A stretch of 64,000 nt of DNA from Hyphomicrobiales bacterium (GTDB lineage Bacteria > Pseudomonadota > Alphaproteobacteria > Rhizobiales > Rhizobiaceae): the NCBI GenBank assembly GCA_900466575.1, contig UBMP01000016.1, positions 124,001 to 188,000 of the forward strand, in the 5' to 3' direction. Below, piece by piece: positions 1 to 64,000 of the stretch. The notes under the pieces are model-generated. The model worked only from the letters and a program-made list of their open reading frames with translations, had not been told where the DNA came from and searched no databases. The position numbers were made by a program, and so were the translations under genes. Within the stretch, counting starts at the first letter, position 1, and each line of letters begins with the position of its first letter.

Positions 1-292
1 CGGAATTCATTCCGTGTGACCGGAACAATGCCTTGAGCTCGGGCGATAGCGGCTTGATGTCCAGCCCCGTTCCAACCAGCAGAAACTCGATCCGTTCCGC
101 CTCGGCAATCACCTTGGCGAAATCCTCGGGCTGCAAGGGCACTCCCTCCACCGCCGTCCAGGCATGAATGCCGGACGGCAGGCAGAGAATGGAGCCGCGA
201 TGCGACATGTCGGCGAAGCGGAAGCCGCCATTGCCATAAACGTCGATCTGCGCCTGTTCGGGCAGATAGCCGGGACCTTCGCCCCTGCTCAT
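1..292 (-). CDS. Mth938-like domain protein (DUF498 family), 3' part cut by the window edge
   Basis: The reading frame opens with an ATG whose bases overlap the secDF stop codon (ATGA overlap), so translation is probably coupled to secDF. About 97 residues are visible before the window ends. The segments PGYLPEQAQIDVYGNGGFRF, SILCLPSGIHAW and EFLLVGTG match the Mth938/NDUFAF3 (DUF498) fold, a small globular domain without signal peptide or membrane segment. Bacterial members commonly follow secDF in alphaproteobacteria; mitochondrial relatives assist complex I assembly, but the bacterial role is not settled. Family assignment rests on motif resemblance; the C-terminus is missing because it lies outside the window, not because the gene is broken. 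Confidence 0.8.
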   Translation of the reverse strand, partial: MSRGEGPGYLPEQAQIDVYGNGGFRFADMSHRGSILCLPSGIHAWTAVEGVPLQPEDFAKVIAEAERIEFLLVGTGLDIKPLSPELKALFRSHGMNS

Positions 293-2844
293 TTTGCGCC
301 CGCCGGCAGGGCCGCTTCTTCTTCGTCATCCTTGGAGTTCGCGCCATCGTCGGAGCGAAGCTTGAACAGGATGAGGATCGGCGCTGCGATATAGATCGAC
401 GAATAGGTACCAACCACAACGCCAAACAGCATGGCAATCGTGAAGGACCGAATGACCTCGCCACCGAAGATCACCAGAGCCAGGATCGCCAGCGACGTTG
501 TGATCGAGGTCATGATCGTGCGGGACATCGTCTGGTTCGTCGAGGCGTCGATGATCAGCGACATCGGCATCTTCTTGTATCGTCGCATCGTCTCTCGAAC
601 GCGGTCGTAAATCACGACGGTATCGTTCAGCGAATAACCGACGATCGTCAGAACCGCCGCGATACTCGAGACGTTGAATTCCGTCCCCGTGACCACGAAC
701 ATACCTATGGTCAGCAGCACGTCGTGAACGGTCGCTATGATCGCTCCCACCGCAAATTGCCACTCGAACCGGAGCCAGACATAGATGAGAATGCCGATCA
801 GCGCGACGGTCACACCAATGGTGCCCGTCTTGGCAAGCTCACCCGAAACGGTCGGACCGACGACCTCGACGCGCGAGAAGCTGTAGTCCTTCTCGAGTTC
901 GCCGCGCACCAGCGAATCCACCGACTGCTCGGCATTCTCGCCTCTGTTCTGAGCCTGGACGCGGATCAACGCTTCGGAAGGCGAGCCGAAGCCCTGAACC
1001 TGAACTTCGCCGAGGTTGAGGCCGGAGAGCCGTTCGCGCAGGCTTTCCAGGTTGGCGTCGCCCTGGATCGCCTTCACCTGGAAGATCGAGCCCCCGGTGA
1101 AGTCAATGCCGAGGTTCATCCCGATCGTCATGAAGCCGACAACGGAAATGACCGACAGCATGGCGGAAAGACCGAAATTGAAATTCCGCAGCCGCATGAA
1201 GCGGATGTTCGAACCGTCGAAGAAGCCCGTGCGGACACCCTTCGGCACGCCCTTCGGGCGCGCGCGCCGCACCCAGATGGCAACCAGCCAGCGGGTCAGC
1301 GTATAGGCAGTGAACACGGTCGTGACGATACCGATCATCAGCGTGATGGCAAAGCCGCGGATCGGACCGGAGCCCAGGAAGAAGAGGACGGCGGCGGCAA
1401 TGAAGTGCGTCACGTTCGCATCGACAATCGTCGCGAAAGCGCGCGTGAAGCCGCTTTCCACCGAGGGCAGGAAGGCCTTGCCACTCTTGAAGTCTTCTCG
1501 AATGCGCTCGTAGACGAGCACGTTGGCGTCCACAGCCACGCCGATCGTCAGCACGATACCGGCGATACCCGGCAGCGTCAGCGTCGCACCCAGCATGGTC
1601 AGGATCGCAAGGATCATGATGACGTTGAGCGTCACGGCCACGTTGGCGATGAAGCCCAGCAGACCGTAGAAGACCATCATGAAGACGATGACGAGTACGG
1701 AGCCCAGGGCACCGGCGATGACGCCGCTCTTGATCGAGTCGGCACCGAGGCCCGGACCGACCGTACGTTCTTCAACCACGGTGAGCTTGGCCGGCAAGGC
1801 ACCGGCACGCAGCAGAACCGCAAGGTCGTTCGCCGACTGTACCGAGAAGCTGCCCGAAATCTGGCCCGAACCGCCCAGGATCGGCTCGCGGATGACGGGG
1901 GCAGACAGGACATCGTTGTCGAGAACGATGGCAAAGGGCTTGCCGACATTCTCACTGGTCGCCTGGGCGAAACGCGTTGCGCCCTTGGAATCGAAGCGGA
2001 AGGTGACGACCGGCTCGTTGGTCTGCGAATTGAAGCTCGCCTGCGCATCGACCAGATCTTCACCCGAGACCAGTGCCCGCTTCTCGACGAGATAGGGAAC
2101 CGGCGGATCGTCCTTGGAATAGAGCACTTCCGATGTGGCGGGGGCGCGGCCGTTGAGCGCATCCTGCGCCGACATCGACTGGTCCACCATGTGGAAGGAG
2201 AGTTTCGCCGTCTGGTTCAGGATATTCTTCAGGCGCTGCGGGTCTTGCAGGCCCGGAACCTGAACGATGATGCGGTCCGCACCCTCGCGCTGGATGGTCG
2301 GCTCGGTCGTGCCGAGTTCGTCAACGCGGCGGCGGATGACTTCCGTCGACTGCGTCACAGCCGACGTCATGCGATACTCGATACCCTGATCGGTGATGTT
2401 GATCTTCAGCAGACCGTCACCGGCATCCGTCAGCGTCGCCTCGGTGATCGAACCCCCAGTCAGTGTGCCGGCCGAAATCGGCTGCGTCAGAGCGGTCAGC
2501 GCTTTCTTGGCCGCATCGAGCTGGCTCAGGTCGCGAATGCGGACCTGCACGACCTGCCCGGTTCCGGCAAGACCCGTATAGCCGACATTGGCCTCGCGCA
2601 GCTTGGTGCGGACATCATCGACGGTCGACTGCAGCCGTTCCTTGACGATATCGTTGCGGTCCACCTGCAACATGACGTGCGAACCGCCCTGCAGGTCGAG
2701 ACCGAGCGTGATCTTGTGTTTCGGGAACCAGGACGGAAGCCCCGAGAGCGTCTTGTCACTGATCGCATTGGGCAGCGCAATGATGACGCTGACGGCGATG
2801 ACAAGCCAGATGAAGATGGACTTCCAACGGGAATAATAGAGCAT
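289..2844 (-). CDS. secDF: Protein translocase SecD-SecF fusion
   Basis: An 851-residue fusion of the two accessory subunits of the Sec translocase, which use the proton motive force to pull exported proteins through the inner membrane. The N-terminal half is SecD: a first membrane helix near residues 9-28, DLQGGSHVMLQVD (D1 motif), a large periplasmic region, then six helices with GVAVDANVLVYERIREDF (D5-type motif) near residue 435. The second half is SecF, with a new helix near 610, GIDFTGGSIFQV, and a second VIYDRVRET motif near 755. SecD and SecF are separate in E. coli; the fused form is usual in many Rhizobiales. It follows yajC on the same strand and overlaps the next gene by four bases. 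Confidence 0.97.
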   Translation of the reverse strand: MLYYSRWKSIFIWLVIAVSVIIALPNAISDKTLSGLPSWFPKHKITLGLDLQGGSHVMLQVDRNDIVKERLQSTVDDVRTKLREANVGYTGLAGTGQVVQVRIRDLSQLDAAKKALTALTQPISAGTLTGGSITEATLTDAGDGLLKINITDQGIEYRMTSAVTQSTEVIRRRVDELGTTEPTIQREGADRIIVQVPGLQDPQRLKNILNQTAKLSFHMVDQSMSAQDALNGRAPATSEVLYSKDDPPVPYLVEKRALVSGEDLVDAQASFNSQTNEPVVTFRFDSKGATRFAQATSENVGKPFAIVLDNDVLSAPVIREPILGGSGQISGSFSVQSANDLAVLLRAGALPAKLTVVEERTVGPGLGADSIKSGVIAGALGSVLVIVFMMVFYGLLGFIANVAVTLNVIMILAILTMLGATLTLPGIAGIVLTIGVAVDANVLVYERIREDFKSGKAFLPSVESGFTRAFATIVDANVTHFIAAAVLFFLGSGPIRGFAITLMIGIVTTVFTAYTLTRWLVAIWVRRARPKGVPKGVRTGFFDGSNIRFMRLRNFNFGLSAMLSVISVVGFMTIGMNLGIDFTGGSIFQVKAIQGDANLESLRERLSGLNLGEVQVQGFGSPSEALIRVQAQNRGENAEQSVDSLVRGELEKDYSFSRVEVVGPTVSGELAKTGTIGVTVALIGILIYVWLRFEWQFAVGAIIATVHDVLLTIGMFVVTGTEFNVSSIAAVLTIVGYSLNDTVVIYDRVRETMRRYKKMPMSLIIDASTNQTMSRTIMTSITTSLAILALVIFGGEVIRSFTIAMLFGVVVGTYSSIYIAAPILILFKLRSDDGANSKDDEEEAALPAGAK

Positions 2845-2860
2845 GGGACTCTCGGGCTTT

Positions 2861-2897
2861 CAGAAGAAGAAGCCCGCCCGGCTTGAGCTGGGCGGGC
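2861..2897 (-). terminator. GC-rich hairpin with pyrimidine tail between yajC and secDF
   Basis: Arms GCCCGCCC (2872-2879) and GGGCGGGC (2890-2897) pair perfectly. On the minus strand the hairpin is followed by TTCTTCTTCT. It lies in the yajC-secDF gap, so it may reduce transcription into secDF rather than end the operon. Confidence 0.5.
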
Positions 2898-2903
2898 GCA
2901 ATG

Positions 2904-3251
2904 TCACTGCTTGGCGACAGGCTCGCCCTTGACGCGAACCTCGGTGATCAGCGAACGCACGACGCGGATCTTAACGCCGTCGGCAATCTCGACTTCGACT
3001 TCCTTCTCGTCTTCGAACACCTTGGTGACCTTGCCGAGAATGCCGCCGCCGGTCACGACCTGGTCGCCGCGGCGTACATTGTTCAGCATTTCTTCGCGGC
3101 GCTTCATCTGCGTGCGCTGCGGGCGAATGATGAGGAAATACATGACCACGAAGATCAGAAGGAACGGCGCAATCGAAAGCAGCATTTCGGTCGAACCGCC
3201 GCCAGCGGCAGGGGTGCCCGCGCTCTGGGCGAATGCTTCGGTGAAGAACAT
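2904..3251 (-). CDS. yajC: Preprotein translocase subunit YajC
   Basis: A small single-pass inner-membrane protein that associates with SecDF. The ATG at 3251 is preferred over one five codons upstream because AGGAG lies six bases in front of it; this gives 115 residues, normal for YajC. The membrane segment LLSIAPFLLIFVVMYFLIIR is followed at once by the family signature RPQRTQMKRREEMLNNVRRG and a basic/acidic cytoplasmic domain with GDQVVTGGGILGKV. It lies directly upstream of secDF in the standard yajC-secD-secF order. The gene is divergent from the DUF815 ATPase gene, leaving about 190 bp for promoters of both. Confidence 0.96.
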   Translation of the reverse strand: MFFTEAFAQSAGTPAAGGGSTEMLLSIAPFLLIFVVMYFLIIRPQRTQMKRREEMLNNVRRGDQVVTGGGILGKVTKVFEDEKEVEVEIADGVKIRVVRSLITEVRVKGEPVAKQ

Positions 3252-3444
3252 GAAAACTCCTTGCAATTCATGTGCGGAGCACGCATTGCGCCCCTGGTCT
3301 CAAGCCGCCGGAATATAGTGTTCGCGGTCACGAATGCAACAAATAGCTACTTCCTGCGAACGTTTTCCGGGCATATCGACCTTTCGGCCAGATTTGCCTC
3401 ATGTTAGGCCCGGAAAAATTCCGAAAGATACAGGAGGAAACGGC

Positions 3445-4311
3445 ATGTCGAATGATGCGACGCGCGAACTTCTCATCGAGATCAGGCAACTGCGCGAGGC
3501 GCTGGAAAGAATCGCCGGTCCCAAGCCTGCGCAGAACGACTGGTCAGCCGCTGACTGCTTCGTCTGGTCGCCGGCCCGCAGCTTTCTGCAGCCAGTCAGC
3601 CGCCCGAACCGCGTGAAGCTTGAACTGATCCATGGCGTCGATCACGTTCGCGACATTCTTTTCGAAAACACGAAACGCTTTGCCGAAGGCCTCTCCGCCA
3701 ACAATGTACTTCTGTGGGGCGCCCGCGGCATGGGCAAGTCCTCGCTGGTCAAGGCCGTGCATGCGCGGCTCTGCGAAAACCCGGCCCTCAACCTCAAACT
3801 CGTCGAAATTCATCGCGAGGACATCAACAGCCTGCCGACGCTGATGGAAATCCTCCGCGACGCCCCCGCCCGCGTCATCCTCTATTGCGACGACCTCTCC
3901 TTCGACCACGACGACACGTCGTACAAGTCTTTGAAGGCGGCACTCGACGGCGGCATCGAGGGCAGACCGGACAATGTCATCTTCTACGCGACCTCGAACC
4001 GCCGCCACCTGCTTCCGCGCAACATGATCGAGAACGAGCAGTCGACCGCGATCAACCCGTCAGAGGCGGTCGAAGAAAAGGTCTCACTCTCTGACCGTTT
4101 CGGTCTCTGGCTCGGCTTCCACAAATGCAGCCAGGAAGATTATCTCGGCATGATCGACGGATATGCTGCCCATTTCGCGCTGGAAAGCAGCCGCGAGGAC
4201 CTGCATCACCGGGCGCTCGAATGGGCCACCACCCGCGGCGCGCGTTCGGGCCGCGTGGCCTGGCAATTCGTGCAGGATGAGGCAGGCCGTCAGGGCAAGG
4301 TGCTGGCTTAA
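3445..4311 (+). CDS. ATP-binding protein of the DUF815 family (AAA-type)
   Basis: The ATG at 3445 follows a near-perfect ribosome binding site, AGGAGGAAA (3432-3440), so the longer in-frame extension from 3334 is rejected. The 288-residue product has Walker A GARGMGKSSL around residue 90, a Walker B-like stretch VILYCDDLSF, and a sensor-type YATSNRRHLLPR. These fit DUF815, a conserved AAA ATPase family of unknown function often found beside yajC-secDF in rhizobia. No membrane segment or signal peptide is visible. The gene converges on the phosphodiester glycosidase gene with a four-base overlap. ATP binding is well supported; the substrate is unknown. Confidence 0.88.
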   Translation: MSNDATRELLIEIRQLREALERIAGPKPAQNDWSAADCFVWSPARSFLQPVSRPNRVKLELIHGVDHVRDILFENTKRFAEGLSANNVLLWGARGMGKSSLVKAVHARLCENPALNLKLVEIHREDINSLPTLMEILRDAPARVILYCDDLSFDHDDTSYKSLKAALDGGIEGRPDNVIFYATSNRRHLLPRNMIENEQSTAINPSEAVEEKVSLSDRFGLWLGFHKCSQEDYLGMIDGYAAHFALESSREDLHHRALEWATTRGARSGRVAWQFVQDEAGRQGKVLA

Positions 4312-5069
4312 GGTAGACTGTCAGTAACGGCGAGGATGGGCCCCAGCGGCTCGCTCTCGTCGCGCCGCCCCCAGGCGGGAACCATCATGCTGGAGATCGA
4401 CCCGTCGAGAAACAGAGCGTTCCGGCAGTTCAAAACATCGCGATAGAAGACGGCCAGGTCATAGAAGCGCACCGGCCCTTTGGTGACGACGAAAACCACC
4501 CTGCCCTTGTCGTCGACGCCGACGCCGTTGCGCAGTTTGAGACTGTCGCTTTGCGGCAGGAATGACGGATGGATGTTGCCGTCGATGACGAGCATGGGAC
4601 CTGATTGCGTGGCAAGTCTCGGCTGGATGCCGCTGGCCGCGTAGGCTTCCGTCTCCAGCACACCGGCCCTTCCATCCTTACCGATATAAAAGACGCCGTT
4701 CGGACGCAGGAAGAAATTGCCCCAGCCGCCGCCGCGCACCAGACTGTGTTTCTCGACACCTTCCTCGACATGCAGCCCGACGGGGCTAAGGTCCGAATGA
4801 TACATGCCGGCATTCATGGCAAACCGGATGACATGCTTGCCGGAAGCCCAGATGTCGCGCCCAAGCGCCCGGAACCCGCCATAAGGCTTGCCGGTGGCGT
4901 CGGCGTTAAAGAGCCGGATAGTGTCCTTGGCCGGGTCGAAGGTGCAGACGGCATAGTCGTTGCCGAGATAGCCGGTCCATTCGCAGTTGGCTGTCGCATG
5001 CGCAGCAAGGGGCGCGGCGGCCAACAGGCCTGCCGCCAATCCCAGAACGCGCCGCCAGCACAAGACCAT
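4308..5069 (-). CDS. Exported phosphodiester glycosidase family protein (DUF2233/NAGPA-like)
   Basis: A 253-residue protein with an N-terminal signal peptide (hydrophobic LGLAAGLLAAAPLAAHATA followed by a probable cleavage near residue 27). The body carries MNAGMYHSDLSPVGLHVEEG, GVFYIGKDG, QSGPMLVIDG and the C-terminal FLDGSISSMMVP, which match the DUF2233/NAGPA phosphodiester glycosidase domain. Related enzymes remove GlcNAc from phosphodiester-linked sugars; the periplasmic substrate here is unknown. The start codon overlaps the kdsA stop codon (TGATG), so the gene is the last of a translationally coupled VOC-kdsA-glycosidase set, which hints at an envelope role. Confidence 0.82.
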   Translation of the reverse strand: MVLCWRRVLGLAAGLLAAAPLAAHATANCEWTGYLGNDYAVCTFDPAKDTIRLFNADATGKPYGGFRALGRDIWASGKHVIRFAMNAGMYHSDLSPVGLHVEEGVEKHSLVRGGGWGNFFLRPNGVFYIGKDGRAGVLETEAYAASGIQPRLATQSGPMLVIDGNIHPSFLPQSDSLKLRNGVGVDDKGRVVFVVTKGPVRFYDLAVFYRDVLNCRNALFLDGSISSMMVPAWGRRDESEPLGPILAVTDSLP

Positions 5070-5917
5070 CAGCCCTTTGCGAGAGCATCGAAAGCGAGCA
5101 GCTTTTCCAAAAGCCGCGGCATATCCTTCAGATGCACCATGTTCGGCCCGTCCGACGGAGCATTGTCAGGGTCTTCGTGCGTCTCGATAAAGACACCGGC
5201 GACACCAACGGCGACCGCCGCACGCGCCAGCGTCTCGACGAATTCGCGCTGGCCGCCCGAAGAACCGCCCTGCCCGCCCGGCTGCTGCACCGAATGGGTG
5301 GCATCGAAGATCACCGGCGCGCCCATGGCCGCCATGATCGGCAGCGAGCGCATATCGGACACGAGCGTGTTGTAGCCGAAAGAGGCACCGCGCTCGCACA
5401 GAAGCACATCCGGGTTGCCGCTGGCGTTCAGCTTGTGGAGCACGTTCTTCATGTCCCAGGGCGCGAGGAATTGCCCTTTCTTGACGTTGATCGCCTTGCC
5501 GGTCTTGGCGGCGGCCACGAGAAGATCGGTCTGGCGGCAGAGGAAGGCGGGGATCTGGAGGACATCGACCGTTTGGGCGACGATCGCGCATTGTTCTTCG
5601 GTATGAATGTCGGTGATGACCGGGAAGCCGAAATCCTTCTTCAGATCGGCAAACACCTCCATCGCCTTTTCGAGCCCGATGCCGCGGCCTGCTGTCAGTG
5701 ACGTGCGGTTCGCCTTGTCGAAGGACGACTTGTAGACGAGACCGATATTCAGCTTCGCGCAGATATCCTTCAGCGCGCCGGCGACCTGATAGGCATGGTC
5801 GCGGCTTTCCATCTGGCAAGGGCCGGCGATCAGCGACAGGCGCCCGGAATTGGAAAACGTCACCGCGCCGGCACCAGAACCGATCGTCACGCTCGCATTG
5901 GTCTTCACCTCAGTCAT
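5069..5917 (-). CDS. kdsA: 3-deoxy-8-phosphooctulonate synthase (KDO-8-phosphate synthase)
   Basis: Condenses phosphoenolpyruvate with arabinose 5-phosphate to form KDO-8-phosphate, the precursor of the KDO that links lipid A to the lipopolysaccharide core. The 282-residue product is of normal length. It shows [16 protein letters not shown] near the N-terminus, FKASFDKANR-type sequence ([12 protein letters not shown]), [36 protein letters not shown] and [11 protein letters not shown]. The gene overlaps its neighbours on both sides by one to four bases, indicating one transcript with the VOC protein and the phosphodiester glycosidase. Confidence 0.97.
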
Positions 5918-6798
5918 GCCTGTTCCTCAAAGCTATAGAGAACGCCCTGCCCGGACGCCTCGGGGACGACCAGCCTTGTGCCGATCATCTCGTGAACCAC
6001 GCCATTGCGGCGCAAAAGTGTTGCCGTCGCGTGGAGCGAACCGACATGAAACGAGACCGCGCGCCCTCTTAAACCCCGCGCATGACCGCAATATTTACGG
6101 CCAAACCGGGCTTCGAACTCTGCATGCGTCACCACTGAGAGACGTGCGTCGCCTGCGCGCATTTCAAGACTATCCCCGACCTGTGCCGGACGCCCGCCGC
6201 GTGAAATCACGTCCAGGAAATCCGCGAAATCCTGCGGATGCGGCTCGCAGAGTGTCACGCCGGCAAGGCCGGTCACGCCATTTTCATGCGCCGTCAGGGC
6301 CGAACGGTCGACAGCCAAAGTATTGATGCGTTCGCAAGTAAAGGCAAAGAAATCCGGCGACCTCAGATCGGCCGCGAAGGCGAGCCGAAACGAAGCGACA
6401 CTTTCCGCGCCGTCCGGCGTGCGGAAAGGCCGAGAAAAGTCGAGCATGCGGCCCGCCGAAAAGCCAGATGTCTCGTAGGCGTCATGATCTTCCTTCGCAT
6501 CATTGGTCTGAAAGACGACCGCCTCAAGCCCTTCCTGCCCGTGACGAAACCGGAAAGCGCGGTCTCGTGCAGTGAAGACATTCCCGGCCTGCGCCGAGGC
6601 CAGGCTGTCAGCGTCGGAACCGATCGCGAGCGGCTCAAGATAGGTGCCGTCCTTCAGGAAAACGCAAGCGTTTTCAGTGCCAAACGGATGACGGGCATCC
6701 GGCGCCACCGTAAAACCCACCGAACTCAGCCGCGCCCGTGCGGTCGCGAGATCGGTCACAGCCAGAACAAGATGATCGATCGCCCTCGAGCCGGACAT
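5914..6798 (-). CDS. VOC family protein (glyoxalase-like fold)
   Basis: A 294-residue cytoplasmic protein opening with [20 protein letters not shown], the typical first strand and helix of a vicinal-oxygen-chelate module. A second, weaker module follows after residue 150 ([20 protein letters not shown]). The length and layout match the glyoxalase-like proteins that often precede kdsA in rhizobia. Candidate metal ligands are the first-module His and later Glu residues, but the reaction cannot be read from sequence. GAGAGG lies eight bases before the ATG. The gene is first in the coupled run with kdsA (four-base ATGA overlap). Confidence 0.8.
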
Positions 6799-7024
6799 TG
6801 CGGAACCTCTCTTTCGTCGCGCCTCATGTGCAACGTTCCCGCACCGAATTCAAGGCCGCAGTCGAGTCCAAGTTTTATTCCGCCACACTCGTAAACAACG
6901 GCAAGAGAAACGAATTAGGATTCCATAAACTTTTACCAAGTTGTTTTACGGCACATAATAGAAGTTGCGCTAATCTGTTCCTGTCAATGAAACAGAGGGT
7001 CCTTGAGCAACAGGACAATCGAAC

Positions 7025-7306
7025 ATGGCACAGGTAATCACCGTGTCGGCTCCCACCGCTGCAGCTGTTAGTGACAACTACAAGGCATCGGTCAGGAGCA
7101 CGACATTTAATCCGATGGCCGCCGCCATCGAAGACTGGCATGCCAAGGCCATCGCCGATGGAGACATCGCCGATCGGTCGCTTCTGCAATTGGTGCATCC
7201 GCCATCACTGGCCCTGACATTTCTGACGGCCACCCATCACAAGGTGCCGCAGACAACGCCCCAGCACGCGACTGCCGCGTATCTGGACAACGGTCACGGC
7301 AAGTAA
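7025..7306 (+). CDS. Small hypothetical protein, 93 residues
   Basis: I do not recognise this protein. The ATG is preceded by CAGGACAATCGAAC, a weak ribosome binding site, and by an AT-rich stretch (6900-6990) that looks like a promoter region. The product begins MAQVITVSAPTAAAVSDNYK and is rich in Ala, Thr and His, with FNPMAAAIEDWHAKAIADGD in the middle. There is no clear signal peptide or membrane helix. It stands alone between the VOC gene and the glycine riboswitch. The isolated AT-rich leader and absence of a better frame support a real gene, but it could be spurious. Confidence 0.5.
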   Translation: MAQVITVSAPTAAAVSDNYKASVRSTTFNPMAAAIEDWHAKAIADGDIADRSLLQLVHPPSLALTFLTATHHKVPQTTPQHATAAYLDNGHGK

Positions 7307-7421
7307 GGGCGGACATTCGCGTTCGTCATCTGCGGTCAAGCGTGGCAGCGATGCCGCGCTCGCTGGCGTTTACGCATCATCTTGTTGCGACATTTTTTTG
7401 TGTCGGAACGCCATTTCCCTC

Positions 7422-7450
7422 TTGTCAAATGCCACATCGACCAAATAATT
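7422..7450 (+). promoter_or_regulatory. Probable promoter of the gcvTHP operon
   Basis: TTGTCA (7422-7427) and ATAATT (7445-7450) are separated by 17 bases and lie just upstream of the glycine riboswitch, the position expected for its transcription start. Confidence 0.5.
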
Positions 7451-7463
7451 GAACCATCCCGTT

Positions 7464-7617
7464 GGGAGAATCTGGTCGATCGGATCGACTGGTGCCGAAG
7501 GAGCAACCGCCCCGGAAACTCTCAGGCCAAAGGACCAACGGATCAGAACTGCACTCTGGAGAATGGCGGGAAACCGCATGCCGAAGGGATAACAATCTCA
7601 GGCAAAAGGGACAGAGG
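7464..7617 (+). ncRNA. Tandem glycine riboswitch (two aptamers) of gcvTHP
   Basis: Two successive glycine aptamers are visible. The first spans about 7464-7548: GGGAGA start, GGTGCCGAAGGAGCAA, then AACTCTCAGGCCAAAGGACC. The second spans about 7553-7617: CTCTGGAGAA start, GCATGCCGAAGGGATAAC, then AATCTCAGGCAAAAGGGACA. The paired GCCGAAGG and CTCAGG(C)CAAA(A)GGAC blocks are hallmarks of this class. It lies about 80 bases before gcvT and should switch the glycine cleavage genes on when glycine is abundant. Confidence 0.93.
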
Positions 7618-7695
7618 GGGCTCAAGAAGAAACCGGCGCATCCGCGCCCAATCGAATGAGCCGGCGTAATCACGCCCTTGCCCGGAGACCCGCTC

Positions 7696-8835
7696 TTGAG
7701 CGCCGAGACAGATCTGAAAAAGACCCCGCTTCATGCGCTCCATCGGGAGCTTGGCGCCCGCATGGTGCCCTTTGCCGGCTATGACATGCCGGTGCAATAT
7801 CCCGCAGGCGTGCTGAAAGAGCATCTCCACACGCGCGCATCCGCCGGCCTGTTCGACGTGTCCCATATGGGCCAGGTCATCGTGAAGGCGAAGTCGGACG
7901 ATAACGCCGATGCCGCCAGGGCTCTCGAAACCCTCGTTCCCGTCGATGTGCTCGGCCTCGCCCCCGGCCGCCAGCGCTATGCGCTCTTCACAAACGAAAC
8001 CGGCGGCATTCTCGACGACCTGATGATCGTCAATCGCGGTGACCATTTCTTCGTCGTCGTCAACGCCGCCTGCAAGGACGCCGATTTCGCCCATCTGGAA
8101 AAGCATATCGGCGATACCTGCACCGTCACGCCGCTGCCCGAACGTGCGCTGATCGCGCTGCAGGGCCCGAAGGCGGAAGCAGCGCTCGCCAGCCTCGCGC
8201 CGGAAACCGCCACCATGAAATTCATGGATGTCGCGACGGTGAAGCTCGTCGGCACCGATTGCATCGTCTCCCGCTCCGGCTATTCCGGCGAGGACGGCTA
8301 TGAAATCTCCGTGCCGAACGAGAAGGCCGAAGAGCTTGCCCGCGCGCTGCTCGCCATCGACGGCGTCATGCCGATCGGCCTCGGCGCGCGCGATTCGCTC
8401 CGTTTCGAAGCCGGCCTTTGCCTTTATGGCAACGATATCGACACAACCACGACGCCGGCGGAAGCCGCTCTCAACTGGGCGATCCAGAAGGTTCGCCGCA
8501 CCGGCGGCGCACGCGCCGGCGGTTTTCCGGGCGCGGACGCCGTGCTCAAGGGTCTGGATGCCGGCGTTTCCCGCCTGCGCGTCGGCCTGAAGCCGGAAGG
8601 CAAGGCTCCCGTCCGTGGCCATACCGCACTCTTTGCCGATGAGGCAGGCACGAGACAAATCGGCGAAGTCACCTCCGGCGGCTTCGGCCCGACGGTCGAA
8701 GGCCCGGTCGCCATGGGCTATGTCGCCTCCGAATTCGCCGCCACCGGCACCACTGTCTACGCGGAAGTGCGCGGCAAATTCCTGCCCGTCACCGTCTCCG
8801 CTCTTCCTTTCATCACACCCGGCTACAAACGCTGA
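7696..8835 (+). CDS. gcvT: Glycine cleavage system aminomethyltransferase (T protein)
   Basis: Transfers the methylene group from the H-protein-bound aminomethyl intermediate to tetrahydrofolate and releases ammonia. The TTG at 7696 is chosen because GGAG (7684-7687) lies eight bases before it; a TTG at 7678 would add six residues. About 379 residues, normal for the family. Visible are [20 protein letters not shown], the folate-binding-type [10 protein letters not shown], a central [30 protein letters not shown] and a C-terminal barrel with [12 protein letters not shown]. It is the first gene after the glycine riboswitch, 22 bases ahead of gcvH. Confidence 0.97.
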
Positions 8836-8857
8836 AACCAATCAAAAGGGGAAATCC

Positions 8858-9220
8858 ATGCTGAAATTCACCGAAGAACACGAATGGCTGCTCGTTGAAG
8901 GCGATGTCGCCACCGTCGGAATCACCACCCACGCCTCCGAACAGCTCGGCGATCTCGTGTTCGTCGAACTGCCGGAAGCAGGCGCATCCTTCGCCAAGGG
9001 CGCCGCCGCCGCAACCGTCGAGTCCGTCAAGGCGGCTTCCGAAGTCTACTGCCCGCTCGACGGCGAGATTGTCGAAGTCAATCAGGCCATCGTCGACGAC
9101 CCGTCATTGGTTGGCTCGGACCCGGAAGGGGCTGCCTGGTTCTTCAAGCTGAAGCTCGCCAATCCGGCCGATGCAGCAGCGCTGCTCGACAAGGCGGCCT
9201 ATGAGGCGCTGATCGCTTAA
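8858..9220 (+). CDS. gcvH: Glycine cleavage system H protein (lipoyl carrier)
   Basis: Carries the aminomethyl group between the P, T and L proteins on a swinging lipoyl arm. The ATG at 8858 follows AAAGGGGAAATCC, a good ribosome binding site; longer upstream frames run through gcvT and are rejected. The 120-residue product has the lipoyl attachment region [20 protein letters not shown], with the modified lysine in ESVKA near residue 61, and the C-terminal [13 protein letters not shown]. Second gene of the gcvTHP operon. Confidence 0.97.
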
Positions 9221-9248
9221 GGCGCTCCAGGGGGCACCTGAGCAAGCC

Positions 9249-9303
9249 GCCCCTCACCCCGCCTCCGCTTCGCTCGGCGGACCTCTCCCCGATGGGGCGA
9301 GGA
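9249..9303 (+). repeat. Dispersed palindromic repeat, copy A between gcvH and gcvP
   Basis: CCCCTCA is followed by a hairpin with CCGCC and GGCGG arms around GCTTCGC, then a second palindrome with CCTCTCCCC and GGGGCGAGG arms (9282-9303). This two-hairpin layout matches the larger arrays at 59.9-60.95 kb, with a different core. Confidence 0.7.
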
Positions 9304-9376
9304 GGGCCGAGAGGTCGCGCCCAGCCCGCCTCTTCCAACCGGGCGAGGAAATTCGAGAGGGGGCGGCAAGCTCCCG

Positions 9377-9420
9377 CTTCTCCCCATCGGGGAGAAGATG
9401 TCCGAAGGACAGATGAGGGG
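9377..9420 (-). repeat. Dispersed palindromic repeat, copy B between gcvH and gcvP (inverted)
   Basis: CTTCTCCCC and GGGGAGAAG (9377-9397) form the terminal palindrome. TGTCC-GAA-GGACA (9399-9411) forms the core, and the unit ends GAGGGG. It is oriented opposite to copy A, so the roughly 300 bp gcvH-gcvP gap is largely filled by an inverted pair of these elements. Confidence 0.7.
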
Positions 9421-9524
9421 GCGGCCCGCAAGGGCCGAACGAAACGCTGCAACGAACATTGAGACGAGGGACCCGAAAAGCCCCTCGCGGACAAAACCAA
9501 TCAAACGAACCGGAACCCAAGCCG

Positions 9525-12389
<2,865 letters not shown>

Positions 12390-12421
12390 TTCGCCAGCCG
12401 TCCACAGGGTGCACCCCAAGC

Positions 12422-12465
12422 AAGCCGCCGTGCCGCCGACAAGCAGCGCGGCGGCTTCGCCTTTT
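12422..12465 (+). terminator. Probable terminator of gcvTHP
   Basis: AAGCCGCCG (12422-12430) pairs with CGGCGGCTT (12449-12457), followed by CGCCTTTT, about 30 bases after the gcvP stop codon. Confidence 0.6.
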
Positions 12466-12543
12466 GAGACGGGTTTTCCCGATAAACACCCCGCTCACCC
12501 AAAAGCGATGCAGAGCATGGGGCATATCGCGTGAAATCAGCAA

Positions 12544-12951
12544 TCAGCCAACGACCGCGACATCGATCCAGAAGGACGCGAAAGCCCGCGCAAATCGCCG
12601 ATAGAGCTCCATCGTCAGCGGCTTTTCGACATACGCGTTCGCACCTGCCGCATAACCTTCCGCGATGTCACGATGGTTGGCCGAGGATGACAGGACGATC
12701 ACAGGCAGCGCCGAATAGCGCTTTTCGGCCCGGATTTCCCGCAGCACATCCATGCCGGTATCACGGCCAAGGCTGAGATCGAGCAGGACCAGCTTGCAAG
12801 CTCTCACATCGAGCATTTCCATGACCCTGTCGGCGGACGGACAGTGAAAGAGTTCGACAGGCGCGTCCACGCTTTCAAACCCCTTCTTGACCAGCGAGAA
12901 ATCGATGGGATCGTCTTCGATCACCAGAATTCGAATGGGTTCCAGGCTCAA
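12544..12951 (-). CDS. Response regulator, single receiver domain (Rcp1-like)
   Basis: A 135-residue stand-alone receiver domain with no output domain. The acidic pocket is IRILVIEDDPID near residues 7-18, the phospho-acceptor aspartate sits in KLVLLDLSLG near residue 59, the conserved Ser/Thr is in VIVLSSSA, and the lysine is in AYVEKPLT. The EDDPID start and the final helix resemble the Rcp1 regulators paired with phytochrome-type kinases. Its ATG overlaps the kinase stop codon by four bases, so it is almost certainly the partner of that kinase. With no DNA-binding domain, it probably acts by protein contact or as a phosphorelay step. Confidence 0.9.
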   Translation of the reverse strand: MSLEPIRILVIEDDPIDFSLVKKGFESVDAPVELFHCPSADRVMEMLDVRACKLVLLDLSLGRDTGMDVLREIRAEKRYSALPVIVLSSSANHRDIAEGYAAGANAYVEKPLTMELYRRFARAFASFWIDVAVVG

Positions 12952-14774
12952 GACGTTGCTCCTCCCGAATTGAGGTCCTGCGGCAGGTGGACGATAAAGC
13001 GCGCACCGCCATGATAGGTCGTATCAAGCTCGATCGACCCGCGATGGCTTTCCGCGATCTGCTTGCACAAGGCAAGTCCGACTCCGAACCCCTCGTAGAT
13101 CTTATCGTCGCTATGCAACCGCTGGAAGGCCGTAAAGATGCGATCGGCAAATTTCGGATCGACACCGATGCCATTGTCCTCCACCACGAGATTCACCATT
13201 GCCCCCTTGTCTGTCGCATAAATCCGCACGCGCGGCGCAACCCCTTTACGTCGATACTTGACCGCATTTGCGATCAGGTTCTGCAAGAGATGACGCATCA
13301 GGTCAGGGTCGCCTTTGATCGAAGGCAATTTTGAAAGCAAAAGTTCGGCCTTGGCTTCCTCAATCTGGCTTTCCAGATTTTGGATCGCCTGGATGGCAAT
13401 ATCGGCAAGATTGACACGGCTGAAGGCGACGATCTTGTACGCGATCTGCGAATATTCAAGCAAGCGGCGGATGACGCGATCCATGCGTTGCGCGGAGTTT
13501 CGCACCTGCTGGGCGTAGACCTGCACGTCGGCGAGGTTACCACTGGCCGCCTCCTCCACGATCATGTCGGAAAAGACGGAGATGTGGCGCAGAGGTGCCT
13601 TGAGGTCATGCGAAACCACCGCGGCGAACTGTTCCAGGGACTTGTTCTTCTTGGCAAGTTCCTCGCTCTGGTGCTTGAGTTCCTGCTGTTGCGAATATTC
13701 AAGCGTGATGTTGCGGCCGGTCGCGACAAGGCCAACGGTTTTGTCGCCATGAAACAGTCCATGTGCGCTCCATCTCAGCCACACGAATGTGTTATCGGCC
13801 CGGCGCAGGCGCTGGTCGAAGGAGATCGGCGGTCCGTCAACGGTCAGCTTCTGAATGCTGTCGCGCAGCGAATTGCCGAAGGTCTCGGCGAAGAACTCTG
13901 CCGAGAGAGACTGACCGGCCTGCCATCCCTCAAGACCGAATGCTTCCGCAAACGGCGCATTGATGAACTCGGGCTTGCCGTCCATATCCATGTGAACCAC
14001 AAAATCCGGGAGATAGCGCAGCAGTGTGAGAAGATATTCAGTGGTCTGCGCAGGCGTGATCTGGTTCTCCTTCGGCTCATCGATCGTCTCGTAGAAGGAG
14101 ACGATGAAACCGCTATCGCAGACGTGAGAGCCGATCTTCAACCATTCATGTTCGGACGTGCGCTCGATGGTGGAGGTGCCGGAAATGAACGGCCGGTTGA
14201 ACCAGCCGCGGGTCGAAAGCTCCTGCGCGGACAAGGTCATGTTGCGATACCGCTCGCCGAGCAGGCCGGCTTTCAGTCCCGCACGCACCATCTCCGCGCG
14301 ATTGGCCCCAGGGGCAAGCACAAGGCCGTACCGGGCATAGCGCTCTACGATCCGTTTGTTGGCCACCAGAAGCCGGTCGCCCGCGTCCCAGACCACCACA
14401 CCGCAGGCAAGCGTATCGATGCCGCGCTGCACGCAGGTCGACAGATCAGACAGCACCGTACTATCGGAGGACCTTCCCTCCACGCGCGCGCAATAGCCAA
14501 CCGCCACATTGCGCACCAGCAGCGGCTGGACGACCACGCTCAACTTTTGGGGAATTCGCGGAAGCGATACCTCAAGCCTCGTCAGTTCTGTGGCGCCAAG
14601 CGCTTGAGCACTGATCTCCGGCAAGTGTCTGCCGCCCAACTCGTCTTCTGCAAGGCCTAGGAGCGTCCTGAAAGCTTTGTTGTCTGTTGCATAGCGGCCA
14701 TCCAGCAACACGATGAAAGCCGGTTCAGGAATGACCGCGGCTACAGCATGCGAAATGACAGGAAGAGATAACAC
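12948..14774 (-). CDS. PAS-domain sensor histidine kinase
   Basis: A 608-residue soluble kinase starting with GTG, which has AAGG eight bases upstream. The N-terminal region holds PAS-like segments: AFIVLLDGRYATDNKAFRTL near 20, VVVWDAGDRLLVANKRIVER near 145, and a clear PAS/PAC around 260-370 (DFVVHMDMDGKPEFINAPF ... RNITLEYSQQQE). The dimerisation helix has the H-box FAAVVSHDLKAPLRHISVF near 385, then N-box LLQNLIANAVKYR, VEDNGIGVDPKF and GFGVGLALCKQIAES. No membrane segments are visible, so it senses a cytoplasmic signal. The order kinase then receiver, with an ATGA overlap, indicates a dedicated pair. Confidence 0.92.
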   Translation of the reverse strand: MLSLPVISHAVAAVIPEPAFIVLLDGRYATDNKAFRTLLGLAEDELGGRHLPEISAQALGATELTRLEVSLPRIPQKLSVVVQPLLVRNVAVGYCARVEGRSSDSTVLSDLSTCVQRGIDTLACGVVVWDAGDRLLVANKRIVERYARYGLVLAPGANRAEMVRAGLKAGLLGERYRNMTLSAQELSTRGWFNRPFISGTSTIERTSEHEWLKIGSHVCDSGFIVSFYETIDEPKENQITPAQTTEYLLTLLRYLPDFVVHMDMDGKPEFINAPFAEAFGLEGWQAGQSLSAEFFAETFGNSLRDSIQKLTVDGPPISFDQRLRRADNTFVWLRWSAHGLFHGDKTVGLVATGRNITLEYSQQQELKHQSEELAKKNKSLEQFAAVVSHDLKAPLRHISVFSDMIVEEAASGNLADVQVYAQQVRNSAQRMDRVIRRLLEYSQIAYKIVAFSRVNLADIAIQAIQNLESQIEEAKAELLLSKLPSIKGDPDLMRHLLQNLIANAVKYRRKGVAPRVRIYATDKGAMVNLVVEDNGIGVDPKFADRIFTAFQRLHSDDKIYEGFGVGLALCKQIAESHRGSIELDTTYHGGARFIVHLPQDLNSGGATS

Positions 14775-14952
14775 GCGCTACGCCTTTCGATCCCGATCGC
14801 CAGCGGCACCAAGGCGGTCAGGCTCGATGCCTGAATGAAAGCCTCCCACAGCCCTCGCGTTCCGGGTTTATCCGACCGCAAGAGACGTCGAAGCTCCCGG
14901 ATTGTCAATGGACGGAAGCCGCAAACAGGAAAGAATTGCCGCACGCCTGCAA

Positions 14953-15333
14953 TCAGACGCGTGCTTCGAGACCGGCAAGCTTCGCCAGATCGGCAGGCTT
15001 CAGCTCGACCGATTCCCCGCAACCGCAGGCGGACGTCTGGTTCGGGTTGTTGAAGACGAAGCCGGAGCGCAGCTTGGTGGTCTCGAAATCCATCTGGGTG
15101 CCCAGAAGATAGAGAACGGCAGCCGGATCGATCCAGACTTTCGCACCATCGCGCTCGATGAAATCATCCTTGGCATTCGGCTCGGACACGAGGTCCACGG
15201 CATATTCCATGCCCGCGCAGCCACCCTTGCGGATCGACACGCGAATGCCTTGCGCATCCGCGCTGCTGTTTTCGACGATGGCCTTGACCCGATCGGCCGC
15301 CGCTTCCGTCAATGTCATGACCTGAAAAGCCAT
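14953..15333 (-). CDS. sufA: A-type iron-sulfur carrier protein (SufA/IscA family)
   Basis: Accepts iron-sulfur clusters from the SufBCD scaffold and hands them to target proteins. The ATG at 15333 follows GGAAGGAGAGACAA, so an ATG nine codons upstream is not used. The 126-residue product has the three cluster-ligand cysteines: one in RKGGCAGMEYAVDL and two in the C-terminal TSACGCGESVEL. VTLTEAAADRVKAI-type sequence (VMTLTEAAADRVKAI) opens the fold. Last gene of the suf operon, about 100 bases after sufT/sufX. Confidence 0.95.
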   Translation of the reverse strand: MAFQVMTLTEAAADRVKAIVENSSADAQGIRVSIRKGGCAGMEYAVDLVSEPNAKDDFIERDGAKVWIDPAAVLYLLGTQMDFETTKLRSGFVFNNPNQTSACGCGESVELKPADLAKLAGLEARV

Positions 15334-15431
15334 TTGTCTCTCCTTCCGCAACGGGTTCAAGGCCCGCGCTTCGTGAATCGAATGTAGTCCTGCCCGGTTA
15401 AGCCTTCAATACAGGCCGCGAAAGATAAAAC

Positions 15432-15839
15432 TCAGTACCAGCCGAGCGCCACCTGCGCCTCTTCCGACATGCGGGCGGGCGACCACGGCGGCTCGAACAC
15501 CATCTTGACCTCGACGCCGGACACGCCCTCGACCGCGCCCACAGCGTTTTCCACCCAGCCAGGCATTTCGCCGGCAACCGGGCAGCCGGGCGCCGTCAGC
15601 GTCATGTCGATCTTGACCATGCGGTCATCCTCGACATCGATCTTGTAGATCAGCCCGAGTTCGAAAATATCCGCCGGGATTTCCGGATCGTAGACCGTCT
15701 TCAGCGCGGCGATGATATCGTCCGAAAGACGCGCCAGCTCATCGGCCGGGATGGACGATTGCACGATGCCCTCGCGGACGCCGGCCTGGGCCTCGTCCTG
15801 AACGGCTTCGCTTGCGCTGGTTGCTTCGTTTACACTCAT
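15432..15839 (-). CDS. sufT: SUF system iron-sulfur assembly protein, DUF59/MIP18 domain (SufT/SufX)
   Basis: A small MIP18-type protein that aids maturation of iron-sulfur proteins. The ATG at 15839 is preferred because AGTGAG lies six bases before it; in-frame ATGs at 15845 and 15860 are alternatives, the latter overlapping the sufS end. The roughly 26-residue N-terminal extension is low in complexity. The domain itself runs from DDIIAALKTVYDPEIPADIF through ELGLIYKIDV and DMTLTAPGCPVAGEMPGWVE to the C-terminal VFEPPWSPARMSEEA. The conserved Cys lies in TAPGCPV. In Agrobacterium the gene at this place is called sufX. Confidence 0.92.
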   Translation of the reverse strand: MSVNEATSASEAVQDEAQAGVREGIVQSSIPADELARLSDDIIAALKTVYDPEIPADIFELGLIYKIDVEDDRMVKIDMTLTAPGCPVAGEMPGWVENAVGAVEGVSGVEVKMVFEPPWSPARMSEEAQVALGWY

Positions 15840-15852
15840 GGCCATCTCACTT

Positions 15853-17088
15853 TCAGGCAAAGAACTTGCGCGCCTGCTCCAGCGCCTCGGCCAGTTTGTC
15901 GACCTCGGCGCGCGTATTGTACATGGCGAACGACGCCCTGCATGTGGACGTCACGCCGAACCGTTTCAAGAGCGGCTGGGCGCAATGCGTGCCCGCCCGA
16001 ACCGCAACGCCCTGCCGGTCGATGACCATCGACACGTCATGGGCATGGATGCCTTCAAGTTCGAAGGAAAAGATGCCGCCCTTGCCCGGCGCATTGCCGA
16101 ACACCTTCAGCGAATTCACCGCCCGCAGACGCTCCGTCGCATAGGCCGTCAGATCCGCCTCGTGCGCAGCAATCGCCGCGCGGCCGACCTTGTCCATATA
16201 GTCCAGCGCATAGCCAAGCCCGATCGCCTGCACGATCGGCGGCGTACCCGCCTCAAAGCGATGCGGCGGATCGTTATAGGTGACTGCGTCCTCGCTGACG
16301 TCGACGATCATCTCGCCGCCGCCCATGAAGGGCCGCATCTGCTTCAAGCGGTCCATCTTGCCGTACAGCACGCCGATGCCCGACGGACCATAGAGCTTGT
16401 GGCCGGTCATCACATACCAGTCGCAATCGATGTCGCGCACATCGACCGGCATATGCACCGCGCCCTGCGATCCATCGACCAGAACCGGAATGCCGCGCTC
16501 ATGCGCGATACGGCAGATTTCCTTGACCGGAACGATCGTTCCCAGCGCATTCGACATATGCGTGATGGCAACGAGCTTCGTCTTTTCCGTCAGCGACTTC
16601 TCGAACGCCTCGATATGAAACGCCCCGTCATCATCGACCGGAACCCAGACGAGCTTGGCGCCCTGACGCTCGCGAATGAAATGCCACGGCACGATATTGG
16701 AGTGATGCTCCATGATCGTCAGAACGATCTCATCGCCCTCGCCGATATGCGGCATCCCCCAGCCATAGGCGACCGTATTGATCGCTTCCGTCGAGGACTT
16801 CGTGAAGACGATCTCGTCCACCGAACCCGCATTCAGAAACCGGCGCACCTTCTCGCGCGCCGCCTCATAGGCCTCCGTGGCGGCATTCGACAGGAAATGC
16901 AGCCCGCGATGGACGTTGGCGTATTCGTGACTATAGGCATGCGAAACCGCATCGATCACGGCCTGCGGCTTCTGGGCCGAAGCGCCGTTGTCGAGATAGA
17001 CGAGCGGCTTGCCATAGACTTCACGCGACAGGATCGGGAAGTCCCGGCGAATGGCCTCGACGTCGTAAGCGGTCGCGTTTGCGTCCAT
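15853..17088 (-). CDS. sufS: SufS-type cysteine desulfurase
   Basis: Removes sulfur from cysteine and supplies it as persulfide to the SufBCD scaffold. The ATG at 17088 starts one base after the sufD stop codon (TGACATG), which points to coupling; the frame upstream of it lies within sufD. The 411-residue product matches the group II SufS length. It shows VYLDNGASAQKPQAVIDA, RGLHFLSNAATEAYE, the lysine segment VMTGHKLYGPSGIGVLYGK with the cofactor lysine near residue 231, and the active-site cysteine in AVRAGTHCAQPLL near residue 369. It is the second desulfurase of the operon; sufS2 lies at the operon start. Confidence 0.96.
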   Translation of the reverse strand: MDANATAYDVEAIRRDFPILSREVYGKPLVYLDNGASAQKPQAVIDAVSHAYSHEYANVHRGLHFLSNAATEAYEAAREKVRRFLNAGSVDEIVFTKSSTEAINTVAYGWGMPHIGEGDEIVLTIMEHHSNIVPWHFIRERQGAKLVWVPVDDDGAFHIEAFEKSLTEKTKLVAITHMSNALGTIVPVKEICRIAHERGIPVLVDGSQGAVHMPVDVRDIDCDWYVMTGHKLYGPSGIGVLYGKMDRLKQMRPFMGGGEMIVDVSEDAVTYNDPPHRFEAGTPPIVQAIGLGYALDYMDKVGRAAIAAHEADLTAYATERLRAVNSLKVFGNAPGKGGIFSFELEGIHAHDVSMVIDRQGVAVRAGTHCAQPLLKRFGVTSTCRASFAMYNTRAEVDKLAEALEQARKFFA

Positions 17089-17089
17089 G

Positions 17090-18364
17090 TCAGTTACCGT
17101 GCCTTTCGAGCCAACCTTCGATGACATCTTCCAGCGCTTCGACCAGCGGCTCGTCGTCGAGTTCCTCAACCACTTCCGCCACGAAAGCCTGCACCAGAAG
17201 CGCACGCGCCTTCTTTTCTGGAATGCCGCGCGCCATCAGGTAATAGAGATGGTTGCGGTCGATATCGGCGACCGTCGCGCCATGGGCGCATTGGACGTCG
17301 TCGGCAAAGATTTCCAGCTCCGGCTTGGTCGAGAAATCGGCCTCTTCGGAGAGCAACAGCGTGTTGCAGGCCATGCGCGCATCGGTCTTCTGCGCGTCCG
17401 GAGCAACCCGGATCTGGCCCTGGAAGACGCCGCTTGCCTTGTCGAACACGACGTTGCGGACGATTTCCGTGGAGGTCGTTTCCGGCACGTCATGGCCGAG
17501 CGTCATGGTGACGTCGGTATGGCTTTCGCCGCCGAGCAGGTTGATCACCCGGAAGGTGAAGTCCGAGCCCTCGCCCACCGTCACGCCATGCACTTCCTGG
17601 CGCACCAGCTTGCCGCCTGCATTCACGATAAAGAGACGAAGCTTCGCATCCTTCTCCAGCCGGAAATTGATCTGGCCGAGATGCGTGTCGATGACGCCCT
17701 GTTCCTGGACGATCACCCAGGTCACATCGGCACCTGCCTTCAGCGTCAGGTCCGAAACGCTCGAAACGAGCGCAGCGGAAGACCCGTTACCCTGCTGCCG
17801 CTCGATGAGCCGTGCCGAAGCGCCCGCGCCCACAGTCACCACAAAACGTGCATGGGACTGACCACCGGAATGAAGAACCTGCAATTCGATCGGCTCGGCC
17901 AAGGCCGCGCCATCGGCGATTGCGATTTCCAAGCCGTCGCGCAGGAAGCCGCCATTGATACGGCCGATGGCATCATCGTCACCACGCGGCGACATCAGGA
18001 ACGCCCCCGTGCCATCTTCCAGCATGGCCGCAATGCCGCGAACGGAAACGCCCTCGGCCTTCGCCTTGCGCTCGACCTTGCCGTTCGACAGCGAAAACAC
18101 AGCACTTCCGGAGATCAGCGGCTCGATGGCCGCCACGTCGCCGTCGTTGTTCGCGGGAACCTGCCGCAGCAGGTTGCGCATGTCGGTATAGTGCCAAGCC
18201 TCGACGCGGCGCGTCGGCAGGCCCTTGGTCTTGATATCGGTGATCAGGCGGTCGCGGGCAATCAGCACATCGCCATTGCCCGGCAGGTCGCCGACCTGTT
18301 GCGTGTAAGCTGCGAGAAGCGCGTTTTCCGCTTCCGTCAGCTTGATCTGGGGTTGAGCACTCAT
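17090..18364 (-). CDS. sufD: Fe-S cluster assembly protein SufD
   Basis: A 424-residue structural partner of SufB in the SufBC2D scaffold. It has the N-terminal helical region with LPTRRVEAWHYTDMRNLL, a central beta-helix, and the C-terminal block with DVQCAHGATVADIDRNHLYY followed by LMARGIPEKKARALLVQAF. The conserved histidine required for cluster building in SufD family members is plausibly that of CAHGA. GAGGA lies seven bases before the ATG, and the sufC stop codon is only ten bases upstream. Confidence 0.96.
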   Translation of the reverse strand: MSAQPQIKLTEAENALLAAYTQQVGDLPGNGDVLIARDRLITDIKTKGLPTRRVEAWHYTDMRNLLRQVPANNDGDVAAIEPLISGSAVFSLSNGKVERKAKAEGVSVRGIAAMLEDGTGAFLMSPRGDDDAIGRINGGFLRDGLEIAIADGAALAEPIELQVLHSGGQSHARFVVTVGAGASARLIERQQGNGSSAALVSSVSDLTLKAGADVTWVIVQEQGVIDTHLGQINFRLEKDAKLRLFIVNAGGKLVRQEVHGVTVGEGSDFTFRVINLLGGESHTDVTMTLGHDVPETTSTEIVRNVVFDKASGVFQGQIRVAPDAQKTDARMACNTLLLSEEADFSTKPELEIFADDVQCAHGATVADIDRNHLYYLMARGIPEKKARALLVQAFVAEVVEELDDEPLVEALEDVIEGWLERHGN

Positions 18365-18374
18365 CGCTTCGTCC

Positions 18375-19130
18375 TCAAGCCGCCGCTTCGATCACGTCGG
18401 CATAGCCGTTGGCTTCGAGTTCGAGCGCCAGAGACTTGTCGCCGGACTTGATGATCTGGCCCTTGTAGAGAACATGAACCGTATCCGGCACGATGTGTTC
18501 CAGCAGGCGCTGGTAGTGCGTGATGACGATGACGGCGCGATCCGGCGAACGCAGGGCGTTGACGCCATCCGAAACGATCTTCAGCGCATCGATGTCGAGG
18601 CCGGAATCAGTCTCGTCGAGCACGCAAAGCTTCGGCTCGAGAAGCGCCATCTGCAGGATTTCGGCGCGCTTCTTCTCGCCGCCCGAGAAACCGACATTGA
18701 GAGGACGACGCAGCATTTCCGGCGCGATCTTGAGATGCGCGGCCGCATCCTTGACCCGCTTCATGAAATCAGGCGTCGTCAGTTCCGCTTCGCCGCGCTG
18801 CTTGCGCTGCTCGTTGAGAGCCACCTTCAGGAACTGCATCGTGGCGACCCCCGGAATTTCCACCGGATACTGGAAGGCGAGGAAAATGCCCTTCGCCGCA
18901 CGCTCGGCCGGGTCCAGCTCCAGAATGCTCTCGCCGTTATAAAGAATATCACCCTCGGTGACTTCATAGTCCTCGCGGCCCGACAGGATATAGGACAGCG
19001 TCGACTTGCCCGACCCGTTCGGCCCCATGATGGCAGCGACTTCACCGGCCTTCACCGTCAGGTTCAGCCCACGAATGATCTCGGTGCCATCCTCGGCGAT
19101 CCGCGCATGAAGGTTTCTGATCTCAAGCAT
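18375..19130 (-). CDS. sufC: Fe-S cluster assembly ATPase SufC
   Basis: The ABC-type ATPase that drives conformational changes of the SufBCD scaffold in the cytoplasm. The 251 residues show Walker A IMGPNGSGKSTLSYILSG near residue 38, the Q-loop in FLAFQYPVEIPG, the signature VGFSGGEKKRAEILQ near 147, and Walker B LCVLDETDSGLDIDALKI with the H-loop in VIVITHYQRLLE. No membrane partner is encoded nearby, as expected for SufC. AGGAA precedes the ATG by seven bases. Confidence 0.98.
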   Translation of the reverse strand: MLEIRNLHARIAEDGTEIIRGLNLTVKAGEVAAIMGPNGSGKSTLSYILSGREDYEVTEGDILYNGESILELDPAERAAKGIFLAFQYPVEIPGVATMQFLKVALNEQRKQRGEAELTTPDFMKRVKDAAAHLKIAPEMLRRPLNVGFSGGEKKRAEILQMALLEPKLCVLDETDSGLDIDALKIVSDGVNALRSPDRAVIVITHYQRLLEHIVPDTVHVLYKGQIIKSGDKSLALELEANGYADVIEAAA

Positions 19131-19192
19131 CTTAATTTCCTTGCAAAATTTGTCTGGAGAGTCGCCGTCACGGCGCCTCGGTTTGAATTCAA

Positions 19193-20662
19193 TCAGCCAA
19201 CGGAGCCTTCAAGCGAAATCCCGATCAGCTTCTGCGCTTCCACCGCAAATTCCATCGGCAGTTCCTGGATGACATCCTTCACGAACCCATTCACGATCAA
19301 CGCAATGGCCGCCTCTTCAGGGATGCCTCTTGCGAGGCAGTAGAAGAGCTGGTCTTCGGAGATCTTCGACGTCGTTGCCTCGTGCTCCAGTTGCGCCGTC
19401 GCATTCTTCGCTTCGATATAGGGCACAGTATGTGCGCCGCACTTGTCGCCGATCAGCAGCGAGTCGCACTGGGTGAAGTTGCGGGCGTTTTCCGCCCGGC
19501 GGTTCACCGAGACCTGACCACGATAGGTGTTCTGCGAGAAACCGGCAGAGATGCCCTTGGAGATGATGCGGCTCGACGTGTTCTTGCCGAGATGGATCAT
19601 CTTCGTGCCGCTATCGACCTGCTGATGGCCGTTCGAAACGGCAATCGAGTAGAACTCGCCACGCGAGCCGTCGCCGCGCAGGATGCAGGACGGGTATTTC
19701 CAGGTGATCGCCGAACCGGTCTCGACCTGCGTCCAGGAGATCTTGGAATTCTTGCCCCGGCAATCGCCGCGCTTGGTGACGAAATTGTAGATGCCGCCCT
19801 TGCCGTCCTTGTCGCCCGGATACCAGTTCTGGACGGTCGAATACTTGATTTCGGCATCGTCCAGCGCCACCAGTTCGACAACGGCGGCGTGCAGCTGGTT
19901 CTCGTCGCGCTGCGGCGCGGTGCAGCCTTCGAGATAGGACACGTAAGCGCCTTCTTCGGCGATGATCAGCGTCCGCTCGAACTGGCCCGTATTCTTCTCA
20001 TTGATCCGGAAATAGGTCGACAGTTCCATCGGGCAACGCACGCCCTTCGGCACGAAGACGAAGGACCCGTCGGTGAAGACCGCGCTGTTCAGCGTCGCAT
20101 AATAGTTGTCTGTCACCGGCACGACGGAGGCGAGATATTTCTTGATGAGGTCCGGATACTCGCGGATCGCTTCCGAGATCGACATGAAGATGACGCCGGC
20201 CTTGGACAGCTCTTCCTTGAAGGTCGTGACCACGGACACGCTATCGAACACGGCATCGACGGCGATCTTCGACGGCTTCACGCCGGCCAGGATTTCCTGT
20301 TCCTTCAGCGGAATGCCGAGCTTCTCATAGGTCTTGAGCAGTTCCGGATCGACCTCGTCCAGCGACTTCGGACCGGAAGCCGACTTCGGCGCGGAATAAT
20401 AATAGATGTCGTTGAAGTCGATCTTGGGATAATCGACACGCGCCCAGGTCGGCTCTTCCATCGTCAGCCAGCGGCGATAGGCCTCCAGACGCCATTCCAG
20501 CATCCATTCCGGCTCCTGCTTTTTCGCAGAGATGAAACGGACGATATCCTCCGAGAGACCCTTCGGGGCTTTGTCGGATTCGATCGTCGTCTCGAAGCCG
20601 TATTTATATTGGTCCACGTCGATCTTGCGAACCTGATCAATGGTTTCCTGAACGGCGACCAT
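19193..20662 (-). CDS. sufB: Fe-S cluster assembly scaffold SufB
   Basis: The main scaffold on which SufBCD builds iron-sulfur clusters. The ATG at 20662 follows GGAG six bases away; a TTG four codons upstream is less likely because that GGAG overlaps it. The 489-residue product shows the N-terminal [20 protein letters not shown], a long beta-helix region, and the C-terminal [20 protein letters not shown] with QCDS and KCGAH cysteines that belong to the family core. It follows sufS2 with a 132-base gap and precedes sufC by 62 bases. Confidence 0.97.
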
Positions 20663-20794
20663 GGTGTGCTCCAATCTTGCCGGCTCAAGAACCGGCAGCT
20701 TGTCATCTTCATCTGTTGGCCGGAGCTTTTGCAGCGATTGCAGCGGCTCCGCAAGGAAAATTGCTTTTCCTCAAGTCTTATCTTCAAGCATTCC

Positions 20795-21961
20795 TCAAGC
20801 GGCAGCACCCTGCCGGTTGAGCCGCGCCAGAAGCCGTTCAAAGGCGGCAATGGCATAGTCTATATCTTCGTCCGTCGTGCCCGGGCCGATGGAGGCACGA
20901 AGCGCGCCCAGCTTCGGGTCGAAGCCCATCGCGGCCAGCACATGGCTTTCGCCCACCTTGCCGGACGAACAGGCGGAACCGGCAGAGAGCGCAATTCCTT
21001 CCAGATCAAACGCGATCTGCCCGGTCTCGGATTTCAGCCCCGGCACGGAAAAGAACGATGTATTGGGCAGTCTCGGGCCATCCGCGCCATGGATGACGAT
21101 ATCGGGGCAGATGCGCCGCATCGCGCTTTCCATCCGGTCTCTCTTAAGCTGGAGGCTCTCCGCCCGCGCTTCAAGGTTCCGAGCCTGATATTCCGCCGCC
21201 GCGCCAAAGCCGGCAATCGCAGCAATATTCTCGGTGCCCGCACGATGCCCCTTCTCATGACCGCCGCCCCGCAGCAGCGGCGCCGGCATCATCGCTTCAC
21301 CACGCGACACCAGCGCGCCGGCACCCTTCGGCCCGCCGATCTTGTGAGCCGAAAGGATCAGGAAATCCCCGCCGATCTCGTCAATCGAAACCGGCACGCG
21401 CCCCGCTGCCTGGACGGCGTCACAAACGAAGATGCCGCCGGCCTTGCGCGTGAGAGCCGCAACCTCGGCGACAGGCTGGAGTACGCCCGTCTCGTTGTTC
21501 GCCACCATGACAGCAACCAGCGGCAAACCGGCCGCCATATCATGCGCGGCAAGCAGCGCAGCCAGCGCATCGAGATCGACAACACCTGCCGCCGTCACAG
21601 GAATTTCAATGACATCGTCCTTGGCGAACCGCCCACCTTCGCGGATGGCAGGATGTTCGATAGACGAAACATACGATTTTGAAACCTTCAGCGCCGAGCG
21701 ACCCATGCGGAAATCGGGCGTCAGCACGAGATTGGCCGCTTCGGTCGCCCCGGACGTGAAGACGACATTCGCCGGCTTCGCGCCAACAAGCACCGCCACC
21801 TTGTCACGCGCACGGTCGATCACGGCCCGCGCTGCACGGCCCTCGACATGAACCGAGGACGCATTGCCCGGAAGCGTCAGTGCGGACATCATCGCATCGC
21901 GCGCTTCGTCAAGAAGCGGCGCGGTCGCGTTCCAGTCCAGATATGTGCGCTTTCCAGCCAT
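20795..21961 (-). CDS. sufS2: Cysteine desulfurase, NifS/IscS type (first gene of the suf operon)
   Basis: A group I cysteine desulfurase of 388 residues from the ATG at 21961; a longer frame would run 20 codons into the control region. It has RTYLDWNATAPLLDEARDAM, VVFTSGATEAANLVL, NNETGVLQPVAEV and the cofactor lysine in ILSAHKIGGPKGAGALV near residue 199. The catalytic cysteine lies in the loop AGSACSSGKVGESHVLAAMG near residue 326, typical of NifS/IscS rather than SufS. It corresponds to sufS2 of the Agrobacterium sufS2BCDS1XA operon. Two palindromes in the divergent upstream region suggest iron or redox control. Confidence 0.93.
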   Translation of the reverse strand: MAGKRTYLDWNATAPLLDEARDAMMSALTLPGNASSVHVEGRAARAVIDRARDKVAVLVGAKPANVVFTSGATEAANLVLTPDFRMGRSALKVSKSYVSSIEHPAIREGGRFAKDDVIEIPVTAAGVVDLDALAALLAAHDMAAGLPLVAVMVANNETGVLQPVAEVAALTRKAGGIFVCDAVQAAGRVPVSIDEIGGDFLILSAHKIGGPKGAGALVSRGEAMMPAPLLRGGGHEKGHRAGTENIAAIAGFGAAAEYQARNLEARAESLQLKRDRMESAMRRICPDIVIHGADGPRLPNTSFFSVPGLKSETGQIAFDLEGIALSAGSACSSGKVGESHVLAAMGFDPKLGALRASIGPGTTDEDIDYAIAAFERLLARLNRQGAAA

Positions 21962-22082
21962 GACTTGCCGTGTCTTTCGCCAGCCTTTTGGGATGACGCA
22001 TTTTTCTTGAAATTTCAGCATCGCATGCCTTAAGAGACATGCCCATCAGGAAAGCGGGCCTTCGCCCGGCTTTTTCGAATGG

Positions 22083-22101
22083 TTCTAAACTAGGTTTAGA
22101 A
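22083..22101. promoter_or_regulatory. Palindrome TTCTAAA-N5-TTTAGAA in the suf control region
   Basis: A perfect inverted repeat with seven-base arms and CTAGG between them, about 120 bases upstream of sufS2 and 70 bases upstream of the divergent hydrolase gene. The arms are those of the Irr iron control element described in rhizobia (TTTAGAA-N3-TTCTAAA) but in the opposite order, so Irr binding is only a suggestion. Confidence 0.5.
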
Positions 22102-22105
22102 AAGC

Positions 22106-22120
22106 TGACTTGTTTCGTCA
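22106..22120. promoter_or_regulatory. TGA-N9-TCA box (RirA iron-responsive operator type) ahead of suf
   Basis: TGACTTGTTTCGTCA fits the rhizobial iron-responsive operator TGA-N9-TCA recognised by RirA. A wider inverted repeat, ACTTG-N6-CAAGT (22108-22123), overlaps it. It sits four bases from the preceding palindrome. Confidence 0.55.
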
Positions 22121-22173
22121 AGTACTAACACGTCCTTTTCCCGGTTTTGAACCGGCAACAGACCGGAGAAATT

Positions 22174-22851
22174 ATGCCCGAAATCATTTTCAATGGCCCG
22201 GCCGGCCGTCTTGAGGGTCGCTACCAGCCGTCCAAGGAAAAGAACGCCCCGATCGCCATCATCCTGCATCCGCATCCGCAATTTGGAGGCACGATGAACA
22301 ACCAGATCGTCTACCAGCTCTTCTACATGTTCCAGAAGCGCGGTTTCACGACGCTCCGCTTCAATTTCCGCGGTATCGGGCGCAGCCAGGGCGAATTCGA
22401 CCATGGTGCTGGCGAACTCTCGGATGCGGCTTCCGCGCTCGACTGGGTGCAGTCCATGCACACCGATTCGAAGAATTGCTGGGTCGCCGGCTATTCCTTC
22501 GGGGCCTGGATCGGCATGCAGCTGCTGATGCGCCGCCCGGAGATCGAAGGTTTCATCTCGGTCGCCCCGCAGCCGAACATCTATGATTTCTCCTTCCTCG
22601 CCCCCTGCCCGTCCTCCGGCCTGATCGTCTCCGGCGACGCCGACCGGGTCGCGCCTGAGAAGGACGTCAACGGTCTGGTGGAAAAGCTCAAAGCCCAGAA
22701 GGGCATCCTCATCACCCACAAGACCATCCCCGGCGCCAACCACTTCTTCTCCAACCAGATGGAACCGCTGATGGCCGAATGCGAGGACTACCTCGACCGC
22801 CGCCTGGCCGGCGATCTAGTCCCGGAACCGGCCGCCAAGCGGATCCGGTGA
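22174..22851 (+). CDS. Alpha/beta hydrolase (dienelactone hydrolase-like)
   Basis: A 225-residue alpha/beta hydrolase starting at the ATG after ACCGGAGAAATT. The fold opens with AIILHPHPQFGGTMNN and FTTLRFNFRGIGRSQG. The nucleophile elbow is VAGYSFGAWIGMQL, with serine near residue 110. The acid is probably in VSGDADRVAPEKDV, and the catalytic His in IPGANHFFSNQ. It belongs to the group annotated as COG2945-type predicted hydrolases; the substrate is unknown. It is divergent from the suf operon and therefore shares its control region. Confidence 0.88.
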   Translation: MPEIIFNGPAGRLEGRYQPSKEKNAPIAIILHPHPQFGGTMNNQIVYQLFYMFQKRGFTTLRFNFRGIGRSQGEFDHGAGELSDAASALDWVQSMHTDSKNCWVAGYSFGAWIGMQLLMRRPEIEGFISVAPQPNIYDFSFLAPCPSSGLIVSGDADRVAPEKDVNGLVEKLKAQKGILITHKTIPGANHFFSNQMEPLMAECEDYLDRRLAGDLVPEPAAKRIR

Positions 22852-22857
22852 TATGAT

Positions 22858-23280
22858 ATGAGGATCGTGGTCGATACAAACGTCTTCGTCGGCGCTTGTA
22901 TCGGCCGCGGCCCGGCCTCGCGGGTGCTCGAGGCGTGCATCCAGGAACGGTTGGCTCCACAACTCAGTTCAACGCTGCTACTTGAATACACCGACCTGGT
23001 CGGCAGAGAAGCCATCTTCAAGAACGCACGGTTTAACTACGAACAGCGCCGAAAGCTCTTGCTGGCTTTTTCTTCCGTTTGCGAGTGGAGAGAGGTTCAC
23101 TTCAAATGGCGGCCGAATTTGCGAGACGAAGCCGACAACCATCTTATTGAATTGGCAATCTCGTCTAACGCGCCTATCATAGTGACTGAAAACTTGCGGG
23201 ACTTCGCGTTCCAGGATCTCAAATTCCCACAGGTCAAGATCCTCAACGCAAGAGATTTTCTGGAGTTCGTGAAACCATGA
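22858..23280 (+). CDS. Putative toxin, PIN-domain RNase (COG1569 type)
   Basis: A 140-residue PIN domain, the metal-dependent RNase fold of many toxin-antitoxin toxins. The acidic residues that bind magnesium are visible: Asp in MRIVVDTNVFVGACI near 6, Glu in LLLEYTDLV near 44, and Asp in LRDEADNHLIELAI near 90, with a C-terminal VTENLRDF. It begins seven bases after the hydrolase stop codon and its last codons overlap the antitoxin start (ATGA). The order toxin first, antitoxin second is the reverse of the commoner arrangement. Base composition is AT-richer than its neighbours, consistent with horizontal transfer. Confidence 0.85.
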   Translation: MRIVVDTNVFVGACIGRGPASRVLEACIQERLAPQLSSTLLLEYTDLVGREAIFKNARFNYEQRRKLLLAFSSVCEWREVHFKWRPNLRDEADNHLIELAISSNAPIIVTENLRDFAFQDLKFPQVKILNARDFLEFVKP

Positions 23281-23483
23281 ATGCCATCACCGTGAAAGTA
23301 TCTCCGGACGTTGAGGAAAAGCTGAAGGCCATCGCGATCCTGAAGGGGGTAGACGTGAGCGTCCTGCTTGAGGAAGCCACCAGCCATATGGCTGCCGAAT
23401 ACGACGCCTATCTGCTGTTCCGCGAAATGCAGGAAAAAGGTCGAGGTCTTAGGGAAGAAGCCCTCGCGCTTCTTCGCACATAA
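23277..23483 (+). CDS. Putative antitoxin partner of the PIN toxin
   Basis: A 68-residue protein beginning MNAITVKVSPDVEEKLKAIA, which fits a ribbon-helix-helix strand and first helix. The acidic, helical C-terminal half (EYDAYLLFREMQEKGRGLRE) would cap the toxin. Its ATG lies inside the toxin stop (four-base overlap), so the two are co-translated. Such antitoxins usually repress their own operon, but no operator is evident. The assignment rests on size, the N-terminal pattern and the neighbour. Confidence 0.78.
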   Translation: MNAITVKVSPDVEEKLKAIAILKGVDVSVLLEEATSHMAAEYDAYLLFREMQEKGRGLREEALALLRT

Positions 23484-23570
23484 CGTCTCCCACCCGACAT
23501 TGACAAACCACACCCCGCTTGCTCTGATTGACCTTCCCTTTACGTCTTCGTCAATTCAGCGCCTGACACC

Positions 23571-24422
23571 ATGTCCGCATCCCTCCAATTCGATGCCATC
23601 GGTTTTGCCGGTGGCGGTAATCGTTGTTACTGGCAATCCGGCTTCTGGGAAGCCTTCGCCGGGCTGCATCCGCAGCGGCCGCAGTACTATGTGACCGTCT
23701 CGGCCGGTGCCTATCACTGCGCGATGAACCTGGCCGGCAAGGCGCGGCAGGTGCGCGAGGCAGCGATTGCGTTTGCGCAGAAGGGATTGCCCGACGTCGT
23801 CTGGAAGAACCTCGTCTTCGGCCGCTCGCCCTTCGTCGTCGGCGGTCTGTTCGATGAATTCCTCGCCACCATGTTCGACGATGGCGATCTGGAGACGCTC
23901 AAGGCCCAGCCGCCGATCCTCATGCAGGTCTCGCGTCCGCCGCCGCTCATGCCTGCAGCCATCGCCGCGCTCGGGTCCATTGCCGCCTATCAGCTGGAAA
24001 AGCGCATTACCGGCGGCGCCTATTCCAAGGCAGGCCGCTATCTCGGCCTCTCGCCCGCCTGGATCTCCACGCATGAGATGCAGTCCGCACGCGACCTGAT
24101 CGACGGCATCCTCGCCACCGCCTCCGTGCCCCCCTTCATGCGGGTCGGCCGCATTCATGGACGGCCGTGTCTCGATGGCGGGCTGGTCGATAATCCGCCC
24201 CTTCTGATGCTGGAGCAAACGGAAGAGGAAGGCGGCCGCACGCTGCTGCTCACCACCCGCCACGGCCGCGTGCCCCCATCCACCCCAAACCGTGTCGTGG
24301 TCAGCCCTTCGGAACCCGTCACGGTCAATAACTTCACCATCCGCGACCCGAACGGGTTGCGCCGTGCCTATGAGATCGGGCTGAAGGATGGCGAGACGTT
24401 CGCAAGGTCACTTGGCGGCTGA
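23571..24422 (+). CDS. Patatin-like phospholipase family protein
   Basis: A 283-residue patatin-type lipid acyl hydrolase candidate. The oxyanion-hole glycines are in IGFAGGGNRCYWQSGFWEAF near residue 10-16. The nucleophile elbow reads YYVTVSAGAYHCAM, with serine near residue 44; the usual GxSxG is altered to TxSxG. The second catalytic residue is the aspartate in CLDGGLVDNPPL near residue 203, the expected D-G-G/A motif. No signal peptide is visible. Substrate is unknown and activity cannot be assumed given the altered first glycine. It stands alone between the toxin-antitoxin pair and convergent anmK. Confidence 0.85.
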   Translation: MSASLQFDAIGFAGGGNRCYWQSGFWEAFAGLHPQRPQYYVTVSAGAYHCAMNLAGKARQVREAAIAFAQKGLPDVVWKNLVFGRSPFVVGGLFDEFLATMFDDGDLETLKAQPPILMQVSRPPPLMPAAIAALGSIAAYQLEKRITGGAYSKAGRYLGLSPAWISTHEMQSARDLIDGILATASVPPFMRVGRIHGRPCLDGGLVDNPPLLMLEQTEEEGGRTLLLTTRHGRVPPSTPNRVVVSPSEPVTVNNFTIRDPNGLRRAYEIGLKDGETFARSLGG

Positions 24423-24446
24423 AGAGCAGAGCCGGACCCGCCGCGT

Positions 24447-25565
24447 TCAAGGATGTACCAGCACCCCGCCCGATACCGGCACACGAACGCCTGTGGTCCC
24501 CGGATACGTCAGAGGTAAGTCCTTGAGCGAGCGGACTGCCAGATAGGCCCAGGCCTCCGCCTCCATGCCGGCACCATTGAAGGCGACATCCTCAGCAATG
24601 ACCACCTTCGCGCCCTCCTCGCCCGCCATCCGGTCGAGATCGCCCACAATGGCGCGGTTCAGCCGGCCGCCACCGCAGATGATATAGGTGCGCGGCCGCG
24701 CTGGCAGATGACGCGCGGATTTCAGGATTGCAGCGGCGCTGACATGGGCGAGCGTCCGCGCGCCATCATGCAGACCGACTTCATGGCTTTCCGGCGGACG
24801 AAAATCGTTGCGGTCGAGGGAACGGCGGGTTTCGTCGGTAAAGAAGGCATGCGACAGATAGCGCTCGGCAAGCACTGCATTCACAGTCCCCTCCGAGGCA
24901 ATGGCCCCGCCGGAATCGTAGGGGATGCCCGCTTCCGCCTCCACCCATTGGTCGATCAGCGTATTGCCCGGACCGCTGTCGAAGGCGACGATCTCGCCGT
25001 CCGCGCCGATATAGGTGAGGTTCGAGATCCCGCCGATATTGACGAAGACGACGGGAAACTGATCCCAGTAAAGCCCGCGCGCCAGTGCTGCATGATAGGC
25101 CGGCACGAGCGGCGCGCCCTGCCCGCCATGCGCCATGTCATTCGCCCTCATGTCGAAAACGACGGGGATGCCAATTTGCTTAGCCAGCGAAAGACCGTCG
25201 CCGATCTGCACCGTATAGCCCTGATCCGGCCGGTGAATGACCGTCTGCCCATGAAAGCCGACGACGCCAATATCGTCCGCCTTGAGCCAGTTTGCCGCCA
25301 GAAACCGTTTCACCGCATCTGCATGCAGATCGGTGATCTCGCGCTCGATCGCGGAAAGGCTGCCCGGCCGCTCGCGCCGCTCTGTGATCGCCTTCGCATC
25401 ATCGAGCGAGGCAGCAAGACGCCGCCGGAAGTCGGGCGCATAGGGAAATTCCATCGCCGGACCGCGTTTGACGAAATCCTCGCCATCCGTCTCGATCAGC
25501 GCCACATCGATCCCGTCCATCGAGGTCCCGCTCATCAGACCGATCGCTGTCATGGTTTCCAGCAT
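24447..25565 (-). CDS. anmK: Anhydro-N-acetylmuramic acid kinase
   Basis: Phosphorylates and opens 1,6-anhydro-N-acetylmuramic acid released by peptidoglycan turnover, giving MurNAc-6-phosphate for recycling. The ATG at 25565 is chosen because GGGAG lies eight bases before it; this gives 372 residues, normal for AnmK. Visible motifs are [65 protein letters not shown] and [16 protein letters not shown] near the C-terminus. It is divergent from tyrS with about 120 bases between starts, a common arrangement in rhizobia. Confidence 0.96.
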
Positions 25566-25685
25566 GCGTAAAACTCCCATTCCAAAGATCGCATTCGATG
25601 CGGAATCGGGTGCAATCGCCTGAAAACAGTGCTAAAGGCCCGCCCGTTACACGTCTACTGGCAAGAGTGCAGAGAGATTACGTCC

Positions 25686-26939
25686 ATGTCCGGTTTCAAG
25701 TCCGATTTCCTTCGCACGCTCTCCGAGCGCGGCTTCATTCATCAGGTCTCCGACGAGAGCGGCCTCGATGACCTGCTCGCAAAGGAAACCGTGACGGCCT
25801 ATATCGGCTACGATCCGACGGCACCTTCGCTGCATGCCGGCTCGCTCATCCAGATCATGATGCTGCACTGGTTCCAGCAGACCGGCCACCGGCCGATCTC
25901 GCTGATGGGCGGCGGCACCGGCATGGTCGGCGACCCGTCCTTCAAGGAAGAAGCCCGCCAGCTGATGACGGTCGATACGATCGAAAGCAACATCGCCTCG
26001 ATCAAGCAGGTCTTCTCCAACTACCTGACCTATGGCGATGGCCCCAAGGACGCGTTGATGATCAACAACGCCGAATGGCTGCGCTCGCTGAACTATCTCG
26101 AATTCCTGCGCGATGTCGGCAAGCATTTCTCGGTCAACCGCATGCTGTCCTTCGACAGCGTGAAGACCCGGCTTGATCGCGAACAGTCGCTGTCCTTCCT
26201 CGAATTCAACTACATGATCCTGCAGGCCTATGACTTCGTCGAGCTGTCGCAGCGCTATGGCTGTCAGTTGCAGATGGGCGGCTCGGACCAGTGGGGCAAT
26301 ATCGTCAACGGGATCGACCTCGGTCACCGCATGGGGACGCCGCAGCTTTACGCGCTGACCTCTCCGCTCTTGACCACCGCCTCGGGCGCCAAGATGGGCA
26401 AATCCGCCTCCGGCGCCGTCTGGCTGAACCCGGCCATGCTCTCGGCCTATGACTTCTGGCAGTACTGGCGCAACACCGAAGACGCCGACGTGCCGCGCTT
26501 CCTCAAGCTCTACACGACGCTGCCGATGGATGAGATTGCCCGGCTTTCGGCGCTCAGCGGCTCGGAAATCAACGAGGTCAAGAAGATCCTCGCGACCGAA
26601 GTGACCGCCATGCTCCATGGCCGCGCCGCTGCAGAAGAAGCGGCCGAGACCGCGCGCAAGACCTTCGAGGAAGGCGCTCTTGCCGAAAACCTGCCCTCTG
26701 TCGAGATTGCAAAGTCCGAGCTCAATGCCGGCATCGGGCTGCTCGCCCTTCTCGTCAAGGCCGGCTTTGCATCGTCCAACGGCGAAGCCCGCCGCCACGT
26801 TCAGGGTGGTGCGATCCGCATCAATGACAAGGCCATCTCAGACGAGCGTAAGCTGATCGGCACCAGCGAGATCACCGCCGATGGTGTTATCAAGGTCTCG
26901 ATGGGGAAGAAGAAGCACGTCCTGGTGCGCCCGGCCTGA
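25686..26939 (+). CDS. tyrS: Tyrosyl-tRNA synthetase
   Basis: Charges tRNA-Tyr. The ATG at 25686 gives 417 residues, the normal length; an upstream frame from 25629 has no homologous residues. The class I signatures are the HIGH-type [13 protein letters not shown] near residue 38 and KMSKS-type [11 protein letters not shown] near 237. [15 protein letters not shown] and [11 protein letters not shown] form the tyrosine site. A C-terminal S4 RNA-binding domain ([20 protein letters not shown]) completes the enzyme. A terminator follows at once. Confidence 0.98.
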
Positions 26940-26963
26940 AGCACGATCAACTTGAGAACGACA

Positions 26964-26991
26964 GGCGGGTCGGCAATGGCCCGCCTTTTTT
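26964..26991 (+). terminator. Intrinsic terminator of tyrS
   Basis: GGCGGG (26964-26969) pairs with CCCGCC (26980-26985), followed by TTTTTT. It overlaps the end of the convergent AsmA-like gene by two bases. Confidence 0.85.
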
Positions 26992-29900
26992 ATTGAAACT
27001 GGAAAATGCTGCGGAAAACGCCAGGCGCGATCAGCGACAATGGATTGATCTGCAGCCCCGGCTGCTCCAGGGAGCCGCTCAGCCGGAAGGTTATGCCGAT
27101 GAGCCCGCGGTCGCGCCCGTTGCCCAGGAACAGCCCGACAATGGGAAGTTCGGCAAACAGGCGATTGAGACCGTACGCGGGCATGAAGGTGCCGGTCATG
27201 TTCATCTGGCCGTTGCCGTCGCGAAGCACGCCCTGGAAGGTCGCACCGACCTGTTCGCCGCGCACCACGCCGTTTTCGATGCGCACCGTTTCACCGTCGA
27301 TGAGAATGCGGCCATAGCCGCGCGAAAATTTCTGGCTGCTGACGTCGATATTCTTCTTCACGGCATCATTGAGGCTCTTGCCGTCCTTGCCGGAGCGCGT
27401 CGACACGATTTCCTGAAGCCGTTGCTCGTTGACCAGCTGGAAGTCGCGCACATCGACGACACCGCGCCATACGCCATCCGCGAGATAGCGCATGCCGACA
27501 TTCAGAAGCCCGCCGCGCATGTTGTTGTAGAGACCGGTAAAGCGCGAAAGAGCGCCCGCATCGGTGGCCGTGAGATCGATCGAACGCGCGATGCCCGTAT
27601 CCTGCGCCAATTTTGCAACCACGGCCTGGTCGTTGCCGGTCACCGCCGTCAGCTTGACGGCAGTTGGCTTGCCGTTCTTGACCGAATAGGCAGCGTCGAC
27701 ATTCTTCAGTGTCTCGTTGTTGAAGCCGAGTATGGAGGAAATCTTGGCATTGACCGAGAAGTCGATATTGCCGCCTTCGCTGGTGCCCTGCGATTTCAGC
27801 CGTGTGAGAAGCCCGCGCGCATCCGCTGACTTGCCCGAAGCGGTGATGACATAGCGCCCGCCGCTGCGCAGAACCTTGACCGCAATGTCGTCGGCGGGCG
27901 CGAGCTTCACCTTGGAGAATTCCGCCATGGCCACGCCCTGACTGTCCGTCTGCAGGTTACCTTTCGCACCAAACCCGTCGCCGGAAAAGTCGAAGTCGGA
28001 GATAATGAAATGATCGCCGTCTTTCTTGGTGACAAACTCGACAGTGGCGGGGACACCTGCGCCCTTTTCCCAACCGGCCCACGGAACGACGATCTTCGCC
28101 TTGGCGAGCCCTGCCGACACGGCCTGCGAGCCGTCATCGCGCAGCTCGGTTTTCAAGGTCAGGGGCCCGGTCGCAAGATCCGACACGCCCGGCACCAGCT
28201 TTTCCAGCTGCTTGGCTTCCAGGCTTGCCGTCACCACACGCTGGCGTTTCTGTCGGCTCGCCTTGTTGAGAGGTTCCACCAGGCTGAAATGCAAGGGCAC
28301 GCCCTCAACCTTCGCGTCCGCCTCCAGCTTGGCAGACAGCGGGTTGATCTTCATCTCGCCATCGATATTGCTGATCTTGTGGCCGCCAAGCGGCTTGCTG
28401 ACGGCCACGTCAGACAGCTTCAGCAGCGCCGTCCACTCGGGTGGCCGCGCGCCTGGAGCCTCCTTCAGTGCAAAGCGGGCCTTGAGGCCGACTTCAGCCT
28501 GTCCTGAAAAATCTTCCGGCCTGAAGCCCGTGTCCTTTAGCGACGAGATCGGACGATAAGTGGTCAGCTCAAGAAGCGCGGAGGCGTCACCGGACAGCTT
28601 GAATTCCGTGCGGGCCACGACAGGGCTCTGGCTCAGCTTGTCTACGATGAAGCTGCCATCCGCGACATCGATGGTGCGTCCGGAAGGAAAATAGGCCGTC
28701 CCCTTCTTGATCGCGGCCTGGATGCGGTCTCCCATCATCTCGAAATGTGCGACGGTGTCGCGCATGGGCGGAATGTCGCCCGCGATGCTCACGCGCGCAT
28801 TGTCGATATCGAAGCGGATCTTCAGTTCGCTTTCGTTGAGCGTCACATGATCTTCCGGATAGAAAGGCAACCGTCCGGCAGGCAGAAAGACTGCCAGGGA
28901 GCCATTCGTGATCGTGCCGCCGAAGAGATTGTTGTAGACCCAATTGCGTCCGTCAGGTGCCATCCAGAACGGCCAGAGCGCGCGGATCGTATTGGCTGCC
29001 ACGTTCTGCGTAAAAAGCCCCAGGCTCACCTCCGGTGAGTCGCTCACCATGCCTTCCGTCTTCGGAACGCCGAACTTTACCGTGACAGACCCACCAACGA
29101 AGCCGGACTGGGACGATATCACCATGTCTGGAGCAATAAGCTCCCGCGTGTCGGGATTGAAGATGCCAAAGGCCTTGCCAACGAAATCGACCGGCTGGTC
29201 CCCCAGATTGGCGGGCGCCGCATGGCCGCGATCGATCATGAGATCGATGCCGATGCCTGTCTTCTCCGGCCGGTCCAGCCGGTCCATGTCGATGAAGCCG
29301 CCGGTGAAGGGCAGCCGCGTCTCGCCGAATTCGAAAACCGATGGCTCTATCTCGATCTTCTGCGCCTGGAAATCATAATGGGCCAGGACCTGGGCTTTGG
29401 TGACGGGCGAGGCCTTCGCCTCTCCGTAGAATGCGCCGTTCGAAAGCCGCGCGTCGATTTTCAGGGCGGCAGGATGGTCCGCGGTCCCGCGGTTCGCATC
29501 GATATTGAGCGCCAGGTCGCCCGTAAGCCCGATCACCGGCTCACCGGTCCGGCTGCGCTCCATGAGAAAGGAGCTCAGATCAAAGCGATCGAGATGGAAG
29601 GTCAGGCCGTCAATGCCGTTGTCGCCGCCCCGCGTCACGGCGCGGACCGTGCCGTGCGACCCGTCCACGGTGTAGTCGCCGGAGATTGATATGTTCCCGT
29701 CATCCTGTCGCTCCAGCAGAATCTCGCGGACAGCGACCTTGGCATGCCGCATCTGCTGCGCACGCAGTTCGAAATTGATACCCGTCAGCTTGAGCAGGCG
29801 AATGTCGGTCTTGCCGCTGGCATTGTCGAAGGCGTCGAGCGCGGCAAAAACATGGTTGAGAGACTTGGGAAGGCTGTCGACTCGGAAAACCCCGGCCGAT

Positions 29901-30397
29901 TTTTCCTGCGGCAGGGCATCGAAATTGATGCCCGTGCCGTCCACGGAGACCGAAGCCACGGTCAGACGGCCTGTCAGAAGTGACACCGTCTCCAGCGCGA
30001 TCTTCACATGGCCCGTGCGAAAGGCTGCACCTTGCGCTTCCAGCGGCCGAATGGAGACGTCCTGCGCATCGATCACGAGCTGCCCTTGCGAATTGAAGCG
30101 CAAGGTCGCAGAACTCACATCGGCCGCGTAATTTTCGGCTCCTGCCACACGCGTCAGGATGGCAACCGCCTCCCGCTTCAGCATGTCATCGAAAACACCG
30201 CGCTCAATGGCGTAATAGAGCCCACCGGCGATCAGCGCCACGAGCAGAACCAGCTCCAGGACAGCCACGCAAACACGCCGAACCGACCCCTTGCGACGGC
30301 GCATGGGCTTACCGGTCGGCACGGCGGGTGCCGGAACCGGTTCATGCGGCGCAGCATCGCCCTGATCTCCGGCGTTTCCGCCGTTGACGTCAGTCAT
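26990..30397 (-). CDS. Large AsmA-like/DUF3971 envelope protein (YhdP type)
   Basis: A 1135-residue protein anchored by one N-terminal membrane helix near residues 42-65 (VCVAVLELVLLVALIAGGLYY) after a Pro-rich cytoplasmic tail and basic cluster RRRKGS. The rest is a long periplasmic region rich in beta strands, with a DUF3971 core and a C-terminal AsmA-like block (GRDRGLIGITFRLSGSLEQP ... INPLSLIAPGVFRSIFQF). Family members such as YhdP and TamB form tube-like bridges that move phospholipid to the outer membrane; this role is inferred from architecture. It is divergent from bcp and convergent with tyrS. Confidence 0.85.
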   Translation of the reverse strand: MTDVNGGNAGDQGDAAPHEPVPAPAVPTGKPMRRRKGSVRRVCVAVLELVLLVALIAGGLYYAIERGVFDDMLKREAVAILTRVAGAENYAADVSSATLRFNSQGQLVIDAQDVSIRPLEAQGAAFRTGHVKIALETVSLLTGRLTVASVSVDGTGINFDALPQEKSAGVFRVDSLPKSLNHVFAALDAFDNASGKTDIRLLKLTGINFELRAQQMRHAKVAVREILLERQDDGNISISGDYTVDGSHGTVRAVTRGGDNGIDGLTFHLDRFDLSSFLMERSRTGEPVIGLTGDLALNIDANRGTADHPAALKIDARLSNGAFYGEAKASPVTKAQVLAHYDFQAQKIEIEPSVFEFGETRLPFTGGFIDMDRLDRPEKTGIGIDLMIDRGHAAPANLGDQPVDFVGKAFGIFNPDTRELIAPDMVISSQSGFVGGSVTVKFGVPKTEGMVSDSPEVSLGLFTQNVAANTIRALWPFWMAPDGRNWVYNNLFGGTITNGSLAVFLPAGRLPFYPEDHVTLNESELKIRFDIDNARVSIAGDIPPMRDTVAHFEMMGDRIQAAIKKGTAYFPSGRTIDVADGSFIVDKLSQSPVVARTEFKLSGDASALLELTTYRPISSLKDTGFRPEDFSGQAEVGLKARFALKEAPGARPPEWTALLKLSDVAVSKPLGGHKISNIDGEMKINPLSAKLEADAKVEGVPLHFSLVEPLNKASRQKRQRVVTASLEAKQLEKLVPGVSDLATGPLTLKTELRDDGSQAVSAGLAKAKIVVPWAGWEKGAGVPATVEFVTKKDGDHFIISDFDFSGDGFGAKGNLQTDSQGVAMAEFSKVKLAPADDIAVKVLRSGGRYVITASGKSADARGLLTRLKSQGTSEGGNIDFSVNAKISSILGFNNETLKNVDAAYSVKNGKPTAVKLTAVTGNDQAVVAKLAQDTGIARSIDLTATDAGALSRFTGLYNNMRGGLLNVGMRYLADGVWRGVVDVRDFQLVNEQRLQEIVSTRSGKDGKSLNDAVKKNIDVSSQKFSRGYGRILIDGETVRIENGVVRGEQVGATFQGVLRDGNGQMNMTGTFMPAYGLNRLFAELPIVGLFLGNGRDRGLIGITFRLSGSLEQPGLQINPLSLIAPGVFRSIFQFQ

Positions 30398-30495
30398 CCG
30401 ATCAGGGTCTCCTCCCGTATGCGTTGGTGGGCGATTCAGTCAAAACCATATAGCCCGAACCATTCAAACTGTCTCCCGAAGGGAAAGGAAATCCA

Positions 30496-30966
30496 ATGTC
30501 CGAACTTCAGCCCGGCGAAACTGCACCCGACTTTGCAATACCGGCGGACGGTGGAACGACACTGTCGTTAAAGGACTATTCTGGCAAGAAAGTGGTGCTG
30601 TATTTCTATCCGAAGGATGATACACCCGCCTGCACCACGGAAGCGATCGATTTCAGCGCGCTCAAGGCCGATTTCGAGAAGGCTGGCGCGGTCGTCATCG
30701 GCGTATCGCCGGACCCGACGAAGAAACACGGAAAGTTTGCCGCCAAGCATAATCTCTCCGTTGCACTCGGCTCGGACGAATCGACCGAAATGCTTCAGCG
30801 CTATGGCGTCTGGCAGGAAAAGAGCATGTACGGGAAGAAATACATGGGCGTCGCCCGCACCACCTACCTGATCGGCCCCGACGGCAAGATCCTCAACACC
30901 TGGGCGGGCGTGAAGGTCAAGGGCCATGCCGAAGAGGTCCTTGCCGCCGTGAAGGCAGCCCCCTGA
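30496..30966 (+). CDS. bcp: Thioredoxin-dependent peroxiredoxin, Bcp type
   Basis: Reduces hydrogen peroxide and organic peroxides. The 156-residue product has the thioredoxin-fold motif VVLYFYPKDDTPACTTEA, with the peroxidatic cysteine near residue 45, and ARTTYLIGPDGKI near 120. The resolving cysteine usually found five residues later (CTTEAC) is Ile here, so a 1-Cys mechanism or a different reductant is likely. AAAGGAAATCCA precedes the ATG. The DUF455 gene begins one base after its stop codon, so they share a transcript. Confidence 0.95.
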   Translation: MSELQPGETAPDFAIPADGGTTLSLKDYSGKKVVLYFYPKDDTPACTTEAIDFSALKADFEKAGAVVIGVSPDPTKKHGKFAAKHNLSVALGSDESTEMLQRYGVWQEKSMYGKKYMGVARTTYLIGPDGKILNTWAGVKVKGHAEEVLAAVKAAP

Positions 30967-30967
30967 C

Positions 30968-31804
30968 GTGACAGAGAAGCCGGCCATCCCACATTTCAAG
31001 TCTCTGCGCGACGGCGCCGTCCAGGCGATCCGCGCGGCAGACCTCGACCTGAAGACGGCGCTTGCCTCAAGGGTCGCCGAAACATGGTATGGCCGCACGC
31101 TTTCTCTCCGTCACCCCGGTGACGCGGCTGTGCCGGATCGCCCCGGCCGGCCGGACCGCCCTCTTCTGGTGCCGCCCACCCAGGTCAAGCGCCGCAGCCT
31201 CGGCTCGGTCAAGGGCCGGGTCGCTATGCTCCACGCGCTCGCCCACATCGAACTCAATGCGGTCGATCTGGCGCTCGACATCGTCGCCCGATTCGCCTCC
31301 GAACCGGTGCCGCGCTCCTTCTTCGACGGGTGGATGCAGGTCGCTTTCGAGGAAGCCAAGCATTTCAACCTCGTGCGTGGACGCCTGAAGGCGCTGGGTG
31401 CCGACTATGGCGACCTGCCTGCCCATGACGGCCTTTGGCAAGCCGCCCACGACACGCGCAACGACCTGACGGCGAGGCTTGCCGTCGTGCCGCTGATTCT
31501 GGAGGCTCGCGGTCTCGACGTGACCCCCTCGCTGCAGGAAAAGATGCGCGAGACCGGCGACAGTGAAAGCGCAGAAGTGCTTGATATCATTTACAATGAC
31601 GAGAAAGGCCATGTGGCGATCGGAGCCAAGTGGTTCCGCTTTCTTTGCGCCCGCGAAAAGAAGGATCCGGCGGCGACCTTCCAGTCTCTTGTGCGCCTCA
31701 ACTTCCGCGGTCCGCTCAAGGCGCCCTTCAACGACGTGGCCCGTGCCGAGGCCGGCCTAACACCCTCCTTCTACCGCGCGCTCACCTCGACAAGCTCGGC
31801 ATAA
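30968..31804 (+). CDS. DUF455 family ferritin-like protein
   Basis: A 278-residue protein starting with GTG one base after the bcp stop. The helical body carries putative di-iron ligands: LHALAHIELNAVDLALDI (Glu and His near residue 96), WMQVAFEEAKHFNLV near 129, and DIIYNDEKGHVAIGAKW near 208. This ExxH-type pattern defines the DUF455 ferritin-like family. Its function is unknown; the coupling to a peroxiredoxin suggests iron or oxidative-stress chemistry, which is inference. GxSxG or membrane motifs are absent. Confidence 0.85.
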   Translation: MTEKPAIPHFKSLRDGAVQAIRAADLDLKTALASRVAETWYGRTLSLRHPGDAAVPDRPGRPDRPLLVPPTQVKRRSLGSVKGRVAMLHALAHIELNAVDLALDIVARFASEPVPRSFFDGWMQVAFEEAKHFNLVRGRLKALGADYGDLPAHDGLWQAAHDTRNDLTARLAVVPLILEARGLDVTPSLQEKMRETGDSESAEVLDIIYNDEKGHVAIGAKWFRFLCAREKKDPAATFQSLVRLNFRGPLKAPFNDVARAEAGLTPSFYRALTSTSSA

Positions 31805-31921
31805 CAAGGCTTTGCAGCAATCCCTCAAGCACCTCGTTAACGGGTCGGAACGATTTGTTAACCTTAACGGTGTGTAATTCCCCCATGAAAACGTGTGGTT
31901 TTTTGGTTTGGGGGTAGCCTC

Positions 31922-33208
31922 GTGGGCAGTGAAGCCGGAAAAAGCGTCTTTGCCAAACGTCGCAAAGCACCTGTGCTGATCCTGGCATCGGGCGACAAGG
32001 TTCGGCATCTGACGGTCAAGCCGTGGATGACGGCTCTGGGCGTTGCGGTCGCCGCGACCTTGACGATGGGATATTTCGGCGCAACGACCTATCTGGTCCT
32101 GCGCGATGACCTGCTGGGCGCCTCGATTGCCCGCCAGGCCCGTATCCAGCATGAATATGAAGACCGCATCTCGGCGCTCCGAGCGCAGGTCGACCGCGTT
32201 ACCTCGCGCCAGCTTCTCGACCAGCAGGTCGTCGAGAAGAAGGTTGAGAAGCTGATGGAGCGGCAGTCGGCCCTCACAGACCGCCACGGCAAGATCAACG
32301 AGCTTCTCGAGCGGGCCGAAAGCGTTGGCGCGACGCAGCCGGAAATTCCGGTTCCGGCGACGAAACCGACGGCCGACGATCGCCGCGCCAGCGCCGACTC
32401 GCCCTTCGATGCCATCCTTGGAACAGACACCAAGACCGCCGGAATCGATCCGATCACGACCCGGGCCCTCGGTTTCGCACCGACGGCAGCCGAATCGCCG
32501 GCCAATCGCGCCGACCGGATCTTCAGCAATGTCTCGCTCTCGCTGAAGTCCATTGAGCAGCAGCAGATCGCCAAAATCGAGAACCTGCGCCTTGGCGCCT
32601 CGGAAAAGGCCGACGCCATTGCCACGGTCCTGCGCCGCACCGGCATCCAGCCGAAGACGGAAGACAGCACGGAAGACACCGGCGGCCCGTACATTCCCGT
32701 CAGCAACCCGACCGGCGACAGGTTCGATCTCAAGCTCACCCAGCTTGACCTCGCACTGCAGCGGCTTGAAGAAATCCGCAGCCAGGCCATGCGCTATCCC
32801 TTCGGCAACCCGATCCCCGGCGCCATGGAAACAAGCGGATTCGGCTATCGCAAGGACCCCTTCCTCGGCACGCTGGCGCTGCATCCCGGCATCGACTTCC
32901 GCGGCGGCATCGGTGACCCCGCCCGCGCGACCGGCGCCGGCACCGTCATCACGGCAGGCCAGGCCTCCGGCTATGGCAATATGATCGAGATCGACCACGG
33001 CAATGGCATCACCACCCGCTACGGTCACCTCTCGGAAATCCTCGTCCGTGTCGGTCAGCATGTCGATACAGGCGAAACGATCGGCCGGGTCGGCAACACC
33101 GGCCGCTCCACCGGCCCTCACCTGCATTACGAAGTCCGCCGCAACGGCGTCGCCATCGACCCTTCGGGCTTCCTCAATGCCGGGCTGAAGATCACCTCTC
33201 TCCTTTGA
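31922..33208 (+). CDS. M23 family metallopeptidase (LytM-type murein endopeptidase)
   Basis: A 428-residue envelope protein that probably cuts peptidoglycan cross-bridges or activates amidases. GTG at 31922 is chosen for the GGGGG stretch seven bases upstream. A basic N-terminus is followed by one membrane helix (MTALGVAVAATLTMGYFGAT, near residues 37-56) and a coiled-coil region of about 80 residues (RIQHEYEDRISALRAQVDRV onward). The C-terminal LytM domain has the zinc ligands LHPGIDFRGG, with His and Asp near residue 321, and GPHLHYEVRRNG near 398. The upstream region carries three TTAA half-sites of possible CtrA relevance. Confidence 0.93.
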   Translation: MGSEAGKSVFAKRRKAPVLILASGDKVRHLTVKPWMTALGVAVAATLTMGYFGATTYLVLRDDLLGASIARQARIQHEYEDRISALRAQVDRVTSRQLLDQQVVEKKVEKLMERQSALTDRHGKINELLERAESVGATQPEIPVPATKPTADDRRASADSPFDAILGTDTKTAGIDPITTRALGFAPTAAESPANRADRIFSNVSLSLKSIEQQQIAKIENLRLGASEKADAIATVLRRTGIQPKTEDSTEDTGGPYIPVSNPTGDRFDLKLTQLDLALQRLEEIRSQAMRYPFGNPIPGAMETSGFGYRKDPFLGTLALHPGIDFRGGIGDPARATGAGTVITAGQASGYGNMIEIDHGNGITTRYGHLSEILVRVGQHVDTGETIGRVGNTGRSTGPHLHYEVRRNGVAIDPSGFLNAGLKITSLL

Positions 33209-33218
33209 TTTCAGATGC

Positions 33219-33243
33219 GCCGCCTTTGACAGGCGGCCGTTTT
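33219..33243 (+). terminator. Terminator after the M23 peptidase gene
   Basis: GCCGCCT (33219-33225) pairs with AGGCGGC (33231-33237) across a TTGAC loop, followed by CGTTTTG. Confidence 0.7.
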
Positions 33244-33284
33244 GCGCGCAGGGTTCAAGTCCGGTCCAAACCGGAGATTCCCCC

Positions 33285-33902
33285 GTGACGCTATCGACAC
33301 TTCTTGCATTCGCACTGACCTTCTTCGTCTTCGCAGCGAGCCCCGGGCCCGACAATTTCACCATCTTCACCCGGACCGTTTCCGGCGGCCTGAAGGCGGG
33401 GATCGCCTATGGTCTGGGAACAGTGACGGGAATTCTCGTCTTCCTGACACTCGGGCTCGCGGGCCTCAGCTACGCCGCGGAGGCGCTTGCGCCCTACATG
33501 GTCTTCATCCGCCTCAGCGGGGCCATCTACCTGATCTGGATGGGCGTCTCACTCTGGTTCTCGAACCCAGCCAAGACCCCGGAGGACGATGTGAAGGCCT
33601 CGCGCGGGTCGCTGCTGAAGACCTATCTGACCAGCGTGGCGCTCAACATCGGCAACCCGAAAATGCCGCTCTTCTATTTGGCTATACTGCCGAACGTGGC
33701 GGCGACAGGCGTCAGCCTGGCAGGCTATGCGGAACTGGTTCTGATAATCCTCGCGGTAGAATTCGTCGTCATCGGCTTCTACGCCGGGATTGCACTCAAA
33801 GCCCGCGCCTTGAGCACGAGCGCGATCGTGATGCGCCGGATGAACCGCGCCGCAGGTGCCATCATGGCCGCAACCGGTGTGGCAATCTTGTCAAACAGAT
33901 GA
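33285..33902 (+). CDS. LysE family translocator (RhtB-type exporter)
   Basis: A 205-residue inner-membrane protein of the LysE/RhtB amino-acid exporter family. It starts with GTG, preceded by CCGGAGATTCCCCC. The signature AASPGPDNFTIFTRTVSGG after the first helix is characteristic, as is TSVALNIGNPKMPLFYLAIL in the middle. About six hydrophobic segments are visible. The transported compound (amino acid, homoserine lactone or other) cannot be predicted. It is a single gene between the M23 peptidase terminator and the helicase. Confidence 0.92.
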   Translation: MTLSTLLAFALTFFVFAASPGPDNFTIFTRTVSGGLKAGIAYGLGTVTGILVFLTLGLAGLSYAAEALAPYMVFIRLSGAIYLIWMGVSLWFSNPAKTPEDDVKASRGSLLKTYLTSVALNIGNPKMPLFYLAILPNVAATGVSLAGYAELVLIILAVEFVVIGFYAGIALKARALSTSAIVMRRMNRAAGAIMAATGVAILSNR

Positions 33903-34043
33903 AATTTCATCCAGATTAGCCCTGCAAGGCCCGGAAAACTTGACTTTGCAGGGCAAGAGGACTAATCCGCACTCGCAACATCGAATGCACATGCAGCCGA
34001 TTAACCTGTCGTTCTTCAGAACGCGAATGGATTATACTCCTCA

Positions 34044-35579
34044 TTGACCACCTTTTCTGATCTCGGGCTGAGCCCTAAAGTCATTTCCGCTGTTACCGAT
34101 GCCGGTTACACAATCCCGACGCCCATCCAGGCCGGAGCAATCCCCAAGGCCTTGGAACGACGCGATATTCTGGGAATTGCGCAGACAGGCACCGGCAAGA
34201 CGGCCAGCTTCGTGCTGCCCATGCTGACACTGCTCGAAAAGGGTCGTGCACGAGCGCGCATGCCGCGCACGCTGATCCTCGAACCGACGCGCGAACTCGC
34301 AGCGCAGGTTGCCGAGAACTTCGAAAAATACGGCAAGAATCACAAGCTGAACGTCGCGCTTCTCATCGGCGGCGTCTCGTTTGACGATCAGGAAAAGAAG
34401 CTGGAACGCGGTGCCGACGTGCTGATCGCGACGCCCGGCCGACTGCTCGACCATTTCGAGCGCGGCAAGCTGCTGATGAGTGCCGTCGAAATCCTCGTCA
34501 TCGACGAAGCCGACCGCATGCTCGACATGGGCTTCATCCCCGATATCGAGCGCATCGCCAAGCTGATCCCGTTCACGCGCCAGACGCTCTTCTTCTCGGC
34601 CACCATGCCGAAGGAAATCCAGGTTCTGGCCGACCAGTTCCTGCAGAACCCGGAGCGTATCGAAGTCTCGACCCGCTCGTCCACCGCCTTGACCGTCACG
34701 CAGCGCCTCGTTGCCGTGCAGTCGAAGGATTACGAGAAGCGCGCGGCACTGCGCGAACTCATCAAGTCGCAGGACGAATTGAAGAACGCCATCATCTTCT
34801 GCAACCGCAAGAAGGATGTGGCCGACCTCTTCCGCTCGCTCGAGCGCCACGGCTTCTCCGTCGGCGCACTTCATGGCGACATGGACCAGCGCTCGCGCAT
34901 GGCCATGCTGCAAGGTTTCAAGGACAATCAGATCACGCTTCTGGTTGCCTCTGACGTCGCGGCCCGCGGGCTCGACATTCCTGACGTGAGCCACGTCTTC
35001 AACTTTGACGTCCCGATCCATGCGGAAGACTATGTCCACCGCATCGGCCGCACCGGTCGTGCCGGCCGTTCGGGCGCCGCCTTCACCCTCGTTGCCAACC
35101 GCGACCGCAAGGCGCTCGATGCGATCGAAAAGCTGATCGACAAGAAGATCGAGTGGCTGAACGGCGATCTCTCGGCGCTGCCGCCGAGCGTGGCCGGCGA
35201 AGAGGATGAACGTCGCGGCGGTCGCGATCGCAATGATCGCAGCCGTGGCGGCAAGGGCCGCAGGGACCGTTCCGAAAGCCGGCCAGATAGCCGGAACGAG
35301 AACCGCGCGGAGACAAGGAAACCGGAACGCGACGCAGAAGTCGTGGCCGAGAAGCGCCAGGAAACAATCGAGGAAGCACCTGTGGCAAGACCCGCACGCA
35401 ATGAAGCCGAGAAGAGCAATCATCGTCAGCCCCGCGACTATCGCGTCAACCCGGCGAACGACGATCATCGCGAACGGCGTCAGCGCAACCACCGCCGCAA
35501 CGACGACGACGGCCCGACGCCGGTCGGCTTCGGCGACGACATCCCGGCTTTCATGCTGATCGTCGCCAACAGCAAGTAA
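34044..35579 (+). CDS. DEAD-box RNA helicase (RhlE-like)
   Basis: An ATP-dependent RNA helicase of 511 residues beginning with TTG. A seven-codon mini-frame (ATG at 34027) ends in a TGA that overlaps the TTG, so start by re-initiation is possible; no strong ribosome binding site is seen. All motifs are present: IPTPIQAGAIPKAL (Q), AQTGTGKTASF (I), VIDEADRMLDMGF (II), FFSATMPKE (III), and HRIGRTGRAGRSGAA (VI). From residue 385 a long, charged, Arg- and Glu-rich tail follows, typical of RhlE-type helicases that bind structured RNA. Likely roles are ribosome assembly or RNA decay. Confidence 0.95.
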   Translation: MTTFSDLGLSPKVISAVTDAGYTIPTPIQAGAIPKALERRDILGIAQTGTGKTASFVLPMLTLLEKGRARARMPRTLILEPTRELAAQVAENFEKYGKNHKLNVALLIGGVSFDDQEKKLERGADVLIATPGRLLDHFERGKLLMSAVEILVIDEADRMLDMGFIPDIERIAKLIPFTRQTLFFSATMPKEIQVLADQFLQNPERIEVSTRSSTALTVTQRLVAVQSKDYEKRAALRELIKSQDELKNAIIFCNRKKDVADLFRSLERHGFSVGALHGDMDQRSRMAMLQGFKDNQITLLVASDVAARGLDIPDVSHVFNFDVPIHAEDYVHRIGRTGRAGRSGAAFTLVANRDRKALDAIEKLIDKKIEWLNGDLSALPPSVAGEEDERRGGRDRNDRSRGGKGRRDRSESRPDSRNENRAETRKPERDAEVVAEKRQETIEEAPVARPARNEAEKSNHRQPRDYRVNPANDDHRERRQRNHRRNDDDGPTPVGFGDDIPAFMLIVANSK

Positions 35580-35583
35580 TTTC

Positions 35584-35988
35584 ATGGGACAGCCGGGAAT
35601 TGACTTTCCGGGTCTGGGCGTCGGCCTCGTCATCAGACGGGGCCGTTCCATTTTGCTTTACCGCCGCACCCGGATGCCCGAAGCCGGCCACTGGAACATT
35701 CCGGGCGGCAAGGTCGATCATCTGGAAGCGTGCGAAGACGCCGTGCGCCGCGAAACGCTGGAAGAAACCGGCCTGACGATCGGCGAAATCCGATTCCTCT
35801 GCGTCTCCGAAAACCGCTTCCCCGAAGACGGTCACCACTGGGTGTCCTTGATCTACGTGACGGACGACTTCACAGGCGAACCGCGTGTCATGGAACCCGA
35901 AAAGCTTCCTGAATTCGGCTGGTTCGACATCGATGCCTTGCCGGAAAGGGTGTCGAAGTTCACGCTGCATGCGGTTCGTCATTTGTGA
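35584..35988 (+). CDS. Nudix hydrolase
   Basis: A 134-residue pyrophosphohydrolase that starts four bases after the helicase stop codon, implying one transcript. The Nudix box is complete: GGKVDHLEACEDAVRRETLE followed by ETGL, with the metal-binding glutamates near residues 57-61. The N-terminal part (GVGLVIRRGRSILLYRRTRM) and HWNIPGGK indicate the family that accepts nucleoside diphosphate derivatives, including oxidised nucleotides. Substrate remains open. Confidence 0.93.
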   Translation: MGQPGIDFPGLGVGLVIRRGRSILLYRRTRMPEAGHWNIPGGKVDHLEACEDAVRRETLEETGLTIGEIRFLCVSENRFPEDGHHWVSLIYVTDDFTGEPRVMEPEKLPEFGWFDIDALPERVSKFTLHAVRHL

Positions 35989-36113
35989 CGTTTAAGAAAC
36001 ACGAACGCCACAGCCAGCACAAAATCAACGACGCTCATGAACTAGCAGCAAGTTGAATTGGACGGATAACTTCGGCGGCAATAGCCTTTGTCATCCATCC
36101 GAGGAGAACGCAC

Positions 36114-36566
36114 TTGCCCGCCGAGATCACCATCCGTCCCGTCACCCGCGAAGATCACGACATCTGGATGCCGCTCTGGAAGGGCTATCAGCGCTTTTAC
36201 AAGACCGAGATTCCCGACGAGACCAGCGCCATCACCTGGCGCCGGTTTCTCGATCCGGATGAGCCGATGTTTGCCGCCCTCGCCTTCGATGGCGCCAAGG
36301 CGGTCGGCATGGTGCATTATATCTTTCACCGCTCCTGCTGGACGGTCGGCGACTATGTCTATCTGCAGGATCTCTATGTCGAGGAAGGCCTTCGCGGTGG
36401 CGGCATTGGCCGCAAGCTCATTGAATTCGTCTACGAGGACGCCAAGGCCAAGGGCGCGTCACGCGTTCACTGGTTGACCCATGAGACGAACACCGATGCG
36501 ATGAAGCTCTACGATCGCATCGCCTCGAAGTCAGGCTTCATCCAGTATCGCCAATTGTTCGGTTGA
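36114..36566 (+). CDS. GNAT family N-acetyltransferase
   Basis: A 150-residue acetyltransferase starting with TTG after GAGGAGAACGCAC, an excellent ribosome binding site. The acetyl-CoA pyrophosphate loop is LRGGGIGRKLIEFVYEDA near residues 95-110, preceded by YLQDLYVEEG, the strand typical of GNAT motif A. The C-terminal region has WLTHETNTDAMKLYDRI. The acceptor could be a polyamine, amino acid or protein; nothing in the context decides this. It converges on the phosphatase gene with ten bases between stops. Confidence 0.92.
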   Translation: MPAEITIRPVTREDHDIWMPLWKGYQRFYKTEIPDETSAITWRRFLDPDEPMFAALAFDGAKAVGMVHYIFHRSCWTVGDYVYLQDLYVEEGLRGGGIGRKLIEFVYEDAKAKGASRVHWLTHETNTDAMKLYDRIASKSGFIQYRQLFG

Positions 36567-36576
36567 TCGGGAAGAC

Positions 36577-37404
36577 TCAGGCAGCTTCCGCCGCCCGCTC
36601 CTTTTCGCCGCGTGCGGCAAGCTGGAGTATCCTGGGCTTCGGCACAACTTCCGACGCCGGCGTCCAGTGGATCAGCTCCATGCGGCCGTCGAAATGCTCG
36701 ACCACAGCCGTGCAGCTCTCCACCCAGTCACCCGTGTTGATGTACTGGATACCCTCGATATCCTCCATCACCGCATGGTGAATATGACCGCAGACGACGC
36801 CATCGACCTTGTGGCGGCGGGCTTCTTCGGCGACGAAATGCTGGAACTCGCCGATGAAGTTCACGGCGTGCTTGACCTGCAGCTTGGCCCAGGCCGAGAA
36901 CGACCAGTAAGGCAGGCCGAGACGGCGGCGCACAGCAGCCAGACCACGATTGACCAGAATGGCCGCATCGTAAGCCCAATCGCCGAGATAGGCGAGCAGG
37001 CGATAATTGCGTACGACGATGTCGAACTCGTCGCCATGAATGACGAGATATTTCTTGCCGTCGGCCGCTTCGTGGATCCAGTTCAGCGCAACTTCGATCC
37101 CGCCGAAATGCATGCCAGGGAAGTCGCGCAGGAATTCGTCGTGATTACCGGGCACATAGATGATGCGCGCGCCCTTGCGGGCCTTGCGGAGCAGCTTCTG
37201 GACGACGTCGTTGCAGCTCTGCGGCCAGTGCCAGCTGCGCTTCAGCCGCCAGCCGTCGATGATGTCGCCGACCAGAATATAGGTCTCGGCTTCGTGATAG
37301 CGCATGAAGTCGATGAGATAGTCGGCCTTGGCCGCCTTCGAGCCCAAATGGACGTCGGAAATGAAGATGGTGCGGAATGTCCTTGCCTCGGGTTCGGCGC
37401 TCAT
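36577..37404 (-). CDS. Metallophosphatase, UDP-2,3-diacylglucosamine diphosphatase-like (LpxH/COG2908)
   Basis: A 275-residue calcineurin-type phosphatase. Metal-binding motifs appear in order: FISDVHLGSKAAKAD near residue 14, LVGDIIDGWRL near 45, YVPGNHDEFLRDFPG near 85, HGDEFDIVVR near 124, and VCGHIHHAVMED near 205. WxxR-type segments between them resemble LpxH relatives that cleave UDP-diacylglucosamine in lipid A synthesis. Many rhizobial members of this family are distant from E. coli LpxH, so the reaction is not certain. It is divergent from maeB with about 280 bases between. Confidence 0.8.
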   Translation of the reverse strand: MSAEPEARTFRTIFISDVHLGSKAAKADYLIDFMRYHEAETYILVGDIIDGWRLKRSWHWPQSCNDVVQKLLRKARKGARIIYVPGNHDEFLRDFPGMHFGGIEVALNWIHEAADGKKYLVIHGDEFDIVVRNYRLLAYLGDWAYDAAILVNRGLAAVRRRLGLPYWSFSAWAKLQVKHAVNFIGEFQHFVAEEARRHKVDGVVCGHIHHAVMEDIEGIQYINTGDWVESCTAVVEHFDGRMELIHWTPASEVVPKPRILQLAARGEKERAAEAA

Positions 37405-37685
37405 CGTCCCAGCCTTTCATCGCTGCGCTTCGTCACTGCGCTTGTCACAATCCTGAAAACCAGACTCGTGTTTCAGGATGATGACAGGACGCGCCTCTTT
37501 TCGGTCTCAGCCGTGAAAGTGCATGGCAATTTGATGGATGCCGGAGCCGCAACCCCGAGGTTTTGAGGCATGCGAAGGCTGCATACCACAAAATCGCCGG
37601 AGGCTGCACAGAAGTACTCCCGCAGGCTGACAATTGGTGTATGGAAGATTCCGACACCAAAAAGACCACCGGAGATAGGCAGAGC

Positions 37686-40007
<2,322 letters not shown>

Positions 40008-40048
40008 GCTACCGGACATCATAGAGTTGCCAAGGTTCCGACCATTGT

Positions 40049-40073
40049 TTATCCCGTAAATTTTTAGGGATAA
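40049..40073. promoter_or_regulatory. Inverted repeat overlapping the ribosome binding site of the luxR gene
   Basis: TTATCCC (40049-40055) and GGGATAA (40067-40073) form perfect arms 11 bases apart. The second arm contains the AGGGA Shine-Dalgarno sequence four to ten bases before the ATG. It could be an operator for autoregulation or an RNA hairpin that masks the ribosome binding site. Confidence 0.5.
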
Positions 40074-40076
40074 GCA

Positions 40077-40841
40077 ATGCCGGGCCTGACGGGCTATCAC
40101 ACGCTGCTTGAGACAATTCGAAAGTCAGCCGCCTCAGAGCCGCAGGCTTTCCTTAAAGACCTGCAGGCGGCCTACGGCCTCTCGCATGTGCTTTATGCCG
40201 ATCTCGGGCGAGATGGCGACGCGTTCCTCCCCGGCAAGATCATTCATGGTGATGATCCTGACCTGGAGCGACTGATCCAGGACGAAGGCTTAAGCGTTCT
40301 GCATCCGCTTTTCGAGACGGTGGCAAGCCTCTTCGGGCCAAGCGTGCTTCCCCCACCGGACCAGAACGAGACCGGAGACGGTGCCAACCCGATACGCTCC
40401 GTCTGCCCCGGCAATCGGCCATTGCTGGTCTTCCCGCTGGTGCCCTCGCGCCCCGGCATCGCCTTTTTTGCCTGCGATCCCGGTCGTTTGCAGGAGAAAG
40501 ACGACGAAGCCGAGAGGCTGCTGCGCGATCTGGCGGCACTCGCGGGCCTCTTCCATGCAAAGCAGCTTTCCACGCCCGCTCCACCACAGCGGAAGCCGTC
40601 CGCAAAACCGGCAACGCCACGTCTGACGCCACGCGAGCGCGAAGTTCTGCAATGGGTGGCCAGTGGCAAGACCTATTGGGAAATCGCACGCATTCTGGGT
40701 ATTTCGGAACGTACGGTCCGGCATTTCATGGCCGCGTGCCGTGAAAAGCTCGATGCCGTATCCAACAAGCAGGCCGTTGCCAAAGCCGTGGCCGGCCAGC
40801 TGATTAACGTCTCCGACCCGCGTTTCAACGTCCCGAAGTGA
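40077..40841 (+). CDS. LuxR family transcriptional regulator, probable quorum-sensing receptor
   Basis: A 254-residue regulator. The C-terminal LuxR helix-turn-helix is clear: PRLTPREREVLQWVASGKTY near residue 181, then IARILGISERTVRHFMAACR. The N-terminal 165 residues have the size and start (LLETIRKSAASEPQAFLKDL) of an autoinducer-binding domain but are divergent: the usual Trp-Tyr-Asp pocket residues are not obvious. Position directly upstream of a LuxI-type synthase supports a receptor role. An inverted repeat overlaps the ribosome binding site, suggesting its own regulation. Confidence 0.88.
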   Translation: MPGLTGYHTLLETIRKSAASEPQAFLKDLQAAYGLSHVLYADLGRDGDAFLPGKIIHGDDPDLERLIQDEGLSVLHPLFETVASLFGPSVLPPPDQNETGDGANPIRSVCPGNRPLLVFPLVPSRPGIAFFACDPGRLQEKDDEAERLLRDLAALAGLFHAKQLSTPAPPQRKPSAKPATPRLTPREREVLQWVASGKTYWEIARILGISERTVRHFMAACREKLDAVSNKQAVAKAVAGQLINVSDPRFNVPK

Positions 40842-40887
40842 CACGCATGTCTCCTCTGGCTACAACCAAACGACGCATATTAAAAGT

Positions 40888-40901
40888 TGTCCATACAGAC
40901 A
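40888..40901. promoter_or_regulatory. Possible lux-box-like inverted repeat upstream of luxI
   Basis: TGTC-CATACA-GACA is an inverted repeat 62 bases before the synthase start, in a 121-base AT-rich gap that must hold its promoter. It does not match a named lux box closely. Confidence 0.35.
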
Positions 40902-40962
40902 GTGCACAATTATTGATTTACGTGGTGAGTGTCTCCGGTCAATGACCTTCCGGAGAACGACC

Positions 40963-41607
40963 GTGATCGAGATTTTTTCAGGCCTTGAGCGCCATTTCAG
41001 ACCCCAGGCCCTCGCGCCGATGTTCCATTTGCGCAAGCGGGTCTTTCACGACCTGCTGGGTTGGGACGTGACCGTCCGCGGCGACATCGAGATCGACAAT
41101 TACGACGACATCAACCCGATCTATGTCCTGTCGTATGCGCCCGACACACATCGCTTGCGTGGCGCGCTGCGCCTCCTGCCCACCCTCGGACCCAACATGC
41201 TGGACGACACGTTTCCGATCCTGCTCGGCAGCACGCCTCCCATCCGCAGGTCCGACATCTGGGAATCGAGCCGCTTCTGTATCGATCCGGAAATCTCGCA
41301 GGATCGCGCCTCCAATCAGGTGACGGTCGCCGCGGCCGAACTCATGTGCGCGGTGGGCGAGCTTGGCCTCGCCTCCGGCATCCGCCAGATCGTCACGGTC
41401 ACCGATGTCTTCCTGGAACGCATGTTCCGGCGCATGGGCTGCCCCGGCAACCGTATCGGCGAACCACGGAAGATCGGCAACGTCTATGCCGTCGCCGTGG
41501 GCTGGGATGTCAATGACAAACTCCTCTCCGATATGAAGGCGATCGCAGGGATTTCGGGTCCGCTCCTGGCAACCCCGCCCGAAATGCGGATCGCCGCGGC
41601 GGCCTGA
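40963..41607 (+). CDS. Acyl-homoserine-lactone synthase (LuxI family)
   Basis: Makes an N-acyl-homoserine lactone from S-adenosylmethionine and an acyl carrier protein thioester. The GTG at 40963 is preferred because GGAG lies seven bases before it; an ATG seven codons upstream (40942) lacks a ribosome binding site. The 214-residue product keeps the residues that define the family: Arg and Phe in FHLRKRVFHDLLGWDV, the paired aspartates in IEIDNYDD, Arg in LRGALRLLPTLGPNML, Phe in DDTFP, and Glu/Arg in WESSRFCID. The acyl chain length cannot be predicted. It follows the luxR gene in the usual R-then-I order. Confidence 0.93.
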   Translation: MIEIFSGLERHFRPQALAPMFHLRKRVFHDLLGWDVTVRGDIEIDNYDDINPIYVLSYAPDTHRLRGALRLLPTLGPNMLDDTFPILLGSTPPIRRSDIWESSRFCIDPEISQDRASNQVTVAAAELMCAVGELGLASGIRQIVTVTDVFLERMFRRMGCPGNRIGEPRKIGNVYAVAVGWDVNDKLLSDMKAIAGISGPLLATPPEMRIAAAA

Positions 41608-41671
41608 AACAAACGACGGTTCCTGACGTTGTTAAGCAAACAAGCATGATGCGATTGCGAGCCTTCTCCAA

Positions 41672-42901
41672 TTGGCCCACAATGGGCGATCTCAGTCCAT
41701 GTTTGCCCGACCGACAGGAGCCGCCAACTTGGTTTGGTCCACAAGACTTAGTCCGCGATTGCGTGCAGGAGCACTGGCCTTTCTGGCCGGTCTCATACTC
41801 GCCGGACATGCGGGCGCCACCTCCATTTGCGGCAGCATCCGCATGGAACTGAACTCGGATGTCGAGACGATCGGCAACACGCGGGAAACCCGCGTTTATC
41901 AACAGGCCATTTCCCACCAGCAGGGCGAAATCGACAAGGTGAAACGCGACTTGCGCCGCTTCGGCTGCACCTCTGGCAGTTTCCTGGTCTTTGGCGGAGA
42001 GAACGCCGAGACCTGCGACATGCTGAGCGGCACCCTTGACCGCATGTATGACAACCTCGCGGAATTGCAGAACCACGACATTCCGCTGGTCACCCGCTCC
42101 ATGAGCCCCGCCCGGCGCGCCCAGCTTCTCGACGCGCTGGAACGCAACGGCTGCAACGATGTGCCGGACAGCCCGCGCGCCTCCCGCGACGTGACGCCGC
42201 CTGAACCCGCAAGCTATGACCCCAGCGATGAGGACCGCCAACCCCGCCCTGCTCCGCGCCAATCCGAGATGCGCGATCTCGGCGGCGGCGATCGCGGCGG
42301 TAATCTTCAGACGGTCTGCGTGCGGACCTGCGACGGGGGCTTCTTCCCCGTCTCCACCAACACGAGCACCGCCAGTTTCGAACGTGACGCACAGGTCTGC
42401 TCGATGATGTGCCCGGGCGTCGAGACCCAGCTCTTCTATCACGGCGTCGGCACGCAGGAGATGTCTGAAATGGTCTCTGCGAGCGGCGGCATGCCGTACA
42501 AGGAAGAGCCCTACGCGTTCCGGTTCCGCAGCTCGGGCCGCAAGTCCGACAAGTCCTGCAGCTGCAATTTCTCCGCCTATTACCGCGAGATGATGAAACG
42601 TGAAGCGGCCAAAGCGAGTGGCACTGACATCGCACCGGAGGACCAGTCGTCGACGGCGCCCACGCCACAGCCGGAACAGCCCTATTCCTCCATCCTCAAT
42701 CTCGGCACCAAGCCCGACACCAAGGCGCCCTCCAACCCGGCTCCAAAGGCCCCGGTCACCGCAGAAAAGCCTCCTGAGCCGGGTCCAGCCATGCCCTATG
42801 ACCCTTCCAAGGCCAATGTCCGCAAGGTCGGACCACAATTCCTGCCGAACAAGGACACGGCCATAGACTTGCGCCACCCCAAGGACCAGTCGGCGAACTG
42901 A
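41672..42901 (+). CDS. Secreted DUF2865 domain protein
   Basis: A 409-residue protein typical of Rhizobiales, with a signal peptide (RAGALAFLAGLILAGHAGA, cleavage near residue 49). An ATG at 41699 is an equally plausible start, as neither has a clear ribosome binding site. A helical segment follows (RETRVYQQAISHQQGEIDKV), then a cysteine-containing DUF2865 core: VCVRTCDGGFFPVSTNTSTA, QVCSMMCPGVETQLFY and KSCSCNFSAYY. The six or more cysteines suggest disulfide bonds in the periplasm. The C-terminal 100 residues are Pro-rich and disordered. Function unknown. Confidence 0.85.
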   Translation: MAHNGRSQSMFARPTGAANLVWSTRLSPRLRAGALAFLAGLILAGHAGATSICGSIRMELNSDVETIGNTRETRVYQQAISHQQGEIDKVKRDLRRFGCTSGSFLVFGGENAETCDMLSGTLDRMYDNLAELQNHDIPLVTRSMSPARRAQLLDALERNGCNDVPDSPRASRDVTPPEPASYDPSDEDRQPRPAPRQSEMRDLGGGDRGGNLQTVCVRTCDGGFFPVSTNTSTASFERDAQVCSMMCPGVETQLFYHGVGTQEMSEMVSASGGMPYKEEPYAFRFRSSGRKSDKSCSCNFSAYYREMMKREAAKASGTDIAPEDQSSTAPTPQPEQPYSSILNLGTKPDTKAPSNPAPKAPVTAEKPPEPGPAMPYDPSKANVRKVGPQFLPNKDTAIDLRHPKDQSAN

Positions 42902-42906
42902 AGCGA

Positions 42907-43859
<953 letters not shown>

Positions 43860-43969
43860 CGCGGAAGGAAATGGCATAGCGAGAGTGGGAAGGCAAGGGA
43901 GGACGCCCTCCTCATCTTGCGCTGTCACTTGGAACGACGAAGACCTTGCACCAAGGTCCGCCCGAAGCC

Positions 43970-44124
43970 GTCATTCTCGGGCTTGTCCCGAGAACCTGCT
44001 GAAGAAGCCGCGGGTTCTGCGGTGCAGCACCGGCTTTCCGATCGCCACGGGCGTCACCACACAAGCCATTCACGAAGCGGCCGGAGTCTGCGTAGCAGAT
44101 CCTCGGGACGGGCCTGTGTATGAC
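43970..44124. repeat. Element with inverted ends between the bluB riboswitch and DUF1127
   Basis: The left end has GTCATTCTCGGGCTTGTCCC, and the right end carries a related sequence in the opposite orientation (CGGGACGGGCCTGTGTATGA). About 100 bases lie between, with no open frame of note. The gene-free stretch from 43860 to 44231 holds this element and nothing else I can identify. Confidence 0.55.
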
Positions 44125-44231
44125 GATCAGCGTCGCGCACGGGCTCTTTTCCCACAAACGAAGGTTAGCCGCATAACTTAGCTAGAAACGAAATCCAGCC
44201 TGCCCGACGGTGCGCAAAGGCCGACGAGACC

Positions 44232-44462
44232 TCAAAACAGCCCCACCTTGCGGCATTCCCGCTCCGCCTCATACCGGCTGATGCCGATATCCGCGAGCTG
44301 ATCGTCGGTCAGTTCCGAAAGTGCAACGCGCGAGCGATTGAGAACGAAGGCCCAGCGGAGTGCGGCAAGCACTTTCGCGACGCGGCTGCCGAATGTCACA
44401 GTCGTGACCGGAGCCCGTTCGAGCGATACACTGTCCATCATTGTCTCCATCGTTTCCATCAT
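44232..44462 (-). CDS. DUF1127 domain small protein (YjiS-like)
   Basis: About 76 residues. The C-terminal half is the DUF1127 motif: ALRWAFVLNRSRVALSELTD followed by DQLADIGISRYEAEREC. Small Arg-rich proteins of this family are abundant in Rhizobiales and have been linked to RNA handling and phosphate or stress adaptation. The start is uncertain: several ATG codons and a GTG occur in the METMETMMD-like repeat at the N-terminus; the one at 44462, behind AAGGGTGAC, is chosen. It is divergent from the MocR-type regulator, which is a candidate controller. Confidence 0.85.
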   Translation of the reverse strand: MMETMETMMDSVSLERAPVTTVTFGSRVAKVLAALRWAFVLNRSRVALSELTDDQLADIGISRYEAERECRKVGLF

Positions 44463-44503
44463 TGTCACCCTTACTGCGGACCTTTCTTGCCTTTCGCTGA
44501 ATC

Positions 44504-44530
44504 TTGACTATGATGGCTTATCAATTGACT
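44504..44530. promoter_or_regulatory. Direct repeat TTGACT x2, candidate MocR operator
   Basis: TTGACT occurs at 44504-44509 and 44525-44530, 21 bases apart (two helical turns), in the 100-base gap between the DUF1127 gene and the divergent MocR-type gene. Direct-repeat operators are described for MocR/GabR regulators. Confidence 0.4.
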
Positions 44531-44562
44531 CGCCCGCTGATTCAATACGGATAATTGTCACC

Positions 44563-45981
44563 ATGACAAATTGGCTACCATCGCTCAAGGAAGGGTCCGG
44601 CCCGCTTTACGTTCGCCTCGCGGATCAGATCGAGGCGGACATCACAGCGGGCATTCTACCGCCCGGCGCGAAGCTCCCGCCGCAGCGCGACCTGGCCTAT
44701 GATATCAAGGTGACAATCGGTACAATCGGTCGCGCCTATGCGCTGGTGCGCGAACGCGGTCTCGTCTCCGGCGAGGTCGGGCGCGGGACTTATGTCCTGC
44801 CGCAACAGGAGGAGCCGGCGAATGACGGGCGGGACCGCATCGTCAGCGCCTTCTCCGGAACACGCGTATCCGTGCCGCCCGCCGGCAAGCTGCGCTTCGA
44901 CACGACCGCAGCCCCCGATGTGGGACAATCCGGCCCGATCGAGACATTCCTCACGCGCACCGTGCGCGACTATCGCGACGAGATTTCGAGCTACACGCGC
45001 GTCATTCCGGAGCGGTGGAAAGAGGCCGGGCGCAAATGGCTTTCCAATGCGACATGGCAGCCGACGCTCGACTGCATTGTCCCCGTTCTCGGCGCCCATG
45101 CGGGCATCATGTCCGTGATCCACGCGATCTCGCAGCCGGGCGATTACATCGCCTTCGAGGAGCTGACCTATGCGCAGGTGTCGCGCGCCGCCGCCATGAC
45201 GGGCCGGCGCATTGTCACCGTCGCCTCCGACGAAGGCGGCATCCTGCCGGACGATCTGGAGCGCGTCTGCGCGCAGAAGCACCCGAAGGCCATCTTCCTG
45301 ATGCCCTCCGCGCAGAACCCCACTGCCGTCACCCTTTCCGTCGAGCGCCGCAGGGCGATCGCCGAGACCGCACGGGCGCACAATGTCTGGATCATCGAGG
45401 ACAATCTCTATGGCGCAATGACGGAGGACGGACTTCCCTTCCTGGCGGAGCTCGCCCCCGACAAGACCTTCCATATCGGCGGTCTTTCCAAGTCGGTGGC
45501 GGCCGGCGTGCGCGGCGGCTGGGTCGCCTGCCCGCCGCATTTCGCCGCGCGCGTCAACATCACCCACAAACTCTCGACCGGCGGCATTCCCTTCGTGCTC
45601 TTCGAACTCTGCGCCTCGCTGGTTCTCTCAGGCACGGCGAGCACGATCCGCCGGCAGGTCCTGGCGGAATGCCGGGCGCGCGAGGAGATGGTCAAGGCAA
45701 TCTTCGGCGACCTCGATATCAGCCACCAGCGCGGCGCGCCCTTCTTCTGGCTGCGCCTGCCCGAGCCATGGCATGCCGGCACCTACAAGCAGGCCGCCTT
45801 CGACCGTGGCATCCTCATCGACGATGAGGACGAGTTCAAGCCGGCCCGCTCCGACAAGGTCCACCATGCCGTGCGCATCAGCTATTCCTCGCCCCAGGAC
45901 CGGAAAGATGTTGAAAACGGGCTGAAGACGCTGAAAGCGCTCATCGACGCCGGCCAGACCGGCTATGACACGGATGCCTGA
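44563..45981 (+). CDS. MocR/GntR-family regulator with aminotransferase domain
   Basis: A 472-residue fusion of a winged-helix DNA-binding domain to a class I aminotransferase fold. The N-terminus has GPLYVRLADQIEADITAGIL, AKLPPQRDLAYDIKVTIGTI and GRAYALVRERGLVSGEVGRG, typical of GntR-type domains. From residue 110 the aminotransferase part follows, with the cofactor lysine in HIGGLSKSVAAGVRGGWVA near residue 312 and LMPSAQNPTAVTLS upstream. Such regulators bind pyridoxal phosphate and an amino compound. No ribosome binding site is obvious; ATTGTCACC touches the ATG and also occurs at the DUF1127 start. Confidence 0.9.
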   Translation: MTNWLPSLKEGSGPLYVRLADQIEADITAGILPPGAKLPPQRDLAYDIKVTIGTIGRAYALVRERGLVSGEVGRGTYVLPQQEEPANDGRDRIVSAFSGTRVSVPPAGKLRFDTTAAPDVGQSGPIETFLTRTVRDYRDEISSYTRVIPERWKEAGRKWLSNATWQPTLDCIVPVLGAHAGIMSVIHAISQPGDYIAFEELTYAQVSRAAAMTGRRIVTVASDEGGILPDDLERVCAQKHPKAIFLMPSAQNPTAVTLSVERRRAIAETARAHNVWIIEDNLYGAMTEDGLPFLAELAPDKTFHIGGLSKSVAAGVRGGWVACPPHFAARVNITHKLSTGGIPFVLFELCASLVLSGTASTIRRQVLAECRAREEMVKAIFGDLDISHQRGAPFFWLRLPEPWHAGTYKQAAFDRGILIDDEDEFKPARSDKVHHAVRISYSSPQDRKDVENGLKTLKALIDAGQTGYDTDA

Positions 45982-46034
45982 CGGACGCGTCGGGCATCGG
46001 CCCCACACGACCTAGGCATGACCCAGAGCGCATC

Positions 46035-46382
46035 TTGAACGTCACCATCCTGCACAATCCCCGCTGCTCGACCTCCCGCGCCGTTCTGGAGATGATCCGT
46101 GACGCGGGTCACGATCCGGCCATCGTCGAATATCTGAAGCATCCGCCGGAGCGCGCCGAGCTTGTCCGCATGCTGGTCGCGCTGGAGATGAATCCGCGCC
46201 AGCTGATGCGCCGCAAGGAAGCGCTCTACAAGGAGCTGAACCTCGACGACCCGTCACTGACGGACAACGACCTGCTCGACGCGATGCAGGCAAACCCGAT
46301 CCTGATCGAGCGCCCGATCGTCATTTCCGAAAAGGGAATCCGGTTGGGCCGCCCGAAAGAGCAGGTTCTCGAAATCCTGTGA
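46035..46382 (+). CDS. arsC: Arsenate reductase-like protein (ArsC/Spx family)
   Basis: A 115-residue thioredoxin-fold protein starting with TTG. A seven-codon mini-frame from the ATG at 46018 ends in a TGA overlapping that TTG. It begins ILHNPRCSTSRAVLEMI with the active-site cysteine near residue 11, then continues with PAIVEYLKHPPERAELVRML and the C-terminal NPILIERPIVISEKGIRLGR, which holds arginines for oxyanion binding. These match glutaredoxin-linked ArsC. No ars operon is nearby, so a role in arsenate resistance is not shown by context. It converges on ilvA. Confidence 0.88.
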   Translation: MNVTILHNPRCSTSRAVLEMIRDAGHDPAIVEYLKHPPERAELVRMLVALEMNPRQLMRRKEALYKELNLDDPSLTDNDLLDAMQANPILIERPIVISEKGIRLGRPKEQVLEIL

Positions 46383-46405
46383 GATTTAATTCGATTATAA
46401 AATAT

Positions 46406-47656
46406 TCAGATAATCAAACTCGATAGAATCTCATTCTCGGTGATATCCTGATATCCAAGGCCCGCAGCGTCGAAGGCACCGGTCAGGCGGCCGAAATTCT
46501 CTGGCCGCGCCGTCTCGATGCCGATCAGGATCGACCCGAAATTGCGCGCGGATTTCTTTAGATATTCGAAACGAGCGATGTCGTCCTCGGGTCCGAGCAG
46601 ATTGAGAAAGTCCTTCAGAGCACCGGGGCGCTGCGCAAGCCGCAGGATGAAATACTTCTTGAGGCCGGAGTGGCGCATGGCGCGCTCCTTCACATCCGGC
46701 AGCCGTTCAAAGTCGAAATTGCCGCCAGAGACAATGGCCACGACCCGCTTGCCCTTCAGCCGCTCCGCCGGCATCTGCGCCAGTGCCGCGATCGACAGCG
46801 CCCCCGCAGGCTCCAGCACGACACCCTCGATATTCAGCATCTCGATCATCGACACGCAGATCGCATTCTCTGCAATGGTCACGACCTGATCGGGCGAGAA
46901 TTTAGAAAGCGCCGCGAAATTCAGATCACCAATCCGCGCAACCGCGGCTCCGTCAACGAAATTGTCGACCTTGGACAACGTCACCGGCTCGCCTGCCTCC
47001 AGCGCCCGCTTCAGGCTCGGTGCCCCTTCCGGTTCGCAGAAGACGAAACCGTCCTTGGCGACCGTTCCCTCGAGATATCCGCTCACACCGGACGACAATC
47101 CGCCGCCGCCGACCGGGATGACGACGAGATCCGGTACGCTGCCATCTGGCAGTTGCACAAGGATTTCTGCCGCAACGGTCGCCTGCCCCTCGATGATATC
47201 CGGATGATCGAACGGCGGCACCATCATGGCGCCCGTCGCCTCGGCATGATCGCGCGCGGCCTTGTAGCACTGGTCGAAGAAGTCGCCGAAGAGCTTGATC
47301 TCGATGAAGCCGGCGCCGAACATACGCGTCTTCTCGATCTTCTGCTGCGGCGTCGTCACCGGCATGAAGACGGTGCCGCGCACGCCGAAATGCCGGCAGA
47401 CATAGGCAAAGCCTTGCGCATGGTTGCCGGCCGACGCGCAGACGAAGGTCCGGGCGGTACCGCCCTCGCCGATCGCCTTGCGAAGAAAATTGAACGCGCC
47501 CCGGATCTTGTAGGAGCGCACCGGCGACAGGTCTTCACGCTTGAGCCAGATTTCGGCGCCATAGCGCGCGCTCAAATGATCGTTGAGCTGCAGCGGCGTT
47601 TCGGGAAACAATCCGCGCATCGCGACAAGCGCGTCATCGATAGTCTGCCTGTTCAC
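46406..47656 (-). CDS. ilvA: Threonine ammonia-lyase (threonine deaminase)
   Basis: Converts threonine to 2-oxobutanoate, the first step towards isoleucine. The GTG at 47656 has AGAGG seven bases upstream and is preferred to a TTG eleven codons earlier. The 416-residue enzyme is the short form. The cofactor lysine lies in LSPVRSYKIRGAFNF near residue 51. CASAGNHAQGFAYVCRHF and VIPVGGGGLSSGVSGYL bind the cofactor phosphate. One ACT-like domain is at the C-terminus (KKYFILRLAQRPGALKDFLN ... GSILIGIETA), which fits a single regulatory repeat. Confidence 0.93.
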   Translation of the reverse strand: MNRQTIDDALVAMRGLFPETPLQLNDHLSARYGAEIWLKREDLSPVRSYKIRGAFNFLRKAIGEGGTARTFVCASAGNHAQGFAYVCRHFGVRGTVFMPVTTPQQKIEKTRMFGAGFIEIKLFGDFFDQCYKAARDHAEATGAMMVPPFDHPDIIEGQATVAAEILVQLPDGSVPDLVVIPVGGGGLSSGVSGYLEGTVAKDGFVFCEPEGAPSLKRALEAGEPVTLSKVDNFVDGAAVARIGDLNFAALSKFSPDQVVTIAENAICVSMIEMLNIEGVVLEPAGALSIAALAQMPAERLKGKRVVAIVSGGNFDFERLPDVKERAMRHSGLKKYFILRLAQRPGALKDFLNLLGPEDDIARFEYLKKSARNFGSILIGIETARPENFGRLTGAFDAAGLGYQDITENEILSSLII

Positions 47657-47903
47657 AATTGGCCTCTTTGCCCTCAGCAAGAATGGCAATCGCTATCGCA
47701 TACCCGACCCCACGAAGCCACCCCAATTTCACCTCAGGAAGACCGATCTGACAATGTCCTGCGCGGCTTATCCGCATCAGCGGCTCAGCGCCCAAAGTTC
47801 CAGCACAGGAGCGCACCGCAAGATTTCTGCAGCGTCTGCGACACTTCGTGCGACAAGCGACCTTGATTGCCGCCGCAAGCTCGGCTAGGCGGAAGGGAAC
47901 GTT

Positions 47904-47988
47904 GCGGGCGTGGCGAAACTGGTAGACGCAAGGGACTTAAAATCCCTCGGCCTTGGCTGTACGGGTTCGACCCCCGTCGCCCGCACCA
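47904..47988 (+). tRNA. tRNA-Leu, anticodon UAA
   Basis: An 85-base cloverleaf with acceptor arms GCGGGCG and CGCCCGC, a D-loop GGCGAAACTGGTAGACGC, the anticodon stem-loop GGGA-CTTAAAA-TCCC (anticodon TAA), a long variable arm as in class II tRNAs, T-loop GGTTCGACC and an encoded CCA end. Confidence 0.97.
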
Positions 47989-48101
47989 GAAACACGCGGC
48001 CCCATGACAGGACGCAGGCCAGCAGCCCCTGGGTGCGGCATGCGCGGTTCGGCTGCAGCGGCCTTCGTCCTGCGGGAGGCGCCCCAAGGAAAGGTAGGCT
48101 C

Positions 48102-48305
48102 ATGAAGTTTCTGATCGTTGTTGCTGCTCTCTGTGTGTTCGTGGCCACGCTCGGCGCAGGCTTTGTCGGCTATACGTTCTACGCCAAGGGCCGGACGGAT
48201 GGCCTGCAGGCGCAGTGCGCAGAACTGGCAAAGACCGATCCCGCGACGATGAGCGATCTGGAGCGCGTCCAGGCGAATTCGCTCGCCGGGAAATGCAGCG
48301 GCTGA
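48102..48305 (+). CDS. Small membrane or exported protein, 67 residues
   Basis: The ATG at 48102 is preceded by AAGGAAAGGTAGGCTC. The product starts MKFLIVVAALCVFVATLGAG, a membrane helix or signal segment, followed by a short polar part (TFYAKGRTDGLQAQCAELAK) with two cysteines. An in-frame upstream extension runs through the tRNA gene and is discarded. No family is recognised and the role is unknown. It lies downstream of tRNA-Leu, so it may be read from the tRNA promoter. Confidence 0.6.
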   Translation: MKFLIVVAALCVFVATLGAGFVGYTFYAKGRTDGLQAQCAELAKTDPATMSDLERVQANSLAGKCSG

Positions 48306-48355
48306 GTGAGCGTAGAGAAACGACGACTGCCGCCCTGTTCTCCTCTCAGTACAAC

Positions 48356-48383
48356 GAAAAACGCGCGGCCCTTGGACCGCGCG
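48356..48383 (-). terminator. Terminator of wrbA
   Basis: CGCGCGG (48362-48368) and CCGCGCG (48377-48383) pair; on the minus strand the hairpin is followed by TTTTTC. It lies about 27 bases after the wrbA stop and may also work for the 67-residue gene on the plus strand. Confidence 0.75.
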
Positions 48384-48409
48384 CTCTTTCAATTCAAATC
48401 GGTGAAAGA

Positions 48410-49009
48410 TCAGGCAGACTGCTTGGCCGCGATCTTGGCAACGTGTGCGCCCTGGAAGCGTGCGCCTTCCAGTTCGACTTCCGAAGGCTGGCGCGAGCCG
48501 TCGCCATTGGTGATCGTGGAGGCGCCGTAGGGCGTGCCGCCCTTGACTTCTTCCGTGCCCATCTGGCCCTGGAAGGCATAGGGCAGACCGACAACAACCA
48601 TGCCGTGGTGCAGGAAGGTCGGGATGAAGCCGAGGATCGTGGACTCCTGGCCGCCGTGCTGCGTGGCGGTCGAGGTGAACATGGAGCCGACCTTGCCGAC
48701 GAGCTTGCCGTTGAACCACAGGCCGCCCGTCTGGTCCCAGAAATTGCGCATCTGCGAGGCAACCGTGCCGTAACGCGTGCCGGCGCCGACGATGATGGCA
48801 TCGTATTCGGCCAGTTCGTCAACGGTCGCGATCGGAGCGGCCTGGTCCATCTTGTAGTAGGAAGACTTGGCGACTTCTTCCGGAACCAGTTCCGGAACGC
48901 GCTTCACGGTCACTTCAGCGCCGGCAGACTTTGCGCCTTCAGCAACGGCGTAAGCCATGGTTTCGATATGGCCATAGGCCGAATAATAAAGAACGAGAAC
49001 TTTTGCCAT
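48410..49009 (-). CDS. wrbA: NAD(P)H:quinone oxidoreductase, WrbA type
   Basis: A flavodoxin-fold enzyme that reduces quinones by two electrons, avoiding semiquinone radicals. The 199 residues show the FMN phosphate loop [20 protein letters not shown], the flavin segments [20 protein letters not shown] and [14 protein letters not shown], and [14 protein letters not shown] near the C-terminus. Length is normal for WrbA type IV quinone reductases. It is monocistronic, with a terminator at its 3' end, and is divergent from the CinA-like gene. Confidence 0.97.
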
Positions 49010-49220
49010 TGGAGAATCCTTCCGAGAAACTGCGGTTGACTGCGATGAGCGGACAATAGACGCTTCCGTTGTTCAATAAAACCGGCCCCATTGAAACGCA
49101 GTGTTCACCGAAATGCGGTAAAATTTCATCTACCGGTCATTTGCCGCGCTGCAAAATCCCCTTGCATTGTGGCGGTCGGAACATCATTTTCGGTCGAACC
49201 TGCACGTCCGGAGAACGACC

Positions 49221-49976
49221 TTGACCCAGCATAAAATCGTGACAGCCGCCATGCTCGCCATTGGCGATGAACTTCTCTCCGGACGCACAAAGGACAAGAA
49301 TATCGGGTTTCTGGCTGAAAATCTCACGATTGCCGGCATCGATCTCAAGGAAGTGCGTATTGTTGCAGACGATCAGGACGCAATCGTCGAGGCGGTCAAC
49401 GCGCTTCGCTCGCGTTATGATCTCGTCTTCACCTCGGGCGGAATCGGCCCCACGCATGATGACATCACGGCCGACGCGATGTCCGCTGCCTTTGGTGTGC
49501 CGTGCCTGCATGATCCGGACGCCATGAAGCTGCTGGGCGAAAACTACGAGCGCCGCGGTCTCGAATTCAACGAGTCGCGCCAGCGCATGGCGCGCATGCC
49601 GCAGGGCGCCCGCCACATCGAAAACGCAGTCTCCGTTGCGCCCGGCTTCATCGTGGAGAATGTCCATGTGATGGCCGGCGTCCCCTCGGTCTTCCAAGCC
49701 ATGCTCGGCTGGCTGCTGCCGCAATTGCCGGCCGGCGCTGCGGTCATGAGCCGGACGGTCGTCTCCCCCTTTGGCGAAGGCGAGATCGGCAAGCCGCTCG
49801 CCGAGGTGCAGAAGAACCATCCGGAGACATCGATCGGGTCGTACCCCAAATTCGACGGAAAGGGATTCTATACCGAGATCGTCGTCAGGGCGCGCGATGA
49901 GGCGGTGCTGAAATCGGCGGTTTCGGATGTCGAGACCATGCTGGACTCGGTCCGCAAGGTCCGCGAAACCGCTTGA
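49221..49976 (+). CDS. CinA N-terminal (MoCF_biosynth) domain protein
   Basis: A 251-residue molybdopterin-binding-type domain. TTG at 49221 is chosen for GGAG seven bases before it; an upstream frame to 49167 lacks support. The fold signature is TAAMLAIGDELLSGRTKDKN and VFTSGGIGPTHDDITADAMS near residue 68, as in the MoaB/MogA family and the N-terminal part of CinA. The C-terminal nicotinamide-nucleotide amidase domain of full CinA is absent; only an extra C-terminal region with SIGSYPKFDGKGFYTEIVVR is present. Members are annotated as competence/damage-inducible protein A, but no link to competence is shown here. Confidence 0.88.
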   Translation: MTQHKIVTAAMLAIGDELLSGRTKDKNIGFLAENLTIAGIDLKEVRIVADDQDAIVEAVNALRSRYDLVFTSGGIGPTHDDITADAMSAAFGVPCLHDPDAMKLLGENYERRGLEFNESRQRMARMPQGARHIENAVSVAPGFIVENVHVMAGVPSVFQAMLGWLLPQLPAGAAVMSRTVVSPFGEGEIGKPLAEVQKNHPETSIGSYPKFDGKGFYTEIVVRARDEAVLKSAVSDVETMLDSVRKVRETA

Positions 49977-50015
49977 ACTGAAGGTCAGCCTCTAAACTTC
50001 CATCTGGCCCTTCAC

Positions 50016-50029
50016 TTGACCAAGGTCAA
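50016..50029. promoter_or_regulatory. FNR/FixK-type box upstream of the universal stress protein gene
   Basis: TTGAC-CAAG-GTCAA has arms matching the FNR/FixK anaerobox consensus TTGAT-N4-ATCAA except for the central T/A pair. It is centred about 125 bases before the start codon; a TTATAG at about 50090 could be the -10 element. Confidence 0.55.
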
Positions 50030-50146
50030 AGCGCGCGTACCTTCGACGCGCGAAAGTGCACCCATGGAACCGGCAGGGCGCCTCGCGCGCTTATAGAAAG
50101 CATCTATCGCCGGGTGGCAATTTGCTAAAAGGTCAGGAGGCACACC

Positions 50147-50989
50147 ATGTCCATCAAAACCATTCTTGCCGTTCTCAACTCCCCCGAAGCTGCAGACAGC
50201 GTCATCGAGACAGGCGTGGCGCTTGCCAACAAACATGATGCCCACCTGATTGCCGTCTATGCGGAAGCGCCGGAACAGGTCTTCATCTATGCGCCGATGG
50301 AAATTCCCGACCCCGCCGCCATCATGGCGTTGCAGGAGGCAGCAGAGGAACGCGCGGCAACCATCCAGGCGAAGTTTACCAACATCACCGAGCGCGAGGG
50401 CGTCTCGCATGAATGGCGCAAGTTCCGCGGGGCCGGCGGCTATTCGTCTGCCGGCGTGGTCGATAGCGCCCGCAGCGCCGATCTCGTGCTCTGCGCCCAG
50501 TTCGATGAAAAAACTTCCTCCGCCCAGAGGGCCGACATCGAGGTGCTGATCTTCGAATGCGGCCGCCCGGTCATCATGGTGCCCTATATCCAGACCGCAC
50601 CAAAGCCGATCGAGCGCGTGCTGATCGCCTGGAACGGCTCGCGCGAAGCGGCCCGCGCCGTCTTCGATGCCATGCCCTTCCTTCTGGAAGCCAAGGAAGT
50701 CGAAATCTTCTCTGTCGATGCACGCAATGACATGAACCAGTCGGCCGATTTCGCCGGTTCGGAGCTCGGCGTGACGCTTGCCCGCCATGGCATCAAGGTC
50801 AATGCCAACAATATCGAGTCCGGTGGCAAGCCGGTCGGTGCCGTGATCGAAAACCGCGCGTCGGACTTTTCGGCAGACCTCCTTGTCATGGGCGCCTACA
50901 CCCATTCGCGCATCCGCGAACGGATTTTCGGCGGCGCGACAAAGACGCTGCTCGGCTCCATGACGACGCTGACGCTAATGTCCCGCTGA
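50147..50989 (+). CDS. Universal stress protein, tandem UspA domains
   Basis: A 280-residue protein with two UspA-like halves. The first begins IKTILAVLNSPEAADSVIET and the second begins RVLIAWNGSREAARAVFDAM near residue 160. The second keeps the nucleotide-binding motif LLVMGAYTHSRIRERIFGGA then TKTLLGSM, whereas the first half is degenerate. GGAGG precedes the ATG. In rhizobia such tandem proteins are often induced under low oxygen, and the FNR/FixK-type box upstream fits this. A strong terminator follows. Confidence 0.93.
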   Translation: MSIKTILAVLNSPEAADSVIETGVALANKHDAHLIAVYAEAPEQVFIYAPMEIPDPAAIMALQEAAEERAATIQAKFTNITEREGVSHEWRKFRGAGGYSSAGVVDSARSADLVLCAQFDEKTSSAQRADIEVLIFECGRPVIMVPYIQTAPKPIERVLIAWNGSREAARAVFDAMPFLLEAKEVEIFSVDARNDMNQSADFAGSELGVTLARHGIKVNANNIESGGKPVGAVIENRASDFSADLLVMGAYTHSRIRERIFGGATKTLLGSMTTLTLMSR

Positions 50990-51054
50990 GATTTGCCCAC
51001 AGCGCGGGCGTATGCACCCGTTGCAAAAGCAGGAAATTTCCGGTTAGAGAAAGT

Positions 51055-51087
51055 GCCACGCCCCGTTTTTCGGGGCGTGGCCTTTTT
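51055..51087 (+). terminator. Strong intrinsic terminator after the universal stress protein gene
   Basis: Eleven-base perfect arms, GCCACGCCCCG (51055-51065) and CGGGGCGTGGC (51071-51081), enclose a TTTTT loop and are followed by CTTTTTG. Confidence 0.95.
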
Positions 51088-51150
51088 GTTTAGCCCGTCC
51101 CTTATGCGTGCGCCGGTTTTTCAGGCGCCTCGCCGATCTGGAGATTGCCG

Positions 51151-51648
51151 ATGTCCCTGCCCGAAAAAGCCTTTCCCGTCTCCTGGGACCAGTTTCACCG
51201 TGACGCCCGCGCGCTCGCCTGGCGTCTGGCCGGCTTGGGTCAGGAATTCCGCGCCATCGTCTGCATCACCCGCGGGGGCCTCGTACCGGCGGCGATCATT
51301 TCGCGGGAACTGAACATCCGCCTGATCGACACGGTCTGCATCGCCTCCTACCACGACTACGTCAACCAGGGCGACATGAACCTCTTGAAGGGCATTGCCA
51401 GCGACCTGCTCACGGAAGACGGCGCCGGCGTCCTCGTGGTCGACGATCTGACCGATACGGGCAAGACGGCGCTGGAAGTCCGCGCCATGCTGCCGAAGGC
51501 CCATTTCGCCTGCGTCTATGCCAAGCCGAAGGGTGTGCCGACCATCGACACCTTCGTGACCGAGGTCAGCCAGGACACCTGGATCTACTTCCCCTGGGAC
51601 ATGGGCTTCACCTACCAGGAACCGATCGCCAAGGGTGCCAAGGGCTGA
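51151..51648 (+). CDS. gpt: Xanthine phosphoribosyltransferase
   Basis: Salvages xanthine and guanine by joining them to PRPP. The ATG at 51151 has GGAG seven bases ahead; a TTG two codons earlier is less likely. The 165 residues show [20 protein letters not shown], the PRPP-binding loop [20 protein letters not shown] near residue 92, and the C-terminal [16 protein letters not shown], diagnostic for the Gpt branch. It stands alone between two hairpin regions. Confidence 0.96.
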
Positions 51649-51659
51649 CAGATCAATGC

Positions 51660-51683
51660 GCGAAAATCGGGGTCGATTTTCGC
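51660..51683. repeat. Perfect palindrome after gpt, member of a dispersed family
   Basis: GCGAAAATCG and CGATTTTCGC are perfect ten-base arms around GGGT. A near copy lies at 54352-54375. A second hairpin, AGCGCCGTG with CACGGCGCT, follows at about 51715-51745. Confidence 0.65.
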
Positions 51684-51745
51684 AAGAGGGATTCGAAGCC
51701 TGAAAAGCATGTGAGCGCCGTGTGTGTAAAAGGTCCCACGGCGCT

Positions 51746-52621
51746 CTAATGTTCGGAGGCAACCTCTTTCAGCTCCTTCAGAAAGTCACCGGCAACAGGG
51801 ACATAGAGCGCAGTGCGCTTTCCATGGCCTAGCAACGGACCATGGTATACGGCGACCAGCTTCGACGACTCCGGTTCTGCGTCCTCGCCTCCCATGAAAA
51901 GGCCGGATCCGGATGTTCCGGGCCCGCCGCCGCAGCTCGACAACACGAGAGGAAGAGCAGGCGTACCTCCGACAGGGCTCTTCCCCACCAGGTGACATCT
52001 TTCCTTGGTTGGTGTGGGTTTACCGTCCTTGAGAAAAGCCTCGGTATAACCGGCGATCTCGGTCGCAGCGCCCCCACGATAGGAGGCAGCGTCAATCGCC
52101 GAAACGGAATAGGGTGTAGCCTCCTGGACAGCTGTTTTCAGCTTAATGACCGCCCAGTCATTCTTCACGAACTGAGCATGCTCTGTTCTGCAGCGGCCAG
52201 GCTTCTGATTTTTCCAATCCTCAGGCTTGATCGACGTGCCAAAACGGCTTGCCGCCATGTCGATGGCGTAAAGTCGACCACGTTCCGTCTGGAACGCGCA
52301 GGACCATCCGGCCGTGTAGGGCTGGCAGGTCGAGTGATTAATGAAATTGTGCGCAGCAGTGGTCACAACGTCCTTCGCCATCGTGATCTGTCCCGTGCCA
52401 TGAGCATACTCTTCCGGCTGACCGTCCGACGCGGGCTTATGGCAGGTCACGGTGCCGAAAGAGAGATAGACACCCAGCTTGTCCACCTCCGTCAGTGCCG
52501 TCCGTTCCCCGTTCCAGACGGGCTTCTTGACGGGGTGATCCTGAGACCAGGCGGCGGCGCCAGGCGCTGCAATCGAGAGACCCAAAACTATTCTTGATAG
52601 CATAAGGAGGGTGCAATTCAT
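51746..52621 (-). CDS. Secreted trypsin-like serine protease
   Basis: A 291-residue exported protease. The ATG at 52621 follows GGGAG, five bases away; the longer in-frame region is probably untranslated. The signal peptide is MNCTLLMLSRIVLGLSIAAP then GAAAWSQ, with cleavage near residue 26. The triad is readable: His in VTTAAHNFINH near residue 91, Asp in FVKNDWAVIKL near 155, and Ser in CGGGPGTSGSGLF near 237. Cysteines (FGTVTCHK, STCQPY, GWSCAF, PGRCRT, ERCHL, LSSCGG) suggest disulfides. No PDZ domain, so it is not DegP-like. Substrate unknown. Confidence 0.85.
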   Translation of the reverse strand: MNCTLLMLSRIVLGLSIAAPGAAAWSQDHPVKKPVWNGERTALTEVDKLGVYLSFGTVTCHKPASDGQPEEYAHGTGQITMAKDVVTTAAHNFINHSTCQPYTAGWSCAFQTERGRLYAIDMAASRFGTSIKPEDWKNQKPGRCRTEHAQFVKNDWAVIKLKTAVQEATPYSVSAIDAASYRGGAATEIAGYTEAFLKDGKPTPTKERCHLVGKSPVGGTPALPLVLSSCGGGPGTSGSGLFMGGEDAEPESSKLVAVYHGPLLGHGKRTALYVPVAGDFLKELKEVASEH

Positions 52622-52902
52622 GGAAGCTCCCAGGCTGTTCATAGCCACGATACAGTCGCCCGCAACGTTCTGCCGCCGGCCCATCAAGCGACCGCCCGCG
52701 ACCATCGCGTTCCGGTCCGATACCGGCATTGATTTCGGGAAGTTCGCATGCCGTCAAGAGGACAAGACACGCGCAAGTCGCAGAGCGCCCGGAAACGCGA
52801 GGGCGGCCCGGCGCAAGCGCAAAAGAGAGTGCGAGCAGATCGCTGCTGACGGCATAAGCCGGGGGCGGCAGCGTTCAGGCATCTTCGGCGGCGCAAAGTT
52901 TG
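52622..52902. other. Gene-free stretch between the protease and the binding-protein gene
   Basis: This region holds the protease promoter area. Overlapping frames on both strands are short and lack start signals or family features. I see no RNA gene or repeat. Confidence 0.5.
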
Positions 52903-52943
52903 AAGAGCGCTTTCGGCGGCCACGGCCGGCTGAAAGCGCTCTT
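52903..52943 (-). terminator. Long hairpin downstream of the binding-protein gene
   Basis: Twelve-base perfect arms, AAGAGCGCTTTC (52903-52914) and GAAAGCGCTCTT (52932-52943), lie 17 bases after the stop codon. The run of T after it on the minus strand is weak, so it may end or protect the transcript. Confidence 0.6.
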
Positions 52944-52959
52944 TTCATATGTCGTGCGC

Positions 52960-54063
52960 TTATTCGGCCGCGACGATCTTTCCGTCTTCCCACTTGTAGA
53001 GCGAGAAGCTCTTGGACGTGAGATCGCCAGTTTCGCCATAGGTCAGCTTGCCGATGGCAGTCGAGACCGACATGCCGTCATGCAGGGCCTTGGAGACAGC
53101 TTCCGCATCGTCTGCCTTGCCAGCCTTCTCAATGCCCGCCTTCAGAACCTCTACAGCCGCATAGGCGTTCAGCGTGAAGGCTTCGGCCGGAATATTCTTG
53201 GCGGCCAGCGCATCCATTGCCGTCTTCGCGTCGGGGCTCTTCGTCGCATCCGACGCGTTGGTGAAGAGCGTGCCGGCGGCCGACGTCGTGCCGATCGACC
53301 AGAATTCCGTGTTGGACAGGCCGTCGCCGCCAATCAACTGCGCATTGATCGACAGATCATGCAGCTGGCGAACCAGAAGTCCGCCCTCCGGATGATACCC
53401 GCCGAAATAGATCAGATCGATCTTCTCAGCCTTGATGCGGGTCGTCAGGGCGCTGAAATCCTTGTCGCCGGGGGTGATCGCCTCGTCGAGCACTTCCTTG
53501 ACGCCACCCTTGTTCAGGGTCGCCTTGAATGCGTCGGCGAGACCCTTGCCGTAGGCGCCCTTGTCGTTGACGATGGCGATGCGCTTGTCCTTGAAATGCG
53601 CCAGCACATATTGGGCGGCCACTTCAGCCTGCTGGTCGTCGCGGCCGCAGGTGCGGAAGACGTTGGTGAGCTTGCGCTTGGTGAGATCCGGCGCAGTCGC
53701 AGTCGGCGTCACCATGACGATGCCGTTATCGGCGAGCACGTCGGAAACCGGAATGGCAACGCCGGACGTCACCGGGCCGACGACGAAATGCACGCCCTCG
53801 CCGACCAGCTGGTTGGCAGCGGACACGCCCTGCTTGGGTTCGCCGCCGTCGTCCGCGAGCTTGAGCACGACCTTCTCGCCAAGAATGCCACCCTTCTTGT
53901 TGATCTCGTCGACGGCGACTTCAGCGCCATTCTTCACCTGCTCGCCATAGGCGGCGACCGGACCGGTCAGCGGTGCGATCAGACCGATGGTGATGTCGGC
54001 ATGGGCAAGCGGCGCAAACGCCAGCGTGGCGGCAAGCGTCGCGGTCAAAGTCTTCAATGTCAT
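52960..54063 (-). CDS. Branched-chain amino acid ABC transporter substrate-binding protein
   Basis: A 367-residue periplasmic binding protein of the LivJ/LivK family. The ATG at 54063 follows AAGGAGAAAACG; the longer frame to 54207 is rejected. The signal peptide is [20 protein letters not shown] then HA, and the mature part begins [57 protein letters not shown] and [19 protein letters not shown] are typical. No permease or ATPase genes are adjacent, so it is an orphan that must share a transporter encoded elsewhere. It is followed by a long hairpin. Confidence 0.94.
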
Positions 54064-54565
54064 CGTTTTCTCCTTGGCGGGGTCCTCGCCCCAATGAAAC
54101 GTCGCCGCCGCGCGAAAGAGCGTCACCGGCCGGTGGCCGTGCCAAAAGACGGTCGATGCGGATGCGATCCATGTCCCTGCCGGCCATGTTTGGCTCGACG
54201 GAAACACATTCGATTTCTAGGAATTTTACCGGCGAGCTGCAAGGAAATAAGAAAAAATGCCGAAGTTTTAGCCAGATGCCTTGAGAAACGGCAAATACCG
54301 GATTTCAGCGTTGCGACCTTTTCCCCACCATCCGGGCTCCGGCGTATCGGCGCAAAAATCGGAATCGATTTTCGCAAAGCGCGATTGCATCAATTAAAAA
54401 GTGCCGCTGTGCCTTTACACCCCCCGAAGCGCGCTGAGCGCTCCAGCAGTTGAAACCGGAAATTCGCCGCCAAAACCAAGCCTTCGAGAGGTTTTCTGTC
54501 GCGCGCCTGCAACCGTCAAAGGCTCGACCAGAGGCTCATCCGCATTAGGCAAGGCCTTATTTTTG
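54064..54565. other. First part of the 1.1 kb gene-free region upstream of nrdJ
   Basis: It contains the promoter area of the binding-protein gene and the palindrome at 54352-54375. No convincing coding frame is seen. DnaA-box-like sequences begin at 54566. Confidence 0.5.
54352..54375. repeat. Second copy of the AAAATCG-CGATTTT palindrome
   Basis: GCAAAAATCG-GAAT-CGATTTTCGC resembles the element at 51660-51683, with one arm mismatch, and is likewise followed by a stretch containing GCGC-rich short inverted repeats. Confidence 0.6.
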
Positions 54566-54742
54566 TTATCCGCATTTTAATATTCGCAACGCGTGAAATT
54601 AGCGGTTTTTGTGCCCTGCAGCACAAGTTTGCACCCTCAAAATCTCGTAGGGACGCCCCACGCCTTGAAAGCAGGCGCCTGCAAATCCCTGTTTTTGCTT
54701 GGCTGTTTCAGTCATCCACAGTTTCCACAGCGATACCCACAA
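54566..54742. promoter_or_regulatory. Cluster of DnaA-box-like sequences upstream of nrdJ
   Basis: TTATCCGCA (54566-54574) and TCATCCACA (54712-54720) each differ from TTATCCACA at one position. GTTTCCACA (54721-54729) and ATACCCACA (54733-54741) differ at two. All face the same way. Confidence 0.35.
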
Positions 54743-54984
54743 CATCTAGGGGCCATGACACTATGGTGAACAAGGTCTTGACCGAATCGCACGAAACAAA
54801 GTCTATTGGTCCTCACGTTGCGGCGGCGGCGGAATCGAAGAGTTCACGAGGTCGGTTCAATCACAAAAAGATGGGCTTTCTAAGAGGCCCGAATGCGGAT
54901 GATCCGCACTCGGCCGAGGGGGAAAGCCATGTCTTGCGCCAGCCCGCGGCAACCGAAATGGGGTCTGGATTTAAAAAGCTGTTA

Positions 54985-55031
54985 ACACTATATTTAGCGT
55001 TTGCAGCCAACCTCACCACAAGATACAGGGT
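54985..55031. promoter_or_regulatory. Tandem NrdR-box-like sequences upstream of nrdJ
   Basis: ACACTATATTTAGCGT (54985-55000) matches the NrdR consensus (acaCwAtATaTwGtgt) at 14 of 16 positions, and CCACAAGATACAGGGT (55016-55031) at 12 of 16. They start 31 bases apart, three helical turns, the arrangement usual for NrdR. Confidence 0.65.
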
Positions 55032-55162
55032 CGGACGAAAAGAGTCTCACCCGCTTGACACGGACTGAGCGACTGGCTGCGCGCTTTTTGAGCGCAACGC
55101 CGGAACAGGAAAACTTTGCCTGCGGTTAGACCGGCAGGCAGCGGCAGAAAAGGACTGAGAAG

Positions 55163-58100
55163 ATGCGCATCGAACGTCGTTTCACCAAGGAAGGCCAGTC
55201 GGCTTACGCGGAAATCCCCTTCCGCCAGGCGACCAGCGAAATCCGCAATCCCGACGGATCGATCGTCTTCCGCGCCGCTGATATCGATGTTCCGGCGCAG
55301 TTCTCTCAAGTAGCGACCGACGTTCTGGCGCAGAAGTATTTCCGCAAGGCCGGCGTGCCTGCTCGCCTGAAGAAGGTCGAAGAGAACAACGTTCCGTCCT
55401 GGCTGTGGCGCTCTGTTGCCGACGAAAAGGCGCTGAAGGCGCTTCCCGAGGGTGAGCGCTATGGCGCGGAGACCGATGCGCGTCAGGTCTTCGATCGTCT
55501 GGCCGGCACCTGGACCTATTGGGGCTGGAAGGGCAAGTATTTCACCTCCGAGGAAGATGCCCTCGCCTTCCGCGACGAGCTTGCATACATGCTCGCCACG
55601 CAGCGCGTTGCCCCGAACTCCCCGCAGTGGTTCAACACCGGTCTCCATTGGGCCTACGGAATCGACGGCCCCGGCCAGGGCCATTTCTATGTCGACCCCT
55701 TCACCGGCAAGCTGACGCAGTCCAAGTCCGCTTACGAACATCCGCAGCCGCATGCCTGCTTCATCCAGTCCGTCGAAGACGATCTGGTCAACGAAGGCGG
55801 CATCATGGACCTGTGGGTGCGTGAAGCGCGCCTGTTCAAGTACGGCTCCGGCACCGGCTCCAACTTCTCGAACCTGCGCGGCTCGGGCGAAAAGCTTTCG
55901 GGCGGCGGCCGCTCCTCCGGCCTCATGTCCTTCCTGAAGATCGGCGACCGCGCTGCCGGCGCCATCAAGTCGGGCGGCACGACGCGCCGCGCCGCCAAGA
56001 TGGTCGTGGTCGATATCGACCACCCGGATATCGAGGAATATATCAACTGGAAGGTCAAGGAAGAGCAGAAGGTTGCTGCCCTTGTGACCGGCTCGAAGAT
56101 CGTCGCCAAGCACCTGAAGGCGATCATGAAGGCCTGCGTCAATTGCGAGGCTGAAAACGGCGCCTGCTTCGACCCCAACGAGAACCCGGCCCTGAAGCGC
56201 GAAATCCGCGCCGCCAAGAAGTCGTCCGTTCCGGAAAACTACATCAAGCGCGTCATCCAGTTCGCCGAACAGGGCTACAAGGATCTCGAATTCAAGACCT
56301 ATGACACGGACTGGGATTCGGAAGCCTATCTCACCGTTTCGGGCCAGAACTCCAACAACTCGATCTCGGTCAAGGACGACTTCCTGCGCGCCGTCGAAGC
56401 CGACGGTGAGTGGAACCTGACCGCCCGCAAGGACGGCAAGGTCGTCAAGACGCTGAAGGCCCGCGCCCTTTGGGAACAGGTCTCCTATGCCGCCTGGGCG
56501 TCCGCCGATCCGGGCATCCACTTCAACACGACGATGAACGACTGGCACACCTCGCCGGCCGCGGGCTCGATCCGCGCCTCGAACCCGTGCTCGGAATACA
56601 TGTTCCTCGACGACACGGCCTGCAACCTCGCATCGCTGAACCTGATGCAGTTCAAGGACGCCGCCACCAAGAAGATCGACATTGCCGCTTACGAGCATGC
56701 CGTTCGCCTCTGGACGCTGGTTCTCGAAATCTCGGTCATGATGGCGCAGTTCCCGTCGCGCCGCATTGCGGAGCTCTCCTACGAATACCGCACGCTCGGC
56801 CTCGGCTACGCCAATATCGGCGGCCTGCTGATGTCGTCCGGCATTCCCTATGATAGCGCCGAAGGCCGCGCCATTGCAGGGGCCCTCACCGCCATCATGA
56901 CCGGCGTGTCCTATGCGACGTCTGCCGAAATCGCCTCGGAACTCGGCCCCTTCCCGGGCTATGCGCCGAACCGCGACAACATGCTGCGCGTCATCCGCAA
57001 CCACCGCCGCGCCGCACACGGCCAGACGTCGGGCTATGAAGCGCTCTCGGTCAACCCGGTCGCCCTCATCCACGGCGAATGCCCGGATGCCGACCTTGTC
57101 AAGCATGCCACTGCCGCCTGGGACAAGGCGCTGGAGCTTGGCGAAAAGCACGGCTACCGCAACGCCCAGGTCTCGGTCATCGCCCCCACCGGCACGATCG
57201 GCCTCGTCATGGATTGCGACACGACCGGCATCGAGCCCGACTTCGCGCTGGTGAAGTTCAAGAAGCTCGCCGGCGGCGGCTACTTCAAGATCATCAACGC
57301 GGCCGTTCCGGAAGCCCTGCGCACGCTCGGCTATTCCGAAAGCCAGATCGCCGAAATCGACGCCTATGCCGTCGGCCATGGCAACCTGAACCAGGCGCCG
57401 GGCGTCAACCCCTCGACGCTGCGCGCCAAGGGCTTCACGGACGAGAAGATCGAGGCCGTCAACGGCGCGCTGAAGGCTGCCTTCGACATCAAGTTCGTCT
57501 TCAACCAGTGGACGCTCGGCGCCGACTTCCTGAAGGACACGCTGAAGGTCACCGACGACCAGCTCTCCGACATGAGCTTCAACCTGCTCGAACATATCGG
57601 CTTCTCCAAGAAGGACATCGAAGCAGCCAACGTGCATGTCTGCGGCGCGATGACGCTGGAAGGCGCACCCTTCCTGAAGGCCGAGCACCTGCCCGTCTTC
57701 GATTGCGCCAACCCGTGCGGCAAGATCGGTAAGCGCTACCTGTCGGTCGAAAGCCACATCCGCATGATGGCGGCTGCCCAGCCCTTCATCTCGGGCGCGA
57801 TCTCCAAGACGATCAACATGCCGAACGAGGCAACCGTCGAGGATTGCGGCTCGGCCTACATGCTGTCCTGGAAGCTCGGCCTCAAGGCCAACGCGCTGTA
57901 CCGCGACGGCTCCAAGCTCTCCCAGCCGCTCAACGCCTCGCTGATCGAGGACGAGGGTGACGAGGATGCGCTGGAGGACCTGATCCAGCAGCCGCAGGCC
58001 GCCCAGGCCGTCACGATCACCGAAAAGATCGTCGAGCGCGTCATCGAGAAGGTTGTCCGCGACCGCGAAAAGCTGCCGAACCGCCGTCAGGGCTACACCC

Positions 58101-58951
58101 AGAAGGCCGTCGTCGGCGGTCACAAGGTCTATCTCCGCACCGGCGAATTCGGCGACGGCCGCCTCGGCGAGATCTTCATCGACATGCACAAGGAAGGTGC
58201 TGCCTTCCGCGCCATGATGAACAATTTCGCCATCGCGATCTCGCTTGGCCTGCAATATGGCGTGCCGCTCGAAGAATATGTGGAGGCCTTCACCTTCACC
58301 AAGTTCGAGCCGGCCGGCATGGTTCAGGGCAATGACGCGATCAAGTCGGCGACCTCGATCCTCGACTACGTCTTCCGCGAACTGGCCGTCTCCTATCTCG
58401 ACCGCAACGACCTTGCCCATGTCGACACGTCCGACTTCGGCAACACGGCGCTCGGCAAGGGCATCCAGGAAGGCAAGACCAACCTGATCTCGACGGGCTG
58501 GACCCGCGGCCACAAGCCGGTCCTCGTCGCCGGCGGCCACGCGCCGCTGTCCGAGCCGAAGGGAGCCGCAACCGCAGCGCCTGCGACCGCCCGCGCGTCG
58601 AACGTCATGGCCTTCTCGGGCTCTGCCGCCCGCAAGATCGAAGCGGTCGCGTCCGAAGACGCTGCTACCAGCTTCAAGCGTGACTACGAAGAGCGCGCCG
58701 CCGAACTCGCCGAAGAAATCGCCGAAGAGGCCCCCACGGTCGAAATCACCGCCCTCTTCTCCGACAAGGCCGCAGCCGATGCCGCCGCCGCCAAGTCGGA
58801 CGCCAAGAAGATCGAAGCCGACCGCCGCATGAAGTCGATGATGCAGGGCTACACGGGCAACATGTGCTCGGAATGCCAGAACTTCACGATGGTGCGGAAT
58901 GGGACGTGCGAGAAGTGCGACACGTGTGGGGCGACGAGCGGGTGCTCTTGA
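55163..58951 (+). CDS. nrdJ: Vitamin B12-dependent ribonucleotide reductase (class II)
   Basis: Makes deoxyribonucleotides using adenosylcobalamin, with or without oxygen. The ATG at 55163 follows AGGACTGAGAAG and gives 1262 residues, normal for the large alphaproteobacterial NrdJ. Visible are [60 protein letters not shown], the active-site region [20 protein letters not shown] near residue 475 and [20 protein letters not shown] near 674. The C-terminal TNMCSECQ-type zinc/redox tail ([20 protein letters not shown]) ends the protein. NrdR-like boxes lie upstream. It depends on cobalamin, whose lower ligand is supplied by BluB. Confidence 0.98.
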
Positions 58952-59005
58952 GCCTTCGTGGATAAGTCGTAACGCGGCTTAGCCAACACGTAATTTGACG
59001 CTATG

Positions 59006-59048
59006 ATCTCCCCGCGGTGATTGAGTTCGCTGCGGGGAGATTTGTTTT
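59006..59048 (+). terminator. Terminator of nrdJ
   Basis: ATCTCCCCGC (59006-59015) pairs with GCGGGGAGAT (59032-59041), followed by TTGTTTT. Confidence 0.85.
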
Positions 59049-59062
59049 AAGAAAGGCAAGTA

Positions 59063-59854
59063 ATGGACAAAATAAATTCAATTCCAGCACTCGGAAAAGA
59101 GTCCTTTTCATGCCCAAATTGCAAGGCGTTTGCTCACCAAACTTGGTACAATGCAGGAGCACTCCAATGCGAAAAAGAAAATCCACCTTGGATTCCGGCG
59201 GATAATGCAGTCGAAATAATAGAAAAAGGGGCAGACAAAAATTTCGATCAAGCAAACCTAATCGCATATATCCGAAAGAGGCTCACCAAAAGACCATTCT
59301 TTGACAAGAACGACAAATGGAACACTCACCGCCCGCTACATAATATATCATATTCAGAATGCTTCTCATGTGGAGAGTTCTCAGTCTGGCTTTATGACCG
59401 ACTCATATATCCATCAACCGAACTAGATATCGAAATTCATCCTGATGCACCGGATTCCGTCAGGCCTTTCCTAGAAGAAGCGAGAAATGTGTTCGCAAGG
59501 TCTCCTAGGGCGGCAGCTGCGATGCTCAGACTCGCGCTGCAAAAGCTGTGCATAGAGCTTGGCGGGCTGGGTAAGAACATCAACGAAGACATCGGAAGCC
59601 TCGTCAAAAAGGGCCTAGATGCCAAAATTGTAAAGGCACTCGACGTTGTAAGGATCGTTGGAAACAACGCCGTCCACCCTGGTGAGATAAGCTTCGATGA
59701 TGACGGAGAAACAGTTCTAAAGCTGTTTAAATTGATCGATTTTACGATAACCGCTATGATTTCTCAGCCCAGAGAAATAGAAGAGTTATTTGGGCAGCTT
59801 CCCGATGGCGCGAGAGAAGCTATTGAACGACGCGACAAGCAGGCGCAGGATTAA
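59063..59854 (+). CDS. DUF4145 domain protein with zinc-ribbon-like cysteines
   Basis: A 263-residue protein in noticeably AT-rich DNA compared with its neighbours, suggesting recent acquisition. The N-terminal part has cysteine pairs CPNC near residue 17 and CFSC near residue 100 that could form one zinc site. From residue 130 the DUF4145 region follows: EARNVFARSPRAAAAMLRLA, LGKNINEDIGSLVKKGLDAK and VRIVGNNAVHPGEISF. DUF4145 is common in defence islands and restriction-associated loci, but its role is not established. It begins 15 bases after the nrdJ terminator and precedes the hairpin-DUF559 element. Confidence 0.85.
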   Translation: MDKINSIPALGKESFSCPNCKAFAHQTWYNAGALQCEKENPPWIPADNAVEIIEKGADKNFDQANLIAYIRKRLTKRPFFDKNDKWNTHRPLHNISYSECFSCGEFSVWLYDRLIYPSTELDIEIHPDAPDSVRPFLEEARNVFARSPRAAAAMLRLALQKLCIELGGLGKNINEDIGSLVKKGLDAKIVKALDVVRIVGNNAVHPGEISFDDDGETVLKLFKLIDFTITAMISQPREIEELFGQLPDGAREAIERRDKQAQD

Positions 59855-59906
59855 CTCTGAGCAAAGAACGACAAAGCGCAAAAACATGCCGTCGAACCCT
59901 AACCGC

Positions 59907-60194
59907 CCCCTCACCTGCGATTTCTAACACTTAGCTAAAGCTAAGATGTTGAAATCGCTTCCTCTCCCACAAGGGGAGAGGTGGAGGGAAGCGCGCGCGG
60001 CGGGCTCCAGTCTCCCCCTTGGTGGGGGAGAAAGCAAAATCAACTCTTAGCCGCAGGCTAAGTGTTAGATTTTGCAAGAGAGGGGGTCCGGGCGGCAACT
60101 ATCGGCGCGCACAAACTACCCCCTCACCTGGAAAATCTAGCACTTAGCTGAAGCTAAGATGCTGATTTTCCGTCCTCTCCCACAAGGGGAGAGG
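59907..60194. repeat. Left array of three covarying hairpins flanking the DUF559 gene
   Basis: Three structured units occur in orientations +, -, +. Their 42-base core hairpins lie at 59917-59958, 60034-60075 and 60130-60171. Shaft ends are GCGATTTC/GAAATCGC, GCAAAATC/GATTTTGC and GGAAAATC/GATTTTCC; the apex is always CTTAGC-loop-GCTAAG or its near equivalent. Each unit ends with a palindrome such as CCTCTCCC-ACAA-GGGGAGAG (59961-59981, 60174-60194) or TCTCCCCC-TTGGT-GGGGGAGA (60011-60031). No gene lies in 59855-60251. Confidence 0.9.
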
Positions 60195-60251
60195 CGAAAC
60201 CCCTGGCTTTTCAGGATTGCCACAAACGCCCCCTCGCGCATCCTAAACAGT

Positions 60252-60611
60252 ATGCGCCAACGTCACCCGCCAAGCCACCGCACCTTCGCCCGCGCCATGC
60301 GCCGCGACGCCACGCCGGCGGAGGCGAAGCTGTGGCAGGCGCTGCGGGGCGGACAGCTTGAGGGCTACAAGTTCAAGCGGCAGGTCCCGCTCGACGGCTA
60401 CATCCTCGACTTCGTCTGCTTCGAGGCGCGGCTGATCATCGAGATCGATGGCAGCCAGCATGCGGAAAACGTCCGGGATCTGGTGCGGGATCGGCATTTC
60501 GCGGCGCTGGGGTTCCGGACGCTGCGGTTCTGGAACGACGAGGTACTGAAACGGTGCGATGACGTTTGTCGGATGGTGCTGATGGAGTTGATGAATACGG
60601 GGGAAGGATGA
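60252..60611 (+). CDS. DUF559 endonuclease domain protein (Vsr/restriction-endonuclease-like)
   Basis: A 119-residue protein with the DUF559 fold, related to very-short-patch-repair nucleases. The ATG at 60252 gives a start like that of family members (RTFARAMRRDATPAEAKLWQ followed by ALRGGQLEGYKFKRQVPL). The catalytic region shows DGYILDFVCFEARLIIEIDG, with acidic residues and SQH of the PD-(D/E)XK type near residues 52-72, and the C-terminal FAALGFRTLRFWNDEVLKRC. The upstream in-frame region lies within a repeat and is not translated. It sits between two three-hairpin arrays, suggesting that enzyme and repeats belong together. Confidence 0.9.
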   Translation: MRQRHPPSHRTFARAMRRDATPAEAKLWQALRGGQLEGYKFKRQVPLDGYILDFVCFEARLIIEIDGSQHAENVRDLVRDRHFAALGFRTLRFWNDEVLKRCDDVCRMVLMELMNTGEG

Positions 60612-60625
60612 ATTGGAGGGCGCAC

Positions 60626-60946
60626 CCCCTCTCTTGCAAAATCTGTGACTTAGCCTTTGGCTAAGATCACGATTTTGCTTTCTCCCCCACCTTAGGGGGA
60701 GATGAGAGGATGCCGGACCGGCTTGCATCCTCTCAAGGCCGAATGCTTGAGTACAAGGGTATCCGCGCGCTCCAATCTCCCCCTTGGTGGGGGAGAAAGC
60801 GATTTCTTACATTTAGCCACAGGCTAAGTGTTAGAAATCGCAAGAGAGGGGGTCGCGGGGACAAAACTGCCCCCTCACCTGGAAAATCTAGCACTTAGCG
60901 TTCCGCTAAGATGCTGATTTTCCTTCCTCTCCCACAAGGGGAGAGG
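60626..60946. repeat. Right array of three covarying hairpins flanking the DUF559 gene
   Basis: Core hairpins lie at 60636-60678, 60799-60841 and 60881-60923, in orientations +, -, +. Shafts are GCAAAATC/GATTTTGC, GCGATTTC/GAAATCGC and GGAAAATC/GATTTTCC: the same three types as the left array. The inner four-base stems also covary (for example GTGA/TCAC, AGCA/TGCT). Terminal palindromes lie at 60681-60702, 60776-60796 and 60926-60946. Confidence 0.9.
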
Positions 60947-61428
60947 CTAACCCAGCCTTACCCGTTTTCCCCATTTCAAAAACCGCCCTTATCCTGAACC
61001 CCTTCCGCCACCGGATGGGCCCGCGACGACGGGTTCAGGCGGGAGGAGGGCTTGGTGGCAATCTTCGTAACGTGCGGAGGCTGTCATCAGGGGGCGCGGG
61101 CGGCGGTGGATGAAACAACATCCAACGAAACGACTCCCCCGATGGGCTGCGAATAGCTCGGCGGCCTGGCTACGCCAGAGAACCCGTCTGCCTCCGCAGA
61201 CGGTTTAGCGAGGCGGCCCGCGCTTGAGGAATGGAGTCGGATGAGGCTCCCCTCGGTAATCTCGACGGGTCGCGCTGGCGCTCCGCCGTATTTTTAAACT
61301 ACCAATCAGGGCGGCGCGTCAGCGTGGCTCTCCGGAAGCTGATGTCCAGAGACAGGGGCGGAGGCCCAAAGACCGGAGGACAACTTGGGAGAGGTTTTTC
61401 CCGAGGCTTTTGGCGTGGCGGGACGTCA

Positions 61429-61474
61429 CTCTCCCCCTTGAGGGGAGATATCAGCGAAGCTGACAGAGAGGGGT
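61429..61474 (-). repeat. Simple copy of the palindromic repeat near the chemoreceptor gene
   Basis: TCTCCCCC-TTG-AGGGGAGA forms the terminal palindrome (61430-61448), TCAGC-GAA-GCTGA forms a short core, and the unit ends GAGAGGGGT. It is the layout of the larger units with a small core. Confidence 0.65.
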
Positions 61475-61519
61475 GGGCCGCAGGACAGAACGCGAATGGA
61501 AATCGAATATACCGCACAT

Positions 61520-61563
61520 ACCCCCCTCTGCCCTGCCGGGCATCTCCCCCTCAAGGGGGGAGA
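61520..61563 (+). repeat. Simple copy of the palindromic repeat near the chemoreceptor gene, opposite orientation
   Basis: ACCCCCCTCTG, then core GCCC-TGCC-GGGC (61530-61541), then the terminal palindrome TCTCCCCC-TCAA-GGGGGGAGA. It forms an inverted pair with the copy at 61429-61474. Confidence 0.65.
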
Positions 61564-61622
61564 ATGAAGGAGGCAGCCTCACCGGGCATCTTCACTGTCG
61601 GCGTGCTGCCTATGCGGCTCGC

Positions 61623-63590
61623 TCAGAACTCTTCCCAACCCGCCTGTGCAGCGGGCGCGGCCGAGGAGCCCGCACGGGCGATACGAACCGGAGCCGCAGC
61701 AGCGCGAGGAGCGGCAGACCGAACAGGCGCGGCCATCGCGGCCGCCGTCTGGCGCAACATGGCGGACGGCGTTGCAGAAACCGGCACGTCACCGAAGGAG
61801 AACTTGGAGATGAGCGAGCGGAGTGTCTGGGCCTCGTTGGCAAGGGCTGCCGACGCTGCAGTGGATTCTTCCACCATGGCAGCGTTCTGCTGCGTCGTCT
61901 GGTCCATCTGGTTGACCGCGCCGTTGACTTCGGCAAGCCCCGTCGACTGTTCCTTGGCCGATTGCGCAATCGCTTCCATATGGCCGTTGATCTCGACGAT
62001 GAACCCGCCGATCTCGTTGAGCGCGGAACCAGTGTTGCGCACCAGCTTGACGCCGGCATCGACTTCCGAGCCCGAATTTTTGATCAGCGCCTTGATTTCC
62101 TTGGCGGCATTGGCCGAGCGGCCGGCCAGTTCGCGCACTTCCATCGCAACGACCGCAAAGCCCTTGCCCGCCTCGCCGGCGCGTGCGGCTTCCACACCGG
62201 CATTCAATGCCAGAAGGTTCGTCTGGAAGGCGATCTCGTCAATGACGCCGATGATGTTGGAGATCTGCTTCGACGACTCCTCGATGCGGCGCATCGCGTC
62301 CTCGGCATCCGACACGACCCGGCTGGAGGCCAGGGCCGACTGGTTGGCGCGACCGGCAATGGTGCGCGCCTCCTCGGTGCGGCGGGCGGAATTGCTGACA
62401 TTGACGGTGATCTCGTCCAGCGCGGCAGCGGTCTCTTCCAGCGAAGCAGCCTGCTGCTCGGTGCGGCGCGACAGATCGTTGGCGCCCGACGCAATCTCGT
62501 GGCTGCCGCTTTCCACGGCGCCCACGGCGTTGGAAATTTCGGCCAGCGTCTCGGAAAGCTGTCGGACGGAGCGGTTGAAATCGTGACGGAGCTGTTCGAA
62601 ATCGGGCGCAAACGCCTCTTCGATCTGGAAGCTGAGATCGCCGTTCGCCAGCCGCTGCAAGGCGGATGCAAGGCCGGACGTGGCAATGCGCAGCCGCTCG
62701 GCGGCGTTCTCCTCGGCCTGGCGCTCCGCTTCCAGGCGCTCGGCCTCGGCACGATTGCGCGCCTCTTCGGCCTCGCGTTCCAAAGCCTTGTTGCTGATCG
62801 CCGCCTGCCGGAAAACCTCGACCGCGCCGGCCATGGCGCCGATCTCGTCGCCGCGACCGGCAAAGGGAATGGTCGAGGCGGTATCGCCGGCTGCCAGATC
62901 GCGCATCGACTTCGTGATACGGCCAATCGGCAGCGCGATGCCGCGCACCACAAAGACGCCTGCAGCGAGCGCAACGACGGCGGCAAAGCCGGCGAGAATT
63001 TCCGCAATGAGGATCATGCGCGCCGTGGCAGCGCGCGCTTCCGCGCCGCTCTGCTGGGCGGACTTCTGGCCCGAGGCGACGATCTCGCCGGTGATCTTCG
63101 ACAGCGTGTTGCCGATGCCGCTCATCGAGCCGAGATACATGCGGGCATTCTGATCCTTGCCCTGCGTCGAATAGAAGAGCAGCGTCTTGCCCATCTTGTT
63201 ATAGGCGGTGAGCTGCTTGTCGAGTTCGGCCAGTGCGGCCTTGTCGCCGCCCTCGCCCAGAAGCTGCGAATAGGCCTTCAGCGTCGCGGCCAGATTGTCG
63301 TTGATCGCAGCGATCGTCTTCTCGACCTCCGCCTTGGCCGGCTTGTCGGCGGCAAGCAGATGCTGCCCATAGGCCTCGCGCAGCTTGACAGCCGCAAGGT
63401 CGATCTCCTTGGACATGGAAATGCCGGACATGGCCGTCGAGGCCAAAAGCTCAAACCGTTGGTCCATGCTCCTCATGGACATGACGGCGCCCGTGGCGAT
63501 GACGCCCGACACGACCGCCAGGCTCCCGATCGCGGCAATGAGGCCTGTGCGGATGCTGGGACGGTGGACGGACAGTTTCAGGCGGGTCAT
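61623..63590 (-). CDS. Methyl-accepting chemotaxis protein with C-terminal CheR tether
   Basis: A 655-residue chemoreceptor. The ATG at 63590 follows GGAGG five bases away. The first membrane helix is SIRTGLIAAIGSLAVVSGVI, a periplasmic four-helix sensory region of about 140 residues follows, then a second helix near residues 185-210 (ILAGFAAVVALAAGVFVVRG), a HAMP domain and a long signalling coiled coil. The hairpin tip is INVIGVIDEIAFQTNLLALN-like (ISNIIGVIDEIAFQTNLLAL then NAGVEAARAGEAGKGFAVVA). The last residues GWEEF resemble the WxxF pentapeptide that binds CheR/CheB. Ligand unknown. Confidence 0.96.
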   Translation of the reverse strand: MTRLKLSVHRPSIRTGLIAAIGSLAVVSGVIATGAVMSMRSMDQRFELLASTAMSGISMSKEIDLAAVKLREAYGQHLLAADKPAKAEVEKTIAAINDNLAATLKAYSQLLGEGGDKAALAELDKQLTAYNKMGKTLLFYSTQGKDQNARMYLGSMSGIGNTLSKITGEIVASGQKSAQQSGAEARAATARMILIAEILAGFAAVVALAAGVFVVRGIALPIGRITKSMRDLAAGDTASTIPFAGRGDEIGAMAGAVEVFRQAAISNKALEREAEEARNRAEAERLEAERQAEENAAERLRIATSGLASALQRLANGDLSFQIEEAFAPDFEQLRHDFNRSVRQLSETLAEISNAVGAVESGSHEIASGANDLSRRTEQQAASLEETAAALDEITVNVSNSARRTEEARTIAGRANQSALASSRVVSDAEDAMRRIEESSKQISNIIGVIDEIAFQTNLLALNAGVEAARAGEAGKGFAVVAMEVRELAGRSANAAKEIKALIKNSGSEVDAGVKLVRNTGSALNEIGGFIVEINGHMEAIAQSAKEQSTGLAEVNGAVNQMDQTTQQNAAMVEESTAASAALANEAQTLRSLISKFSFGDVPVSATPSAMLRQTAAAMAAPVRSAAPRAAAAPVRIARAGSSAAPAAQAGWEEF

Positions 63591-63713
63591 GGAGCCTCCG
63601 AATGCACTTGAAACGAAATTCGGTAAAATTCGTCTCAAATGGTTACAAGGAAGGCGTTAAGACTGTCTTTCAACACGCGCTAAACTATTCGTAAGCCGAT
63701 GCGAACAAACCGG

Positions 63714-64000
63714 TCACCACATCGTAGAGGCGGCTCGCACCGGCCATTCCTTGTCATAGGCGGCACCGTCAAAGCCGGCCTTGATCGTCTCCATCATCTG
63801 GCCGATCGTCGGCAGCGTCTTCGGATCGCGGTGCTTCTCGGGGTTCCAGAGTTCGGCGCGGATCAGGGCCCGGGCACATTGCGAATAGACTTCCTCGATC
63901 GAAATGACCACGACGGAACGTGGATGGCGGCCATCCATCGTGAAGCGCGTGGTCACGTCCGGATCGACGGTCACAATCGCCCTGCCGTTGACCCGCATCG
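63714..64000 (-). CDS. Pyridoxamine 5'-phosphate oxidase family FMN-binding protein, C-terminal part
   Basis: About 95 residues are visible; the gene continues beyond the window, so the ATG near 63998 is probably internal. The segment MRVNGRAIVTVDPDVTTRF, then RSVVVISIEEVYSQCARALI and RAELWNPEKH matches the C-terminal half of the MSMEG_1061-like PPOX flavoproteins, where the chain ends in similar Tyr- and Trp-containing sequence. The N-terminal FMN-binding region is not in the window, so activity cannot be judged. It is separated from the chemoreceptor gene by about 120 bases. Confidence 0.75.
   Translation of the reverse strand, partial: MRVNGRAIVTVDPDVTTRFTMDGRHPRSVVVISIEEVYSQCARALIRAELWNPEKHRDPKTLPTIGQMMETIKAGFDGAAYDKEWPVRAASTMW

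Follow-up and report, generated by a model that had tools for sequence, protein, structure and literature searches.

Why does a small nuclease gene stand exactly between two groups of three similar hairpins? The question is raised by one locus in a 64,000-nucleotide stretch of a Hyphomicrobiales genome (the window), where a gene for a 119-amino-acid DUF559 (PF04480) nuclease (60252..60611, plus strand; assigned by profile, fold and alignment) is framed by six repeat units. A sequence-only reading of the window had described six hairpins with apical CTTAGC/GCTAAG stems, four-base inner stems and eight-base basal stems, and had placed the gene between two trios of them; both observations hold. 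Upstream lie unit 1 (59906..59981, plus strand; found by folding and by covariance model R1 at 94.3 bits), unit 2, inverted relative to unit 1 (60011..60086, minus strand; 94.5 bits), and unit 3, the nearest to the gene on this side (60119..60194, plus strand; 92.2 bits). Downstream, unit 4 (60625..60702, plus strand; 93.7 bits) lies 13 nt past the DUF559 stop codon and pairs with the inverted unit 5 (60776..60852, minus strand; 85.5 bits), which is followed by unit 6 (60870..60946, plus strand; 92.2 bits). All six are assigned to class C of the repeat classes described below. The order in the window is thus +,-,+ / DUF559 / +,-,+, and because the two trios share one order, the nearest upstream unit breaks the foot-to-gene rule found in the host family: the foot of unit 4 points to the gene and that of unit 3 points away from it.

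Each unit measures about 77 nt and consists of a C-rich foot, a variable hairpin of about 40-43 nt with a CTTAGC apex, and a second hairpin. In the six window units the foot reads CCCCCTC(A/T)C(C/T)TG and the second hairpin has the form CTCTCCC(C)-loop-GGGGAGAG; in unit 1 these parts are the foot CCCCCTCACCTG, the hairpin at 59917-59958 and the second hairpin CCTCTCCC-ACAAG-GGGAGAGG. The conserved CTTAGC apex had been taken as the key feature, a view that did not survive comparison, since the parts recurring across classes are the C-rich foot and the second hairpin instead.

All six window hairpins fold far better than their shuffles (z -6.2 to -11.6), and their stems do covary. The covariation set comprises 29 copies of the source genome, six from the window and 23 from elsewhere; the latter were selected by a pattern fixing the foot, the apex and the start of the second hairpin, so that only the basal and inner stems provide free evidence of covariation. 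In this set the score is 0.312, against 0.115 for shuffled and at most 0.117 for slid stems; 97.2% of the cells pair, compared with 42-52% with slid partners, and 87 cells are changed on both sides, compared with 28.5 in shuffles. The pairs with two-sided change (10 of 26) are equalled by 29 of 500 shuffles and are therefore not clearly above them, and the further pair types number 18, fewer than in shuffles (20.8). Compensatory change had been equated with selection on the fold. What stands of this is that the palindrome is kept; selection on the folded form is not proven by covariation alone. Covariation among dispersed copies shows a palindrome that is maintained, through selection or through copying with arm correction.

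The units are dispersed through the source genome. The covariance model built from the hairpins (R1) finds at least 39 class C units there, 39 being all the candidates scored, and six of these frame the DUF559 gene. DNA comparison gives at least 66 matches in the 5.14-Mb genome, drawn from 40 of 104 candidates scored and in many cases representing both strands of one unit. Several inverted pairs among the units listed for the model are spaced about 105-107 bp from start to start, and the feet of units 1 and 2 face outward, in which the pair resembles a REPIN. A class A unit is found about 0.5 kb downstream of the locus (61431..61473, minus strand), followed by a second one (61523..61562, plus strand); both were found with the general expression and classed by eye, and they have the plan of class C with a different linker hairpin. 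Elsewhere in the window, a single unit of class B type occupies 9380-9420. The segment 60986-61418 is a dispersed element of about 430 bp with dozens of matches in the genus at roughly 80-94% identity, for which an Rfam search returned nothing above threshold. Other Rfam hits scored far under the gathering thresholds and were dismissed as chance, and PADLOC gave nothing beyond a weak match to DpdF (E 7e-4).

The DUF559 frame most plausibly starts at 60252, giving 119 aa, and its product matches the PF04480 profile with E 5.6e-38 (129.6 bits; curated cut-off 20.6). Among 41 aligned DUF559 proteins an E, a D, an H and a second D are invariant (E66, D68, H72 and D78 in alignment numbering, which is two above the protein numbering), as are F43, R45, Q46, D55, F56 and RFWN; the window protein has all four of the former, which structural relatives suggest as a putative active site. 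An AlphaFold model of the protein (pLDDT 86.8) finds its best fold match in 3hrl, the DUF559 protein of Neisseria gonorrhoeae (E 9.4e-10), and its second in 3r3p_B, the homing endonuclease I-Bth0305I (E 2.9e-5). The match to Vsr itself is weak (1vsr, E 0.027; 1cw0_A, E 0.059). Vsr and the Vsr-like protein VsrA of Caulobacter have a domain or fold in common with the window protein. The likeness to I-Bth0305I is one of fold; judging by the flanking ORFs, the DUF559 gene here is free-standing. The source genome holds two DUF559 genes, the second framed by a different repeat of the same general plan.

Is the neighbourhood of gene and repeat peculiar to this genome? An exploratory set of 31 DUF559 genes, 29 of them from other genomes of the family, displays the plan CCCCTC - linker - CTCC(C/T) - loop - GGGGAG in nearly all visible flanks. 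This plan was fixed as one expression and then tested on 102 DUF559 genes fetched later (the held-out set); the 133 genes read in all come from at least about 150 places, the lowest-scoring having been left out. A unit lies within 300 bp of the DUF559 domain in 30 of the 31 exploratory genes and in 75/102 held-out genes, 31 of which have units on both sides, and is absent from that range in 27/102. The exploratory miss (L041) does contain a class C unit, recognized by eye, with a slightly altered last block. When copies beside DUF559 genes are counted against copies elsewhere, as had been proposed, the other ORFs of the same loci carry a unit in only 10/285 cases (Fisher 2e-45, with crude ORF calling), small ORFs in 2/135, dummy positions in 48/1611, and GIY-YIG genes (the best-scoring matches from the same genome draw) in 1/30. 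The held-out copies crowd around the gene, with 145/223 within 200 bp of the domain, 25 in the second 200 bp and 0-11 per 200 bp beyond; the median distance from the domain at the two gene ends is 67 and 52 bp, and the foot is turned towards the gene in 110/147 nearest units. An ungapped stem counter separated DUF559 flanks poorly from controls and was replaced by folding windows. Since these windows reveal some hairpin excess in GIY-YIG flanks too, hairpin strength alone was not used as evidence.

The flanks mostly carry one class of repeat per DUF559 gene. By script rules drawn up after the units had been read, the 133 genes divide into class A (29), B (28), C (19), D (10), E (7), other (14) and none (26). 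In a tree built from all 133 domains, which has few columns and many weak forks, the class label changes 30 times, against a mean of 85.2 for shuffled labels, and 0/200 shuffles reach so low a number. The changes number 3 for class C, 4 for A and 3 for E, and classes D (6) and B (12) are scattered over the tree. When each DUF559 domain is compared with the nearest one in a different genome, the two classes agree in 76/93 cases, against a mean of 22.7 and a maximum of 41 over 300 shuffles. For genes in the 22 multi-class genomes the agreement is still 42/53, so it reflects more than the genome in which a gene lies. Units of class A, B and E-like type are also present in named Shinella and Sinorhizobium records, so the host family is probably Rhizobiaceae.

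Class and clade also agree in the number of copies found in trans, in counts that take clade assignment from the 133 read genes and ignore genome kinship. Class C units, counted with model R1 at E <= 1e-4 under strict filters and with at most 39 scored per genome, are found in 19/19 genomes with a C-clade DUF559 gene (median 8), in 19/55 genomes with only other DUF559 genes (median 0) and in 5/47 genomes without DUF559. The hairpins are thus not equally common where the gene is lacking; equal frequency was the outcome that the sequence-only reading had named as speaking against it, and the check did not refute that reading. Class A units, counted by an exact pattern whose reversed control gave 0 in the rows listed, occur in 27/27 A-clade genomes (median 18, up to 266), in 29/47 genomes with other DUF559 genes (median 2) and in 5/47 without DUF559. 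The crossed class and clade comparisons are not significant (p 0.81 and 0.54). Units of any kind matched by the first genome pattern are found in 59/74 DUF559 genomes and 11/47 without; this pattern misses class A, in which the gap is too long, and class A was therefore counted apart.

Three genomes are exceptions. No DUF559 gene was found in G120 despite its 39 or more units of class C, and its congener G017 has a C-clade gene; G014 (at least 39 class C units) and G117 (29), both congeners of the source genome, have DUF559 genes of other clades only. Repeats persisting past the loss of their nuclease would explain these cases. The highest count seen is that of G050, with 266 class A units in 4.9 Mb and an A-clade DUF559 gene (L055).

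The neighbourhood extends well beyond the host family. The host-family expression is found within 300 bp in 11/29 DUF559 loci from further families of the class, against 1/29 farther away. In a plasmid collection, some of whose records are whole chromosomes, 28 records have a DUF559 match, and nine of these loci were inspected by eye. C-rich palindromes of similar style flank the gene on either side in six (Neisseria gonorrhoeae, Sinorhizobium meliloti, Deinococcus, Azospirillum, Picosynechococcus and Sphingomonas) and on one side in three (downstream in E. coli and Sinorhizobium sp., upstream in Shinella). A cross-phylum set consists of 80 new loci, the best 80 of 574, which by record title are mostly from Proteobacteria, together with Desulfobacterota, Cyanobacteria, Spirochaetes, Actinomycetota, NC10, Dadabacteria and others. 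A three-block test fixed beforehand (a 7-nt pyrimidine-rich stem, its partner and its mirror, with one mismatch allowed in each) finds the motif flanking DUF559 in 69/80 of these loci, leaving 11/80 without it, against 24/308 other ORFs and 9/145 small ORFs of the same loci (Fisher 1e-43); distances start at the matched domain in the case of DUF559 and at the ORF ends in that of the controls. A motif-free comparison agrees, in that a shared or inverted exact repeat of at least 13 nt is found in the flanks of 42/77 DUF559 genes, compared with 22/308 ORFs.

The blocks CCCCTC, CTCCCC and GGGGAG stand in the order that an intrastrand triplex requires, and in the 80 loci an exact third block is most often a mirror (44), followed by direct (35), reverse-complement (29) and complement (22) versions. 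C-rich three-block intergenic motifs, arranged in inverted pairs and present in many phyla, have been described before (Holder et al. 2015, PMC4666352). The available part of that paper counts a G/C-rich motif in over 260 genomes, relates the E. coli motif to Box C, and reports triplex formation in vitro by a single strand of that motif; it found no support for a stable triplex in the duplex, nor for one in vivo. The paper further reports that the flanking genes lack functional correlation and that the E. coli sites have no genes for mobility around them. The word "nuclease" is absent from its main text. Our units resemble that motif, as there described, in their three C-rich blocks, intergenic position and inverted pairs, and differ from Box C in that host-family classes A-D have an extra linker hairpin.

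To our knowledge, no enzyme has been assigned to the Box C/triplex repeats since they became known in the early 1990s; Box C was presumably first described at fabI/envM. The DUF559 gene of E. coli is ycjD (NCBIfam NF007294), located between sapF and fabI, and repeats of the Box C type occupy the ycjD-fabI spacer. A Box C pattern gives 15 matches, 12 of them distinct, in one E. coli record (reversed control 0). At least 80% of the ycjD-region query is contained in 3333/5426 genomes. From a sample of 60 evenly spaced E. coli records, one of which was an unusable small contig, 37 ycjD+ records have a median of 22 query-matching places (15-36) and 22 ycjD- records a median of 10.5 (2-20); the places counted match any part of the query, and we infer that most are Box C units. 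These records are not independent points, because ycjD presence follows phylogroup, and eight of the 22 ycjD- records, O157:H7 included, still have 20 matching places. In three ycjD- strains with enough flank an efflux operon is found at the ycjD site, an operon described at this position in the available part of PMC12817139.

The supposition of the sequence-only reading that hairpins and DUF559 protein belong together is thus strongly supported by held-out adjacency, class-clade agreement, class-specific copy number and the cross-phylum neighbourhood. Its alternative, in which the hairpins would protect the locus of the gene, gained no support. The observation made in the window is confirmed and proves to be the edge of something wide, wider than that reading had proposed. 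We consider it probable, from sequence comparison, that a superfamily of C-rich palindromic repeats has DUF559 proteins as its cognate nucleases. The superfamily would include class C in the window, classes A-E in the host family and the Box C/triplex motif in E. coli, and the nucleases would relate to their repeats as RAYTs do to REPs, with an unrelated enzyme and unrelated repeats. The gene would stay put, framed by units whose foot is mostly turned towards it, and units of the same class would be copied to, or retained at, other intergenic sites in trans. During replication a unit could be exposed as a single strand folded into its hairpins, and its CCCCTC foot may then form a triplex with the CTCCC/GGGAG stem. 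The Vsr-like nuclease would bind the unit via the foot and the second hairpin and nick at its edge, and repair or strand transfer would then copy the unit elsewhere or correct existing copies.

The precedent for such a relationship is close in arrangement. In the available part of PMC2817692, a RAYT gene is flanked by inverted cognate palindromes, with copies in trans and composite inverted arrays, RAYTs are said to be always flanked, and RAYT and REP trees are built. The DUF559 loci are alike in having a single gene flanked by inverted cognate repeats, many copies in trans and inverted arrays, and in a repeat class that tracks both the clade of the nuclease and copy number in trans. They differ in that DUF559 genes are not always flanked, unlike RAYTs as that excerpt has them; in that RAYT is a Y1 tyrosine (HUH) transposase and the window protein a Vsr-fold DUF559 protein; and in that the REP foot is GTAG or CGTC and the foot of the window units CCCCTC.

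An unlikely account is that the nuclease gene itself is mobile, as a homing gene would be, and lands beside its target repeats, which are spread by something else. Target preference would also yield class-clade agreement, and the closest fold after 3hrl is the homing endonuclease I-Bth0305I. The DUF559 cluster is, moreover, patchy within the genus: congener G121 has it at the same site with 89% identity, and there is no match at the window site in G014, G117, G122 and G123; the comparison gave no readable junction at this site. The surrounding segment (58946-60986) is variable, most of a DUF4145 gene being unmatched at the site in five congeners. Against a moving gene, DUF559 is found upstream of a gene that we take, from its N-terminal motif, to be hydantoinase-like, on the same strand, in 11 genomes of 10 genera, and keeps this place while the flanking class differs (B in 7 genomes, D in 4). 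In E. coli ycjD is at fabI in 37/37 sampled ycjD+ records, a weak test since the query spans the junction. The repeats also outnumber the genes, with at least 39 class C units against two DUF559 genes in the source genome. The arrangement of DUF559 resembles RAYT genes and their REPs more closely than a homing gene jumping between repeats.

Comparison of sites with and without repeats had been suggested as a check, and at three class C sites and two E. coli Box C sites it yielded no readable empty site or target duplication. The three class C sites in five congeners display presence, absence and replacement by other classes, with flanks 70-94% identical, blurred boundaries and one congener without flank at one site. 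At argE-ppc in E. coli a Box C unit is found in one strain and REP/BIME-type arrays of varying length in four others, as if Box C and REP/BIME repeats competed for sites. At wzxC-wcaK, MG1655 has a REP/BIME-type array and 19KM1831 a short spacer with neither repeat; the spacers are too different for a junction or target duplication to be read.

It is quite improbable that the nuclease serves in Vsr-type repair, acting on mismatches or deamination in C-rich repeats or methylated motifs, with the repeats as substrates that it keeps intact. The weak fold resemblance to Vsr would fit, as would the Caulobacter DUF559 protein VsrA, which the available part of PMC12907096 ties functionally to the cytosine methyltransferase ScmA and proposes as methyltransferase-linked mismatch repair. 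Yet in that part VsrA is tied to YGCCGGCR motifs, with palindromic repeats unmentioned, and repair alone neither puts units beside the gene nor sets a class-specific copy number. The class-specific copy number across the genome and the class-clade agreement would also be left unexplained if the repeats acted locally to regulate or insulate a dangerous nuclease gene (as terminators or RNA hairpins), with the other copies serving other genes. Units near both gene ends and the hairpin excess of GIY-YIG flanks are compatible with such a role, but an earlier study cited in the available part of PMC4666352 found the motifs to be without promoter or terminator activity, and we regard it as very improbable. 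Passive accumulation around a non-essential gene in a variable, repeat-collecting intergenic island is hardly credible, for although repeat families do replace one another at variable intergenic sites, GIY-YIG small genes (1/30) and small ORFs in the family (2/135) and across phyla (9/145) collect few units, and class matches in 42/53 genes of multi-class genomes.

Returning to DUF559 proteins as cognate nucleases of the C-rich repeats, we are inclined, with some reserve, to go further: they may be the missing enzymes of Box C/triplex-motif repeats throughout bacteria, and a second, independent solution of the RAYT-REP type. A Vsr-fold nuclease without transposase chemistry would then recognise folded C-rich repeats in a clade-specific way and spread or maintain them, in bacteria ranging from E. 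coli to rhizobia, Deinococcus and cyanobacteria. RIME, Sm-repeats, AB/C palindromes and the Brucella Bru-RS are, as far as the available excerpts describe them, likewise dispersed, intergenic and of unknown function, and are probably of the same order; classes A-D may overlap with some of these repeats, known here by mention only. No published link between DUF559 or ycjD and repeats was found in the open-licence literature, in the titles and abstract openings of the matches listed, and the main text of PMC12306157 (RepRanger) does not mention endonuclease, RAYT, triplex or CCCTC. A nuclease partner would make the origin of Box C repeats directly testable in E. coli K-12, would provide a likely function for DUF559, a common family, and suggests more than one origin of REP-like systems, each with an enzyme unrelated to the other. 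A nuclease of about 120 aa that recognises short folded DNA in a clade-specific way could also interest builders of DNA tools.

Some individual loci deserve mention. Two DUF559 genes (L113 and L115) have in-frame stop codons and are possibly decaying copies. In Sinorhizobium meliloti pSymB (L243, 1468-3213), the DUF559 gene and its flanking repeats adjoin an ISRm16 transposase gene. In Sphingomonas parapaucimobilis (L250, 1396-1881), the DUF559 gene lies between sufB and sufC, with C-rich palindromes close by.
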